This document shows positions 1 through 38,607 of a stretch of 38,607 nucleotides of DNA, one piece after another. The notes beneath the pieces were generated by a model. That model saw only the letters and a program-made list of their open reading frames with translations, made no database searches and was not told where the DNA came from. The translations under genes were made by a program, and so were the position numbers. The DNA comes from a virus: positions 1-38,607 of the IMG/VR virus record IMGVR_UViG_3300025949_000055, one strand, 5' to 3'. The first letter of the stretch is position 1. Each line of letters opens with the position of its first letter.

Positions 1-242
1 CGGCCGGTGTTCTTTAAAATATCCACCATACGCAGGTAGTCCGTGGCTTCGTCGCGTGAATGAAACAGAATAGGGATGGCAGCAAACACGCGCCAGTCTT
101 TCCAATTCATCGGGTCGCCACCGGGGCGCAGTCCTTCGGGGTTGCGCCACTGCAGACGTACAGCGTACCGGACGTGTCGCCGGTTAAAAACCGCACTCCG
201 TAACCTATGAGTTGCGGCGGCTTTTTCGTGGGCGGCCGTCAT
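1..242 (-). CDS. Hypothetical protein, 3' end beyond the window
   Basis: An open frame of 80 codons starts at ATG 242-240 and runs off the left edge with no stop. The ATG overlaps the TGA of the upstream 32-aa membrane peptide (ATGA), so it is probably the next gene of the leftward operon. The first 40 residues are basic (Arg/His-rich). A mixed segment, DWRVFAAIPILFHSRDE, follows near residue 60. I recognise no family, and the Shine-Dalgarno is weak, so translation may depend on coupling. Confidence 0.55.
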   Translation of the reverse strand, partial: MTAAHEKAAATHRLRSAVFNRRHVRYAVRLQWRNPEGLRPGGDPMNWKDWRVFAAIPILFHSRDEATDYLRMVDILKNTG

Positions 243-337
243 GGCAGCAACACCCATGCAAACCACCACAGGACGGCGATAGGCACCGCTCCGACGGTGT
301 AGGCGCAAAGTTCGCGTTTTGTCATTCCTAAGATCAT
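239..337 (-). CDS. Small membrane peptide, 32 aa
   Basis: A 32-codon frame begins at ATG 337, eight bases after a GAGGTGG ribosome site, and overlaps the stop of the 61-aa gene upstream (ATGA). A short basic start (MTKRE) is followed by one hydrophobic span, VGAVPIAVLWWFAWVLLP, long enough to cross a membrane. The next gene starts inside its stop codon. The role is unknown. Phage micro-membrane proteins of this type often act on the host envelope or in lysis, but nothing here shows that. Confidence 0.55.
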   Translation of the reverse strand: MILGMTKRELCAYTVGAVPIAVLWWFAWVLLP

Positions 338-519
338 GATTGCACCACCTCGCAGCCTTCCAAGTCTTTGCGGCATTGTTCTTCCGCCGCGGTACGGCTG
401 TCAAACTTGCGCGCGTTGTCTTTATTCAGCGTCCAAAACCCCATTACGGTCAGGTACAGCGTACGCCCTTCTATGTCAGGATTGCGCGTGGCGACGCGCG
501 TTACTAAAAATTCTTTCAT
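334..519 (-). CDS. Hypothetical protein, 61 aa
   Basis: The start ATG at 519 follows the recurrent leader (AACCGCTGGAGAGTG, 524-538), whose GGAG serves as ribosome site. The protein is small and mixed-charge, with a beta-like first half (MKEFLVTRVATRNPDIEGRT) and a helical tail with one Cys pair. The pattern of a short strand followed by an alpha segment DSRTAAEEQCRKDLEG resembles other small phage early proteins, but I do not recognise a family. It is coupled to the membrane peptide downstream. Confidence 0.7.
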   Translation of the reverse strand: MKEFLVTRVATRNPDIEGRTLYLTVMGFWTLNKDNARKFDSRTAAEEQCRKDLEGCEVVQS

Positions 520-523
520 GATG

Positions 524-538
524 CACTCTCCAGCGGTT
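524..538 (-). repeat. Leader repeat copy 1
   Basis: AACCGCTGGAGAGTG read on the minus strand, directly before the 61-aa gene starting at 519. It is one of seven near-identical leaders; this copy has GTG instead of GCG at its end. A TTGTACATTG stretch lies just upstream. Confidence 0.85.
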
Positions 539-568
539 CAATGTACAACATTCGCCAAGGTTACCACG

Positions 569-874
569 CTAATGCATGGCGTCAACAATTAAAAACTGTT
601 GTACGTCATTTTGGATAACTGCCAGCCGTTCCAACGTTAGCCACTCGTCGTCGGTCGGGTGGTTGAGGAACGCCTGCCGTGCGGGCTTGCCGAGCGTTTC
701 GATGATAACCAGGTTTGGCATTTCCCGGGGCCGGGTGTTGTCGGCAACATGGCCGCAGGCGGTGACGGCCAACTGCGACAGGCGCAGCGTCCGCGCCATG
801 TCGTCCAATTCAGGTTGGAAGTACGACGGCATCAAGGGGCTAGAACGTATCACCGTCATAGGCCAGTATTTCAT
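569..874 (-). CDS. Hypothetical protein, 101 aa
   Basis: ATG 874 overlaps the stop of the preceding gene (ATGA at 874-871). The product contains several hydrophobic or beta segments (MPNLVIIETLGKPA, LERLAVIQNDVQQFLIV) and one internal Cys. It has no membrane span or signal peptide. I do not recognise the family. It is the last gene before a 50-bp gap that carries the leader repeat of the next gene. Confidence 0.65.
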   Translation of the reverse strand: MKYWPMTVIRSSPLMPSYFQPELDDMARTLRLSQLAVTACGHVADNTRPREMPNLVIIETLGKPARQAFLNHPTDDEWLTLERLAVIQNDVQQFLIVDAMH

Positions 875-1212
875 GGTTTGATTTCCAGCCCTAATTCATT
901 GGCAATCGTCCATACTCTTTGCATCAATTCTTCGACCGACATTCTAGGGGCGCCGGGTTGCGGCATGCCCAGGTCCTGAAATTCGAGTGCCGTCCCGTCT
1001 GTGAATTTGCACTCCCCGCGCGGCACGATTTGCCCCCGTGGCGTGTTCACGAGAATTTGCAACGCCTCGTGGGGCGAATGTACAAGTACGCTGGTGTACT
1101 GCACCATGTACGCCATATCCCGTTGCATCTTCGCCACCGTGTCTTCTAACGGTGCGGAGGGGGCGTCGATCTCCCACGGCCATTTAGGGCGGTACTCCGT
1201 CACATTTCCCAC
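871..1212 (-). CDS. Hypothetical protein, 113 aa
   Basis: The start is GTG 1212, which overlaps the previous gene by 13 nt and has AAGGGTG upstream. The N-terminus has the motif KWPWEI, one of several aromatic-Pro-Trp motifs near protein ends in this genome. The middle is helical (DTVAKMQRDMAYMVQY) and the C-terminus is MSVEELMQRVWTIANELGLE. No family is recognised. An internal start cannot be excluded because GTG is used. Confidence 0.6.
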   Translation of the reverse strand: MGNVTEYRPKWPWEIDAPSAPLEDTVAKMQRDMAYMVQYTSVLVHSPHEALQILVNTPRGQIVPRGECKFTDGTALEFQDLGMPQPGAPRMSVEELMQRVWTIANELGLEIKP

Positions 1213-1391
1213 GGGTACACCCTTCTTATTTGGTCGGTTCCGAGGGGGTATGCCACGGGAAATTCACCGTCTCGCCACTCGACAAAGAAGACGCCACCGG
1301 CTCGCTCCAGGGAAACGACGGTGCCGCGTTCTCCGTCAACCACGGAAACGACGGTTTCGCCAACCCCGTATGCGTCGCTCCTAGACTGCAT
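1200..1391 (-). CDS. Small SH3/KOW-like beta protein, 63 aa
   Basis: ATG 1391 follows GGACGGGA. The core, VGETVVSVVDGERGTVVSLE then FFVEWRDGEFPVAYPL, has the strand-turn-strand pattern of a small SH3-like or KOW-like barrel. The 66-aa protein at 9510-9710 shows the same layout. The C-terminus reads VYPWEM. It sits just downstream of the primase/helicase. The function is unknown. SH3-like barrels often bind nucleic acid or protein, but no binding residue can be assigned. Confidence 0.65.
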   Translation of the reverse strand: MQSRSDAYGVGETVVSVVDGERGTVVSLERAGGVFFVEWRDGEFPVAYPLGTDQIRRVYPWEM

Positions 1392-1443
1392 CTTATCCCG
1401 TCCTTTGCCGTTTTACCGCAGGCGCAAATCCCGTTCCACTCGT

Positions 1444-3513
1444 CTATTGCCACGGAAACAAGCCCCTGTCAGGCGGCCTGAAATCAGACCACGGAAGCGC
1501 TACGGGTTGCTGTACAACATTTGCCGGCGAGTGTACAGCCAAAAATGGGCTGCCGTGTAGCGCGCGGATATAGCCCGAGTTCTGCAACGCCGTTAGTGCG
1601 TCCTTCTCAAACATTTTAGCGGCGGCTTCCTTATTGACGACGTACTGCGGGCGTTCGCCCTTGATGCTACCGCCTATCTCGGCCGCCACGCTATCGAACG
1701 ACACCATGTTGCCGGCCCGCAGGGCGTCCATGCCGATGGCTGTCACCCCGGGCAGCATCGCGGCCAGCTTCATAACGGCGGTTTGCTCGCGTTGTTGAGG
1801 CGTGGCCACTGTTGTACGTTTGAATACGTTTACGGTGGTGTCGCGCCCCTTCGTGTCTTTGCCATAGTTCTCCGACACGACGCGGCCAACGTAACTTTTG
1901 GCTTTTGGGGCGCCGCGCGCCTTGCCGCAGTCGATGGATATTTCGTCTCCCCGGCCGGCGGTGACGCGGTACATAAACCCGGCATTGCCCGATTTGGCGC
2001 CGTTGCCTTTCTGCCATGCGTCCTCGTTTCCGAGTGGCAAGTGGTCGGTAACGACGGTGGCGGCCTGCGTACGCCGGGCGATGTTTTTAAGCACAAACAT
2101 GGCTTTTAGAACGGCTTCGGTATCGTTGTCGGCAAAGCAGAGCCCCGACGCGCCCCACGTGTCCAACACTATCATGTCCACGCGCATGCCCATGGCGGCC
2201 ATTGCCTGGACTTGCGCGATACACTGTTGTTCCAGGCTGGCACCGTCGCACCCGCGTATCAGGTGGAAGCGAGCGGCCAGTTCCCGGGCGTTAGGTTCTT
2301 GCTTGACCAGATGGCGCATGCGCCGTTCGGTGCCGTAGTCGTCTTCAGCGGCAATCCAAAGCACGTGCCCGCTGGCGCGCTCTATGTCAGCGTCAAGCCA
2401 AGAGCGCCCCGTGAGATAGGCCAGGACAGCGTCACTAACCACCGTTGACTTGCCGGCGCCGCTGTGCCCCGTGAAAAAGTGAACTTCGCCGCATAGCAGA
2501 CGCTGATACAGAAGCCACGGCAGTTCGTCGGTGGTGTCCTCTAGTGAGAGTTCAAAGCCGGTGTGCGGTACGAGCGTCGGCGCTTGCTGGGCATCGGCCA
2601 AGCCCTGCACGAGCGTACGGCGGGACATGACCGCTTGCATTATCAGGTTGCCGCGCAACACGGGCAGCTGTTCTTGCCGATTGATTTCCTCGCCCAGCTT
2701 TCGGCCGCCGATACCTTCGTCCAGGTGGTGCCCGGCTTGAATTATGGCGTCTTCGATTTCCTGCCGCGTACACATGCCGTGCTGCATGGCAAATTTCAGC
2801 ACGCCCACCAGCGCGAAGATTGTAGAACCGCGCCCCTCCGTACGCCCCATTAAGTCATGCTTCAGCATGCCGAGATAGCGAACGGCAGCATCGCGGCCGG
2901 CTTGCCACTCGTCAAGGTTCTGCGGTGTGGCGTACTTCAGTTCATCTTCGCTGGCTGTCTCGTGCTCGGCCGTGAAGCGAAGCGACGTTCCGGCTCGCGT
3001 GGGCACGTCGGATAGGATTTGCTGAAGCTGGGGCGTCGTCAGCCGCGGCCATTCAACGTCCCAATTTTCCCATTGGTAAGGCTCGCCCGTGTCCTTGTGG
3101 TTGCCGAATGCGACGAACTGCCCACCCATAAGCTGCAGCTTTTCGCCATCGGGGAACGTGAACGTACGGCCCTGTACGGGCGCGTCCTTGAGAAAGAACG
3201 GAATAAGGAAACGGGGTTTACGGCCCCACCGTACAGGGATATTGGAGCCGAGCACTTCACGGAACGCCTGCAACAATCTGGCCGACGTTATCGGGTCGGA
3301 CGTGTCGCAATCGAATGCGGTCAACCCGCCGTCGCCGCAACGCAGCCCCACACCGCCCGCGCCTGGGTGTGGAATGGGGTGGCTCCAGACGTTCCAGCCC
3401 TCACCGATAGGCGCCTTGGAATTGCGCGCGATAGCCAGCGGGAACAGCCCGCGTGCAACGGCTTGCGTCCAGAAATCCTGTATGTTATTGGGAAAAGGCA
3501 ATTCGCATTCCAA
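1444..3513 (-). CDS. Primase/helicase: prim-pol domain plus RepA-like AAA ATPase
   Basis: This 689-aa protein should prime and unwind DNA for phage replication. Residues 13-160 match a bifunctional primase/polymerase domain: LPLAIAR-type start, GVGLRCGDGGLTAFDCD with candidate metal ligands D68 and D70, then a basic strand. Residues 320-560 form a RecA-fold helicase of the AAA_25/RepA type. Walker A is GHSGAGKST (349-357), Walker B ends MIVLD (D451), and a DHLPLGN motif near 490 looks like sensor or motif 3. The C-terminus ends LFPWQ. It is the largest gene of the leftward operon, followed 52 bp later by the SH3-like gene. A hairpin lies in its 5' leader. Confidence 0.9.
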   Translation of the reverse strand: MECELPFPNNIQDFWTQAVARGLFPLAIARNSKAPIGEGWNVWSHPIPHPGAGGVGLRCGDGGLTAFDCDTSDPITSARLLQAFREVLGSNIPVRWGRKPRFLIPFFLKDAPVQGRTFTFPDGEKLQLMGGQFVAFGNHKDTGEPYQWENWDVEWPRLTTPQLQQILSDVPTRAGTSLRFTAEHETASEDELKYATPQNLDEWQAGRDAAVRYLGMLKHDLMGRTEGRGSTIFALVGVLKFAMQHGMCTRQEIEDAIIQAGHHLDEGIGGRKLGEEINRQEQLPVLRGNLIMQAVMSRRTLVQGLADAQQAPTLVPHTGFELSLEDTTDELPWLLYQRLLCGEVHFFTGHSGAGKSTVVSDAVLAYLTGRSWLDADIERASGHVLWIAAEDDYGTERRMRHLVKQEPNARELAARFHLIRGCDGASLEQQCIAQVQAMAAMGMRVDMIVLDTWGASGLCFADNDTEAVLKAMFVLKNIARRTQAATVVTDHLPLGNEDAWQKGNGAKSGNAGFMYRVTAGRGDEISIDCGKARGAPKAKSYVGRVVSENYGKDTKGRDTTVNVFKRTTVATPQQREQTAVMKLAAMLPGVTAIGMDALRAGNMVSFDSVAAEIGGSIKGERPQYVVNKEAAAKMFEKDALTALQNSGYIRALHGSPFLAVHSPANVVQQPVALPWSDFRPPDRGLFPWQ

Positions 3514-3547
3514 GTGCGGGTTGCTGGTGAGCCTCCGAATGGAGCCC

Positions 3548-3584
3548 AGCCCCCGGCGTTCACAGCGTCGGGGGCTTCGTTTTT
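3548..3584 (+). terminator. Intrinsic terminator facing right, inside a leftward operon
   Basis: AGCCCCCG (3548-3555) pairs with CGGGGGCT (3569-3576). Three further pairs, one of them G-U, extend the stem to 11 bp with loop TTCACAG. The T tract at 3580-3584 lies on the plus strand. The genes on both sides read leftward, so it would stop antisense transcription. On the minus strand the hairpin has no following T run. Confidence 0.7.
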
Positions 3585-4041
3585 AGGTGCTCTGCCATGG
3601 GAATGTCAAGGGCGGCGCGAACATACCCGCTTCGGACGTGCCGGGATTTTCCGCCGCTGCGACCGCTCGGGCTTCCATGGCCGCCGGCAACTCGTACACT
3701 GCAAGCCGGGCCTTAAGGACTTGCACTTCTGCGAATAGCTCCCGGTTTTTCTCGTAGAGCCCGGCCAGTTCTTCGCGCATAACGTCGTTGGACATGCGTA
3801 CGTCGTCCTGCACGTTCCCTTTACGGCCCCGGTGTTCTTCGCAGTTCTTCAGGCCAAAGTTGTTGCTGTCGGCTTCTCCCGCTGCAATCTTCGGCGTTAC
3901 GTGAATGGAGAACGGCTTGCCGCAGGTTTGGCACGTGCGCGTAAATTCGGTCAAGTTCCGATATTTTTTCATCCTGCCGTTGTGCGTCTTCAAATCAAAG
4001 TCGCCAGTTCGGCCCCGCGTCCACAGCGTACGGTCGTTCAT
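3583..4041 (-). CDS. Zinc-ribbon and coiled-coil hypothetical protein, 152 aa
   Basis: I chose ATG 4041, not the longer frame to 4377. It has a GAAGGGA ribosome site and overlaps the previous stop (TAATG), and the upstream extension runs antisense-like through two better genes. Residues 35-70 carry CQTCGKPF and a later NCEEH, a likely Cys2-Cys-His metal site. Residues 85-120 form a helix with heptads (LAGLYEKNRELFAEVQVL). The C-terminus is LTFPWQST. No family is recognised. It could be a nucleic-acid-binding accessory of the replication gene downstream. Confidence 0.65.
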   Translation of the reverse strand: MNDRTLWTRGRTGDFDLKTHNGRMKKYRNLTEFTRTCQTCGKPFSIHVTPKIAAGEADSNNFGLKNCEEHRGRKGNVQDDVRMSNDVMREELAGLYEKNRELFAEVQVLKARLAVYELPAAMEARAVAAAENPGTSEAGMFAPPLTFPWQST

Positions 4042-4271
4042 TATGGTTTCCCTTCGCATTTCGGACAGCGCGCGGTACGTTTCATTTGGTTGATACGCCA
4101 GCCCTTGGCTTTCGCTTGCTTTGCACACTGGCCAAACGTGCTGCCAGTGAATTGGTGCGGAAATTCGGCGTACCCGTGTATGCCGTCCTGCGTCGTGCTG
4201 TCGCCCGGGCCGGCTTTGAGTTGGTCGCAATACAGGTCGAGCAAGTAGCAACCGGCGTACTGTAGGGGCAT
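4041..4271 (-). CDS. Small Cys-rich protein, 76 aa
   Basis: ATG 4271 overlaps the stop of the 50-aa membrane gene (TAATG), and its own stop overlaps the next ATG the same way. The C-terminus has FGQCAKQAKAKGWRI and then ARCPKCEG. I have seen this arrangement in uncharacterised phage proteins; it may bind a metal through three Cys. The function is unknown. Confidence 0.65.
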   Translation of the reverse strand: MPLQYAGCYLLDLYCDQLKAGPGDSTTQDGIHGYAEFPHQFTGSTFGQCAKQAKAKGWRINQMKRTARCPKCEGKP

Positions 4272-4423
4272 TAAATAGTTCCCGTCGCAATTCGAAACAT
4301 GATGTACGCGAAGAACAGTCCGCCGGCAACCAACACCAGGCCAACCGCGGCACGTGCCGTGCGCTCGCCAAAGACATACGCGATAGCGGCCACCAGGGCG
4401 AGGGCGCCTAATCCGTGGTGCAT
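4271..4423 (-). CDS. Small membrane protein, 50 aa, two spans
   Basis: ATG 4423 to TAA 4273-4271. Two hydrophobic spans, LGALALVAAIAYVFG and AVGLVLVAGGLFFAYIMF, flank a charged loop (ERTARA), predicting a hairpin membrane protein. It overlaps the stop of the upstream gene by 16 nt and shares TAATG with the gene downstream, so it is embedded in the operon. Holin-like topology is possible, but the position in an early-type operon argues for a host-takeover role (inference). Confidence 0.6.
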   Translation of the reverse strand: MHHGLGALALVAAIAYVFGERTARAAVGLVLVAGGLFFAYIMFRIATGTI

Positions 4424-4593
4424 GACAACCTCACAAACTGTTCATGCTCGCGTTCGGCGGCTCTAACCTTGGCGTTCCTAGCGAGCGCATTTTGCCGACG
4501 GCTTATCTCACGTTTCCAGCCACACGAGCACATAACCATTACGTGCGTGGGGCTTCTGCGTTCGGTCATGATATGCAGTTGCCGGGGCTTCAC
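4408..4593 (-). CDS. Small Cys/basic protein, 61 aa
   Basis: I prefer GTG 4593, which overlaps the upstream TGA (GTGA) and follows GAGGGG. A later ATG at 4569 lacks a ribosome site. The protein has CSCGWKREISRR followed by a basic helix (NALARNAKVRAAEREHEQF). CxCGW suggests half of a metal site or a dimeric zinc hook. No family is recognised. Confidence 0.6.
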   Translation of the reverse strand: MKPRQLHIMTERRSPTHVMVMCSCGWKREISRRQNALARNAKVRAAEREHEQFVRLSCTTD

Positions 4594-4775
4594 GACAGCC
4601 CCTCCGCCTTGTCCAGCAAGTCCACGATTGCATCTAGCGGTGTAGGCCCGCTGCCGACGGTGCAATCAAGATCGAAGCCGCCGAACGTGGCGTGCCACGC
4701 CTCGCGACCGAAGGTCCAGAACGCGGCGAGTTCGTCGTACACGACTTCGATTTCCGGGCGCGAGTTCATGTCCAT
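4590..4775 (-). CDS. Hypothetical protein, 61 aa
   Basis: The start ATG 4775 is five bases after AAGGTGG; a GTG three codons upstream is possible. The sequence VYDELAAFWTFGREAWHATF then GPTPLDAIVDLLDKAEG resembles small phage proteins with an alpha/beta layout and a C-terminal helix. No function is known. It overlaps the previous gene by 10 nt and the next by 4 nt. Confidence 0.65.
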   Translation of the reverse strand: MDMNSRPEIEVVYDELAAFWTFGREAWHATFGGFDLDCTVGSGPTPLDAIVDLLDKAEGLS

Positions 4776-4963
4776 GGCATCCACCTTACGTCCCCGCGCT
4801 CAAAAGCGCGCTTGGCATCTTCAGCCGTTTTGAAAACGCGGACACTAACTCGCGTCTTGCCCGGGAGGGTGGCGAACTGTTCCAGGTAATATCCGCCGTC
4901 GTCAGACGAGTAAACCAGGTCCGTGCCCGTGGTGGCGCCGCGCTTCAGGGGTTCGAAATCCAT
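4766..4963 (-). CDS. Hypothetical protein, 65 aa
   Basis: ATG 4963 lies one base after the stop of the 62-aa gene upstream. The core DLVYSSDDGGYYLEQFATLP then RVSVRVFKTAEDAKRAFERG suggests beta strands followed by a helix. The C-terminus reads WMPWT, another terminal Pro-Trp motif. No family is recognised. Confidence 0.65.
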   Translation of the reverse strand: MDFEPLKRGATTGTDLVYSSDDGGYYLEQFATLPGKTRVSVRVFKTAEDAKRAFERGDVRWMPWT

Positions 4964-4964
4964 G

Positions 4965-5153
4965 TCAGCACCATACCAGTTCGCGGTCGGAAGCGATCTC
5001 GCGAACTCTGTTAGGCAGCCATTCCGGGTCTTGCCCCGAGTGTAACGCGCACTTGCGGCAATAATCCGCGTGGTCGTTGTACAGGCGAAGTATGCGGGCG
5101 CTAAGCCCCCAGCCGTCGGCGTATTTGAACATGCCGGTGTCAGACGCGGTCAT
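4965..5153 (-). CDS. Hypothetical protein, 62 aa
   Basis: I chose ATG 5153, one base after the TAA of the 54-aa gene, over the longer frame, which would overlap that gene completely. It contains ILRLYNDHADYCRKCAL, a helix with a CxxC pair, and a C-terminal Cys. This could be a small metal or redox site, but the family is not recognised. Confidence 0.65.
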   Translation of the reverse strand: MTASDTGMFKYADGWGLSARILRLYNDHADYCRKCALHSGQDPEWLPNRVREIASDRELVWC

Positions 5154-5154
5154 G

Positions 5155-5319
5155 TTAGCGGCTCCCCTTGTTCGCGTGGTGAATGGCAGTGGCCAGCAAA
5201 TCGGACATTTCCGAAGAAAGCAGGCACGCGCTGAAGGGGTGCTTGCGGCTGTACGCGCGGGCCTTCTGCGCATTCTTCAGTGTGGGGTCGGCTCGGTAGG
5301 TTTCCAGAAGCTTCAGCAT
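5155..5319 (-). CDS. Hypothetical protein, 54 aa
   Basis: ATG 5319 follows the leader repeat at 5324-5338, so I reject the upstream in-frame start at 5355. The protein is a basic, mostly helical polypeptide (LKNAQKARAYSRKHPFSACL). The 35-bp promoter-like element lies 45 bp upstream of the start, so this is probably the first gene of a leftward transcript. Function unknown. Confidence 0.7.
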   Translation of the reverse strand: MLKLLETYRADPTLKNAQKARAYSRKHPFSACLLSSEMSDLLATAIHHANKGSR

Positions 5320-5323
5320 GTTT

Positions 5324-5338
5324 CGCTCTCCAGCGGTT
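5324..5338 (-). repeat. Leader repeat copy 2
   Basis: AACCGCTGGAGAGCG on the minus strand, ending five bases before ATG 5319. It is preceded by CGTACGTCAACACG, a variant of the GTACAACACGAAC stretch found before the rightward copies. Confidence 0.9.
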
Positions 5339-5363
5339 CGTGTTGACGTACGCATTTGTACAA

Positions 5364-5398
5364 CGTCCTTAGGGACTGTCTAGTAACGAAATGTTACA
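5364..5398 (-). promoter_or_regulatory. 35-bp promoter-like element, copy A
   Basis: Reading leftward, it starts TGTAACATTTCGT and ends TCCCTAAGGACG, and matches copy C at 29 of 35 positions. It ends 45 bp before ATG 5319. The distance, orientation and size fit a promoter for the leftward genes from 5319 down. The closing CCCTAAGG resembles the initiation end of T3/T7-type promoters, but no phage RNA polymerase is seen here. Confidence 0.65.
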
Positions 5399-5402
5399 GT
5401 CC

Positions 5403-5564
5403 CTACGCGTCAACCGGCTCGACTTCGATTTCCTGCCCACTCCCGAAGGGTCCAAAGACGCGGCGCCCTATTATGCGGGCCGTGGGTGCAGTGGGCGCTC
5501 TAACCACGCCCAAGTAACTGCGGTGCCCGGCGAAATTAATCCAATATACTTTGTAGGTGGTCAT
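5403..5564 (-). CDS. Hypothetical protein, 53 aa
   Basis: ATG 5564 follows a leader repeat whose GGAGAGC is the ribosome site; longer frames in this region are shadows. The protein begins TYKVYWINFAGHRSYLGVV, a beta-rich start, and ends acidic (GQEIEVEPVDA). It sits between promoter-like elements A and B. No family is recognised. Confidence 0.65.
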   Translation of the reverse strand: MTTYKVYWINFAGHRSYLGVVRAPTAPTARIIGRRVFGPFGSGQEIEVEPVDA

Positions 5565-5570
5565 TGTTTT

Positions 5571-5584
5571 GCTCTCCAGCGGTT
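5571..5584 (-). repeat. Leader repeat copy 3
   Basis: AACCGCTGGAGAGC on the minus strand before ATG 5564, with ACACGTACAACC directly upstream. This copy diverges after the GGAGAGC (AAAACA instead of GCAAC). Confidence 0.85.
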
Positions 5585-5601
5585 GGTTGTACGTGTGTGG
5601 C

Positions 5602-5847
5602 TTACGCGTCAATCCATATGTTGGCGAGGTATTCGCCGCGGCGGTTGAGCGGAGCGTAGCGGCATCCGGTGTGCAACTTCCACGCTTCGTTCTTGGCCCA
5701 GAACTTCGCTTCCTCCAGGGTTTCGAAGCGCTCGGAAGGGACGCGCTCACCGCCGACGGGCTTGTACACGCCGCGGAAGCCGCCACCCAATTCGTCCTTG
5801 ATCGGGTAGGCTGCGATGGTGGCGACGTGGACGACTGCGTTTGACAT
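5602..5847 (-). CDS. Hypothetical protein, 81 aa
   Basis: ATG 5847 follows a leader repeat. The in-frame extension to 5913 would run through the leader and is rejected. Residues 7-30 look like strands with a glycine turn (DELGGGFRGVYKP), then comes a helix RFETLEEAKFWAKNEAWKL and a C-terminal Arg/Tyr-rich end. The layout of a short sheet followed by an 'AKFWAKNEA' helix resembles small phage proteins of unknown function. It is the first leftward gene after the control region. Confidence 0.7.
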   Translation of the reverse strand: MSNAVVHVATIAAYPIKDELGGGFRGVYKPVGGERVPSERFETLEEAKFWAKNEAWKLHTGCRYAPLNRRGEYLANIWIDA

Positions 5848-5852
5848 TGGTG

Positions 5853-5867
5853 CGCTCTCCAGCGGTT
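5853..5867 (-). repeat. Leader repeat copy 4
   Basis: AACCGCTGGAGAGCG on the minus strand, five bases before ATG 5847, preceded by GTCGAACAACG. Confidence 0.9.
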
Positions 5868-5894
5868 CGTTGTTCGACAAAGCCACCCTAAAAA

Positions 5895-5929
5895 CATCCT
5901 TAGGGATGGTCAAATCACGAAATGTTACA
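5895..5929 (-). promoter_or_regulatory. 35-bp promoter-like element, copy B
   Basis: Reading leftward, TGTAACATTTCGTGATTTGA is followed by CCATCCCTAAGGATG. It matches copy C at 32 of 35 positions and ends 48 bp before ATG 5847. It is the likely promoter of the leftward operon. Confidence 0.7.
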
Positions 5930-5930
5930 A

Positions 5931-6064
5931 CTCCCTAGGGATTAAGTTGCTCCGTCCTTAGGGAGCGTCCTAATTGGGATTGGTACTTAGGGAGTGTCCT
6001 TAAGGGTGCCGTCCATTAACCCTACGGGTCTTGGGATGCTCCCTACAGAGCATTCCCTAAGGAA
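5931..6064. repeat. Cluster of CCCTAAGG / CCTTAGGG sites in the divergent gap
   Basis: The 292-bp gap between 5847 and 6140 holds no gene. It has a run of related sites: CTCCCTAGGGA near 5931-5941, TCCTTAGGGAG at 5955-5965, ACTTAGGGAG at 5985-5994, and the palindrome TTCCCTAAGGAA at 6053-6064. The same core ends all three 35-bp elements. It may be a set of decayed promoters, operators or part of a replication origin. The sequence alone does not decide. Confidence 0.5.
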
Positions 6065-6068
6065 GGGG

Positions 6069-6080
6069 GTCCGAATGGAC
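6069..6080. promoter_or_regulatory. GTCC-GAAT-GGAC palindrome, site 1
   Basis: GTCCGAATGGAC has 4-bp inverted arms around GAAT. An identical copy lies 38 bp downstream. Both precede the gene at 6140, so a dimeric regulator site is plausible. Confidence 0.4.
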
Positions 6081-6106
6081 TATCCCCATGCGCTACGCTA
6101 GGGATT

Positions 6107-6118
6107 GTCCGAATGGAC
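6107..6118. promoter_or_regulatory. GTCC-GAAT-GGAC palindrome, site 2
   Basis: Second identical GTCCGAATGGAC copy, ending 21 bp before ATG 6140. Confidence 0.4.
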
Positions 6119-6139
6119 CAAACGTGGTAACGGAGGGGA

Positions 6140-6595
6140 ATGGAACACGCCCTGCCAGCGGTACGGATTTCGCAGATCGCGCTTGAGACGGCTTTCAAGG
6201 CCGTTGACAGCATACGGCCGCTTGTACGGCTGGAAAGCGAGACGCTGACGACGGCTTGCGAGCGCGTCGGATTGCCAGCGGAGTTGGCGCGGCTGTGTGG
6301 CGGCCTGTTAGCATCGGTGGTTGACGATCTCGTAGCCATCGGCAAACTACGTCGCGCGGACTTCGAACGCACCAAGCGCAAACAACGCGTGCTGCAGGCG
6401 GCTACCGAGCCCGCACGTTCGGCGTTACGCTTGGCCGTGGCTGCGTCGCCTATCAACGGCCAAGCGGCTGTGGCGCATTGGGACGCGATTTGCGAGCCCC
6501 ACGAAACCGGCAAGCTGGCGTGGCTGTTGAACATGGACACCGAACTTGCGTACATGTACGGCCGGCGCCACGAACGCCGGATGGCGCGAGTGTAA
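6140..6595 (+). CDS. Helical hypothetical protein, 151 aa
   Basis: ATG 6140 follows GGAGGGGA. It is the first rightward gene after the control region. The protein looks all-helical, with amphipathic segments LETAFKAVDSIRPLVRLE and LCGGLLASVVDDLVAIGKL and a basic C-terminus (GRRHERRMARV). No helix-turn-helix is clear. The palindromic sites just upstream and its position make a regulatory or replication-initiation role possible (inference). Its TAA falls inside the promoter-like element copy C. Confidence 0.7.
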   Translation: MEHALPAVRISQIALETAFKAVDSIRPLVRLESETLTTACERVGLPAELARLCGGLLASVVDDLVAIGKLRRADFERTKRKQRVLQAATEPARSALRLAVAASPINGQAAVAHWDAICEPHETGKLAWLLNMDTELAYMYGRRHERRMARV

Positions 6596-6625
6596 CATTT
6601 CGTGATTTGATTATCCCTAAGGACG
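6591..6625 (+). promoter_or_regulatory. 35-bp promoter-like element, copy C
   Basis: TGTAACATTTCGTGATTTGA followed by TTATCCCTAAGGACG, on the plus strand, ending 47 bp before ATG 6673. Orientation and spacing mirror copies A and B. It overlaps the stop codon of the 151-aa gene and probably drives the rightward small-gene operon. Confidence 0.7.
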
Positions 6626-6653
6626 CGCGTACAACAGAACCATCGAAACGACG

Positions 6654-6668
6654 AACCGCTGGAGAGCG
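6654..6668 (+). repeat. Leader repeat copy 5
   Basis: AACCGCTGGAGAGCG, four bases before ATG 6673, preceded by GCGTACAACAGAACC. Confidence 0.9.
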
Positions 6669-6672
6669 CAAC

Positions 6673-6870
6673 ATGGCCCACCCCGTTTCAGGCATCGCAG
6701 GCCGCACCGAAATTTTCGTCCAGGCGCTCACCGAAGCGCGCGGCCCGCTGCAGCACGACGCACACTGCAAAGCTTGGCGCCTGCATCTGGCCGTCGTTGA
6801 CGCTGGCCTGCGGGCAGCTGCGGTTGCGGAGTGCGCCCGCGAAATCATCGGCCGCTTGACGGCGGCTTGA
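6673..6870 (+). CDS. Hypothetical protein, 65 aa
   Basis: ATG 6673 sits right after a leader repeat, so the longer frame from 6478 is rejected. The protein is helical: ALTEARGPLQHDAHCKAW and then a long Ala/Leu-rich helix to the end. No motif is recognised. First gene behind promoter-like element C. Confidence 0.65.
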   Translation: MAHPVSGIAGRTEIFVQALTEARGPLQHDAHCKAWRLHLAVVDAGLRAAAVAECAREIIGRLTAA

Positions 6871-6899
6871 AAACCACGTACAACACGAACACAACAACC

Positions 6900-6914
6900 A
6901 ACCGCTGGAGAGCG
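6900..6914 (+). repeat. Leader repeat copy 6
   Basis: AACCGCTGGAGAGCG before ATG 6919, preceded by CACGTACAACACGAACACAA, which is repeated almost exactly before copy 7. Confidence 0.9.
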
Positions 6915-6918
6915 CAAC

Positions 6919-7101
6919 ATGGCCCGCAAGTCTCAAATCAAAGTTGGTCACCACGTTATCGTGGACGACAGCTTGAATTTCTACCACAAGCGCGAAGTGC
7001 TGGTGACCGAAGTTCACGACGGCTTCGTGACCGTTGCCTGCGGTAACGTGACGTTCTCCCTAAGGAACATTCATTGCAAATATGCGGAGTACCAGGACTA
7101 G
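6919..7101 (+). CDS. Small beta-rich protein, 60 aa
   Basis: Starts at ATG 6919 after a leader repeat. The sequence IKVGHHVIVDDSLNFYHKRE, then EVLVTEVHDGFVTVACGNVTF, has the alternating pattern of an SH3-like or KOW-like small barrel. The function is unknown. A TCCCTAAGGA core occurs inside the gene near 7058. Confidence 0.65.
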   Translation: MARKSQIKVGHHVIVDDSLNFYHKREVLVTEVHDGFVTVACGNVTFSLRNIHCKYAEYQD

Positions 7102-7146
7102 GGGCTTGACAGCCCCCGAACTGCCACGTACAACACGAACACAACC

Positions 7147-7161
7147 AACCGCTGGAGAGCG
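7147..7161 (+). repeat. Leader repeat copy 7
   Basis: AACCGCTGGAGAGCG before ATG 7164, preceded by CACGTACAACACGAACACAA. About 45 bp upstream of this start are nearly identical to those of gene 6919. Confidence 0.9.
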
Positions 7162-7163
7162 CA

Positions 7164-7490
7164 ATGCAACAGTTAACCCCCAATCAAGTTACCATCCTGC
7201 AAGCCGCAGCCCTTTTCAACGAAGGTGACCTGGTGGACGCGTACGGCCGCCTGAAGGCCGAAGCTGCCGCCATCGAAGCCAAGCTGGAAGCCATCAAGGC
7301 CGCGCTGCAGGCCACCGGCAAGGCCGAGTTTCGCGACGGGGCGTTGTTCGACGCTACTATGTCCATTTCCGAAGGCCGCGAAACCGTGTCGGTCAAGGAA
7401 CTGCGGAGCGGGCTCGGCGCCGCTGCGGAACCGTTCATTAAGCGCGGCAAGGACGTGTACACGCTGCGCTGTACGGCGAAGGTGGCGTGA
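7164..7490 (+). CDS. Coiled-coil hypothetical protein, 108 aa
   Basis: ATG 7164 follows a leader repeat. Residues 25-55 form a strong heptad helix (RLKAEAAAIEAKLEAIKAAL). After that come ATGKAEFRDGALFDATMS and a basic end with YTLRC. This resembles uncharacterised phage proteins that pair an N-terminal coiled coil with a small beta domain. Exact role unknown. The stop overlaps the next ATG (ATGA). Confidence 0.7.
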   Translation: MQQLTPNQVTILQAAALFNEGDLVDAYGRLKAEAAAIEAKLEAIKAALQATGKAEFRDGALFDATMSISEGRETVSVKELRSGLGAAAEPFIKRGKDVYTLRCTAKVA

Positions 7491-7672
7491 TGGCCAACCC
7501 GAGCAAACAACGCCCTTACGTGGTCGAAGCGGAATACACGCCCGGCAAGTGGTACGCCGTCGAAGCCTTCCGCGCACGCGACGAAGCGGAAGCCATGCTG
7601 CCGGTCTACCGAAAGCGCGTGCCGCAGGTATCGGTACGAATGCGCGACGTACGCGAGGGCGCAGAACAATGA
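7487..7672 (+). CDS. Hypothetical protein, 61 aa
   Basis: ATG 7487 overlaps the previous stop, and its TGA overlaps the next ATG. The core YVVEAEYTPGKWYAVEAFRA, then a helix RDEAEAMLPVYRKRVP, gives a strand-strand-helix layout common in small phage accessory proteins. No family assigned. Confidence 0.65.
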   Translation: MMANPSKQRPYVVEAEYTPGKWYAVEAFRARDEAEAMLPVYRKRVPQVSVRMRDVREGAEQ

Positions 7673-7845
7673 AGAACCTTGACGCCATGTCTGTTGCGGC
7701 AGTTCTGGCCGCCGCGCGCCCGGACCGCAAGCAATCCGCGGAGTTCGTGCTTTGGCATCAACTCGTGACGGCTCTCGGTAACTTGCTGGCGCGCGACAAT
7801 CCTAAGTTCGACCGCACCCGCTTTTACCAGGCGACGGAGAACTAG
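7669..7845 (+). CDS. Hypothetical protein, 58 aa
   Basis: I chose ATG 7669 in the ATGA overlap, not the longer frame from 7549. Helical: VAAVLAAARPDRKQSAEFVL, LVTALGNLLARDNPKFDRTR. The pattern NPKFDRTRFYQA at the end is seen in small phage proteins of unknown function. Confidence 0.65.
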   Translation: MKNLDAMSVAAVLAAARPDRKQSAEFVLWHQLVTALGNLLARDNPKFDRTRFYQATEN

Positions 7846-7847
7846 CC

Positions 7848-8093
7848 ATGAAATGCTACCCGCTCCAATTCGGCAAGCGCGTGAACGTTGCGTACTCCGT
7901 TCCCGTCTCTGAAGCCGTGTGCAACGTCGTCAGCGAACCCGTACATGCGGACGGCACTCTAGAACGCCTGCAAGAGCGCGTGGACAACTTGACGGAGTTG
8001 GTAGCCCGGCTCACCGATGCCTTGCAGCACCAGCTTGGGCCGTCCAAAGTTGCGGACGTGCTCGGCGGCCATTTCGATGTGGAGAAAGATTGA
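7848..8093 (+). CDS. Coiled-coil hypothetical protein, 81 aa
   Basis: ATG 7848 lies two bases after the previous TAG. N-terminal beta-like half with two Cys (residues 3 and 25), then a heptad helix LERLQERVDNLTELVARLTD, a likely oligomerisation segment. No family is recognised. Confidence 0.6.
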   Translation: MKCYPLQFGKRVNVAYSVPVSEAVCNVVSEPVHADGTLERLQERVDNLTELVARLTDALQHQLGPSKVADVLGGHFDVEKD

Positions 8094-8094
8094 A

Positions 8095-8439
8095 ATGTGC
8101 ATTATCTGCAACGTATCAATCGGAGACGACGCGAGCGCAATCCAGCGCAACGTCGAAGCCGCTTCGAAATTCCGTATGCGTCGCACCATGTTTTTGTGTA
8201 CGGCATCGTACCGCTTCCGGGGCGCCCACGCTCGGACCGCCGCCGAGCGCCAGGCGCCAACAATTAGTGGAATGTCGGTGCCCGGCGTTTGGTGGGAGAT
8301 CAGCCATAGGGGTTGGCCGTACGCAACCGACGAAGACAAAATTCCTAAGGGAGTTCGAACGGGCCGCTTGAGGGCCGCTCTTGAGCGGGAGGAAGCCGCC
8401 CGCGCCGCCGCGTCTGAATGCCAGCGCGAGGTCGAGTGA
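8095..8439 (+). CDS. Hypothetical protein, 114 aa
   Basis: ATG 8095 follows the previous TGA by one base; the longer frame from 8017 is rejected. The start MCIICN has a CxxC pair. The centre is basic with a VPGVWWEISHRGWPYA aromatic patch, and the C-terminus is a charged helix (ALEREEAARAAASECQREVE). Overlaps the next start (ATGA). Function unknown. Confidence 0.6.
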   Translation: MCIICNVSIGDDASAIQRNVEAASKFRMRRTMFLCTASYRFRGAHARTAAERQAPTISGMSVPGVWWEISHRGWPYATDEDKIPKGVRTGRLRAALEREEAARAAASECQREVE

Positions 8440-8627
8440 TGAAAATGCTTTTTGTCGTTGGGTACGTTTTGGCCGTTGTCAGTTGGTGCACGCGAAACAC
8501 CCGGCACCGCGGCTTTCGGGTTGACGTGACCAGGGGCGACGAAGCAATTGACTATGCTATGGCAGCTTTAATCGTCCTGTCCCCATTCATTTGGGGCAGT
8601 TTTCTTTGGTGGGGGTTGGCGCGATGA
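8439..8627 (+). CDS. Small membrane protein, 62 aa
   Basis: ATG 8439 overlaps the previous TGA. It has an N-terminal span MLFVVGYVLAVVSW, a polar loop of about 25 residues with RHRGFRVD, and a second span AALIVLSPFIWGSFLWWG. Two spans with a basic loop are compatible with a holin or an inner-membrane effector. Its place in a small-gene operon far from the endolysin favours the latter (inference). Confidence 0.65.
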   Translation: MKMLFVVGYVLAVVSWCTRNTRHRGFRVDVTRGDEAIDYAMAALIVLSPFIWGSFLWWGLAR

Positions 8628-8956
8628 CTGATGAAGCAACCCGGCTGGCGAAACAACAGGCGCTCGCCGCCCTCGCCCCGCCAGCCCAAGAGCGTGCGGT
8701 CGCCGATGCAGCAATCCACGGCATCGGCTTTACGAAGGACGGGCAGCACGTCCCGCTTTCCGACATGTACGGGGAGGGCGCTAATTTTTTCATGACGGCA
8801 GCCCAAATCGGAGCGGAGAAGACCGCACACAGCGGCACTTACCTTGGTTACAAAATTGGCGGGCGCGAAATGCACTGTGCAAACGCTTTTTGCCCGCACC
8901 AACACAAGTGTCGCCGTGGCTGCACTAACCGCGTTGCCCGTGAGGTAAACAAATGA
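8624..8956 (+). CDS. Cys-rich C-terminus hypothetical protein, 110 aa
   Basis: ATG 8624 in the ATGA overlap. The N-terminal helix TRLAKQQALAALAPPAQERA is followed by a mixed domain (IHGIGFTKDGQHVPLSDMYG) and a C-terminal cluster HCANAFCPHQHKCRRGCTN, which could bind a metal through Cys/His. No known family. Confidence 0.6.
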   Translation: MTDEATRLAKQQALAALAPPAQERAVADAAIHGIGFTKDGQHVPLSDMYGEGANFFMTAAQIGAEKTAHSGTYLGYKIGGREMHCANAFCPHQHKCRRGCTNRVAREVNK

Positions 8957-9210
8957 AGACTATTCTATACGGTTTTACTTTTCGCCGGCCCGACGGCAGC
9001 CTTGACTACCGCATTGTTGAAAGCGTCGAAGCTGCACAAGTGAACGCGGCCTTTGCTTGTAAAAGACCCCATACCTTCGGTTTGCTTCCTGGGGATTGGA
9101 ACCGTGCCTATAAACAGGGTTTCCGGGTTGTCCGCGCAAGGTTGGTGGAAGGTCGTGGCGCTGGCGCGTGGAAAAACTACCAACCGAACGAACCGGAGGA
9201 CGAGACGTGA
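8953..9210 (+). CDS. Hypothetical protein, 85 aa
   Basis: ATG 8953 overlaps the previous stop (ATGA). The start ILYGFTFRRPDGSLDYRIV, then a helix SVEAAQVNAAFACKRP and a basic strand, suggests a small alpha/beta protein. Unknown function. Its TGA overlaps the GTG of the next small gene. Confidence 0.6.
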   Translation: MKTILYGFTFRRPDGSLDYRIVESVEAAQVNAAFACKRPHTFGLLPGDWNRAYKQGFRVVRARLVEGRGAGAWKNYQPNEPEDET

Positions 9211-9314
9211 GTGACGAACGAAGGCCGGGACCAGTATGGGGCGGCTGGTGGTTTTGGGAGCCCCCGCCCGGCAAATCAAAAGAACAGTCGCGCCCTGCTA
9301 AGTTAACGAGGTAA
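9207..9314 (+). CDS. Trp-rich micro-ORF, 35 aa
   Basis: GTG 9207 overlaps the previous TGA (GTGA) with GGAGG upstream, and TAA is at 9312-9314. The peptide is basic and Trp-rich (GPVWGGWWFWEPPPGKSK). Good ribosome site and coupling support translation. No function can be given. Confidence 0.5.
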   Translation: MSDERRPGPVWGGWWFWEPPPGKSKEQSRPAKLTR

Positions 9315-9318
9315 ACAA

Positions 9319-9510
9319 ATGAAAATCATTCCACATGACGACCAACGCAGCCGCGCCGCGCGCATTGACAGACTGCGCCGCCGGCTAAGCGGTTCGGCGT
9401 ACGCTATTTCGGGCACCGCGTTTTGCGGCATCTTGCGCGAAGTGGTTGACCTGCTAGACGAACACGACGAGTACCACCGTACGCGTGTGCCAACCCGGGA
9501 GCCGAAGTAA
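9319..9510 (+). CDS. Hypothetical protein, 63 aa
   Basis: ATG 9319, four bases after the previous stop, with AACGAGGT upstream. Basic N-terminal helix RSRAARIDRLRRRLSG, then GTAFCGILREVVDLLDEHDE. Probably an all-helical small protein. No family assigned. Confidence 0.6.
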   Translation: MKIIPHDDQRSRAARIDRLRRRLSGSAYAISGTAFCGILREVVDLLDEHDEYHRTRVPTREPK

Positions 9511-9710
9511 TGGACGTACAGGAATTTTCAGCATTGAAAGCGGGCGACAAAGTGTACAACGGCTTGACCGGAAGTCACGGCACCGTCACCGAAACCGACA
9601 AGACCGGCGTACGGGTGCGCTGGGGCGACGGCACTCCGGGTCGCACCGTGGATTTTCATTTCAGCATCCAGGGCACCGCATGGTTTCACTGGACGAAGGA
9701 AGACGAGTGA
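9510..9710 (+). CDS. Small SH3/KOW-like protein, 66 aa
   Basis: The start overlaps the previous TAA by one base. LKAGDKVYNGLTGSHGTVTE, then VRVRWGDGTPGRTVDFHF, is a clear small-barrel pattern and parallels the 63-aa protein at 1200-1391. The role is unknown; binding of nucleic acid or protein is possible. Confidence 0.65.
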   Translation: MDVQEFSALKAGDKVYNGLTGSHGTVTETDKTGVRVRWGDGTPGRTVDFHFSIQGTAWFHWTKEDE

Positions 9711-9910
9711 CCTCGCGCGGCAATCCCGGCTGGCAAATCTGGCAAGGTAACGACGGCCGCCGGCACGTGGTTCCTAAGGACGACATGCGACCGCATCGGC
9801 ATTCCATTGATTGTTGGTGCCGTCCTACGCCCGATTGCGAAGACGCGGCTATTTTGATCCACAACGCCATGGACGGCCGGGAAGCCGCCGAAAGGGCCGT
9901 CAAGCACTAA
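9707..9910 (+). CDS. Hypothetical protein with CWC motif, 67 aa
   Basis: GTG 9707 overlaps the previous TGA. The core HVVPKDDMRPHRHSIDCWCR is of a kind I know from many small phage proteins (a HxVP..D...H....CWC pattern), possibly a metal-binding site. Function unknown. Last gene before the large structural protein. Confidence 0.65.
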   Translation: MTSRGNPGWQIWQGNDGRRHVVPKDDMRPHRHSIDCWCRPTPDCEDAAILIHNAMDGREAAERAVKH

Positions 9911-9922
9911 AATCGGCCCCCG

Positions 9923-9952
9923 GTGACAGCCCACGCCGCGCCGTGCTATGTT
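9923..9952 (+). promoter_or_regulatory. Candidate sigma70-type promoter before the 1344-aa gene
   Basis: GTGACA (9923-9928), 18-bp spacer, TATGTT (9947-9952), in the 74-bp gap before ATG 9985. The match is fair, not strong. A promoter here would start the virion region. Confidence 0.35.
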
Positions 9953-9984
9953 CGCCCCAAATCGGTACGGTGGAAGGGCGACAC

Positions 9985-12900
9985 ATGGCAGACGACAGCG
10001 CTTCTTTTGGCGGAGACACCCCGGATTTCGGCTCGGGGCTGACTTTCGGCGGTGGCCCGAGCGTGGGCGCCCCGACTTCGCTGGCGCCGCCTTCCGCGGC
10101 CATGGCCAACGCCCAGGCGCCCGACAGCGGCCCGTCATTCGGTCAGAAGCTGGGCCGCCTACTCGGCGCCCCGGACTACCATGCACCCGACCCCGAAATG
10201 ACGGCGTTGGATCAGTCCGCCGACATGCTGCAACAGCGTATCAAACGCGCCAACGAAGTGGCGACCAACCCGCTTCTGCAGTTCTTCAACCCCGAAGGCG
10301 TCCAAGCCGCGCGCAACTTCGCGCCGCAGGCCGCCGAAAAGTTGCAGCAAATCCGGCAGCAACAGGCGACCATTGCGGCAGGTAAACAGCAAGCCGCCAC
10401 ACTCGGGCTTGAGCCCGGTGCGCTGCCCGACGAAGCCAGCACCGCCGACCGCGTCGAAGTGGCCAAGGCGCGAGCGCTCAAGGGCGACATGCGCGCGTTT
10501 CAGGGTTTGCAGGCGGTGGACCCGAAATCGGCCGAAGCCATCCAAGACCAGGTACACGAAGTTGTGGCGGGCCATCTGACCAAAGCGCAGTACGCGTACG
10601 ACAGTCTAGCCGGCATGCAAAATCAGGGGCAGTACGTCGCCAAGCTGGATCAGTTGCGCAAGGAAGGCGCGCTGTCCGACCTGGAAGCGCTCGGCATGAA
10701 AGTGCCCGGCAGTTTCAACGATTTTCAGAACAGCAAGGCGCTGGAAGGCAAGGCGTTGCGTGACGCCCGCGTGGGTATTGACGCCATCCGTACCAAGCTG
10801 GAGGAACGCAACACCTACCAGCCGATGGAAGAAAAGGAAGCCAAGACGTATAACGGCCGCATGACGACCATTTACGGCGACCAAATCACCAACGGGACGT
10901 GGTCGCGTAACGCGGCATCTGGCGCCCGCGGGCTCGTGGTCAACGGCGCTGGGGACCCTAGGGACTTGGGCAAAAACTTTGCGCTGGCTTCGCCGGAACA
11001 GCGCAAAGAGATCAGCGAAGCTGCCAAGACCGCCGTTCCCAAAGAAGACTTGGAGAAGTACCGGGCTTTCAACCGCACGTACGAACTCGCCACTAAGGGC
11101 GCCAAGGGCAACGACGTAGCGGCCGGCAAGATCAACACCAATCCGAACGTGCAACAGGGCATCGCGGAAGGGCTGGCGTCAATGTTGCGCGGCGGCTCCG
11201 GTGGCGCCAATGTCGGGCTGTTGAAAATCGAACTGGCCAAACGGGGCTGGGCGCAAGGCGCCATCGACGGGCTGATTTCGAATTACAACGGAGCGCTGAA
11301 TACGTTATTTGCGAACGCCGATAAACCCTACTTGTCGGCCAAGACGCAACAGCAAATCCGTGACGTGATGGACGTTTTAAAAACGTACAACGATAAAGCC
11401 GTGGGCGAGCGTATCGGCAATCTGGCCGAGCGTGCCGGTGCGCTCGGGCTTGACCGTACCGTGTTCGGGCTGGAGAAAGGCGAAACCAAGGGCGCGATTG
11501 ACGACGCCATAGAGCGCGGCCGGCTCGGGCAGATTGCGCGCATGCTGCCTAATCACCAAGCCATCGGCAGCGGGGACGGCGTATTTCAGCTTGGCGCGCA
11601 ACGTCCTGGTGCTGGCGCCGTGCCGCTGCCTCCGGGCGCGGACCCGAGCACGCAAACGCCGGGCGGTGACCGCGTTGCTACGCCTGTGCAACAGCAAGCG
11701 CAGCCCACGGGCACGCCAACGCCGGGGACAGGCCCGAGCGGCCCGCAGGTTCCGGGTGCTTCGCCACCGACGGCGGCTCCGCCGGCACAGCCCACGGGCG
11801 CACCGGCTCCGGTTGCGCCTGGAGCGCCCGCAAGCGGAGCACAGCCCGCGCCTGTCACTATCGCAGGCCAGCAAGTCAGCGTGCCGACGCCCCCGGGTGC
11901 GTCGCCTGCTTTTGTTACTGCGACACAGCGGATTGAGAGCGGCCGGGAAAAAGACCCGTGGACGGCAACCACCGGCCGCGGCCCCGATGGCAAGCCCATG
12001 TCTTCGGCATCGGGCGCGTTCATGCTGACCGACGGGACCTGGAACGAAAACAAGCCGGCTGGGGCGCCCGCGCATGCGAAAGACGCTACGCCCGCACAAC
12101 AGGCCGAAGCATTCGCCACGCTGACGGCAAAGAACGCTTCAGCGCTGCAGAAAGCCGGGATGCCGGTTAACGATACGTCGTTGTACGTCGCCCACAACAT
12201 CGGGGCTACGGGAGCGCAAAAGCTGTTGAGCGCAGACCCGAATGCGGACGCGCGCTCGGTAGTTGGCGAAGCGGCGGCGCGCAACAACCCGCTGTTCTTC
12301 CGCGGACGCCCGACGGTGGCCAAGGTGCTGGAGCGCTACGATACCGAAATGACGAAGGGCTTGCAGCCCACGCCTGAAGGCGTGAAGCCGTTGCCGGGCG
12401 GTGACGGTGACAAGCCCGGGTTCATGAGCCGCGTGCGCAACACCTTGGATAAGTATTTCATGCAAGGCGTGAGCGGTACGCAGGAAGACAAACACGCGGC
12501 ATCGCAGGCGATAATTGACGCGGGCGTAGAGCACGCGCCTGCCATCGGGTCCACGCTTGGCGCCGTCGGTGGCACGGTAGCGGGTGGCCCGGTCGGCGGT
12601 ATCGCGGGTGGCGCGGCGGGCGGTGCCGGCGGTCAGGCGCTGAAAGACTATATCCAAGGCAACGGGCAAAGCGCTACGCGGATTGCGAAGGAAGGCGCGC
12701 TAGGCGCCGTTCTTGGTGTCGCGTCCGAAGCGCGGCCGGTTGCTGCCGCTGCGGCGCGTGTTGTCGGCGGTGGCACCGTGAGCGGGGGCAGCGCGGCGCT
12801 GGAAGGCAAAGACGGCGCCGACGTGGTTGACGAGGGTTTGAAAGGCGGGGCGCTGGCAGCTGGTGGCGAGGCGTTCGGCCGCGCGCTCGGCATGATCGGC

Positions 12901-14019
12901 CACAAAGTCTTCAGCATGTTTTCATCGGGGGCCAAGACAGCCGTACGCGACGCTGCCAAGGCGTACTCGGAAGCGCAAGAGGTACTGTCGAGCGAAGCGC
13001 CGAAGATACCGGGCGCGAACGGCGCCGCGGCTACCGTAAACCCGAAGTACGAAGCGGCAGAAGCGGCCAAGACCAAAGCGGAACAGACGCTGAAGGATGC
13101 CGGCTTGAACCCGGAGGAAGCGGCGTACGCCCACAAAGTCAGCACCACGGACGACGGCAACATACCGCACAAACGCCAAGAGGCAGAAGTGGGCCGCCCG
13201 GGTGCTATTGAACAACAGCGCATTGGCGCCGGCTACCAGCAACTAGAGAACGAAGTGGCCGACAAGGGCCGCGGCGCTGTGAAACCTACGCCCAAACTGG
13301 CAGATGGCCCGATTGCGACGGCCGAAAATGCCAAAATGTCCGACACTCTGAAGGGCGCAGCCGAGCGTACGGAAATGGCTATTACCGCGCCGGCCGCAAA
13401 CTGGCAAGAAAAGTGGGTTCAACTGCAGCAAGCGCGTTCGGCGTTGTTGACACTGGAGCGTGACGCGCTCACGAGCACCAGCGCAGGGCGTACCCAGCTT
13501 GCCGCAGACTACCGTACGCTGGCCGACAGCGTACGCGCGCAACAGGAAAAAGCCGCGAAGTACGTTTTTGGCGAAAAAGATGGCGAAGCGTTTATGCAGC
13601 GGCTTAAAGTGCTTGACGTACGTTACCGCAATTTGATGGAAGCGACGAACGGTGGCGATTTGATGAAAGCCGCGAAGCTGACGGGCGAAGCTGGGCGCGA
13701 TGCCGAACGTAAGTTTGTCGCATTCGCGCATGACGACCCGCAGGCAGTGGCCGCCTACCGTGCTATTCGCGGTGTTAAAGGCGACGTGGCCGAAGCGACC
13801 GTTCCGTGGACCGTTGCTGCCGAAGGCATCCCGGGCGTCGGCAAGGTGGTGAAGGTTGCGAAAATGGCAACGCTTCTGAAAGAGTGGGCACGCGAGCGCG
13901 CCGCCGGTAGCCCCGTGAAGTTCTCGGACTTGGTGAACCAAAACGCGGGCGACGCGGAAGTGGGACGCAGCATGCGCGATGTTTTGGGAACCGCGGGGGC
14001 ACGTGGCGCGGCCATGTGA
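9985..14019 (+). CDS. Giant internal virion protein with transglycosylase-like domain
   Basis: 1344 aa from ATG 9985, after GGAAGGG; the frame extends upstream without a ribosome site. The N-terminal 530 residues are helical and Gln/Ala-rich. A Pro/Thr/Ala linker spans about 540-640. A lysozyme-fold domain follows, with RIESGREKDPW (candidate catalytic E651) and SSASGAFMLTD near 673-683, as in lytic transglycosylases. A glycine-zipper stretch lies at about 853-887 (GAVGGTVAGGPVGG), and the C-terminus is helical. The set (muralytic domain plus membrane-seeking segment in a large virion protein) fits an ejection protein that opens the cell wall and helps DNA cross the envelope. Function is inferred by analogy with podoviral internal proteins. 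Confidence 0.75.
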   Translation: MADDSASFGGDTPDFGSGLTFGGGPSVGAPTSLAPPSAAMANAQAPDSGPSFGQKLGRLLGAPDYHAPDPEMTALDQSADMLQQRIKRANEVATNPLLQFFNPEGVQAARNFAPQAAEKLQQIRQQQATIAAGKQQAATLGLEPGALPDEASTADRVEVAKARALKGDMRAFQGLQAVDPKSAEAIQDQVHEVVAGHLTKAQYAYDSLAGMQNQGQYVAKLDQLRKEGALSDLEALGMKVPGSFNDFQNSKALEGKALRDARVGIDAIRTKLEERNTYQPMEEKEAKTYNGRMTTIYGDQITNGTWSRNAASGARGLVVNGAGDPRDLGKNFALASPEQRKEISEAAKTAVPKEDLEKYRAFNRTYELATKGAKGNDVAAGKINTNPNVQQGIAEGLASMLRGGSGGANVGLLKIELAKRGWAQGAIDGLISNYNGALNTLFANADKPYLSAKTQQQIRDVMDVLKTYNDKAVGERIGNLAERAGALGLDRTVFGLEKGETKGAIDDAIERGRLGQIARMLPNHQAIGSGDGVFQLGAQRPGAGAVPLPPGADPSTQTPGGDRVATPVQQQAQPTGTPTPGTGPSGPQVPGASPPTAAPPAQPTGAPAPVAPGAPASGAQPAPVTIAGQQVSVPTPPGASPAFVTATQRIESGREKDPWTATTGRGPDGKPMSSASGAFMLTDGTWNENKPAGAPAHAKDATPAQQAEAFATLTAKNASALQKAGMPVNDTSLYVAHNIGATGAQKLLSADPNADARSVVGEAAARNNPLFFRGRPTVAKVLERYDTEMTKGLQPTPEGVKPLPGGDGDKPGFMSRVRNTLDKYFMQGVSGTQEDKHAASQAIIDAGVEHAPAIGSTLGAVGGTVAGGPVGGIAGGAAGGAGGQALKDYIQGNGQSATRIAKEGALGAVLGVASEARPVAAAAARVVGGGTVSGGSAALEGKDGADVVDEGLKGGALAAGGEAFGRALGMIGHKVFSMFSSGAKTAVRDAAKAYSEAQEVLSSEAPKIPGANGAAATVNPKYEAAEAAKTKAEQTLKDAGLNPEEAAYAHKVSTTDDGNIPHKRQEAEVGRPGAIEQQRIGAGYQQLENEVADKGRGAVKPTPKLADGPIATAENAKMSDTLKGAAERTEMAITAPAANWQEKWVQLQQARSALLTLERDALTSTSAGRTQLAADYRTLADSVRAQQEKAAKYVFGEKDGEAFMQRLKVLDVRYRNLMEATNGGDLMKAAKLTGEAGRDAERKFVAFAHDDPQAVAAYRAIRGVKGDVAEATVPWTVAAEGIPGVGKVVKVAKMATLLKEWARERAAGSPVKFSDLVNQNAGDAEVGRSMRDVLGTAGARGAAM

Positions 14020-14027
14020 TAAAATAA

Positions 14028-14339
14028 GTGTCCGTATTTCCGTGGACCTTTGCACAACCGAAACCGCTTACAGGGCGTGAACTATTGCTGCAGCGGCTCC
14101 GCGACGGCATTCCGCCGAAGTTGGCAGCCGCTGCAGCCGGTATTGATTGGCAGAGCGTCAAAGACGAAGCCGAAGTGGCGCAAGCAGCGGCCGAAGGCGA
14201 GATTTTGCTATTCGAACGCGCTCGGGATGGTGGCGTGTCGGGCGCCGTACGTGCGGCTATGCGCTATGAAACGGAGACGTGGACCCCCAAGGCGGAAGCC
14301 AATTTAGGTCAGAGCGTCGAAGATTTGCTGCGGGACTAA
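14028..14339 (+). CDS. Putative small terminase subunit-like protein, 103 aa
   Basis: GTG 14028 with a weak ribosome site, starting nine bases after the giant gene. The segment LLQRLRDGIPPKLAAAAAGI has the look of a helix-turn-helix. It is followed by a long helix (EVAQAAAEGEILLFERARDG) and ends ETWTPKAEANLGQSVEDLL, the order seen in small terminase subunits that recognise DNA. The N-terminus reads SVFPWT. It lies 15.6 kb from the large subunit, which is unusual. Alternative: an unrelated DNA-binding protein. Confidence 0.45.
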   Translation: MSVFPWTFAQPKPLTGRELLLQRLRDGIPPKLAAAAAGIDWQSVKDEAEVAQAAAEGEILLFERARDGGVSGAVRAAMRYETETWTPKAEANLGQSVEDLLRD

Positions 14340-14466
14340 CGCACGCCGCGGAAGACCGGGCCGCCGTACGCCGTAAAAAGTTCGGCAACCCGGTTTCGCG
14401 CTCGCCTGGGTACAACCCGCTCGCGTCCTTCTGCAGTTCGGGTTTTTGCTCCCATGGAAACATCAT
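14257..14466 (-). CDS. Doubtful leftward ORF, 69 aa
   Basis: ATG 14466 overlaps the stop of the membrane peptide at 14463 (ATGA), which suggests coupling. The start is MMFPWEQKPELQKDASG, like the start of the large terminase. The 3' half lies antisense to the terminase-small-like gene, and the composition there looks like a shadow. Either this or the sense frame after 14339 is non-coding; I keep it only as a possibility. Confidence 0.25.
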   Translation of the reverse strand: MMFPWEQKPELQKDASGLYPGERETGLPNFLRRTAARSSAACVSPAANLRRSDLNWLPPWGSTSPFHSA

Positions 14467-14558
14467 TTCAGCACCCACACCGCGCATTTCCCAAGCCAAA
14501 CACCAAACGACACACTCAAAAGGACTAGTGCTACGAGCAACACCGCTAACAGTAGCAT
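14463..14558 (-). CDS. Small membrane peptide, 31 aa, leftward in a rightward block
   Basis: ATG 14558 with AGGGGG seven bases upstream. The peptide is almost entirely one hydrophobic span (LLLAVLLVALVLLSVSFGVW) with a Lys and Cys near the end. It lies in the 389-bp interval 14340-14728, which has no rightward gene. The role is unknown. A strong ribosome site and full hydrophobic design support it. Confidence 0.45.
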   Translation of the reverse strand: MLLLAVLLVALVLLSVSFGVWLGKCAVWVLK

Positions 14559-14639
14559 GTAAAACCCCCTGACGTAATTGTACGTCGCTGTACAACAAAA
14601 CGGGCAGCGTGGCAAGCCACTAGATTTAGCGGGTAGGGC

Positions 14640-14665
14640 GTCATACACCCCACTTGATGTATGAC
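14640..14665. promoter_or_regulatory. Inverted repeat with GTATGAC arms
   Basis: GTCATACA (14640-14647) and TGTATGAC (14658-14665) are perfect inverted arms around a 10-bp spacer, 64 bp upstream of the structural gene at 14729. The same GTATGACA core recurs near 29302, 36772 and 36789, each in a gap. Probably a protein-binding site. Confidence 0.45.
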
Positions 14666-14728
14666 ATTCAACCATGGTAATGCTTTGCCCACTGATTTGG
14701 GTTAACCGCCACACAGGGAGAATTTCCA

Positions 14729-15463
14729 GTGGTCAACATCGTAAATGCAGGCCAGCTTGGCGGCGGTTTCCGCCATTATTCCGGCCTTCTGCCCGCAACT
14801 CCGCTTTACGGCGGCCCCCAGGCGCAAGCCAGCGTCCGCATTTTCCACATTGCGGCCACCAACGCGGCGGCGATCTTCCGCGGCGACATAGCGACTTTCG
14901 CGGATAGCACCCATGGCGTGCAGGGTGGCGGCGACCTTCCGGCGAACATTTCGGCGCCCTCCGCTTCGGTAGTCATCGGCAACGGTGGCGGCTCCGGGCT
15001 CGGCAACGCGTCAATGGCGCCGAACATGGCCCGCTGGGTTCCGGGCGACACCACTTCGCTTATCGCGGGCGTCGTGGTTGGTTTCGGCCCCATTACGTTG
15101 TACATGGCTAAGAATGGTTTTCAATACGTGCCCGCCAATACCGAAGCGTGGGCATTCGTGGAAACCGACCCCACCCTGGAAATGACGGCAACCGTTCCGA
15201 CGGTCCCGGGCACCGCGTTCAATCTGCTACTCGCGGGCGGCTGCGACGTGAAAGCGAACGCCGGGCAGCAATCGACGCGGTTTGGTATCTCGGGCGTGTC
15301 CATCGACCCGGCCAGCTTCGCCAACACCTCCACCCTGCCGTTGCGCGTGCTCGGCTCGGGCGAGCAAATCGGGAACGACCCGACGGCGGCTGGTTTCGTT
15401 GCCCGCGTCACGTTCAACCCCACACGGCACTTTGCCGGCGGCGGTGGCTTCGTCGCTGACTAA
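14729..15463 (+). CDS. Virion structural protein, possible capsid decoration
   Basis: 244 aa from GTG 14729, after GGGAGAA. The start GGGFRHYSGLLPATPLYGG and the body of short strands with few charged residues resemble an uncharacterised virion protein found in several podovirus genomes, sometimes thought to decorate heads. No signal peptide, no membrane span. It is isolated between an inverted repeat and a UUCG hairpin, as expected for a protein made in quantity. Decoration is an inference; a minor tail role is possible. Confidence 0.55.
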   Translation: MVNIVNAGQLGGGFRHYSGLLPATPLYGGPQAQASVRIFHIAATNAAAIFRGDIATFADSTHGVQGGGDLPANISAPSASVVIGNGGGSGLGNASMAPNMARWVPGDTTSLIAGVVVGFGPITLYMAKNGFQYVPANTEAWAFVETDPTLEMTATVPTVPGTAFNLLLAGGCDVKANAGQQSTRFGISGVSIDPASFANTSTLPLRVLGSGEQIGNDPTAAGFVARVTFNPTRHFAGGGGFVAD

Positions 15464-15468
15464 CGGTT

Positions 15469-15486
15469 AGCGGGCTTCGGCCCGCT
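15469..15486 (+). terminator. UUCG-loop hairpin after the structural gene
   Basis: AGCGGGC-TTCG-GCCCGCT, a perfect 7-bp stem with the very stable C(UUCG)G loop, 6 bp after the stop. The following tract (TCCTTCGTCG) is T-poor, so it may stabilise the mRNA end more than terminate. Confidence 0.6.
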
Positions 15487-15525
15487 TCCTTCGTCGTACA
15501 ACTCGAACCTAGGGATACTAAACCC

Positions 15526-16068
15526 ATGAAGCGTCTTTTCCGTCTGCTTTTCGCTCTAGCGCTGGCTACGGTGGTGCCCGAAGCGGCGCTGGCGCAAGTC
15601 GTCACCGTGCTACCCGTGGCCGTCAGCCCGGCCAACACCGTCAAAGACCTTGGCAACGGCCCGCTTGAGTTGCGCGTCATCCAAGGAAACTTGGCGCTGT
15701 TCACTTCGTCCGCAACTGGTGTCGGGTCCACGTCGGGTTCGTCCACCACCCTGACGCTGACGGCTTCGGCCGCCGCGAACCCGCCGTGCGTCGGTTGCAT
15801 TATCTCGGGCGCCGGCATCACTTCGGGCACCACCGTGGCCGCTTTCAACGGCACGACCACCATTACCCTGTCGGCTGCCATGACCGTGGCGGCCAGCACT
15901 CCGTTGGCGTGGGGCATGGCTTGCCCGTCCAGCATTTCCGGTGTGTCCGCCTTTATCCAGGCGTCAATCGGTGGTGACTGGCCTTTCTACACGCAAGCCC
16001 GCGTCTGCGCTGGCGCCGGCAACGGCCCCGGTGCGGTGGTGCTGCCGTTCGCCATCGGCGCGCACTAA
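15526..16068 (+). CDS. Secreted beta-rich protein, 180 aa
   Basis: Starts with a textbook Sec signal: MKRLFR, hydrophobic core LLFALALATVVPEA, cleavage near ALA|QVV. The mature part is Thr/Ser/Ala/Gly-rich with repeats of short strands (SSTTLTLTASAAANPPCVGC) and four Cys, which could form disulfides in the periplasm. It lies in the fibre module. Either an exported virion component or a protein released to the envelope or outside. No family is recognised. Confidence 0.65.
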   Translation: MKRLFRLLFALALATVVPEAALAQVVTVLPVAVSPANTVKDLGNGPLELRVIQGNLALFTSSATGVGSTSGSSTTLTLTASAAANPPCVGCIISGAGITSGTTVAAFNGTTTITLSAAMTVAASTPLAWGMACPSSISGVSAFIQASIGGDWPFYTQARVCAGAGNGPGAVVLPFAIGAH

Positions 16069-16077
16069 CAGAACTAA

Positions 16078-16104
16078 CGCGCTCCCGTGCATTGCGGGGG
16101 CGCG
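16078..16104 (+). terminator. Weak hairpin after the 180-aa gene
   Basis: CGCGCTCCCG and CGGGGGCGCG pair over 10 bp with one G-U; the loop is TGCATTG. Only TATTCC follows, so termination is uncertain. Confidence 0.4.
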
Positions 16105-16139
16105 TATTCCTGCCCCCTCAAGCGCTCGGAGCGTGACAC

Positions 16140-16490
16140 ATGGCCGGCGTTGACCCGCTAAACCAATTCCCCAACAGTGTGATGGCTCGCGCGGTCCGCA
16201 AAGGACAGTCGCAATTCCGTTCCGTGGACAGCCCCGCTATCATCGTAGCCGGGGAACAGAACAACGTGAACATTGCCGCCGCATCTACGCTGACGGTGCC
16301 GGCGAAAGCCACGTACGCGGTCGTTACCGCGGTCGGCGGCCCGCTGTACTTCACATATGACGGCAGCGTACCGAGCCCGGCCAATTACGCGGGCGTGCTG
16401 CAAGCCGGCATGTCGTTGCCGGTTTCCGGTGCATCCATGTCAACGCTTAAGGTCATCGGGACGACCATGAGCGTGAGCTACTGGAAATAA
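16140..16490 (+). CDS. Structural-type protein, 116 aa
   Basis: ATG 16140 with GGAG upstream. No signal peptide. Beta-rich: NVNIAAASTLTVPAKATYAV, then GPLYFTYDGSVPSPANYAG, like small tail or fibre-associated proteins in other phages that carry a TYDGS-type turn. Placed between two genes for exported proteins. Function unknown. Confidence 0.6.
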   Translation: MAGVDPLNQFPNSVMARAVRKGQSQFRSVDSPAIIVAGEQNNVNIAAASTLTVPAKATYAVVTAVGGPLYFTYDGSVPSPANYAGVLQAGMSLPVSGASMSTLKVIGTTMSVSYWK

Positions 16491-16500
16491 GGGGCGCGCG

Positions 16501-17649
16501 ATGCTTAAGAAAATCCTAACTGCGGCGGCTCTTGCTCTCGCAATCGGTGCGGCGTACGCGCAAAATGCCAACATTCCGAACGGTGGGGGCGGCAGCGGCG
16601 GCACTGTCACCTTAGGCCCGGGGTCCAGTGTTGTCGGCAAGGTCGGTATTGACCAAACCACGCCCGGCACCACAAACGGCGTGGTGGTCAACAACCCGCT
16701 TTCGACGGGCACGCCGGGCACTCCCGCCACTGACCAGGTCGTGTCGAACCAGCCCGTCAACTTGACCGTTACGGGCAACATTACGACGCAGAACCTTAAC
16801 CCGAACTCGGGAACGGCCACCGCCGGTTCTACGGTCGCGTTGAACGTCTATGGGCAGTCGTCCTGCACCGTGCAGGTGACCGGGACCTATACCGGCTCTC
16901 TGTCGGGCCAATCCACAGTGGACGGCATCAACTGGATCACTTGGGGCTCCGCAACAGCTTTTTCGAAGAAAAGCTCCGGGCTCATGGGTGCTACCATCAC
17001 GTCCGGTGCGGTGGACATATTCAATTTTTACCCCCAGGGCTCGACGGCGGTTCGGATAACCGCGCTCGGTGCCCAAACGGGTACGGCGGTGGTGACAATC
17101 AACTGCAGTCAGTCCCCGCTCAAAGATTATGACGTAGCACAAGGGCTTGTCGCGGACGGTTCGCAGGCATCCGGCAACCCCGTTCAAATCGGCGGCGTTG
17201 TTCGAAACACCGCGGGCGCGGCAAACTCCAGCGGCTCTATGGGCCAACTGGCTATGTCGCCGGTACGGCAGCTTATCACCAAGGATTTTTCGCCCTCCGA
17301 AACTCAGTGGGCGTACGTCGCTGCGTCGGGCGGCATCTCGAACACCACTACCGCTGTAACCATGGTGGCGGCCGGTGCGTCGGGCGTGCGAAACTTCGTA
17401 ACCGGGTGCCAGATCATGTCGGAGGCACTAGGGACCGCTACCGAGTTAGCGATTAGGGACGGCGCGGCGGGCACCGTGATTTGGCGAACCAAGATCGGGA
17501 CCGGCGGCATTACCGCAGGCGAAAATATCGTGTTCCCGTCGCCGCTCAAGGGGAGCGCCGCCACGTTGATGGAGGTCGTTACGTTGACCGCTTCCGGCAC
17601 TGGCGCGGTGTACGTCAACTGCCAAGGGTTCCAGGCGCAGGGTGGCTAA
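16501..17649 (+). CDS. Secreted fibre-like protein, 382 aa
   Basis: ATG 16501 after AGGGG. Signal peptide: MLKK, core ILTAAALALAIGAA, cleavage near AYA|QNA. A Gly-rich spacer (GGGGSGG) is followed by low-charge, Thr/Ser/Gly/Asn-rich beta sequence, for example TVQVTGTYTGSLSGQSTVDG, which looks like a carbohydrate-binding or jelly-roll segment. Such composition is usual for fibres, but a cleavable signal is not. Function unknown; see the finding on exported proteins. Confidence 0.6.
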   Translation: MLKKILTAAALALAIGAAYAQNANIPNGGGGSGGTVTLGPGSSVVGKVGIDQTTPGTTNGVVVNNPLSTGTPGTPATDQVVSNQPVNLTVTGNITTQNLNPNSGTATAGSTVALNVYGQSSCTVQVTGTYTGSLSGQSTVDGINWITWGSATAFSKKSSGLMGATITSGAVDIFNFYPQGSTAVRITALGAQTGTAVVTINCSQSPLKDYDVAQGLVADGSQASGNPVQIGGVVRNTAGAANSSGSMGQLAMSPVRQLITKDFSPSETQWAYVAASGGISNTTTAVTMVAAGASGVRNFVTGCQIMSEALGTATELAIRDGAAGTVIWRTKIGTGGITAGENIVFPSPLKGSAATLMEVVTLTASGTGAVYVNCQGFQAQGG

Positions 17650-17650
17650 C

Positions 17651-19198
17651 ATGCGATTGTTGACGTTCTTACTGTGCCTTCTTTGCTCTGCAGCTAACGC
17701 TGGCACGTACAACGCGCAAGCGAACAATTACATGTTCGCCACAACGCGGTTGCGTATTAACACGATTAACAACGTCGTGCCGTCGGGGAGTGAGTATTTC
17801 GCGTCCGCGGTGACGCTCGGGACGCCCGAGTACCCGATTAACAACCTAACCTGCGGATTTATGGGAACGTGGATACAGCCTGCGACCACTTCGCCGGAAG
17901 TGGTGCAAGGTAACGACACGTCCCTGGACGGCGTTTCGCTGTTGTTGAACGGCGTTTACTATCCATTTTCGCCATTCGCCACCAGTTCAACTAACTGGAA
18001 TATCGCCAGCGGCGGCTACCTTTGGGTTACGGTCCACACGCCGAACCCAATCCGTCAGACCGATACCGTACAAATCATCACGACAGGCTACACCCCAACC
18101 GGCCAAAATCGTGTGGGTGCGGCACGGGTCAAGCCCTACCTCAATGAAGGCGTGCTCTATTCGTCGTCTTCGCTGGCGTCCTACCTCACCGGAGGGACAA
18201 TCGGCAACGGTTTGGGCAGCGGAAATCTGCAATACGTGCCGTCCCCGGTTACTTGCGTCGCTACCGGCTGGGACGGAAGGCCGGTTCCGTTGTTGTACGG
18301 TGACAGCATATTGTACGGCAACAATGAATATATCAATTACGGCGGCCCTCGTGGCGAAACGGGTTGGCTAGAACGCGGCATGTCGAGCACCGCATACGGC
18401 GCCCGTCGGTATCCTGCGTTCAACATGGGCGTCGCGTCTTCGAAAATGGCCGACGTTCCGACAACTTCGCAGCTGCAGTTACGCGCCGCTTTCTTCGCCG
18501 CGCTGCCAAACCTGCCGTTTAACAAGGTCTATATTGAAGGCGGTACGAACGACGGTTCGAACTCGGCCGCGAATTGGGAAACCGCTTTTAACGCTGGGTG
18601 GACTTCGATTTCGGCCACGTGGCCTTCGGCTCCACTAACGCAGTTCACCATGCCGGCCAAGGTCACCGTTACCGACCAAAGCGGCTACACGACCGTTGGG
18701 GGGCAGGGCTGGACCAACAACCCGTGGTGGACGCCATCGACTGGCGCTGGCGACACGGTCAACACTTACATACTCACCACCCCGGCTCCGTTGACGGCAT
18801 CCCTAGACGTACGCCCGGCTTTCTCGGGTACGAACGTGGGCGGTTCCGCAAACACGTTCCGAGAGGACATATACTCGATTAGTTGTACGATCTCGACTAC
18901 TGCGGTGACGGCAGGGCAGACGTTTATCAAGAGTAGCTGTCCGTTGAATATCAACACTGCGATTGCTGTCGGGACCGGGACCGCGCAAGTCGAGCAAGCG
19001 ATTGTGTCCTCTGCACCGTCAACAACGTCGTGCCCGTGTCAAAGCAGCGTCTTTGCTGCCTTCGCCAACAACCACAGCATCGGTGACACGATAAAGGAAA
19101 CGCCGACTTCCGACGGCACGCACGCTTCGTCCACCGCGTACCAGCGTGCGGCCGACGAAGCTATCGGGTTTTTCAAGTCTTCGGGACGGCTGCAATGA
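17651..19198 (+). CDS. Secreted SGNH/GDSL-type esterase, 515 aa
   Basis: ATG 17651 after AGGGTGG, giving a signal peptide (MRLLTFLLCLLCSAANA|G). SGNH hydrolase blocks are in order: LLYGDSILYG with the catalytic Ser near residue 219, GGTND with Asn near 300, and DGTHAS with Asp/His near 488/491. This is the family of carbohydrate and lipid esterases, for instance those that remove acetyl groups from polysaccharides. The N-terminal 200 residues are beta-rich and may bind sugar. The insert between blocks is long. The stop overlaps the start of the glycosidase gene, so the two are co-translated and may act on the same host polysaccharide. Confidence 0.75.
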   Translation: MRLLTFLLCLLCSAANAGTYNAQANNYMFATTRLRINTINNVVPSGSEYFASAVTLGTPEYPINNLTCGFMGTWIQPATTSPEVVQGNDTSLDGVSLLLNGVYYPFSPFATSSTNWNIASGGYLWVTVHTPNPIRQTDTVQIITTGYTPTGQNRVGAARVKPYLNEGVLYSSSSLASYLTGGTIGNGLGSGNLQYVPSPVTCVATGWDGRPVPLLYGDSILYGNNEYINYGGPRGETGWLERGMSSTAYGARRYPAFNMGVASSKMADVPTTSQLQLRAAFFAALPNLPFNKVYIEGGTNDGSNSAANWETAFNAGWTSISATWPSAPLTQFTMPAKVTVTDQSGYTTVGGQGWTNNPWWTPSTGAGDTVNTYILTTPAPLTASLDVRPAFSGTNVGGSANTFREDIYSISCTISTTAVTAGQTFIKSSCPLNINTAIAVGTGTAQVEQAIVSSAPSTTSCPCQSSVFAAFANNHSIGDTIKETPTSDGTHASSTAYQRAADEAIGFFKSSGRLQ

Positions 19199-20322
19199 TT
19201 TCGCGGCGCGCATTGATCGGCGGGGCCGGTGCGGCGTTCGCCGGGAAAGCGGCGCGCGGCCAGATAGCCGGCCCGTATGTTGCGCCGCCAACGCTCCCGT
19301 GGCGTTCCGATAGGGTTAAGTTGGGGGTTTATTGCGGGTACGGCCGCACCAATGCGAACAACATTGCCAGCATGCAATCGTTGCTGCGCCGAACAATCCC
19401 GCTTGGCGTTGGCTTCCTTGGCTATGACGACGCCACAACTCTAAAGGTCACTGTGGGCAACGCTATCACCGGCAGCGGCGGCGCGGTGGGTGGCTACGCA
19501 GCTTTGGGGGTCGCGAACGTATCCTTAGCAGTCCCGCTGGCTGTTACTGGCGTCTCACTTGACCAGGTGACAGCTGGAGCACTCGACACGGTTTACAACG
19601 ACAACACCGGGATTGGCGGCATCAACGGGATTTGTCAACAACTGGCAGCCCTGGGCTACACGGCCCCGTACATTCGTCTCGGGCACGAATTTAACGTCGG
19701 TATCGGTCTTTGGCCGTGGTACTGCGACGACACCACCGGCAGGAATGCTGCGTCGTACAATGCCGCTTTCCGGCATGTTGTCTTGAATGATATTAGGCCG
19801 GCGCTCCCCGGAGCGAAGATTGTTTGGAACCCCGCCGCTGGGAAAAACAACGTTGCGAACGTCGAAGACTACTACCCAGGTGATGACGTTGTGGACGTTA
19901 TCGGCGTGGACCAGTATAACTATGGCGGGTTGGATATTGACAAGACCGACCCGATAGCGCGCTGGATGAACGAGACGTACGGCTGTCTCGGAACAGCAAC
20001 CGTCGGCACTCAGTACCCGTTTCGCCTTCAGTGGGCGATTGCGTTCGCCAAGGCGCACGGAAAACAGTTCGCCATACCGGAAATGGGAACCGGCTTTCTG
20101 CCCGGCAACGCCCCATGGAACATGGGTGACGACGGTTCGGTGTACATGACCAACATACTTGGCCTTGCCAACAATCCCGCCAATAACTGCGCTTTTATTG
20201 GAATGGGTGACGTAATTTGGGGCTCGCCAGCGAACTACAATACCCGGATTAGTTTTTTCACTAGCGACCCCGGCGACTACAAACCCAACTGCAGGACTGC
20301 TATGATTACCGCGTTTTCGTAA
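19195..20322 (+). CDS. GH26-like glycoside hydrolase with Tat-type signal, 375 aa
   Basis: ATG 19195 overlaps the esterase stop. The N-terminus SRRALIGGAGAAFAG carries a twin-arginine motif and a hydrophobic stretch, a Tat-type signal. The body fits a (beta/alpha)8 glycosidase of clan A: YIRLGHEFN gives H164-E165 (acid/base), DVIGVDQYNYGG a conserved strand, and FAIPEMGTG gives E296 (nucleophile). The RxxHE pattern is typical of GH26 mannanase-type enzymes. Expected role: cutting host exopolysaccharide or capsule, as a virion depolymerase or after export. Exact substrate cannot be told. Confidence 0.7.
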   Translation: MISRRALIGGAGAAFAGKAARGQIAGPYVAPPTLPWRSDRVKLGVYCGYGRTNANNIASMQSLLRRTIPLGVGFLGYDDATTLKVTVGNAITGSGGAVGGYAALGVANVSLAVPLAVTGVSLDQVTAGALDTVYNDNTGIGGINGICQQLAALGYTAPYIRLGHEFNVGIGLWPWYCDDTTGRNAASYNAAFRHVVLNDIRPALPGAKIVWNPAAGKNNVANVEDYYPGDDVVDVIGVDQYNYGGLDIDKTDPIARWMNETYGCLGTATVGTQYPFRLQWAIAFAKAHGKQFAIPEMGTGFLPGNAPWNMGDDGSVYMTNILGLANNPANNCAFIGMGDVIWGSPANYNTRISFFTSDPGDYKPNCRTAMITAFS

Positions 20323-20352
20323 TTTCGCGGACAGTTTCAAAAGGACAGTGGC

Positions 20353-20655
20353 ATGCGCTTCACTATCATTCGCGACACTAACACCGTGGCCGTCGATAGC
20401 TTGGCCTTTGAGGTCGATTGCAGCGCGCTACCGTTTGACGTACACGCCGTCCAGTGGGACGGTGCGCGCGGTGAAGTGGAATATAAGTTGCACCATTGCG
20501 AGCACTGCAAGGCGCGTTCGAAGAAGCCCAACGAACTGTTTACTGACCCGGCGCCGTATCAACCGCTCTTGGACGCGTGGGAGGCAAAGCGGCGCACAAT
20601 GCTGGAGGAAGCAAGATTGCAAGCCGAAAGGGGGGCGGTCGGTGTCGCTTCCTGA
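20353..20655 (+). CDS. Tail assembly/fibre accessory protein, 100 aa
   Basis: ATG 20353 after AAGGA. MRFTIIRDTNTVAVD..., then VDCSALPFDVHAVQWDG and GEVEY, is a common N-terminal pattern of proteins lying among tail fibre genes in many phages, often annotated as putative tail or fibre assembly proteins. A CEHCK pair follows, then a charged helix (LLDAWEAKRRTMLEEARL). Function is inferred from the pattern and position. Confidence 0.65.
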   Translation: MRFTIIRDTNTVAVDSLAFEVDCSALPFDVHAVQWDGARGEVEYKLHHCEHCKARSKKPNELFTDPAPYQPLLDAWEAKRRTMLEEARLQAERGAVGVAS

Positions 20656-20965
20656 TAAAAACGTACGGTGTCCCGCGGTCGGTTTCGCGCGCTCGTGTCG
20701 CGAAATTCTGGCAGAGTGCGATTGCCCTAAGTTCGTGAGTATCAAAGGTGCGGACCCGCAGACCGGAGCTATCATAGATCGGTCGGGTTGCGTGGACAGC
20801 TTTTTGCCGTTGCTCTTGATGGAAGGCGCCCAGCAAACCAGGCAAGCCGGTGCGGCCATTGACGCCCTTCGCAATGAAATTGCGAAGACAAACGACGAAG
20901 TAAAGCAGCGTTTGCACGCGTTTTTGGGCGGACCATCTACGCTTCGCCTTCCGCACGGTTCCTGA
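20642..20965 (+). CDS. Cys-rich hypothetical protein, 107 aa
   Basis: GTG 20642 lies inside the previous gene's end, after AAGGGGGG. Five or six Cys in the first 50 residues (CPAVGFARSCREILAECDC, SGC) form a possible metal or Fe-S site. A helix ALRNEIAKTNDEVKQRL follows. This pairing with the protein before it recurs in tail-fibre regions of other phages; the role is unknown. Confidence 0.6.
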   Translation: MSLPDKNVRCPAVGFARSCREILAECDCPKFVSIKGADPQTGAIIDRSGCVDSFLPLLLMEGAQQTRQAGAAIDALRNEIAKTNDEVKQRLHAFLGGPSTLRLPHGS

Positions 20966-21025
20966 ATGAAACTTTCTCCGGGGGACATTAGTTAGTACCG
21001 ATGAACTCCGAAGCGAGGTACAAAC

Positions 21026-21265
21026 ATGGCAGCAAATCACCGTGAGCACCCCGGGGTTGGAATGCATCACCACACCATTGGCGACATACTCACCTGGCCG
21101 GTCGCCGGCCTTTCCGTGCTTTCGTGGCCCTTCCTGGGGGACCTCCTAGAGCACATGCCGACACCAACGGCCCTGTATATGGTCGTTTCTGCGGGCTTTA
21201 TGCTGTTCCAAATGTCTGATAAGCTGGGCTGGCTGGAGCGCTGGAAACGGCCGAAACAGGACTAA
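21026..21265 (+). CDS. Small membrane protein, holin-like, 79 aa
   Basis: ATG 21026 after GAGG. The His-rich start is HHHTIGDI. Two hydrophobic spans (TWPVAGLSVLSWPFLGDLL and LYMVVSAGFMLFQMS) with a short loop and a basic tail (WLERWKRPK) have the design of a small holin. The holin candidate at 29372 is closer to the endolysin, so this may be a second one or an unrelated membrane protein. Confidence 0.55.
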   Translation: MAANHREHPGVGMHHHTIGDILTWPVAGLSVLSWPFLGDLLEHMPTPTALYMVVSAGFMLFQMSDKLGWLERWKRPKQD

Positions 21266-21307
21266 AATTGAGCCGCAGACGCGCGGCGAAACGAAGCGGG
21301 GTTCGAA

Positions 21308-21571
21308 ATGACGCGGTTCTGCGGGCACAAGACGGGCTTTAACCCGAGTGGCAACAACATGACCGACCCGAACGAAAGCGGGCCGCCCAAGACGAAATTT
21401 GGCGGCCGTCCAGCGGTTCCGGCGGGCCAACTCAAGCGCTACCCGGGGGGCGTGGCCGAGATTTCGGACGGCAACCGGCGGCTGGCGAAGTCCAAGCACG
21501 GGGACGGCGGCGGCTCGGGTACGCGCTTCGCCACGACCGGCGGCAACGCTTTCGGCCGGGGCCGGAAGTAG
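21308..21571 (+). CDS. Gly-rich basic hypothetical protein, 87 aa
   Basis: ATG 21308 after GGGG; an inner ATG at 21359 is possible. Composition is Gly, Lys, Arg, Pro, likely disordered, with the end TGGNAFGRGRK. Such short disordered proteins occur in head and tail modules. No family recognised. Confidence 0.5.
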   Translation: MTRFCGHKTGFNPSGNNMTDPNESGPPKTKFGGRPAVPAGQLKRYPGGVAEISDGNRRLAKSKHGDGGGSGTRFATTGGNAFGRGRK

Positions 21572-21575
21572 AGCC

Positions 21576-21992
21576 ATGTTCTACCGCCCGGGCGGTTCCG
21601 CGAAGCGGATCAATGCGCAATGCGACACGGTTTACGCCGACACCATCGGCGCGGCCACCGGCTGGCTGCCTGTGAACAAGGGCGACAACATCGCCGTGAA
21701 CGTGTCACGGGCGGCGCTGGCTTTTCAATCCGCGGCGCAGAGCACCATCACGCCTTCGCCCGTGGCGCCCGAAGTCCAAATCCTTATGGAAATGAAGCTG
21801 TATTCCGGCGACCCCGACGCGTCGGCACGGCCCATTGACCAGTGGCAGAATATGGTTGTCGCGACGCACCGCGCCGCCAACCGCACGGGCTGGGTACGGC
21901 TGCGTATTGTGAACATCAACAACGGTGACGGAACCGGGGTTGTTATGGACTTACTGGTTAACCGTACAGGGGACAGCGGGGCGGGGGTCTAG
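21576..21992 (+). CDS. Structural-type protein, 138 aa
   Basis: I chose ATG 21576 five bases after the previous stop, not the frame from 21399. Beta-rich with few charges: WLPVNKGDNIAVNVSRAALA, VRLRIVNINNGDGTGVV. The next gene starts right after its TAG. Probably a fibre or baseplate-type component; not recognised. Confidence 0.55.
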   Translation: MFYRPGGSAKRINAQCDTVYADTIGAATGWLPVNKGDNIAVNVSRAALAFQSAAQSTITPSPVAPEVQILMEMKLYSGDPDASARPIDQWQNMVVATHRAANRTGWVRLRIVNINNGDGTGVVMDLLVNRTGDSGAGV

Positions 21993-22625
21993 GTGTCAGG
22001 CTTCGACAACGGCACGACGCAGGGCGGGGTTTTCTTCCAGGCAAAGCAATTCGGTTCGATATTGCGGGGCTTCGGCCCGCCTGTGCCACCGGCCGGCGTT
22101 GTCGGTGACGTGTACATTGATGTACAGACGTGGTTCTTGTACAACAAACGCGGCGTTGACGGCGTGGACCCGTGGGGGCATTACCTCTTTCAAGTGCCCG
22201 CTGCCTATCAAACGCAACTCAAGTGGTTTAGTTCCGCCGCACCGGACGACAGTATCGGGGTGCCTGGTGACTACTGCCTGCTATGGGGCGGTTGGGCAAA
22301 TTACGGCGTACAGCCGTCCGTCTATGGTCCGAAGACCGCCAACAATAAGTGGCCCGAGAACGGCGACGGGGGCACGCTTCCTATCGCAGCCGCGGGCGCC
22401 GGCTTCGTCACGCCCGTTGGGTTGAGCGGCGAGGGCGCCGCGATTGCGGACAGTCCTTCGACGCAGCTTATCGTTGTCGGGTTGCTTGACGAGTATATTT
22501 TGCCTATTCCGGTTTCGGCCGGCGCGGGCGACCCGGTAGCGCAACAGGGCCTGCAGTCCGGTCCCGTCGCAATTACCGTCAATGTTAATCCGATATACAG
22601 CGCGCAAGATACGCACGGGGTTTGA
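21993..22625 (+). CDS. Fibre-type protein with GPK motif, 210 aa (paralogue 1)
   Basis: GTG 21993 after GGGGG. Starts VSGFDNGTTQGGVFFQAKQF and shares its first 125 residues with the next protein: KQFGSILRGFGPP, DPWGHYL, LKWFSS and VYGPKT. The VYGPKT-type motif is typical of phage fibre or tail-spike segments. Unlike paralogue 2 it carries an extra 70-residue beta-rich part and ends QDTHGV. Likely a receptor-contact component. Confidence 0.6.
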   Translation: MSGFDNGTTQGGVFFQAKQFGSILRGFGPPVPPAGVVGDVYIDVQTWFLYNKRGVDGVDPWGHYLFQVPAAYQTQLKWFSSAAPDDSIGVPGDYCLLWGGWANYGVQPSVYGPKTANNKWPENGDGGTLPIAAAGAGFVTPVGLSGEGAAIADSPSTQLIVVGLLDEYILPIPVSAGAGDPVAQQGLQSGPVAITVNVNPIYSAQDTHGV

Positions 22626-22627
22626 CA

Positions 22628-23053
22628 GTGTCGGGTTTTGACAATGGCACGTTTCAGGGTGGGGCGTACGCGCAAACAAAACAGTTTGGCGCGATTGTAC
22701 GCGGCTATGGTCCACCAGCCCCGCAAGCCGGCGTGCTCGGTGACTTCTACGTGGACGCGCAAACTTTCGAGTTGTACACCCGACGCGGCACGGGGTTAGA
22801 CCCGTGGGGCCACTCACTGTACGTCCTGCCCGCGGCGTATCAAACGCGGCTCAAGTGGTTTTCATCTTCGGCGCCGTCGAACGACATCGGCATTGACGGT
22901 GACTACTGCCTGCTATCCGGTGGCTACCCAAACTACGGCGTACAGCCTTCGATTTACGGCCCGAAGGCGGCCGGTGCGTGGCCCGCCAACCCCGCTAACA
23001 TTGCGGTCCTTCAAAACCCGCTAATGACAGCGGAGGACACGCATGGTGTATAA
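22628..23053 (+). CDS. Fibre-type protein with GPK motif, 141 aa (paralogue 2)
   Basis: GTG 22628 is chosen by alignment with paralogue 1, though a TTG overlapping the previous stop is possible. The shared core is KQFGAIVRGYGPP, DPWGHSLYVLP, LKWFSSSAP and IYGPKA. The extra C-terminal domain of paralogue 1 is missing; it ends EDTHGV. Looks like a recent tandem duplication with loss or gain of the C-terminal part. Confidence 0.6.
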   Translation: MSGFDNGTFQGGAYAQTKQFGAIVRGYGPPAPQAGVLGDFYVDAQTFELYTRRGTGLDPWGHSLYVLPAAYQTRLKWFSSSAPSNDIGIDGDYCLLSGGYPNYGVQPSIYGPKAAGAWPANPANIAVLQNPLMTAEDTHGV

Positions 23054-24182
23054 TCCGGTTACCGATTTCCTTGGGCTGTGGCGCTCGGGTGGCGGTCAGG
23101 TTTCTAAGCTGGAAATGCCCGGCCTGGACTACATGGTACAGGCGTTGGCGCGTGCCGGCCTTATTACGCTGTCCGTGAGCGCAACCGCCCCCGTTGCTAA
23201 TCAGTCAATTACGGCGTGGCTGCAGACAGCCGTTCCGAGCTATTCGGCCGAAGGCGTCTTGCATCTGTGGGACCCTGCGGCAGCGGCGTACGCTGCCGCG
23301 TCCCCGGCGTTGCTCTTGCGCATGCTGGAGGCGTGCGCGGGGCAGAACGGCGCCTCGTGGTTTACCGTGACCGGCGGAGCCCCGGCCAACATCGTTGGCA
23401 ACAATGGTGACTTCGCCATCCGTACGGACGAACCGGGCGGTATTTACGGTCCGAAGACAGCCGGCGCGTGGCCTGTCAGTCCCATACCGGGCACCACCGA
23501 TATTATCGGCAGCACGCAACTGGATCAGACCTTTGGGGGCGCCGAAGGCACTTTGATAGTGCGTGGTCCCGCCGTGTGGGAGGGGCTGCCTGTCGGCGCG
23601 GACGGTCAGTTGTTGTACGCCATCGGCGCGCTGCCGGCGTGGATAGGGCTTTCTCCGCTCATAGATAGTTTATTCGGCAGCGTCCAGGGTTCCTTTCTGT
23701 ACCGCGGGGCCACGGATTGGGAGGTGCTGGCGCCGGGTGCGGCCAGCCAAATCCTAATAACCAACGGTCCTGGTGCGGACCCCCAATGGGGGCCGCGTAC
23801 GGCTGAATTTCCTTCCGGCACGGTCATGCTGTTTCAACAGACAGCCGCGCCGCCGGGCTGGACAAAGAACGTGACGTTTAACGACTACGCTTTGCGCGTC
23901 ACGTCGGGGGTTGTGGGCAGCGTTGCGGGTTCGGCGTTTTCCAGCGTCTTCGCACAAACTGCGGTCGGCAGCACGACGTTGGACGTGACGCAAATCCCGC
24001 CGCACCATCATACTTATCAATACTACAGCGGCAGCGTGCACCAAGACGGTACGCAGTCGTTCACGGTGCAAACTGCGCTTGCGGCAAACGTCACCGGGGA
24101 CACCGGGGGCGGGCTGTCGCACACGCACTCCGTTAATCTTACGTTGTCGTACGTTGACGTTATCATAGCAACAAAGAATTGA
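23043..24182 (+). CDS. Tail fibre with collar-type His-rich tip, 379 aa
   Basis: ATG 23043 lies inside the end of the previous gene, after GGAGG. Three parts are visible: an N-terminal domain of about 95 residues (NPVTDFLGLWR..., MARAG-type helix) shared with the next two genes; a middle with the IYGPKTAGAW motif and repeats; and a C-terminal tail-collar tip, FPSGTVMLFQQTAAPPGWTK, IPPHHHTY, LSHTHSV, ending VDVIIATKN. The HxH pairs bind iron in related fibre tips. Likely receptor-binding fibre. Confidence 0.75.
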   Translation: MVYNPVTDFLGLWRSGGGQVSKLEMPGLDYMVQALARAGLITLSVSATAPVANQSITAWLQTAVPSYSAEGVLHLWDPAAAAYAAASPALLLRMLEACAGQNGASWFTVTGGAPANIVGNNGDFAIRTDEPGGIYGPKTAGAWPVSPIPGTTDIIGSTQLDQTFGGAEGTLIVRGPAVWEGLPVGADGQLLYAIGALPAWIGLSPLIDSLFGSVQGSFLYRGATDWEVLAPGAASQILITNGPGADPQWGPRTAEFPSGTVMLFQQTAAPPGWTKNVTFNDYALRVTSGVVGSVAGSAFSSVFAQTAVGSTTLDVTQIPPHHHTYQYYSGSVHQDGTQSFTVQTALAANVTGDTGGGLSHTHSVNLTLSYVDVIIATKN

Positions 24183-24184
24183 AC

Positions 24185-24487
24185 ATGGCGTACAACTTCG
24201 TCACGGATTTTATGGCTTTGGTGCGCAACACTGCGGGCGGGGCTCGCACGGTGCGAGCGCCTACGCTTGACGTGGTGATTGCAACGCTTGCCCGGGCAAA
24301 CATGTTTGCCCTGTACGTCGGCGCAACTGCACCGACAGCCAATCAAGCCACAACGGTATGGCTGAAGCCGGCCACGCAATCGTGGTCTGCCGAAGGCGTC
24401 GTGTACCTTTGGAACGCTGCCGATGCACAGTACGAACTCGCGACCCCGAAACTATTTTCCGCATTGATAGCGGCACAGGGGGTTTAA
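24185..24487 (+). CDS. Fibre N-domain only protein, 100 aa
   Basis: ATG 24185, two bases after the previous stop. It consists of the shared N-domain alone: AYNFVTDFMALVRNTAGG, LARANMFALYVGATAPTANQ, EGVVYLWNAADAQYEL. No tip follows. It may be an adaptor, or the remnant of a fibre that lost its C-terminal module. Confidence 0.6.
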   Translation: MAYNFVTDFMALVRNTAGGARTVRAPTLDVVIATLARANMFALYVGATAPTANQATTVWLKPATQSWSAEGVVYLWNAADAQYELATPKLFSALIAAQGV

Positions 24488-24490
24488 GGC

Positions 24491-25093
24491 ATGTACAACC
24501 CCATAACTGACTTTCTCGCCCTACTGCGGAACGTTAATAACCAGGCTACCGTTTCGCAAGTGCCGGGGCTCGACTTCGTCATTTCCGCGATGGCGCGAGC
24601 CGGCATGTTCAATCTGTACGTCGGGCAGACGGCGCCAATCGTCAACCAGGCGACAACGGTGTGGTTGAAACCATCGGTGCCGTCGTGGGTTGCCGAAGGC
24701 GTCGTGTACCTGTGGAACGCTGCCGATGCACAGTACGAGGTAGCCACGCCAGCGCTGTGGGACGCGGTCTTACTCGCATCCGTTAGCGGCCAATTTCAAT
24801 TAGTCACCGGGAACACGGCGACTGTTGACGCAGACACGACCTTGATTGCGATTGAGCGCTCAAATCCTGCGGCGACTACGTTGACGTTGCCCCCGGTGGC
24901 CGACAAGAGCAAACCACTGCAGGTTGTCGATTGGTCTTCCAACGTGGTTGCGCACCAAATTACGTTGGTGCCAGATGGCACAGAAAAAATCATGCGCCTT
25001 TCGACGTTCCGGCTTTTCTCTACACCGGATCAGTTGGCAGGCGTCACTTTGTATCCTTCGACTGATTTGGCCGGGTGGGTGATTGCGCCATGA
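24491..25093 (+). CDS. Fibre N-domain plus beta tip, 200 aa
   Basis: ATG 24491 after a purine-rich stretch. Shared N-domain (NPITDFLALLRNVNNQATVS, WNAADAQYEVATP), then a new C-terminal domain (FQLVTGNTATVDADTTLIAI, PLQVVDWSSNVVAHQITL) of a kind seen at tips of phage fibres. The stop overlaps the ATG of the next gene (ATGA). Confidence 0.6.
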   Translation: MYNPITDFLALLRNVNNQATVSQVPGLDFVISAMARAGMFNLYVGQTAPIVNQATTVWLKPSVPSWVAEGVVYLWNAADAQYEVATPALWDAVLLASVSGQFQLVTGNTATVDADTTLIAIERSNPAATTLTLPPVADKSKPLQVVDWSSNVVAHQITLVPDGTEKIMRLSTFRLFSTPDQLAGVTLYPSTDLAGWVIAP

Positions 25094-27837
25094 AAATGTT
25101 TCGTCTTTTTGTCGCGCTTGCTGCGCTCGCTTCTATCTCGCCCGCATTTTCACAGTGGCAGACGCCATTGTATTCCGTGCCAATCGGGCGCGGCAGCGGC
25201 GCTACTGGTTTCGATAGCGTTCCGGCAGGCACGAGCGGCCTTCCTTTGGCCGCGAACGGTCCATCTGCGAAACCATCCTACCAGGCGTTGCCGATAGGCG
25301 GCCCCGGGATTAGCGGTCTTGCCGGTGGCGTGGCTACTTTTCTAGGGGCGCCCACGAGTGCCAATCTTCGCGCGGCCGTGACCGACGAAACAGGCACGGG
25401 CGTACTCGTTTTCAGCAACAGCCCGGCGCTGACCGGCGTACCAACCGCACCCACTGCGCTGCCGGGGACCAATACTACGCAGATTGCAACCACGGCTTTT
25501 GTCCAGGCCACACTAACCCCGTGTACGTCTTTGGGCGCCTTCCTCGTGGGCACGGGCTCCGTCGTTCAATGCTCCAATATCACCGGGACACAGGCCACCG
25601 TAACCGGCACTTTCAACGTCACGGGTGAGCAAACCTACTCCGTCAGCCCGACCGGAAATCCGACCGGCGGCCCGGTGCTCACGACCTATGCATCGTTGAA
25701 TGCACAGGGCACGACTATTAAGCCCAACAATCGGGAGTTCCTTGCCAACATAGGTCTTAACTCCACCACTGGCAGCGGGATAATTGACACTGTCAATGAT
25801 GGCAAAGTGGCGCTTTACGTCGGTATCGTCGGTAACGCCGGGACAGGTTCGATATGGGCAATAAACCCGTTGATAACCATGATGCCCGGCAGTGGTTCGA
25901 CGTACAACGCGCAGACTATCGAAATTGATTTTAACAACTTGAATGCGGACCGCGGCGCCGCCGACGGCGCGGCCGGGCTGGTGCCCCCAGCTGCCTACGG
26001 GCTCGCGATTTCCGGTGCTTCCACGTTCGGCAGTATCGCGGCGATCTCCATTAACGGGTCATCGGTGCAGTGGCACCGCGGCATTTCGATTGCGGCTGGC
26101 GTCACCGATAGCTCGTACCAGGACGTTACGAGTTCAACCATTTCCTTGGACGTGCGCGGTACGCACACGTACGGCTTGGACTTGAAGAACGGTACGTTCG
26201 CCTACCCAATTCGGTTGGCCAATCAAACTTCTATCGCTTGGCGCAACCCCGGTGACAGTGCCGACCAGCCAATCCTCACTCTCGATAGCAACAACAACGT
26301 TCTGTATGCCGCCACTGGTTTTGCGGGTTCGCATTTTTGGTATGGGGCGAACGTAGCGCCTGCAACCGACGGTGTCACGGCCTTGGGAGGCGCCACCAAT
26401 CGGTGGACGACAGTTCACGCGAAGGGCTTGAAGCTGTACGGCGCCACCAGCGGCAACGTCAACCAGGTAACTCAGGCGGTAGCCGGTACACCCACTATCA
26501 CGTGGGGCAACGCGTCGGGCACGCCCGCGGTGACTGTATCCGCACCGCTCGCGCTAAGCACCACCACCGGCAATCTGACCATCACGGGCGCGGCCGGTCA
26601 GGTGCTGGCTGGGGCAACCCCGGCGTTCACGGCCACTCCCACGCTGGGCGTGGCGGGGTCGGCTATCGGCACACTGGCGCTCGCCGGCAACACTTCCGGT
26701 ACAGTGACCATCACCCCGCAGGCGGCAGCTGGCACGGCTACTTTCACGCTGCCCAACGCATCCGGCACGCCTGCAATTTCGGTCCCGAGCCCGCTGTCGC
26801 TTAGTGCCGTTACTGGCGCGGTCACGTGGGCAGGGTTGACCATTGGCGACATACTCTACGCCGACACCACTACGAGCATGGCAAAACTTGCCGATGTTGC
26901 GACGGGCAACGCCCTGATTTCGGGCGGCGTTGGTGTGGCGCCGTCGTGGGGTAAGATTGGGATTTCCACGCACGTTTCGGGGCTGGGTACGGGTGTCGCA
27001 ACTTTCTTGGGGACGCCATCATCGGCAAATCTCGCCGCGGCAGTCACGGACGAAACTGGTAGTGGCGCTTTGGTCTTCGCAACCGCGCCCACGTTCACCA
27101 CGTCAATAACGGGAACGGTGTCGGGAACGTACTTCTCTCAAACGATTGGCCGCTCGGACCACCCGGGCTCGCCTCCGTACTTTAATGCGGTGGCTAACTA
27201 TCAGGGGGCCAACTCGGCCGGCTCCCCCATTCCCTACCAGCAAATTACTAACGTGGTCGATGTTGAGACGGCCGGGGCTGAAAGCGGCCACACTTGTTTT
27301 GCAACCTACCAAGCCGGTGTTGTTGGAAATCGGTTTTGTTTCGGCGCGGGCGTAGCCGTGGGGAACATATTGACGCCCGGCTCGGGGTCGTTGCTCGCGG
27401 CTGCCTCAATTAAATCACAGGGCGCGACGGACGGCATTGGATACGCCACAGGTGCAGGCGGTACGGTTACGCAGGCGACCAGCAAAGCAACGGCAGTTAC
27501 GCTTAACACTGTGACCGGCACTATAACCTTGAACAACGCCGCGCTGGCTGCGGCCACCATCGTTTCATTCACATTGAACGATAGCGCCATTGCCTCTACG
27601 GACTACATTGGCACGGCGCACGAAAGCGGCGGCACCACGGGGGCCTACAGCATTAATTGCAGAGCTACAGGTGCGGGGACGGCCGCTTGCGACGTGCGCA
27701 ACAACACCGCGGGTTCGCTATCGGAAGCCATCGTAATTCGGTTTTGGGTGCATAAATCGGTTAACTCGTGGCTTTTGGATGGCGACACGCCGGCCAATGA
27801 CAACGCCCTACTTGACGGTGTACGGAAGTATGCGTAA
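25090..27837 (+). CDS. Long tail fibre-like protein with signal peptide, 915 aa
   Basis: ATG 25090 in an ATGA overlap; the upstream in-frame start is weaker. N-terminal signal: MKMFR, core LFVALAALASISPA, cleavage near AFS|QWQ. The body is Thr/Gly/Ala-rich beta repeats with the fibre motif PTALPGTNTTQIATTAFVQA. A segment of about 45 residues (GVATFLG.P.SANL.AAVTDE) occurs twice, near 25310-25440 and 26969-27093. The centre has a larger folded domain (25700-26400). It could be an exported fibre-like adhesin or a virion fibre with an odd N-terminus. Confidence 0.65.
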   Translation: MKMFRLFVALAALASISPAFSQWQTPLYSVPIGRGSGATGFDSVPAGTSGLPLAANGPSAKPSYQALPIGGPGISGLAGGVATFLGAPTSANLRAAVTDETGTGVLVFSNSPALTGVPTAPTALPGTNTTQIATTAFVQATLTPCTSLGAFLVGTGSVVQCSNITGTQATVTGTFNVTGEQTYSVSPTGNPTGGPVLTTYASLNAQGTTIKPNNREFLANIGLNSTTGSGIIDTVNDGKVALYVGIVGNAGTGSIWAINPLITMMPGSGSTYNAQTIEIDFNNLNADRGAADGAAGLVPPAAYGLAISGASTFGSIAAISINGSSVQWHRGISIAAGVTDSSYQDVTSSTISLDVRGTHTYGLDLKNGTFAYPIRLANQTSIAWRNPGDSADQPILTLDSNNNVLYAATGFAGSHFWYGANVAPATDGVTALGGATNRWTTVHAKGLKLYGATSGNVNQVTQAVAGTPTITWGNASGTPAVTVSAPLALSTTTGNLTITGAAGQVLAGATPAFTATPTLGVAGSAIGTLALAGNTSGTVTITPQAAAGTATFTLPNASGTPAISVPSPLSLSAVTGAVTWAGLTIGDILYADTTTSMAKLADVATGNALISGGVGVAPSWGKIGISTHVSGLGTGVATFLGTPSSANLAAAVTDETGSGALVFATAPTFTTSITGTVSGTYFSQTIGRSDHPGSPPYFNAVANYQGANSAGSPIPYQQITNVVDVETAGAESGHTCFATYQAGVVGNRFCFGAGVAVGNILTPGSGSLLAAASIKSQGATDGIGYATGAGGTVTQATSKATAVTLNTVTGTITLNNAALAAATIVSFTLNDSAIASTDYIGTAHESGGTTGAYSINCRATGAGTAACDVRNNTAGSLSEAIVIRFWVHKSVNSWLLDGDTPANDNALLDGVRKYA

Positions 27838-27874
27838 ACGTACGCGCTCCGTTAACCCCGTCGAGGACCAATCA

Positions 27875-28339
27875 ATGCGCGCTGTTATCTTCGCTCTCGC
27901 GTTTCTCACTCTAGCCGCCCCCGCTTCCGCCGCGGACGCACCGTCGCTGACTGTCGAGCAAGTTATCCAAATCGGCAACGGTATCGCCGCTTTGGATGGT
28001 TACGACAAGATTGTGAAGGACGGCGCCAGCGAAAAGTCGGTGCACGTGCCCTATCAATTCGGTGGCGGTCTGCGATTGCTTCTGGCGTCCGACCTTGACA
28101 AAGCCCGGACCGTAATTAAGCGCTACCAGGATGCCGTACAGGCGCTATTCAGCGCCATGCAAAAGGACGGCAAAATACCCGACGCGTCGCTGGCACAGTA
28201 CACGGCAGAACAGCGCAAGATGCTAGACCAGCCCGCCGATGTACAACTAGCGCGCATTAAAGCCGATGAACTGAAGCTGTCGGAAAACCCTATCCCTTCG
28301 TCGGTGCTATCAAATCTCGTGCCAATTTTGGATCAGTAG
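27875..28339 (+). CDS. Secreted helical protein, 154 aa
   Basis: ATG 27875 after GAGGA. Sec signal MRAVIFALAFLTLAAPASA|AD. The mature part is helical and charged: SLTVEQVIQIGNGIAALDGY, DLDKARTVIKRYQDAVQALF. No lipobox. It sits just before the endolysin, three bases ahead. A periplasmic role at lysis is possible, but no family is recognised. Confidence 0.65.
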   Translation: MRAVIFALAFLTLAAPASAADAPSLTVEQVIQIGNGIAALDGYDKIVKDGASEKSVHVPYQFGGGLRLLLASDLDKARTVIKRYQDAVQALFSAMQKDGKIPDASLAQYTAEQRKMLDQPADVQLARIKADELKLSENPIPSSVLSNLVPILDQ

Positions 28340-28341
28340 GC

Positions 28342-28860
28342 ATGAATTTTTACGACACGGTATTGCGCAATTCAAAGGCGTTCCGCTCGGACGCTGTCTG
28401 CAAGGACCCGGCCATGCTTGAGCCGGGCACCCGCGCCGCCGTGCTCGCGTTGCTGGCCGACGCTCACGCTTCGGGCGTTGATCTCCGGTTGCTCGAAACC
28501 TACCGGAGCCAAACACGTCAGAGCGCGCTATTCGCGCGCCGCGCAACACAGCTACGCGTCGTTGGCTGCCACGGCTACGGCGTGGCAGCGGACTTCGGGG
28601 TGTTCATCGGCGGGGCTTACCAGGGCTCCGACAAGCCGTATGCGTTCCTGCGGACGCTCGCTCGTAAGCACGGCCTGATTTCGGGCATTGATTGGGGCCA
28701 CCCGCACTCGACCGGCTTCGTTGACAGCGGGCATGTGCAGCGCGTGCCGGTGTGGCGGCAAAATGCTATGTTCGGTAGCGCTTGGTATCCACAGGAAAAA
28801 TATGACCCTTACGAAGACAGCCGGCTACACGGGCATGCGGACGTAGTGTCGAAGGTCTAG
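28342..28860 (+). CDS. Endolysin, M15-type peptidase, 172 aa
   Basis: Peptidoglycan peptidase of the VanY/L-alanyl-D-glutamate endopeptidase fold. HGYGVAAD gives H77 and D84, and DSGHVQ gives D128 and H131: the zinc ligands and the catalytic acid of M15 enzymes. WGHPH precedes them. Length is right for a single-domain phage endolysin. No signal peptide, so it needs the holin downstream. Its TAG sits on CTAG, which is also the stop of the convergent leftward gene. Confidence 0.85.
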   Translation: MNFYDTVLRNSKAFRSDAVCKDPAMLEPGTRAAVLALLADAHASGVDLRLLETYRSQTRQSALFARRATQLRVVGCHGYGVAADFGVFIGGAYQGSDKPYAFLRTLARKHGLISGIDWGHPHSTGFVDSGHVQRVPVWRQNAMFGSAWYPQEKYDPYEDSRLHGHADVVSKV

Positions 28861-29210
28861 CCGTTGGCGCCGCCTGTACCGCGGTAGGCCCCGGAGTGGT
28901 CGTTTTTTCCGAAGTCCTCTAAATCTTTTTCGAACTCTGCTAGGTCACTAACGGCCGCGTCTAGCTCGGCATGTTTCGCAGCGAAGATGCTTTCTCGGCT
29001 CTTGTGGACCGTCTGCACGCGATTGACGTAGTCCGCCACGTCTTTCTCTACAGCGTTTTCGAGCGCTGTACGGGCGTCCACGGCTCGTTTGAGAGTATTA
29101 CTAAGGCGCCCCATTCGAAGCCTCTTGCGTCGTGCCTTGGTGCGAGCGGTTAATTCGTCCAGCGTGAACGTACGGGGCGGGAACCCCGGGGGCCGCAAGA
29201 TGAACCGCAT
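28857..29210 (-). CDS. Leftward coiled-coil protein, 117 aa
   Basis: ATG 29210 to TAG, convergent with the endolysin and sharing the palindromic CTAG. I chose this start, downstream of a hairpin, over an extension to 29279 that runs through the hairpin. Basic N-terminus (RPPGFPPRTFTLDELT, ARTKARRKRLRMG), then long heptad helix to residue 100 (LDAAVSDLAEFEKDLEDFG). Not recognised. The single leftward gene in the lysis region suggests separate control. Confidence 0.6.
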   Translation of the reverse strand: MRFILRPPGFPPRTFTLDELTARTKARRKRLRMGRLSNTLKRAVDARTALENAVEKDVADYVNRVQTVHKSRESIFAAKHAELDAAVSDLAEFEKDLEDFGKNDHSGAYRGTGGANG

Positions 29211-29223
29211 TCGAAACCCCCTT

Positions 29224-29255
29224 GCGGGGCCGGCAAGTGGGCCAGCCGGCCCCGC
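29224..29255. promoter_or_regulatory. Perfect 11-bp hairpin in a gap before the holin
   Basis: GCGGGGCCGGC (29224-29234) and GCCGGCCCCGC (29245-29255) are perfect inverted arms; the loop is AAGTGGGCCA. It lies in the leader of the leftward gene at 29210. No T tract follows on either strand. It might be a structured leader or a bidirectional barrier. Confidence 0.55.
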
Positions 29256-29371
29256 GCTCAACAACCTGGAGGGTGCCACTGCGTATTCAGCGGCGGCGCA
29301 CGTATGACATAATTTGCGCTTTGCGTCAACGGATGGTAAAATGCTGGAGCAAAATCAATGGAGCGCTCCCG

Positions 29372-29704
29372 ATGTTACCGAACGCCATGCAAACTCAAAA
29401 CTCAACCGCCGTGCTCGTGGGCATCGGCGCCGGCTTCGCCGCGGGCCACGGCTGGCTTGGGCTCGATAACGGCAGTTGGACCACCATTTTCTCCGGTCTA
29501 GCGCTCTTGCTGCCCGTGCTGTGGCCCGTGCTGGCCAACAATGCGAAGGCGCTGAAAAACCAGGTCGGCAAGCTGGGCGCCGTAGTGGTCACCGATAAGG
29601 CCACCGCCGACGCGCTGCCAAACAACCCCAACGTAATTGCGGCCAGCGCGTCTGTGGCCGCGGCTGTGGAGAAGGCCGGCGCCACGTCCCCGGCTATCCA
29701 ATGA
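29372..29704 (+). CDS. Holin, Pam3-gp28-like, 110 aa
   Basis: ATG 29372 after GGAG; longer frames upstream are unlikely. Two spans (STAVLVGIGAGFAAGHGWLG at 11-30 and WTTIFSGLALLLPVLWPVLA at about 36-55) are followed by a polar tail with VVTDKATADALPNNPNV (72-88), the hallmark I know from this holin family. It would form lesions that free the endolysin. Adjacent to the lysis gene, overlapping the next gene (ATGA). Confidence 0.75.
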   Translation: MLPNAMQTQNSTAVLVGIGAGFAAGHGWLGLDNGSWTTIFSGLALLLPVLWPVLANNAKALKNQVGKLGAVVVTDKATADALPNNPNVIAASASVAAAVEKAGATSPAIQ

Positions 29705-29928
29705 ACTTACTCGCCTTTGGGCTCGGGCTGGCTGGGATGCCCGAGCCGACAATCCAAGAGTTGAACAAGCAACTCCCCGCGCTCGAACGGCTGGCTGCGC
29801 TGGCAAAAGAAGCGGAGCCATTGCTTGTCCAGCTTACGCCGTACGCCAACCGAGCCGTGCCCGACATTGTCGCGGTTACCCCGCTTATTCAACAGTTGAT
29901 AGCTTTCGCTAAGTCGAAACAGGGTTAG
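29701..29928 (+). CDS. Hypothetical helical protein, 75 aa
   Basis: ATG 29701 in the holin's stop overlap. N-terminal hydrophobic patch (LLAFGLGLAGMP), then helices (LNKQLPALERLAALAKEAEP, LIQQLIAFAKSK). No clear lipobox or Cys. Between holin and terminase; role unknown, perhaps a lysis accessory. Confidence 0.55.
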   Translation: MNLLAFGLGLAGMPEPTIQELNKQLPALERLAALAKEAEPLLVQLTPYANRAVPDIVAVTPLIQQLIAFAKSKQG

Positions 29929-29929
29929 C

Positions 29930-31459
29930 ATGTTTCCGTGGGAGAAGCCCGTACCGCTCGACCGCGAAAGCATGCGTACGAGATTGCGGGACTTCGAACG
30001 CTATCGCGAGTTTCTGCGCATCCGACCGCGTACGGGCGGCGAGCGTATTCCTTTCGTCCTCAACAACGCGCAAACAGTCCTCCACGAGCGCATAGAAGCC
30101 GAGCGAAAAGAGTTCGGCATGGTGCGGGCTCTTATCCCCAAGGCACGCCGTATGGGCGTGAGCACGTACGTTGGTAGCCGATATTTCCACCGGACGGCGA
30201 CAGAGTTTGGCCGCCGTGCACAGGTGGTTGCCCACCGCACGGACAGCGCTACGAACCTGCACCGCGAAATCAAGGAATTTTACAACGGTTTGCCGCTGCC
30301 GTTGCGGCCGTCCGTCAGCTTGTCGAATGCTAGAGAGTTGATTTTCGACAAACTCAAGTCGTTGTACAAGGTAGCTTCCGCAGAAGGCGGCGACATTGGC
30401 CGTTCGGACGACTTTCATTTGTTGCACCTCTCGGAAGCGGCGTTCTTTGACAACACGGAAGACCTGTCATCGGGCCTACTGAAGACGGTGCTAGGGCTCC
30501 CCGGCACTGAAATAGCTATGGAGAGCACCGGCAACGGACAGTCGGGCATGTTCTACAACATGTGTGAGCAAGCCTACCGCGATCAAAATAAGGGCGAATG
30601 GCGCATCCACTTCCTGCCGTGGCACTTGATGCCAGAATACCGTACCGAAGTTCCGCAGGGCTGGAAGGCGCCGCGCGATTTTGAGGAATACGCCAAGCTG
30701 CACGGCTTGGACCGCGAGCAACTATATTGGTTCTGGAAAGAAAACTACACCACGGCCGTAATGAACGGCGGCCAGCCCGAAACCATCCACCGGCTCACGC
30801 GACAGGAATTTCCGGCCATATATAGCGAATGCTTTATGGCCGACAGCACGCTAGACTTTTTCCCGGCATCCATTGTCGCGGCGGCCATGGCGCGGCAGCC
30901 GACGCCCTCCGCAGGCGCGCTGAAACTGCTTTGCGTGGACCCTGCAGGCGACGGCCAAGACAAGCCTTTCGTGGGCGACCGTCAAGGCTCTGCGCTCGGG
31001 GCGCGCGTGTGGGGTGAACTCACGAGCCGGGACTTTAACGTACAAGCTGACTGGCTTGTAGCCGCCTTTGATCGTTTTAACATGGACGCTATTGTTATAG
31101 ATGCCACGGGCGGCGGCAAAGGACTAGTGGACGCCTGCAGGCTCCGCATGCGCAAGTACGGCCCCGAAAAAGTTGTTCCCGTCGTTTTCTCGTGGGGCGC
31201 CGTCAATGAAGTCCTGTACGGCAACCGGCGAGCGGAGTTGCACGACAAGGCGCAAAGGTGGCTGCAAGGGGGCGTCTCGATACCGAACGACAAAGCGCTG
31301 CAAGAGGAAGCCGCGGCCTATAAGTGGGGCACTGGTGGGTGCCGTCGTGACGAAAAGGGCCGGCTGTTCATGACGCCAAAAGAGAAGATCAAAAAGGAAC
31401 TTGGGCGCTCGCCCGATAAGCTGGACGTGCTGGCCGTCTCTATGGCGTTAGACGGTTAG
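29930..31459 (+). CDS. Terminase large subunit
   Basis: 509 aa. The ATPase domain has Walker A-like PKARRMGVST (70-79, lysine 71) and Walker B FHLLHLSEAAF with the catalytic Glu at 169. The nuclease domain has CVDPAGD (D337), IVIDATG (D391) and SPDKLDVL (D496/D499). It packages DNA into the prohead and cuts concatemers. Length fits the family. The N-terminus is MFPWEKP, a Pro-Trp motif shared with other proteins here. Its 3' end overlaps a convergent gene by 20 nt. Confidence 0.92.
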   Translation: MFPWEKPVPLDRESMRTRLRDFERYREFLRIRPRTGGERIPFVLNNAQTVLHERIEAERKEFGMVRALIPKARRMGVSTYVGSRYFHRTATEFGRRAQVVAHRTDSATNLHREIKEFYNGLPLPLRPSVSLSNARELIFDKLKSLYKVASAEGGDIGRSDDFHLLHLSEAAFFDNTEDLSSGLLKTVLGLPGTEIAMESTGNGQSGMFYNMCEQAYRDQNKGEWRIHFLPWHLMPEYRTEVPQGWKAPRDFEEYAKLHGLDREQLYWFWKENYTTAVMNGGQPETIHRLTRQEFPAIYSECFMADSTLDFFPASIVAAAMARQPTPSAGALKLLCVDPAGDGQDKPFVGDRQGSALGARVWGELTSRDFNVQADWLVAAFDRFNMDAIVIDATGGGKGLVDACRLRMRKYGPEKVVPVVFSWGAVNEVLYGNRRAELHDKAQRWLQGGVSIPNDKALQEEAAAYKWGTGGCRRDEKGRLFMTPKEKIKKELGRSPDKLDVLAVSMALDG

Positions 31460-31631
31460 GTAACTGCAGGGTTATTGTTAGCCCCGGCATTAGGTCTTCT
31501 ACGAACGCCCGTTCCTCGTTAACCGCCGTCTTCAGGTACTCCACAGCTGCCTTTCGCATATCTTCGGTAATAGGGCCGTTCTCCGAGCGTAAAATTACTT
31601 TTGCAAGTTCGATAGCGTACGTGCGCGGCAT
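31440..31631 (-). CDS. Hypothetical protein, 63 aa, convergent with terminase
   Basis: ATG 31631, stop inside the terminase 3' end. The sequence TYAIELAKVILRSENGPITE, then MRKAAVEYLKTAVNEERAFV, is a plausible alpha-helical fold, better than the reversed-repeat frame that extends it. The ribosome site is weak. It lies opposite the promoter of the H1/RHH gene. No family recognised. Confidence 0.45.
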   Translation of the reverse strand: MPRTYAIELAKVILRSENGPITEDMRKAAVEYLKTAVNEERAFVEDLMPGLTITLQLPNRLTP

Positions 31632-31650
31632 CGGCAGTCCCGTACCTGTG

Positions 31651-31679
31651 TTGACACGTACGAACACGTACGCTATCAC
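31651..31679 (+). promoter_or_regulatory. Promoter with tandem 10-bp repeat, for the H1/RHH gene
   Basis: TTGACA (31651-31656), 17-bp spacer, TATCAC (31674-31679). The -35 is perfect, the -10 moderate. ACACGTACGA (31654-31663) and ACACGTACGC (31664-31673) are tandem repeats with 10-bp period across the spacer, one helical turn apart. Since the gene product has a ribbon-helix-helix domain, which typically binds such repeats, autoregulation is plausible. Confidence 0.55.
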
Positions 31680-31712
31680 AATGCGGATTTCAACTGCAAA
31701 AACGGAGCGCCC

Positions 31713-32030
31713 ATGAGCGAAGGAATTGAAACGACCGCCGAACCCCCGAGCCCGGCAAAGAAGGTGGCCAAGAAAAAGAAGCTGACAAAGAAAACAGCCA
31801 AGCCGGCGGCCAAGAAAAAGAAGAAAGCCGCGAGCCCGGCAAAGAAGGTCGCCAAAAAGAAGCCGGCGAAAAAAGCAGCCAAGAAGGTTGTTAAGCCGAA
31901 AGTCCGCACCGAACGGCTCGACATGCGGATAACGAAGGAAGACAAGCGCAAACTCGAAGCGCTGGCCAAGAAGCAACGACGCACCGTTACTTCGGTGGCC
32001 CTGGAAGCCATCGAAAAGTTTAAGGGCTGA
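31713..32030 (+). CDS. Lysine-rich tail fused to ribbon-helix-helix domain, 105 aa
   Basis: ATG 31713 after CGGAG. Residues 13-63 are a histone H1-like tail of Lys/Ala/Pro with two SPAKKVAKKK units. Residues 66-104 are a ribbon-helix-helix: strand ERLDMRITK, helix KEDKRKLEALAKKQRR, helix TVTSVALEAIEKF. RHH proteins bind DNA as dimers, and the tail would add non-specific DNA binding or compaction. Transcribed alone, between its own promoter and a terminator. Roles that fit: late regulator or DNA condenser (inference). Confidence 0.75.
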   Translation: MSEGIETTAEPPSPAKKVAKKKKLTKKTAKPAAKKKKKAASPAKKVAKKKPAKKAAKKVVKPKVRTERLDMRITKEDKRKLEALAKKQRRTVTSVALEAIEKFKG

Positions 32031-32036
32031 CAACAG

Positions 32037-32064
32037 AAAACCCCGAGCCTTAGCCCGGGGTTTT
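32037..32064. terminator. Bidirectional intrinsic terminator
   Basis: AAAACCCCGAGC and GCCCGGGGTTTT form a 12-bp stem with one mismatch and loop CTTA. T tract on both strands. Lies between convergent genes ending at 32030 and 32088. Confidence 0.85.
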
Positions 32065-32087
32065 CATTTTCCGACAGGTATTTGCTT

Positions 32088-32801
32088 TTAGAACTTCAGC
32101 CGTACGGTTCCGAGAACTGCGTCCGCGAACGGTTGGATACTTCCCACGGGGCTGGCGCCGACGAGCAAGCCGGTGTCGCTGTGTTTCCATTCTACGGAAG
32201 TATCGACAAGCCATCCGTTGCTCGCCCGGAACAGCGCCCCGACACCGGCACCGTACGAGAACAACCACGATTTGCCGGTAGCCGTCCCCAGCTTGGCCGA
32301 AACGTCGTCCTCAAAAGTCGCCGCGAAAACGTAGTAGTTGGCCGGCGAGAACGTGATATTCGGCAGCGTCGGTACGCTCGGCATGGCCACCCCGCTCAAC
32401 CCTGGTAGCAAGCTGGCGAACTGTGCAACGACGGCCTGCGAGGCTCCTACGGCGAAGCGTTGTTCCATGCCGAAGGCTGCCGAGAGCGAAAGACCGGCAC
32501 CGGAGCCCTGAAGGGCCTGGGCGTTGAAATTATGTTCAACGAACCAAAAACCGCCTGTGCCGAGCGTGCCGGTGTAGCCGAAGTCCAAGCCGAACTTGCC
32601 ACCGATAAGGTTGCCGGATGGCAGGCCGCCGGTTGAACTGGTAGTGCCCCCGAGCCCCGATGCTGATAGCCCCCAAAAGAAGCCGTTTCCTGTCGGGTAC
32701 GTGAGATAAGCCGGGGCCTTGGTGTACAGGTCCGCCGCCGACGCGGGAGAGAACAGCGCAACGGCAGCCGTGAGCGCAAAAAGTAATTTACGAATAAACA
32801 T
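32088..32801 (-). CDS. Outer-membrane beta-barrel protein, 237 aa
   Basis: ATG 32801. Signal peptide MFIRKLLFALTAAVALFSPASA|ADLYTKAP, similar to the start of Omp25-type proteins of Rhizobiales. The mature part is Gly-rich with alternating strands (GNFxx-type turns, FWFVEHNFNAQAL, WLFSYGAGVGALF, WLVDTSVEWKHSD) and ends in Phe (VRLKF), the outer-membrane insertion signature. Phages such as lambda also carry outer-membrane proteins (Lom). Possible uses: masking receptors, superinfection exclusion or host fitness. Last gene of the leftward head operon. Confidence 0.7.
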   Translation of the reverse strand: MFIRKLLFALTAAVALFSPASAADLYTKAPAYLTYPTGNGFFWGLSASGLGGTTSSTGGLPSGNLIGGKFGLDFGYTGTLGTGGFWFVEHNFNAQALQGSGAGLSLSAAFGMEQRFAVGASQAVVAQFASLLPGLSGVAMPSVPTLPNITFSPANYYVFAATFEDDVSAKLGTATGKSWLFSYGAGVGALFRASNGWLVDTSVEWKHSDTGLLVGASPVGSIQPFADAVLGTVRLKF

Positions 32802-32824
32802 ATTAGCTCCGTACGGACGCCCGG

Positions 32825-32956
32825 TTAGTAGGGGTAGCCTCGCACGGCGCCCTTTTTCGGCGGGTTCTTGGCGTCCTTCAAGTCCGCGTGAGCGCTATGC
32901 AGACGTGCCTTGGCGTGAAACGTCTCGGCAAGTTTACGGTGTTCCGCCGCCGACAT
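32825..32956 (-). CDS. Small basic ORF, 43 aa
   Basis: ATG 32956 to TAA 32827-32825. Lys/His/Ala-rich (EHRKLAETFHAKARLHSAHA), ending AVRGYPY. Its ribosome site (AAGGTGGA) is too close to the start. It lies between the 181-aa gene and the outer-membrane protein gene. Confidence 0.4.
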   Translation of the reverse strand: MSAAEHRKLAETFHAKARLHSAHADLKDAKNPPKKGAVRGYPY

Positions 32957-33030
32957 TCCACCTTTGGATTTATCGCTTGTGCCCTTGGCGCTCGATTTTT
33001 TGGCCGTGTGGTTTCCCCGTCACAGGTGGG

Positions 33031-33576
33031 TTAAGTGCGAATGCGCCACGGCGCCCCTTCGCGGGTCAAGAACGTGCCGTCTTTCATGTCCACGTTGCCG
33101 GTGTACTTGCCCGACAAGTCTTTGTTCTTCGGGTCCATGCCGGCGTACAGGCTCTGCAGTTGCAGCCGCTTTTGCTTTTCAATGTGCGCGGTAACCGCCT
33201 TCGGACGGGCACACAGAATGGGCCGGAATGCCTTGCCGTCCTTGTCGGTTCCGGCTACCAGGCCGGTGAACAACTGGCACAGTTCGGGGTCGGTGACTTC
33301 CTTCCACCCTTTGTTGTGCGCGTCCGCGATCTCTTGCGGAATGCTGTTGATAATTCGGAAATCGTGTTCCGCGTAGCGCTCCCGGTTGGGGACGTACAGC
33401 TTGAGCGGCCGGTCCAAGACCAGTTGCTTGATTATGCTGTCAATGTCCTGCGCTTCCGAAAACGGGGAGAGTGCGGCCACAGCATCACCCGGCCCGGGGG
33501 CTTCCGGCATGACGGCGGGCGGGTTCGGAACTAAGTGCTCGGGCAGATCGGCGCCGGGAAACGGGGTGCTGTTCAT
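33031..33576 (-). CDS. Head-region hypothetical protein, 181 aa
   Basis: ATG 33576, four bases after the scaffold candidate; the longer frame to 33921 is rejected. N-terminal Pro-rich part, then SIIKQLVLDRPLKLYVPNRE and helical segments, and GLVAGTDKDGKAFRPILCAR. C-terminus APWRIRT. It lies in the capsid operon; role unknown, perhaps a structural or connector protein. Confidence 0.6.
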   Translation of the reverse strand: MNSTPFPGADLPEHLVPNPPAVMPEAPGPGDAVAALSPFSEAQDIDSIIKQLVLDRPLKLYVPNRERYAEHDFRIINSIPQEIADAHNKGWKEVTDPELCQLFTGLVAGTDKDGKAFRPILCARPKAVTAHIEKQKRLQLQSLYAGMDPKNKDLSGKYTGNVDMKDGTFLTREGAPWRIRT

Positions 33577-33580
33577 GAGC

Positions 33581-34240
33581 TTACTTCTTTCCTTTGCGTT
33601 GGTGTGCAGCATAGTGGCTGTCGAGCGCGCGGGTGACAAAAGCCTCCCGCTTCGCTTTGTTGCCTTCTCCGGTGCCGGCGAACTTGTCCGCCGTACGGTT
33701 GATCTCGCGTTGCACGTCGGCGGGGGCATCTGAAAGCTTCGTCCACGGCCCCGTGGTGCGGCGCGTGGTGCCGCGTACCGTAGCCTCGCCCTCGCCGGGT
33801 CCGTCTGTCTTTTTTGTCTTCGTTGCGCTGCGGGCTGGCTGGCCGTCTTCGTCCCCGCCGTCTTCGCCTTCCGCGTCCCCGCCGTCTTCGCCTTCCTCGC
33901 CCTTGGGCGCCGGCTTCGCAAACTTCGCTTCCACGGCCTTAATCAAGGTGGCGGCGAAATCCGCAGCGGTGGCGAATTTTTTGGGGTCCATGGTCTTGCC
34001 GAACTCCATAGCGAGCGCGGATTTTTCCGGGTCCACTCCGAACCATTCCGCCTTGCCGAGTTCGGCCCTGATAGCTTCCTGCCCGTACGGCGGTGCCGTG
34101 GGGGCGGAGGCGACGGCGAGCGCGGCGATTTTGTCCGTGACTTTCTTCGCCGCTTCGGTGTCGCCATTGGTTACAGCTTCGGCTAACTCGCGCTCAAGAC
34201 CGGCTTTGGCTTGCTCGCGCATCATTATGTTAAGGTCCAC
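33581..34240 (-). CDS. Putative scaffolding protein, 219 aa
   Basis: GTG 34240 after AGGAGG, spacing seven. Helical N-terminus (AKAGLERELAEAVTNGDTEA), then an acidic low-complexity centre (GEEGEDGGDAEGEDGG), then a basic Lys/Arg tail (AHQRKGKK). Length, helicity, charge asymmetry and place between portal and capsid genes are typical of scaffold proteins that guide HK97-type head assembly. Inference from pattern, not from a recognised family. Confidence 0.55.
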   Translation of the reverse strand: MDLNIMMREQAKAGLERELAEAVTNGDTEAAKKVTDKIAALAVASAPTAPPYGQEAIRAELGKAEWFGVDPEKSALAMEFGKTMDPKKFATAADFAATLIKAVEAKFAKPAPKGEEGEDGGDAEGEDGGDEDGQPARSATKTKKTDGPGEGEATVRGTTRRTTGPWTKLSDAPADVQREINRTADKFAGTGEGNKAKREAFVTRALDSHYAAHQRKGKK

Positions 34241-34250
34241 TGTACGCCTC

Positions 34251-34742
34251 CTAGGTGCTGCGTTTGGCGTCGAAATCAAAGCCCGGTACTGGACCCGTCG
34301 GCGGCTTGTAGTCGAAGCTTGTCTGCCCCGGGTCGTCGTTGTCCGTCCACAGTAATTCGTCGGGGTGTGGCATGTGGGCGGCCGGGATGATAGCCAGCAC
34401 GTCATTGAAACTGGACACGTAACGGTAGCCGCTATTTGCCACCAGTTTGCCGCCCTGTACCATCGTGCCGGCGAACGGGCGTATCACTACCCAATCCCCG
34501 ATTTCGGCATCTTGGCGCGAGAGCCCGCTTCCATCTTTGTACTGGAAGGCGAGGGGTCCCATGGAGACAATGCGCCCGGCCATGACATTGTGTTGCATCA
34601 AATCCCGTACAACGTCGGGGACGTGGAATTTCACCTTGTCTCCGACCGTCTTGGGCGGTAGCGGCAGCCGTATAACGACCATGTCGCGGGTCGGACGAAC
34701 GAACTCGTGCGGGATTTGAAAATCGTGTACGCCGATGGACAT
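34251..34742 (-). CDS. GroES-like co-chaperonin candidate, 163 aa
   Basis: ATG 34742. Residues 20-125: VRPTRDMVVIRLPLPPKTVG, then VMAGRIVSMGP, GDWVVIRPFAGTMV and YRYVSSFNDVLAIIP, the strand order of a Cpn10 fold: opening strand with (R)D.VVIR, mobile-loop region, GD.VV...G, closing strand. The C-terminal 35 residues are extra. Phage GroES homologues, such as T4 gp31, help fold the capsid protein, which fits its place next to portal and scaffold. Identity is likely but not certain. Confidence 0.55.
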   Translation of the reverse strand: MSIGVHDFQIPHEFVRPTRDMVVIRLPLPPKTVGDKVKFHVPDVVRDLMQHNVMAGRIVSMGPLAFQYKDGSGLSRQDAEIGDWVVIRPFAGTMVQGGKLVANSGYRYVSSFNDVLAIIPAAHMPHPDELLWTDNDDPGQTSFDYKPPTGPVPGFDFDAKRST

Positions 34743-34745
34743 TGT

Positions 34746-34979
34746 TTATTTATCTCCGGTTGGCAGTTCTTCAAAGATTTTCTTTAGGTGGTCGATTGGC
34801 AAGGAAAGCAATTCTGCGATTTGGTTGATGCCGGCTGCCTTACCCTGCGAGAGGGGGTCCGCCGGGACCTGGGCTGCCAGATACTGGCGCACCCAGCCCG
34901 CCCGTTGGTTGTGCAGATAGGCCCGGAGGGCCGCCGTTTCCGGGCTGTTGAGCCATTCCGTTAAGTTCGTTACCCGCAC
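34746..34979 (-). CDS. Small head protein overlapping the portal gene, 77 aa
   Basis: GTG 34979 after AGGAGG (spacing is short). LTEWLNSPETAALRAYLHNQ and GINQIAELLSLPIDHLKKIF are genuine-looking helices. The first 140 bp are read in another frame than the portal C-terminus, which is Gly/Pro-rich there. Four bases separate it from the GroES-like gene. Function unknown. Confidence 0.55.
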   Translation of the reverse strand: MRVTNLTEWLNSPETAALRAYLHNQRAGWVRQYLAAQVPADPLSQGKAAGINQIAELLSLPIDHLKKIFEELPTGDK

Positions 34980-36762
34980 TGCCTGCCTCCTGCATCATGC
35001 TCTGTACGGCTTGTTCAAGCTGGGCCATTTGCAAAAGTGCCGCGCGTTGATCCAACATACCGCCGCCCGCGTCAACCATATTTTTAAGCGCGGCTGTGAG
35101 TTGCTGTGCAACAGCGCCAATCACCTTAATGCTTTCCGTACGCTGTTTCATGATGCCAAGCGCGCCCTGCATCTTCTCCCACGGGGACGCTTGCGGATCA
35201 GGCGGCGTACCTAGCAACTTCTCCGGGTTCGGCAGCCGCAGAACCTGGTACAGCCGCATGCGAACTTCTTTCCAGTTCGACAGCGGGTCTTTCATCAACT
35301 CCATATAGATGCCGGCCAAAGCGCTGCGCTGCATTTCGGTGGCCATCTGCGGATCAGCGGTCACGGCGATGCCGTCTGCCGTAGTCGCTTGCACGCCATC
35401 CGGCAGCATGTCGTACATGTCTGCCATCTGGATAAAGTTACGAACTTCCATGGTCAAAGACGTGACCATGCGACGGTGTACGGCCGATTGAACTTGAGAA
35501 CCCGTGTCAATAATGCCCTTGGCCAGCGTAGCGGTCATGGACGCTGGGGCGTTCTGCATCAAATTCAGCGTGCCAGCCAAACGGTCCCCGAGCGTCAGCA
35601 TTTTTTCGAGCACTGACACAGAACCCGGCGACACCGTCTTAGTGGGGAACGGAACGAAACGGTTCGCCAGCGGGGCTCCGTCAGTTGGCAACGACGTAAC
35701 CCGGTTGTTCTGCAACTCTACCTTTTCCGGCATGCCGAAGCCACCGCCGGCAAACACGCCGCCGTTTTCACCTTCGTTTTTGGCGGTGTTGGCGATTGAC
35801 GCTAAAAGGTTGTCCGCGGTGCTTTCGGTGCGGTCCAGAAGATGCCCGAAACCGATAGGGAAGAAACCGCCCTTCGGGTCGGGGAGGAAGCGGTACGGAT
35901 AGAAACGGCACGCCGGATTGAACACCAGCATGTTGTCGTTGTTGACAACGGTTTTGCGGGACCACCGCGGCCGTATGCGTACCACTTCCATTTCGTCATC
36001 GCGCGAAATGGTGAACGTCCACGGCTCCGCTATCTCGTCTCCGTCAAGGTCTAGCCACGCGTCGCATTCGTAGAACTTTTTGGGGGCCTGCGGGTCTTGT
36101 TCGTCGTACTTCGGTTCGTAGTCAATCCACTTACTGCGTTGAATGGAGCGGTCAATCTCGTACGGGTAGCGCTCGAATTGGTGCGTGATACGCGGGGCGC
36201 GTTCGGCCGACCGTACGTTAGCATTTATGATAACTTCCTCGCACGTGAGGAAGTGCGAATGAAATACGCGGTCCATGTCGTCAAAATCTCGCTTGCGCCA
36301 AGCAAGACCCGTAACGGACATGTGTACGGTCAGCGGGTCGGTGTCCAGCGCCCAATTCGGGTCTTTGGTTCGTAGCTGGCTGGATGCCCACTTAGCGAGA
36401 GCCGCGGCGCCTTCGTCGTCTTCGCTCGCTTTGACTAAGTCAGGCTCGCCTAGCAGGGCGTCAGTGGCGCGGGCGGAAAACTGAATGACGGCGGAGAGCA
36501 CCATTTCCGTGGACGGCGGGGGTTCTTCGTTGGACCCTTCGGCTTCGCTCGTGGCCGGTTGCGCGTTGGGCTCCCGTTCCAGTTTGTCCAGGTATCCCCG
36601 GGCTTTGCCGAGCCACGGGTCCATGCTGGTTTCGTCAACTTTAATCAATTCCACAAGGTCTTGCGCGAGCGTACGCCGTTCGTCCTTGCTCAACTTCGCC
36701 GCTATGTTGCCGAAGGTTTCGGGGGCGTTGAGGTTTAGTTTCAATACGGGAAGGTCGCGCAT
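34840..36762 (-). CDS. Portal protein, 640 aa
   Basis: ATG 36762 after AAGGGGC; upstream extension to 36816 is rejected. It forms the dodecameric ring through which DNA enters and leaves the head. Recognised by size, place and motifs: YECDAWLDLDGDE near 231, FYPYRFLPDPKGGFF near 287-301 and IGFGHLLDRTESTADNLL to about 320, and a long helical region after 400. The tail (600-640) is a Gly/Pro-rich sequence. Belongs to the podoviral-type portal set in my judgement. Confidence 0.8.
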   Translation of the reverse strand: MRDLPVLKLNLNAPETFGNIAAKLSKDERRTLAQDLVELIKVDETSMDPWLGKARGYLDKLEREPNAQPATSEAEGSNEEPPPSTEMVLSAVIQFSARATDALLGEPDLVKASEDDEGAAALAKWASSQLRTKDPNWALDTDPLTVHMSVTGLAWRKRDFDDMDRVFHSHFLTCEEVIINANVRSAERAPRITHQFERYPYEIDRSIQRSKWIDYEPKYDEQDPQAPKKFYECDAWLDLDGDEIAEPWTFTISRDDEMEVVRIRPRWSRKTVVNNDNMLVFNPACRFYPYRFLPDPKGGFFPIGFGHLLDRTESTADNLLASIANTAKNEGENGGVFAGGGFGMPEKVELQNNRVTSLPTDGAPLANRFVPFPTKTVSPGSVSVLEKMLTLGDRLAGTLNLMQNAPASMTATLAKGIIDTGSQVQSAVHRRMVTSLTMEVRNFIQMADMYDMLPDGVQATTADGIAVTADPQMATEMQRSALAGIYMELMKDPLSNWKEVRMRLYQVLRLPNPEKLLGTPPDPQASPWEKMQGALGIMKQRTESIKVIGAVAQQLTAALKNMVDAGGGMLDQRAALLQMAQLEQAVQSMMQEAGSAGNELNGMAQQPGNGGPPGLSAQPTGGLGAPVSGSPGPGGPPLAG

Positions 36763-36771
36763 GGTGCCCCT

Positions 36772-36798
36772 TGTATGACAATATAGGGTGTATGACAA
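36772..36798. repeat. Two TGTATGACAA direct repeats in a divergent promoter
   Basis: TGTATGACAA at 36772-36781 and 36789-36798, 17 bp apart, between portal and capsid starts. The spacing is one and a half helical turns. Same core as the inverted repeat at 14640. Confidence 0.5.
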
Positions 36799-36817
36799 GA
36801 GCCGACGATACCACAAT

Positions 36818-36847
36818 TTGACGAAAAACGCCTCTGTGTGCTAAATA
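36818..36847 (+). promoter_or_regulatory. Candidate capsid gene promoter
   Basis: TTGACG (36818-36823), 18-bp spacer, TAAATA (36842-36847). It lies 62 bp before ATG 36910. The -35 is good, the -10 weak. Confidence 0.35.
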
Positions 36848-36909
36848 TGACGGCGGTTCGCAATTCGCCGGCCTGCAGCGCCGGGGCGCCACAACAGGGG
36901 TTTAAGCAA

Positions 36910-37836
36910 ATGCAGGTCATCGACCGTAGTTTACAGCCGTCGCAATACTGGCCGGGGTTGTACGCCCTCTTTGGTATGGACTATGAACGGCTCGCGCCGG
37001 TCTATCCACAGTTTTTCAGCACCAAGCCTTCGGAAAAGGCGTTTGAGGAATTTATGACGGAGCGCGCCGGGCTCGGGCTCGCCGTGCAACAGCCGGAACT
37101 AGCGCCGGTTGAGTTCGACGTACCGAACGAAGGCTACCGCACCCAGGTTACCCATGCGTCGTACGGGTTGGCCGTCGCTATTTCGCGTGAAGCGAAGGAC
37201 GACAATCTCTACGAGGACGTGGGCTCGCGCATGATGAAAGAACTTGCTTTCAGCGCGCGGCAGACGGAGGAATACATTGCCCACGCTCCGTTGCAGGTTG
37301 CCAATGACGCGGTGAACGGCCTGCGGGCTGACGGCGTGCCGTTGATCTCGGCCAGCCACCCCACCGCTTCGGGTCTGCAGTCCAACCAGCTGGTGGCCGC
37401 CAACGTCTCGGAACTGGCTTTCGAGAATGCGGTTATCCAGATTTCCTACACCCGGAACGGGCGTGGGTTTGTCATCAACGTGCTGCCGAAGCGTGTTATT
37501 CTGTCGCCCGAGAGCGGCCCGGAAACCCGGCGTATTCTCGGCTCGCCATTGCAATGGAATGCGCAGACCAACAATATCAACGTACTGCGTTCCACTGGCG
37601 CGCTGCCGGAAGTGGTCGAAACCCCCTACCTGGTGGACAAGGACGCGTACTTTATCCAGACCAGTGAGCAGGACAAAGACAACGGCCAAGGCTTCACGTT
37701 TTGGGAGCGTTCCGCGGTAGAAACCCGCGAGGACAGCAACTGGAGCAACCAGGCTTCCTTAATCGCCCTGTGGTTCCGCTGCGCAGCGTCCGTTGTGGAC
37801 TTCCGTACGGTGTTCGGCTCGCCGGGCGCTGGCTAG
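36910..37836 (+). CDS. Major capsid protein, HK97-type
   Basis: 308 aa from ATG 36910 after CAGGGG. A start at 36838 has no ribosome site. Motif THASYGLAVAISREAKDDN (about 80-100) followed by YEDVGSRMMKEL is typical of a capsid family with HK97 fold (P-domain helix and axis). Later APLQVANDAVNGLRADGVPL and LRSTGALPEVVETPYLVD support it. Length is normal. It builds the head shell. It is divergent from portal and scaffold genes and has its own strong terminator, as fits high expression. Confidence 0.85.
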   Translation: MQVIDRSLQPSQYWPGLYALFGMDYERLAPVYPQFFSTKPSEKAFEEFMTERAGLGLAVQQPELAPVEFDVPNEGYRTQVTHASYGLAVAISREAKDDNLYEDVGSRMMKELAFSARQTEEYIAHAPLQVANDAVNGLRADGVPLISASHPTASGLQSNQLVAANVSELAFENAVIQISYTRNGRGFVINVLPKRVILSPESGPETRRILGSPLQWNAQTNNINVLRSTGALPEVVETPYLVDKDAYFIQTSEQDKDNGQGFTFWERSAVETREDSNWSNQASLIALWFRCAASVVDFRTVFGSPGAG

Positions 37837-37861
37837 TAGCCTTAGTTTCCTCCCAAGACTT

Positions 37862-37896
37862 GGGGGCCGTTGGTTTACACCAGCGGCCCCCTTTTT
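37862..37896 (+). terminator. Strong terminator after the capsid gene
   Basis: GGGGGCCG (37862-37869) and CGGCCCCC (37884-37891) pair, TGGT/ACCA extends the stem (one G-U), loop TTAC, then TTTTT at 37892-37896. Lies 26 bp after the stop. Confidence 0.9.
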
Positions 37897-37927
37897 ATGC
37901 AACGGCTGGAAGCCTTGTACGGTAACA

Positions 37928-38026
37928 ATGAAGGTCGAACCCCGGCCGCAGGCTTCCTTTCTGTTCGCGTCCCCGCCGCACACTCCGACGCTAGAAGACC
38001 CGGAGCCGACACGAGGGCTAGTCTAA
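37928..38026 (+). CDS. Doubtful Pro-rich ORF, 32 aa
   Basis: ATG 37928 to TAA 38024-38026, just after the capsid terminator. Pro-rich (VEPRPQASFLFASPP, EDPEPTRGLV). Its stop overlaps the stop of the convergent gene. The ribosome site is poor, so it may be chance. Confidence 0.25.
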   Translation: MKVEPRPQASFLFASPPHTPTLEDPEPTRGLV

Positions 38027-38607
38027 GCCGCTCGCGTCATCGGTGGCAAATTTTCCGGCGGCGCCTTTAACTCGGCTTTGGGGTCCAGCCGGGCTTCGCG
38101 CGGCCGACGCCAATCAATCACGGACAGAAGCGCGCGGCCCGCGTCTTCGGCCTTTGGGCGGGGGCCGACCGCACGAGCGGCCATGTCGATACGCGGCCAG
38201 CCCAGGTCGGCCAACCGGCGGCCGTGCTCGCGCAAATTGGGGTAGTTGTGAACAAGCCACACAAACCCCAACGTCGCGTGCTCGGTTACCAAAGCGTTCG
38301 GGGGCGCTAGTTCCGCTATCATGGACAACGCTGTGTTGAGTTCGTCAGGGGGCACCGGGGTAGCGCGTTTGGCGTAGCTCGGGGAGCCGTGGCCGGTAAG
38401 CGATTTCAGAGCCCCGATGCATGCCAGCTTCGGCACGTCGAACTCTTGTTTCGAACTATTGGCATCTACGATGGCGAGCCCGGCACCGGCCACCAATCGG
38501 CTAAGTGCGATGGCGTCTTCGTCCCCCGCGGCCACTTCAGCCATGAAAAGCATTCCCTGCGGTACTTTCCGAATGCGGGTATTGCAGGTCAGGAAAATCT
38601 CAATCTC
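38023..38607 (-). CDS. Hypothetical protein, 5' end beyond the window
   Basis: 194 codons, open at the right edge: the frame continues past the inner ATG 38553 for 18 codons without stop. It contains AIALSRLVAGAGLAIVDANS and later NLREHGRRLADLGWPR, and a Pro-rich end (KAPPENLPPMTRAA). No family is recognised. The frame does not join with the cut gene at position 1, so the window ends are not adjacent as given. Confidence 0.6.
   Translation of the reverse strand, partial: EIEIFLTCNTRIRKVPQGMLFMAEVAAGDEDAIALSRLVAGAGLAIVDANSSKQEFDVPKLACIGALKSLTGHGSPSYAKRATPVPPDELNTALSMIAELAPPNALVTEHATLGFVWLVHNYPNLREHGRRLADLGWPRIDMAARAVGPRPKAEDAGRALLSVIDWRRPREARLDPKAELKAPPENLPPMTRAA

Follow-up and report, generated by a model that had tools for sequence, protein, structure and literature searches.

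The immunity region of phage lambda (cI/Cro operators, PRM) contains divergent promoters with operators located between the -35 and -10 elements. In the late promoters of phages T7 and T3, a conserved block precedes the genes. Cluster A mycobacteriophages (L5/Bxb1) encode a helix-turn-helix repressor, with a C-terminal region that also affects specificity, and contain many short operators and stoperators throughout the genome, some of them in promoters (PMC6550527, PMC9283540); these sites are 13 bp long, asymmetric, and mostly located outside promoters, and the site consensus and the protein specificity shift together between relatives (heteroimmunity). Cluster K mycobacteriophages carry start-associated sequences, in which a leader that includes a ribosome-binding core is repeated right before the ATG of many small non-structural genes, and extended start-associated sequences, a second repeat upstream of some leaders (PMC3203893). 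Class II activators such as CRP use a dyad centered near -42, in front of a weak -35 element; class II CRP sites are treated in PMC5957442. The phage locus described here resembles each of these systems in part, and among phage repressor-operator systems, its closest counterpart appears to be Cluster A, where repressors and stoperators co-vary.

The DNA analyzed here (the window) consists of the 38,607 nucleotides of the virus record IMGVR_UViG_3300025949_000055. Judging from the sequences, the window and a 52,262-bp sister contig (IMGVR_UViG_3300005563_000008) represent practically the same phage, with one base different over the 16.6 kb compared; the sister contig looks complete and circularly assembled because it has a 90-bp terminal direct repeat. 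No cultured phage relatives were detected by DNA, by primase-helicase, or by the candidate regulator discussed below, and the identity of the terminase to its matches in cultured phages is no more than 27-31%. A plasmid search yielded weak domain matches only.

As claimed in the original prediction, a 35-bp element is present in three copies, A at 5364-5398 (minus strand), B at 5895-5929 (minus strand), and C at 6591-6625 (plus strand), with copy C identical to copy B in 32 and to copy A in 29 of the 35 positions; the distance to the start codon, put at 45-48 bp, is 44, 47, and 47 bp for the starts at 5319 (minus), 5847 (minus), and 6673 (plus), respectively. The three copies are far above the chance level. 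In the window, TGTAACATTTCGT occurs exactly three times, the six other matches having three mismatches each, and TCCCTAAGGA together with its one-mismatch variants occurs 12 times compared to 0.84 expected, a count that none of the shuffles reached. The 35-bp unit is not a single motif because its halves vary independently in relatives and the CCCTAAGG half is found also outside promoters. Rather, each copy is a composite, in which the 16-bp dyad TGWAACAWTTCGTKAY abuts the weak -35 element of a sigma70-type promoter, with the 10-bp palindrome TCCYTARGGA in the spacer between the -35 and -10 elements. Copy A (5355-5398, minus strand, start codon 5319) comprises the dyad TGTAACATTTCGTTAC (5398-5383), the -35 element TAGACA (5382-5377), the putative operator TCCCTAAGGA (5375-5366) inside a 16-bp spacer, and the -10 element TACAAA (5360-5355). 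The same order is observed in copy B (5885-5929, minus strand, start codon 5847), with the dyad TGTAACATTTCGTGAT (5929-5914), TTGACC (5913-5908), TCCCTAAGGA (5906-5897) inside a 17-bp spacer, and TAGGGT (5890-5885), and in copy C (6591-6635, plus strand, start codon 6673), with the dyad TGTAACATTTCGTGAT (6591-6606), TTGATT (6607-6612), TCCCTAAGGA (6614-6623), again inside a 17-bp spacer, and TACAAC (6630-6635). Copies A and B point in the opposite direction to C, and there are inverted arms of 33-38 bp, as would be expected of recombination or inversion sites; however, relatives contain single or same-orientation copies at promoters, the promoter spacing is always kept, and no invertase was noticed, so that we attach practically no probability to this possibility.

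The sigma70-type -35 and -10 elements, which are spaced by 16-17 bp within each of the copies A-C, had been missed in the original prediction. Two further promoters in the window, TTGACG-17-TACAAC (6856-6884, plus strand, before the gene at 6919) and TTGACA-17-TACAAC (7106-7134, plus strand, before the gene at 7164), lack the operator and any part of the 35-bp repeat, but their distance from the start codon is the same as in A-C. Downstream of A-C and of both operator-less promoters, a repeated leader, CGCTGGAGAGC, lies a few bases 5' of the ATG. Such a leader, CCGCTGGAGAGCG followed by ATG, occupies 6651-6675 (plus strand), and further copies end at the start codons at 6919 and 7164 on the plus strand and at 5847, 5564, 5319, and 519 on the minus strand. 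Across 22 related records, TTGACN-N16-18-TANNNN was found within 75 nt upstream of 65 of the 102 exact leaders, compared to a mean of 1.5 and a maximum of 6 in dinucleotide shuffles. The hexamers are 16-18 bp apart and at a consistent distance from the starts, although the -10 hexamers in this clade are often weak (TACANN). By consensus, copies A-C can be classified as sigma70-type promoters, which the sigma70 of the host would recognize. An Rfam search of window positions 5000-7500 returned no matches. The arrangement resembles that in Cluster K, with a repeated leader containing a ribosome-binding core right before the ATG of many small non-structural genes and a second repeat upstream of some leaders; the two differ in the leader itself, CGCTGGAGAGCG here vs GGGATAGGAGCCC in Cluster K, and in that the upstream repeat is here resolved into a promoter, an operator, and a dyad.

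The copies had been interpreted as promoters of a single-subunit RNA polymerase encoded by the phage itself, outside the window. The conserved block of about 35 bp before genes, with an end like that of T3 (CTAAAGGG) and a superficial similarity, CTAA..GG, to the T7/T3 late promoters, is in line with this idea. However, the T7-type polymerase profile PF00940, which may miss very divergent or non-T7-like polymerases, has no match in the end-repeat-closed sister genome or in 20 related records, whereas T7 polymerase, the positive control, was detected at E 1e-109, and the sigma70 architecture is common to A-C and to the operator-less promoters. Moreover, the supposedly T3-like end, CCCTAAGG, is a lineage-specific near-palindrome that is located in the spacer, occurs away from promoters as well, and is replaced by unrelated repeats in close relatives; it lies approximately 20-30 bp upstream of the predicted transcription start instead of at +1, and by sequence, the 35-bp block stops before reaching the proposed -10 element. 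Promoters of a phage single-subunit polymerase are therefore an extremely improbable interpretation of A-C, which differ from those of T7/T3 in overall architecture and in that the block is a palindromic putative operator. The remainder of the earlier reading is supported, in that the elements are promoter-like, divergent, and aimed at gene starts.

Among the phages with a matching regulator (see below), 17 of the 38 exact TCCYTARGGA sites are located directly 3' of a -35 element, with a -10 element and a leader downstream, and accordingly overlap a promoter, compared to 0.245% of random positions passing the same test. Other exact sites, in contigs L148, L149, L027, and L035, lie in evident promoters whose leader is divergent, and the remaining ones are found mainly within an array between divergent genes. 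In the window, this intergenic array (5930-6139) includes exact TCCYTARGGA-type palindromes at 5932, 5955, and 6054 and copies with one mismatch at 5984 and 5997. An isolated TCCCTAAGGA (7057-7066, plus strand) lies inside the open reading frame 6919-7101, outside any promoter. The palindrome is confined to some of the relatives; others contain different repeats, such as GTAAATTTAC, in the intergenic region. The array also contains two copies of GTCCGAATGGAC (6069-6080 and 6107-6118) that adjoin a possible hairpin around CGCTACGCT, found also in some relatives, which might act as a terminator or belong to an origin.

When genes were compared for one that varies with the repeat type, the gene immediately preceding that of the primase-helicase stood out. 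Its product, the candidate regulator (152 aa, 3583-4041, minus strand), is encoded in the leftward operon, to which promoters A and B lie upstream, and consists of an N-terminal three-stranded zinc domain (CxxC...CxxH), a long helix predicted to form a coiled coil, and a C-terminal FPWQST. A homolog is present in 22/22 relatives, with two in each of the L027 and L035 contigs, and among 24 homologs, only M1, W7, C37, C40, C67, R71, P148, and W149 are invariant. The structural model (mean pLDDT 86) is confident for residues 1-70, where it shows three strands plus a zinc-type knuckle, as well as for the long helix from residue 77. Pfam, PHROGs, and PDB sequence searches revealed no significant family, and Foldseek searches of PDB and viral models gave no matches below E 0.001, the best ones (E 0.09-0.5) being to Cren7-DNA complexes and to phage proteins that contain an HNH nuclease; matches in VIA-align were mostly to the long helix. 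The N-terminal domain is without a significant family match, which does not prove a new fold, and is a putative DNA-binding domain. The catalytic His/Asn set of HNH-type endonucleases is not conserved in the 24 homologs, and the protein resembles HNH proteins only weakly in PHROG and fold comparisons.

The repeat type goes with the N-terminal domain of the regulator and not with phylogeny, to the extent that this can be read from sequence comparison. In the seven records with what we call an alpha-class N-terminal domain, TCCYTARGGA was found 7, 4, 3, 4, 2, 2, and 5 times, compared to 0 in 15/15 records with other classes, the classes having first been drawn by eye. Over all pairs, array 6-mer similarity correlates with N-terminal domain identity (Mantel rho 0.56, p=0.0005, a p-value that assumes exchangeable phages), and the correlation is 0.57 given the helicase. 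Neither the helicase (-0.05) nor a conserved 151-aa protein encoded downstream of the array (0.02) tracks array similarity, and the value of 0.13 for the C-terminal part of the regulator drops to 0.03 after the N-terminal domain is accounted for. Natural swaps are apparent in individual pairs of phages. L029 and L038 share 94% identity in the helicase, 95% in the 151-aa protein, and 97% in the C-terminal part, but only 42% in the N-terminal domain, and their arrays differ; similarly, L022 and L023, with 100% identity in the 151-aa protein and 82% in the C-terminal part, are 25% identical in the N-terminal domain and have different arrays. Conversely, L017 and L027, with helicases only 74% identical, share 92% of the N-terminal domain and a similar array type.

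The same rule was observed in an independent set of phages. L120 and L122, with an alpha-class regulator, contain four exact sites each, and L115, L110, L121, and L124, with other classes, contain none. The L126 and L117 contigs contain sites despite a regulator of another class, and a search of the whole contigs identified a second, alpha-class regulator in each, 93% and 72% identical, respectively, to a known alpha domain. One exception is left: in L127, a 21-kb fragment, there is one TCCTTAAGGA site, and only a non-alpha regulator was seen. Overall, regulator specificity appears to change together with the operator, as judged by the Mantel test, the natural swaps, and the independent phages. 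Were the palindromes read by a host repressor, with the connection to the phage zinc protein resulting from linkage or shared hosts, different host lineages could account for the lineage-specific repeats; this is nevertheless very unlikely because close sisters (helicase 94%) differ in the array and N-terminal domain only, whereas distant phages (74%) share both, and because a second array type in a phage comes with a second regulator, a rule that correctly led to two more. The 151-aa protein (6140-6595, plus strand), which is all-helical and present in 22/22 relatives, was evaluated as another candidate for reading the repeats but set aside, given that array type and the divergence of this protein do not go together; its model (pLDDT 93) is without a clear structural relative, and no Pfam or PHROG match was found.

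The sequences show the promoter parts and how they are spaced, a palindrome that keeps a fixed position and correlates with the N-terminal domain, and the natural swaps. These features are best explained, in our assessment with good probability, by sigma70-type early promoters A-C that are read by the host, blocked by the phage zinc regulator at the spacer operators, and preceded by the dyad of a class II-like activator. We infer DNA binding, dimerization, repression, activation, and timing as follows. Host RNA polymerase would read A, B, and C early, with A and B driving the leftward replication operon and C driving small early genes rightward. Made from the leftward operon, the regulator would accumulate and bind TCCYTARGGA through its N-terminal zinc domain, with TCCCTAGGGA as the target, probably as a coiled-coil dimer. 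By occupying the region between the -35 and -10 elements, it would close A-C and thereby exert negative feedback on early transcription, and the array might be a high-affinity control site or a site linked to replication.

Several observations are also compatible with the protein being a replication initiator, the array an iteron origin, and the spacer sites autoregulatory side sites. The array is flanked by divergent operons, the primase-helicase gene follows that of the regulator, and in the sister genome, the cumulative GC skew is lowest at approximately 19.5-20 kb, just left of the array (approximately 21.2-21.4 kb), although divergent transcription alone could produce such a skew. Iteron initiators commonly repress their own promoters. 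On the other hand, in the L006 and L027 contigs, most of the exact sites are in promoter spacers, some of them kilobases away from the array, and Pfam and PHROGs searches recognized no initiator domain in the regulator. On balance, an initiator seems unlikely, and we favor the repressor acting on spacer operators. Whether this protein founds a new family of phage regulators, in which a three-stranded zinc N-terminal domain for palindromic operators is joined to an exchangeable coiled-coil C-terminal part, specificity shifts by a joint swap of the N-terminal domain and the array, and some phages have two such pairs, is in our view evenly balanced.

Like the Cluster A system, the proposed one combines a phage-encoded, here putative, DNA-binding protein with many short sites across the genome, some in promoters, and shifts of site consensus and protein specificity occur together between relatives. 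Unlike in Cluster A, the sites are 10-bp palindromes located largely in spacers or in one array, and only the zinc N-terminal domain tracks them. As in lambda, the divergent promoters contain (putative) operators between the -35 and -10 elements, and as in class II activators, the dyad is centered near the position typical of CRP; in contrast to both, no helix-turn-helix repressor was recognized, and the dyad and the spacer operator differ in sequence. If the proposed mechanism is correct, these phages provide naturally swapped regulator-operator pairs, some of them in near-identical phages whose only differences are the DNA-reading domain and the sites, and it becomes testable how phages change control specificity without a dead intermediate. 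Such joint exchange of the DNA-reading part and its sites would open the way to direct tests of how phage gene control evolves. This would, furthermore, be the early control system of an abundant group of uncultured phages, with no cultured member in the collections searched.

The upstream dyad TGWAACAWTTCGTKAY, with arms GTAAC and GTKAC and its center at about -43, has the geometry of a class II activator site directly upstream of a weak -35 element, and we interpret it as the likely site of an activator that would help this element. In 22 records, there are 10 perfect matches and 1 with one mismatch, and none at 0-1 mismatch is expected, but the pattern was drawn from the same sites, so that this count is descriptive. 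All copies but one touch the -35 element, 40-51 bp before a leader, and the -35 element is TTGAC in 2/13 promoters with the dyad vs 69/76 without it (p=6e-8). The dyad occurs without TCCYTARGGA in the L010, L034, and L040 contigs and recurs together with the operator in two additional phages, L148 and L149. A comparison of the presence and absence of all sister-genome open reading frames with that of the dyad revealed no convincing reader. In the L056-L057 contig (29478, minus strand) and the L080 contig (5684, minus strand), dyad half-sites, as seen by eye, are about 10-11 bp wider apart, approximately one helical turn, and precede TAGACA/TAGGCA.

Because a tyrosine-integrase domain (PF00589) was found in only 1/21 records (IMGVR_UViG_3300044840_000023, 51079-51468, minus strand), and two queries of bacterial genome contigs detected no host or prophage relatives, we do not classify this system as temperate immunity. 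The sole integrase carrier among the 21 encodes two regulators and contains two operator types. Finally, several unrelated proteins of this clade share a C-terminal motif, [FLMYIV]PW followed by E/Q/D/T, among them the regulator, the primase-helicase, and small early proteins, and FPWE is present at the N-terminus of the terminase; the carriers in the window are encoded at 3583-4041, 1444-3501, 1200-1391, and 4766-4963 on the minus strand and at 29930-31459 on the plus strand. The motif was found at 117 open reading frame ends vs 18 for the reversed motif and may be a docking motif.
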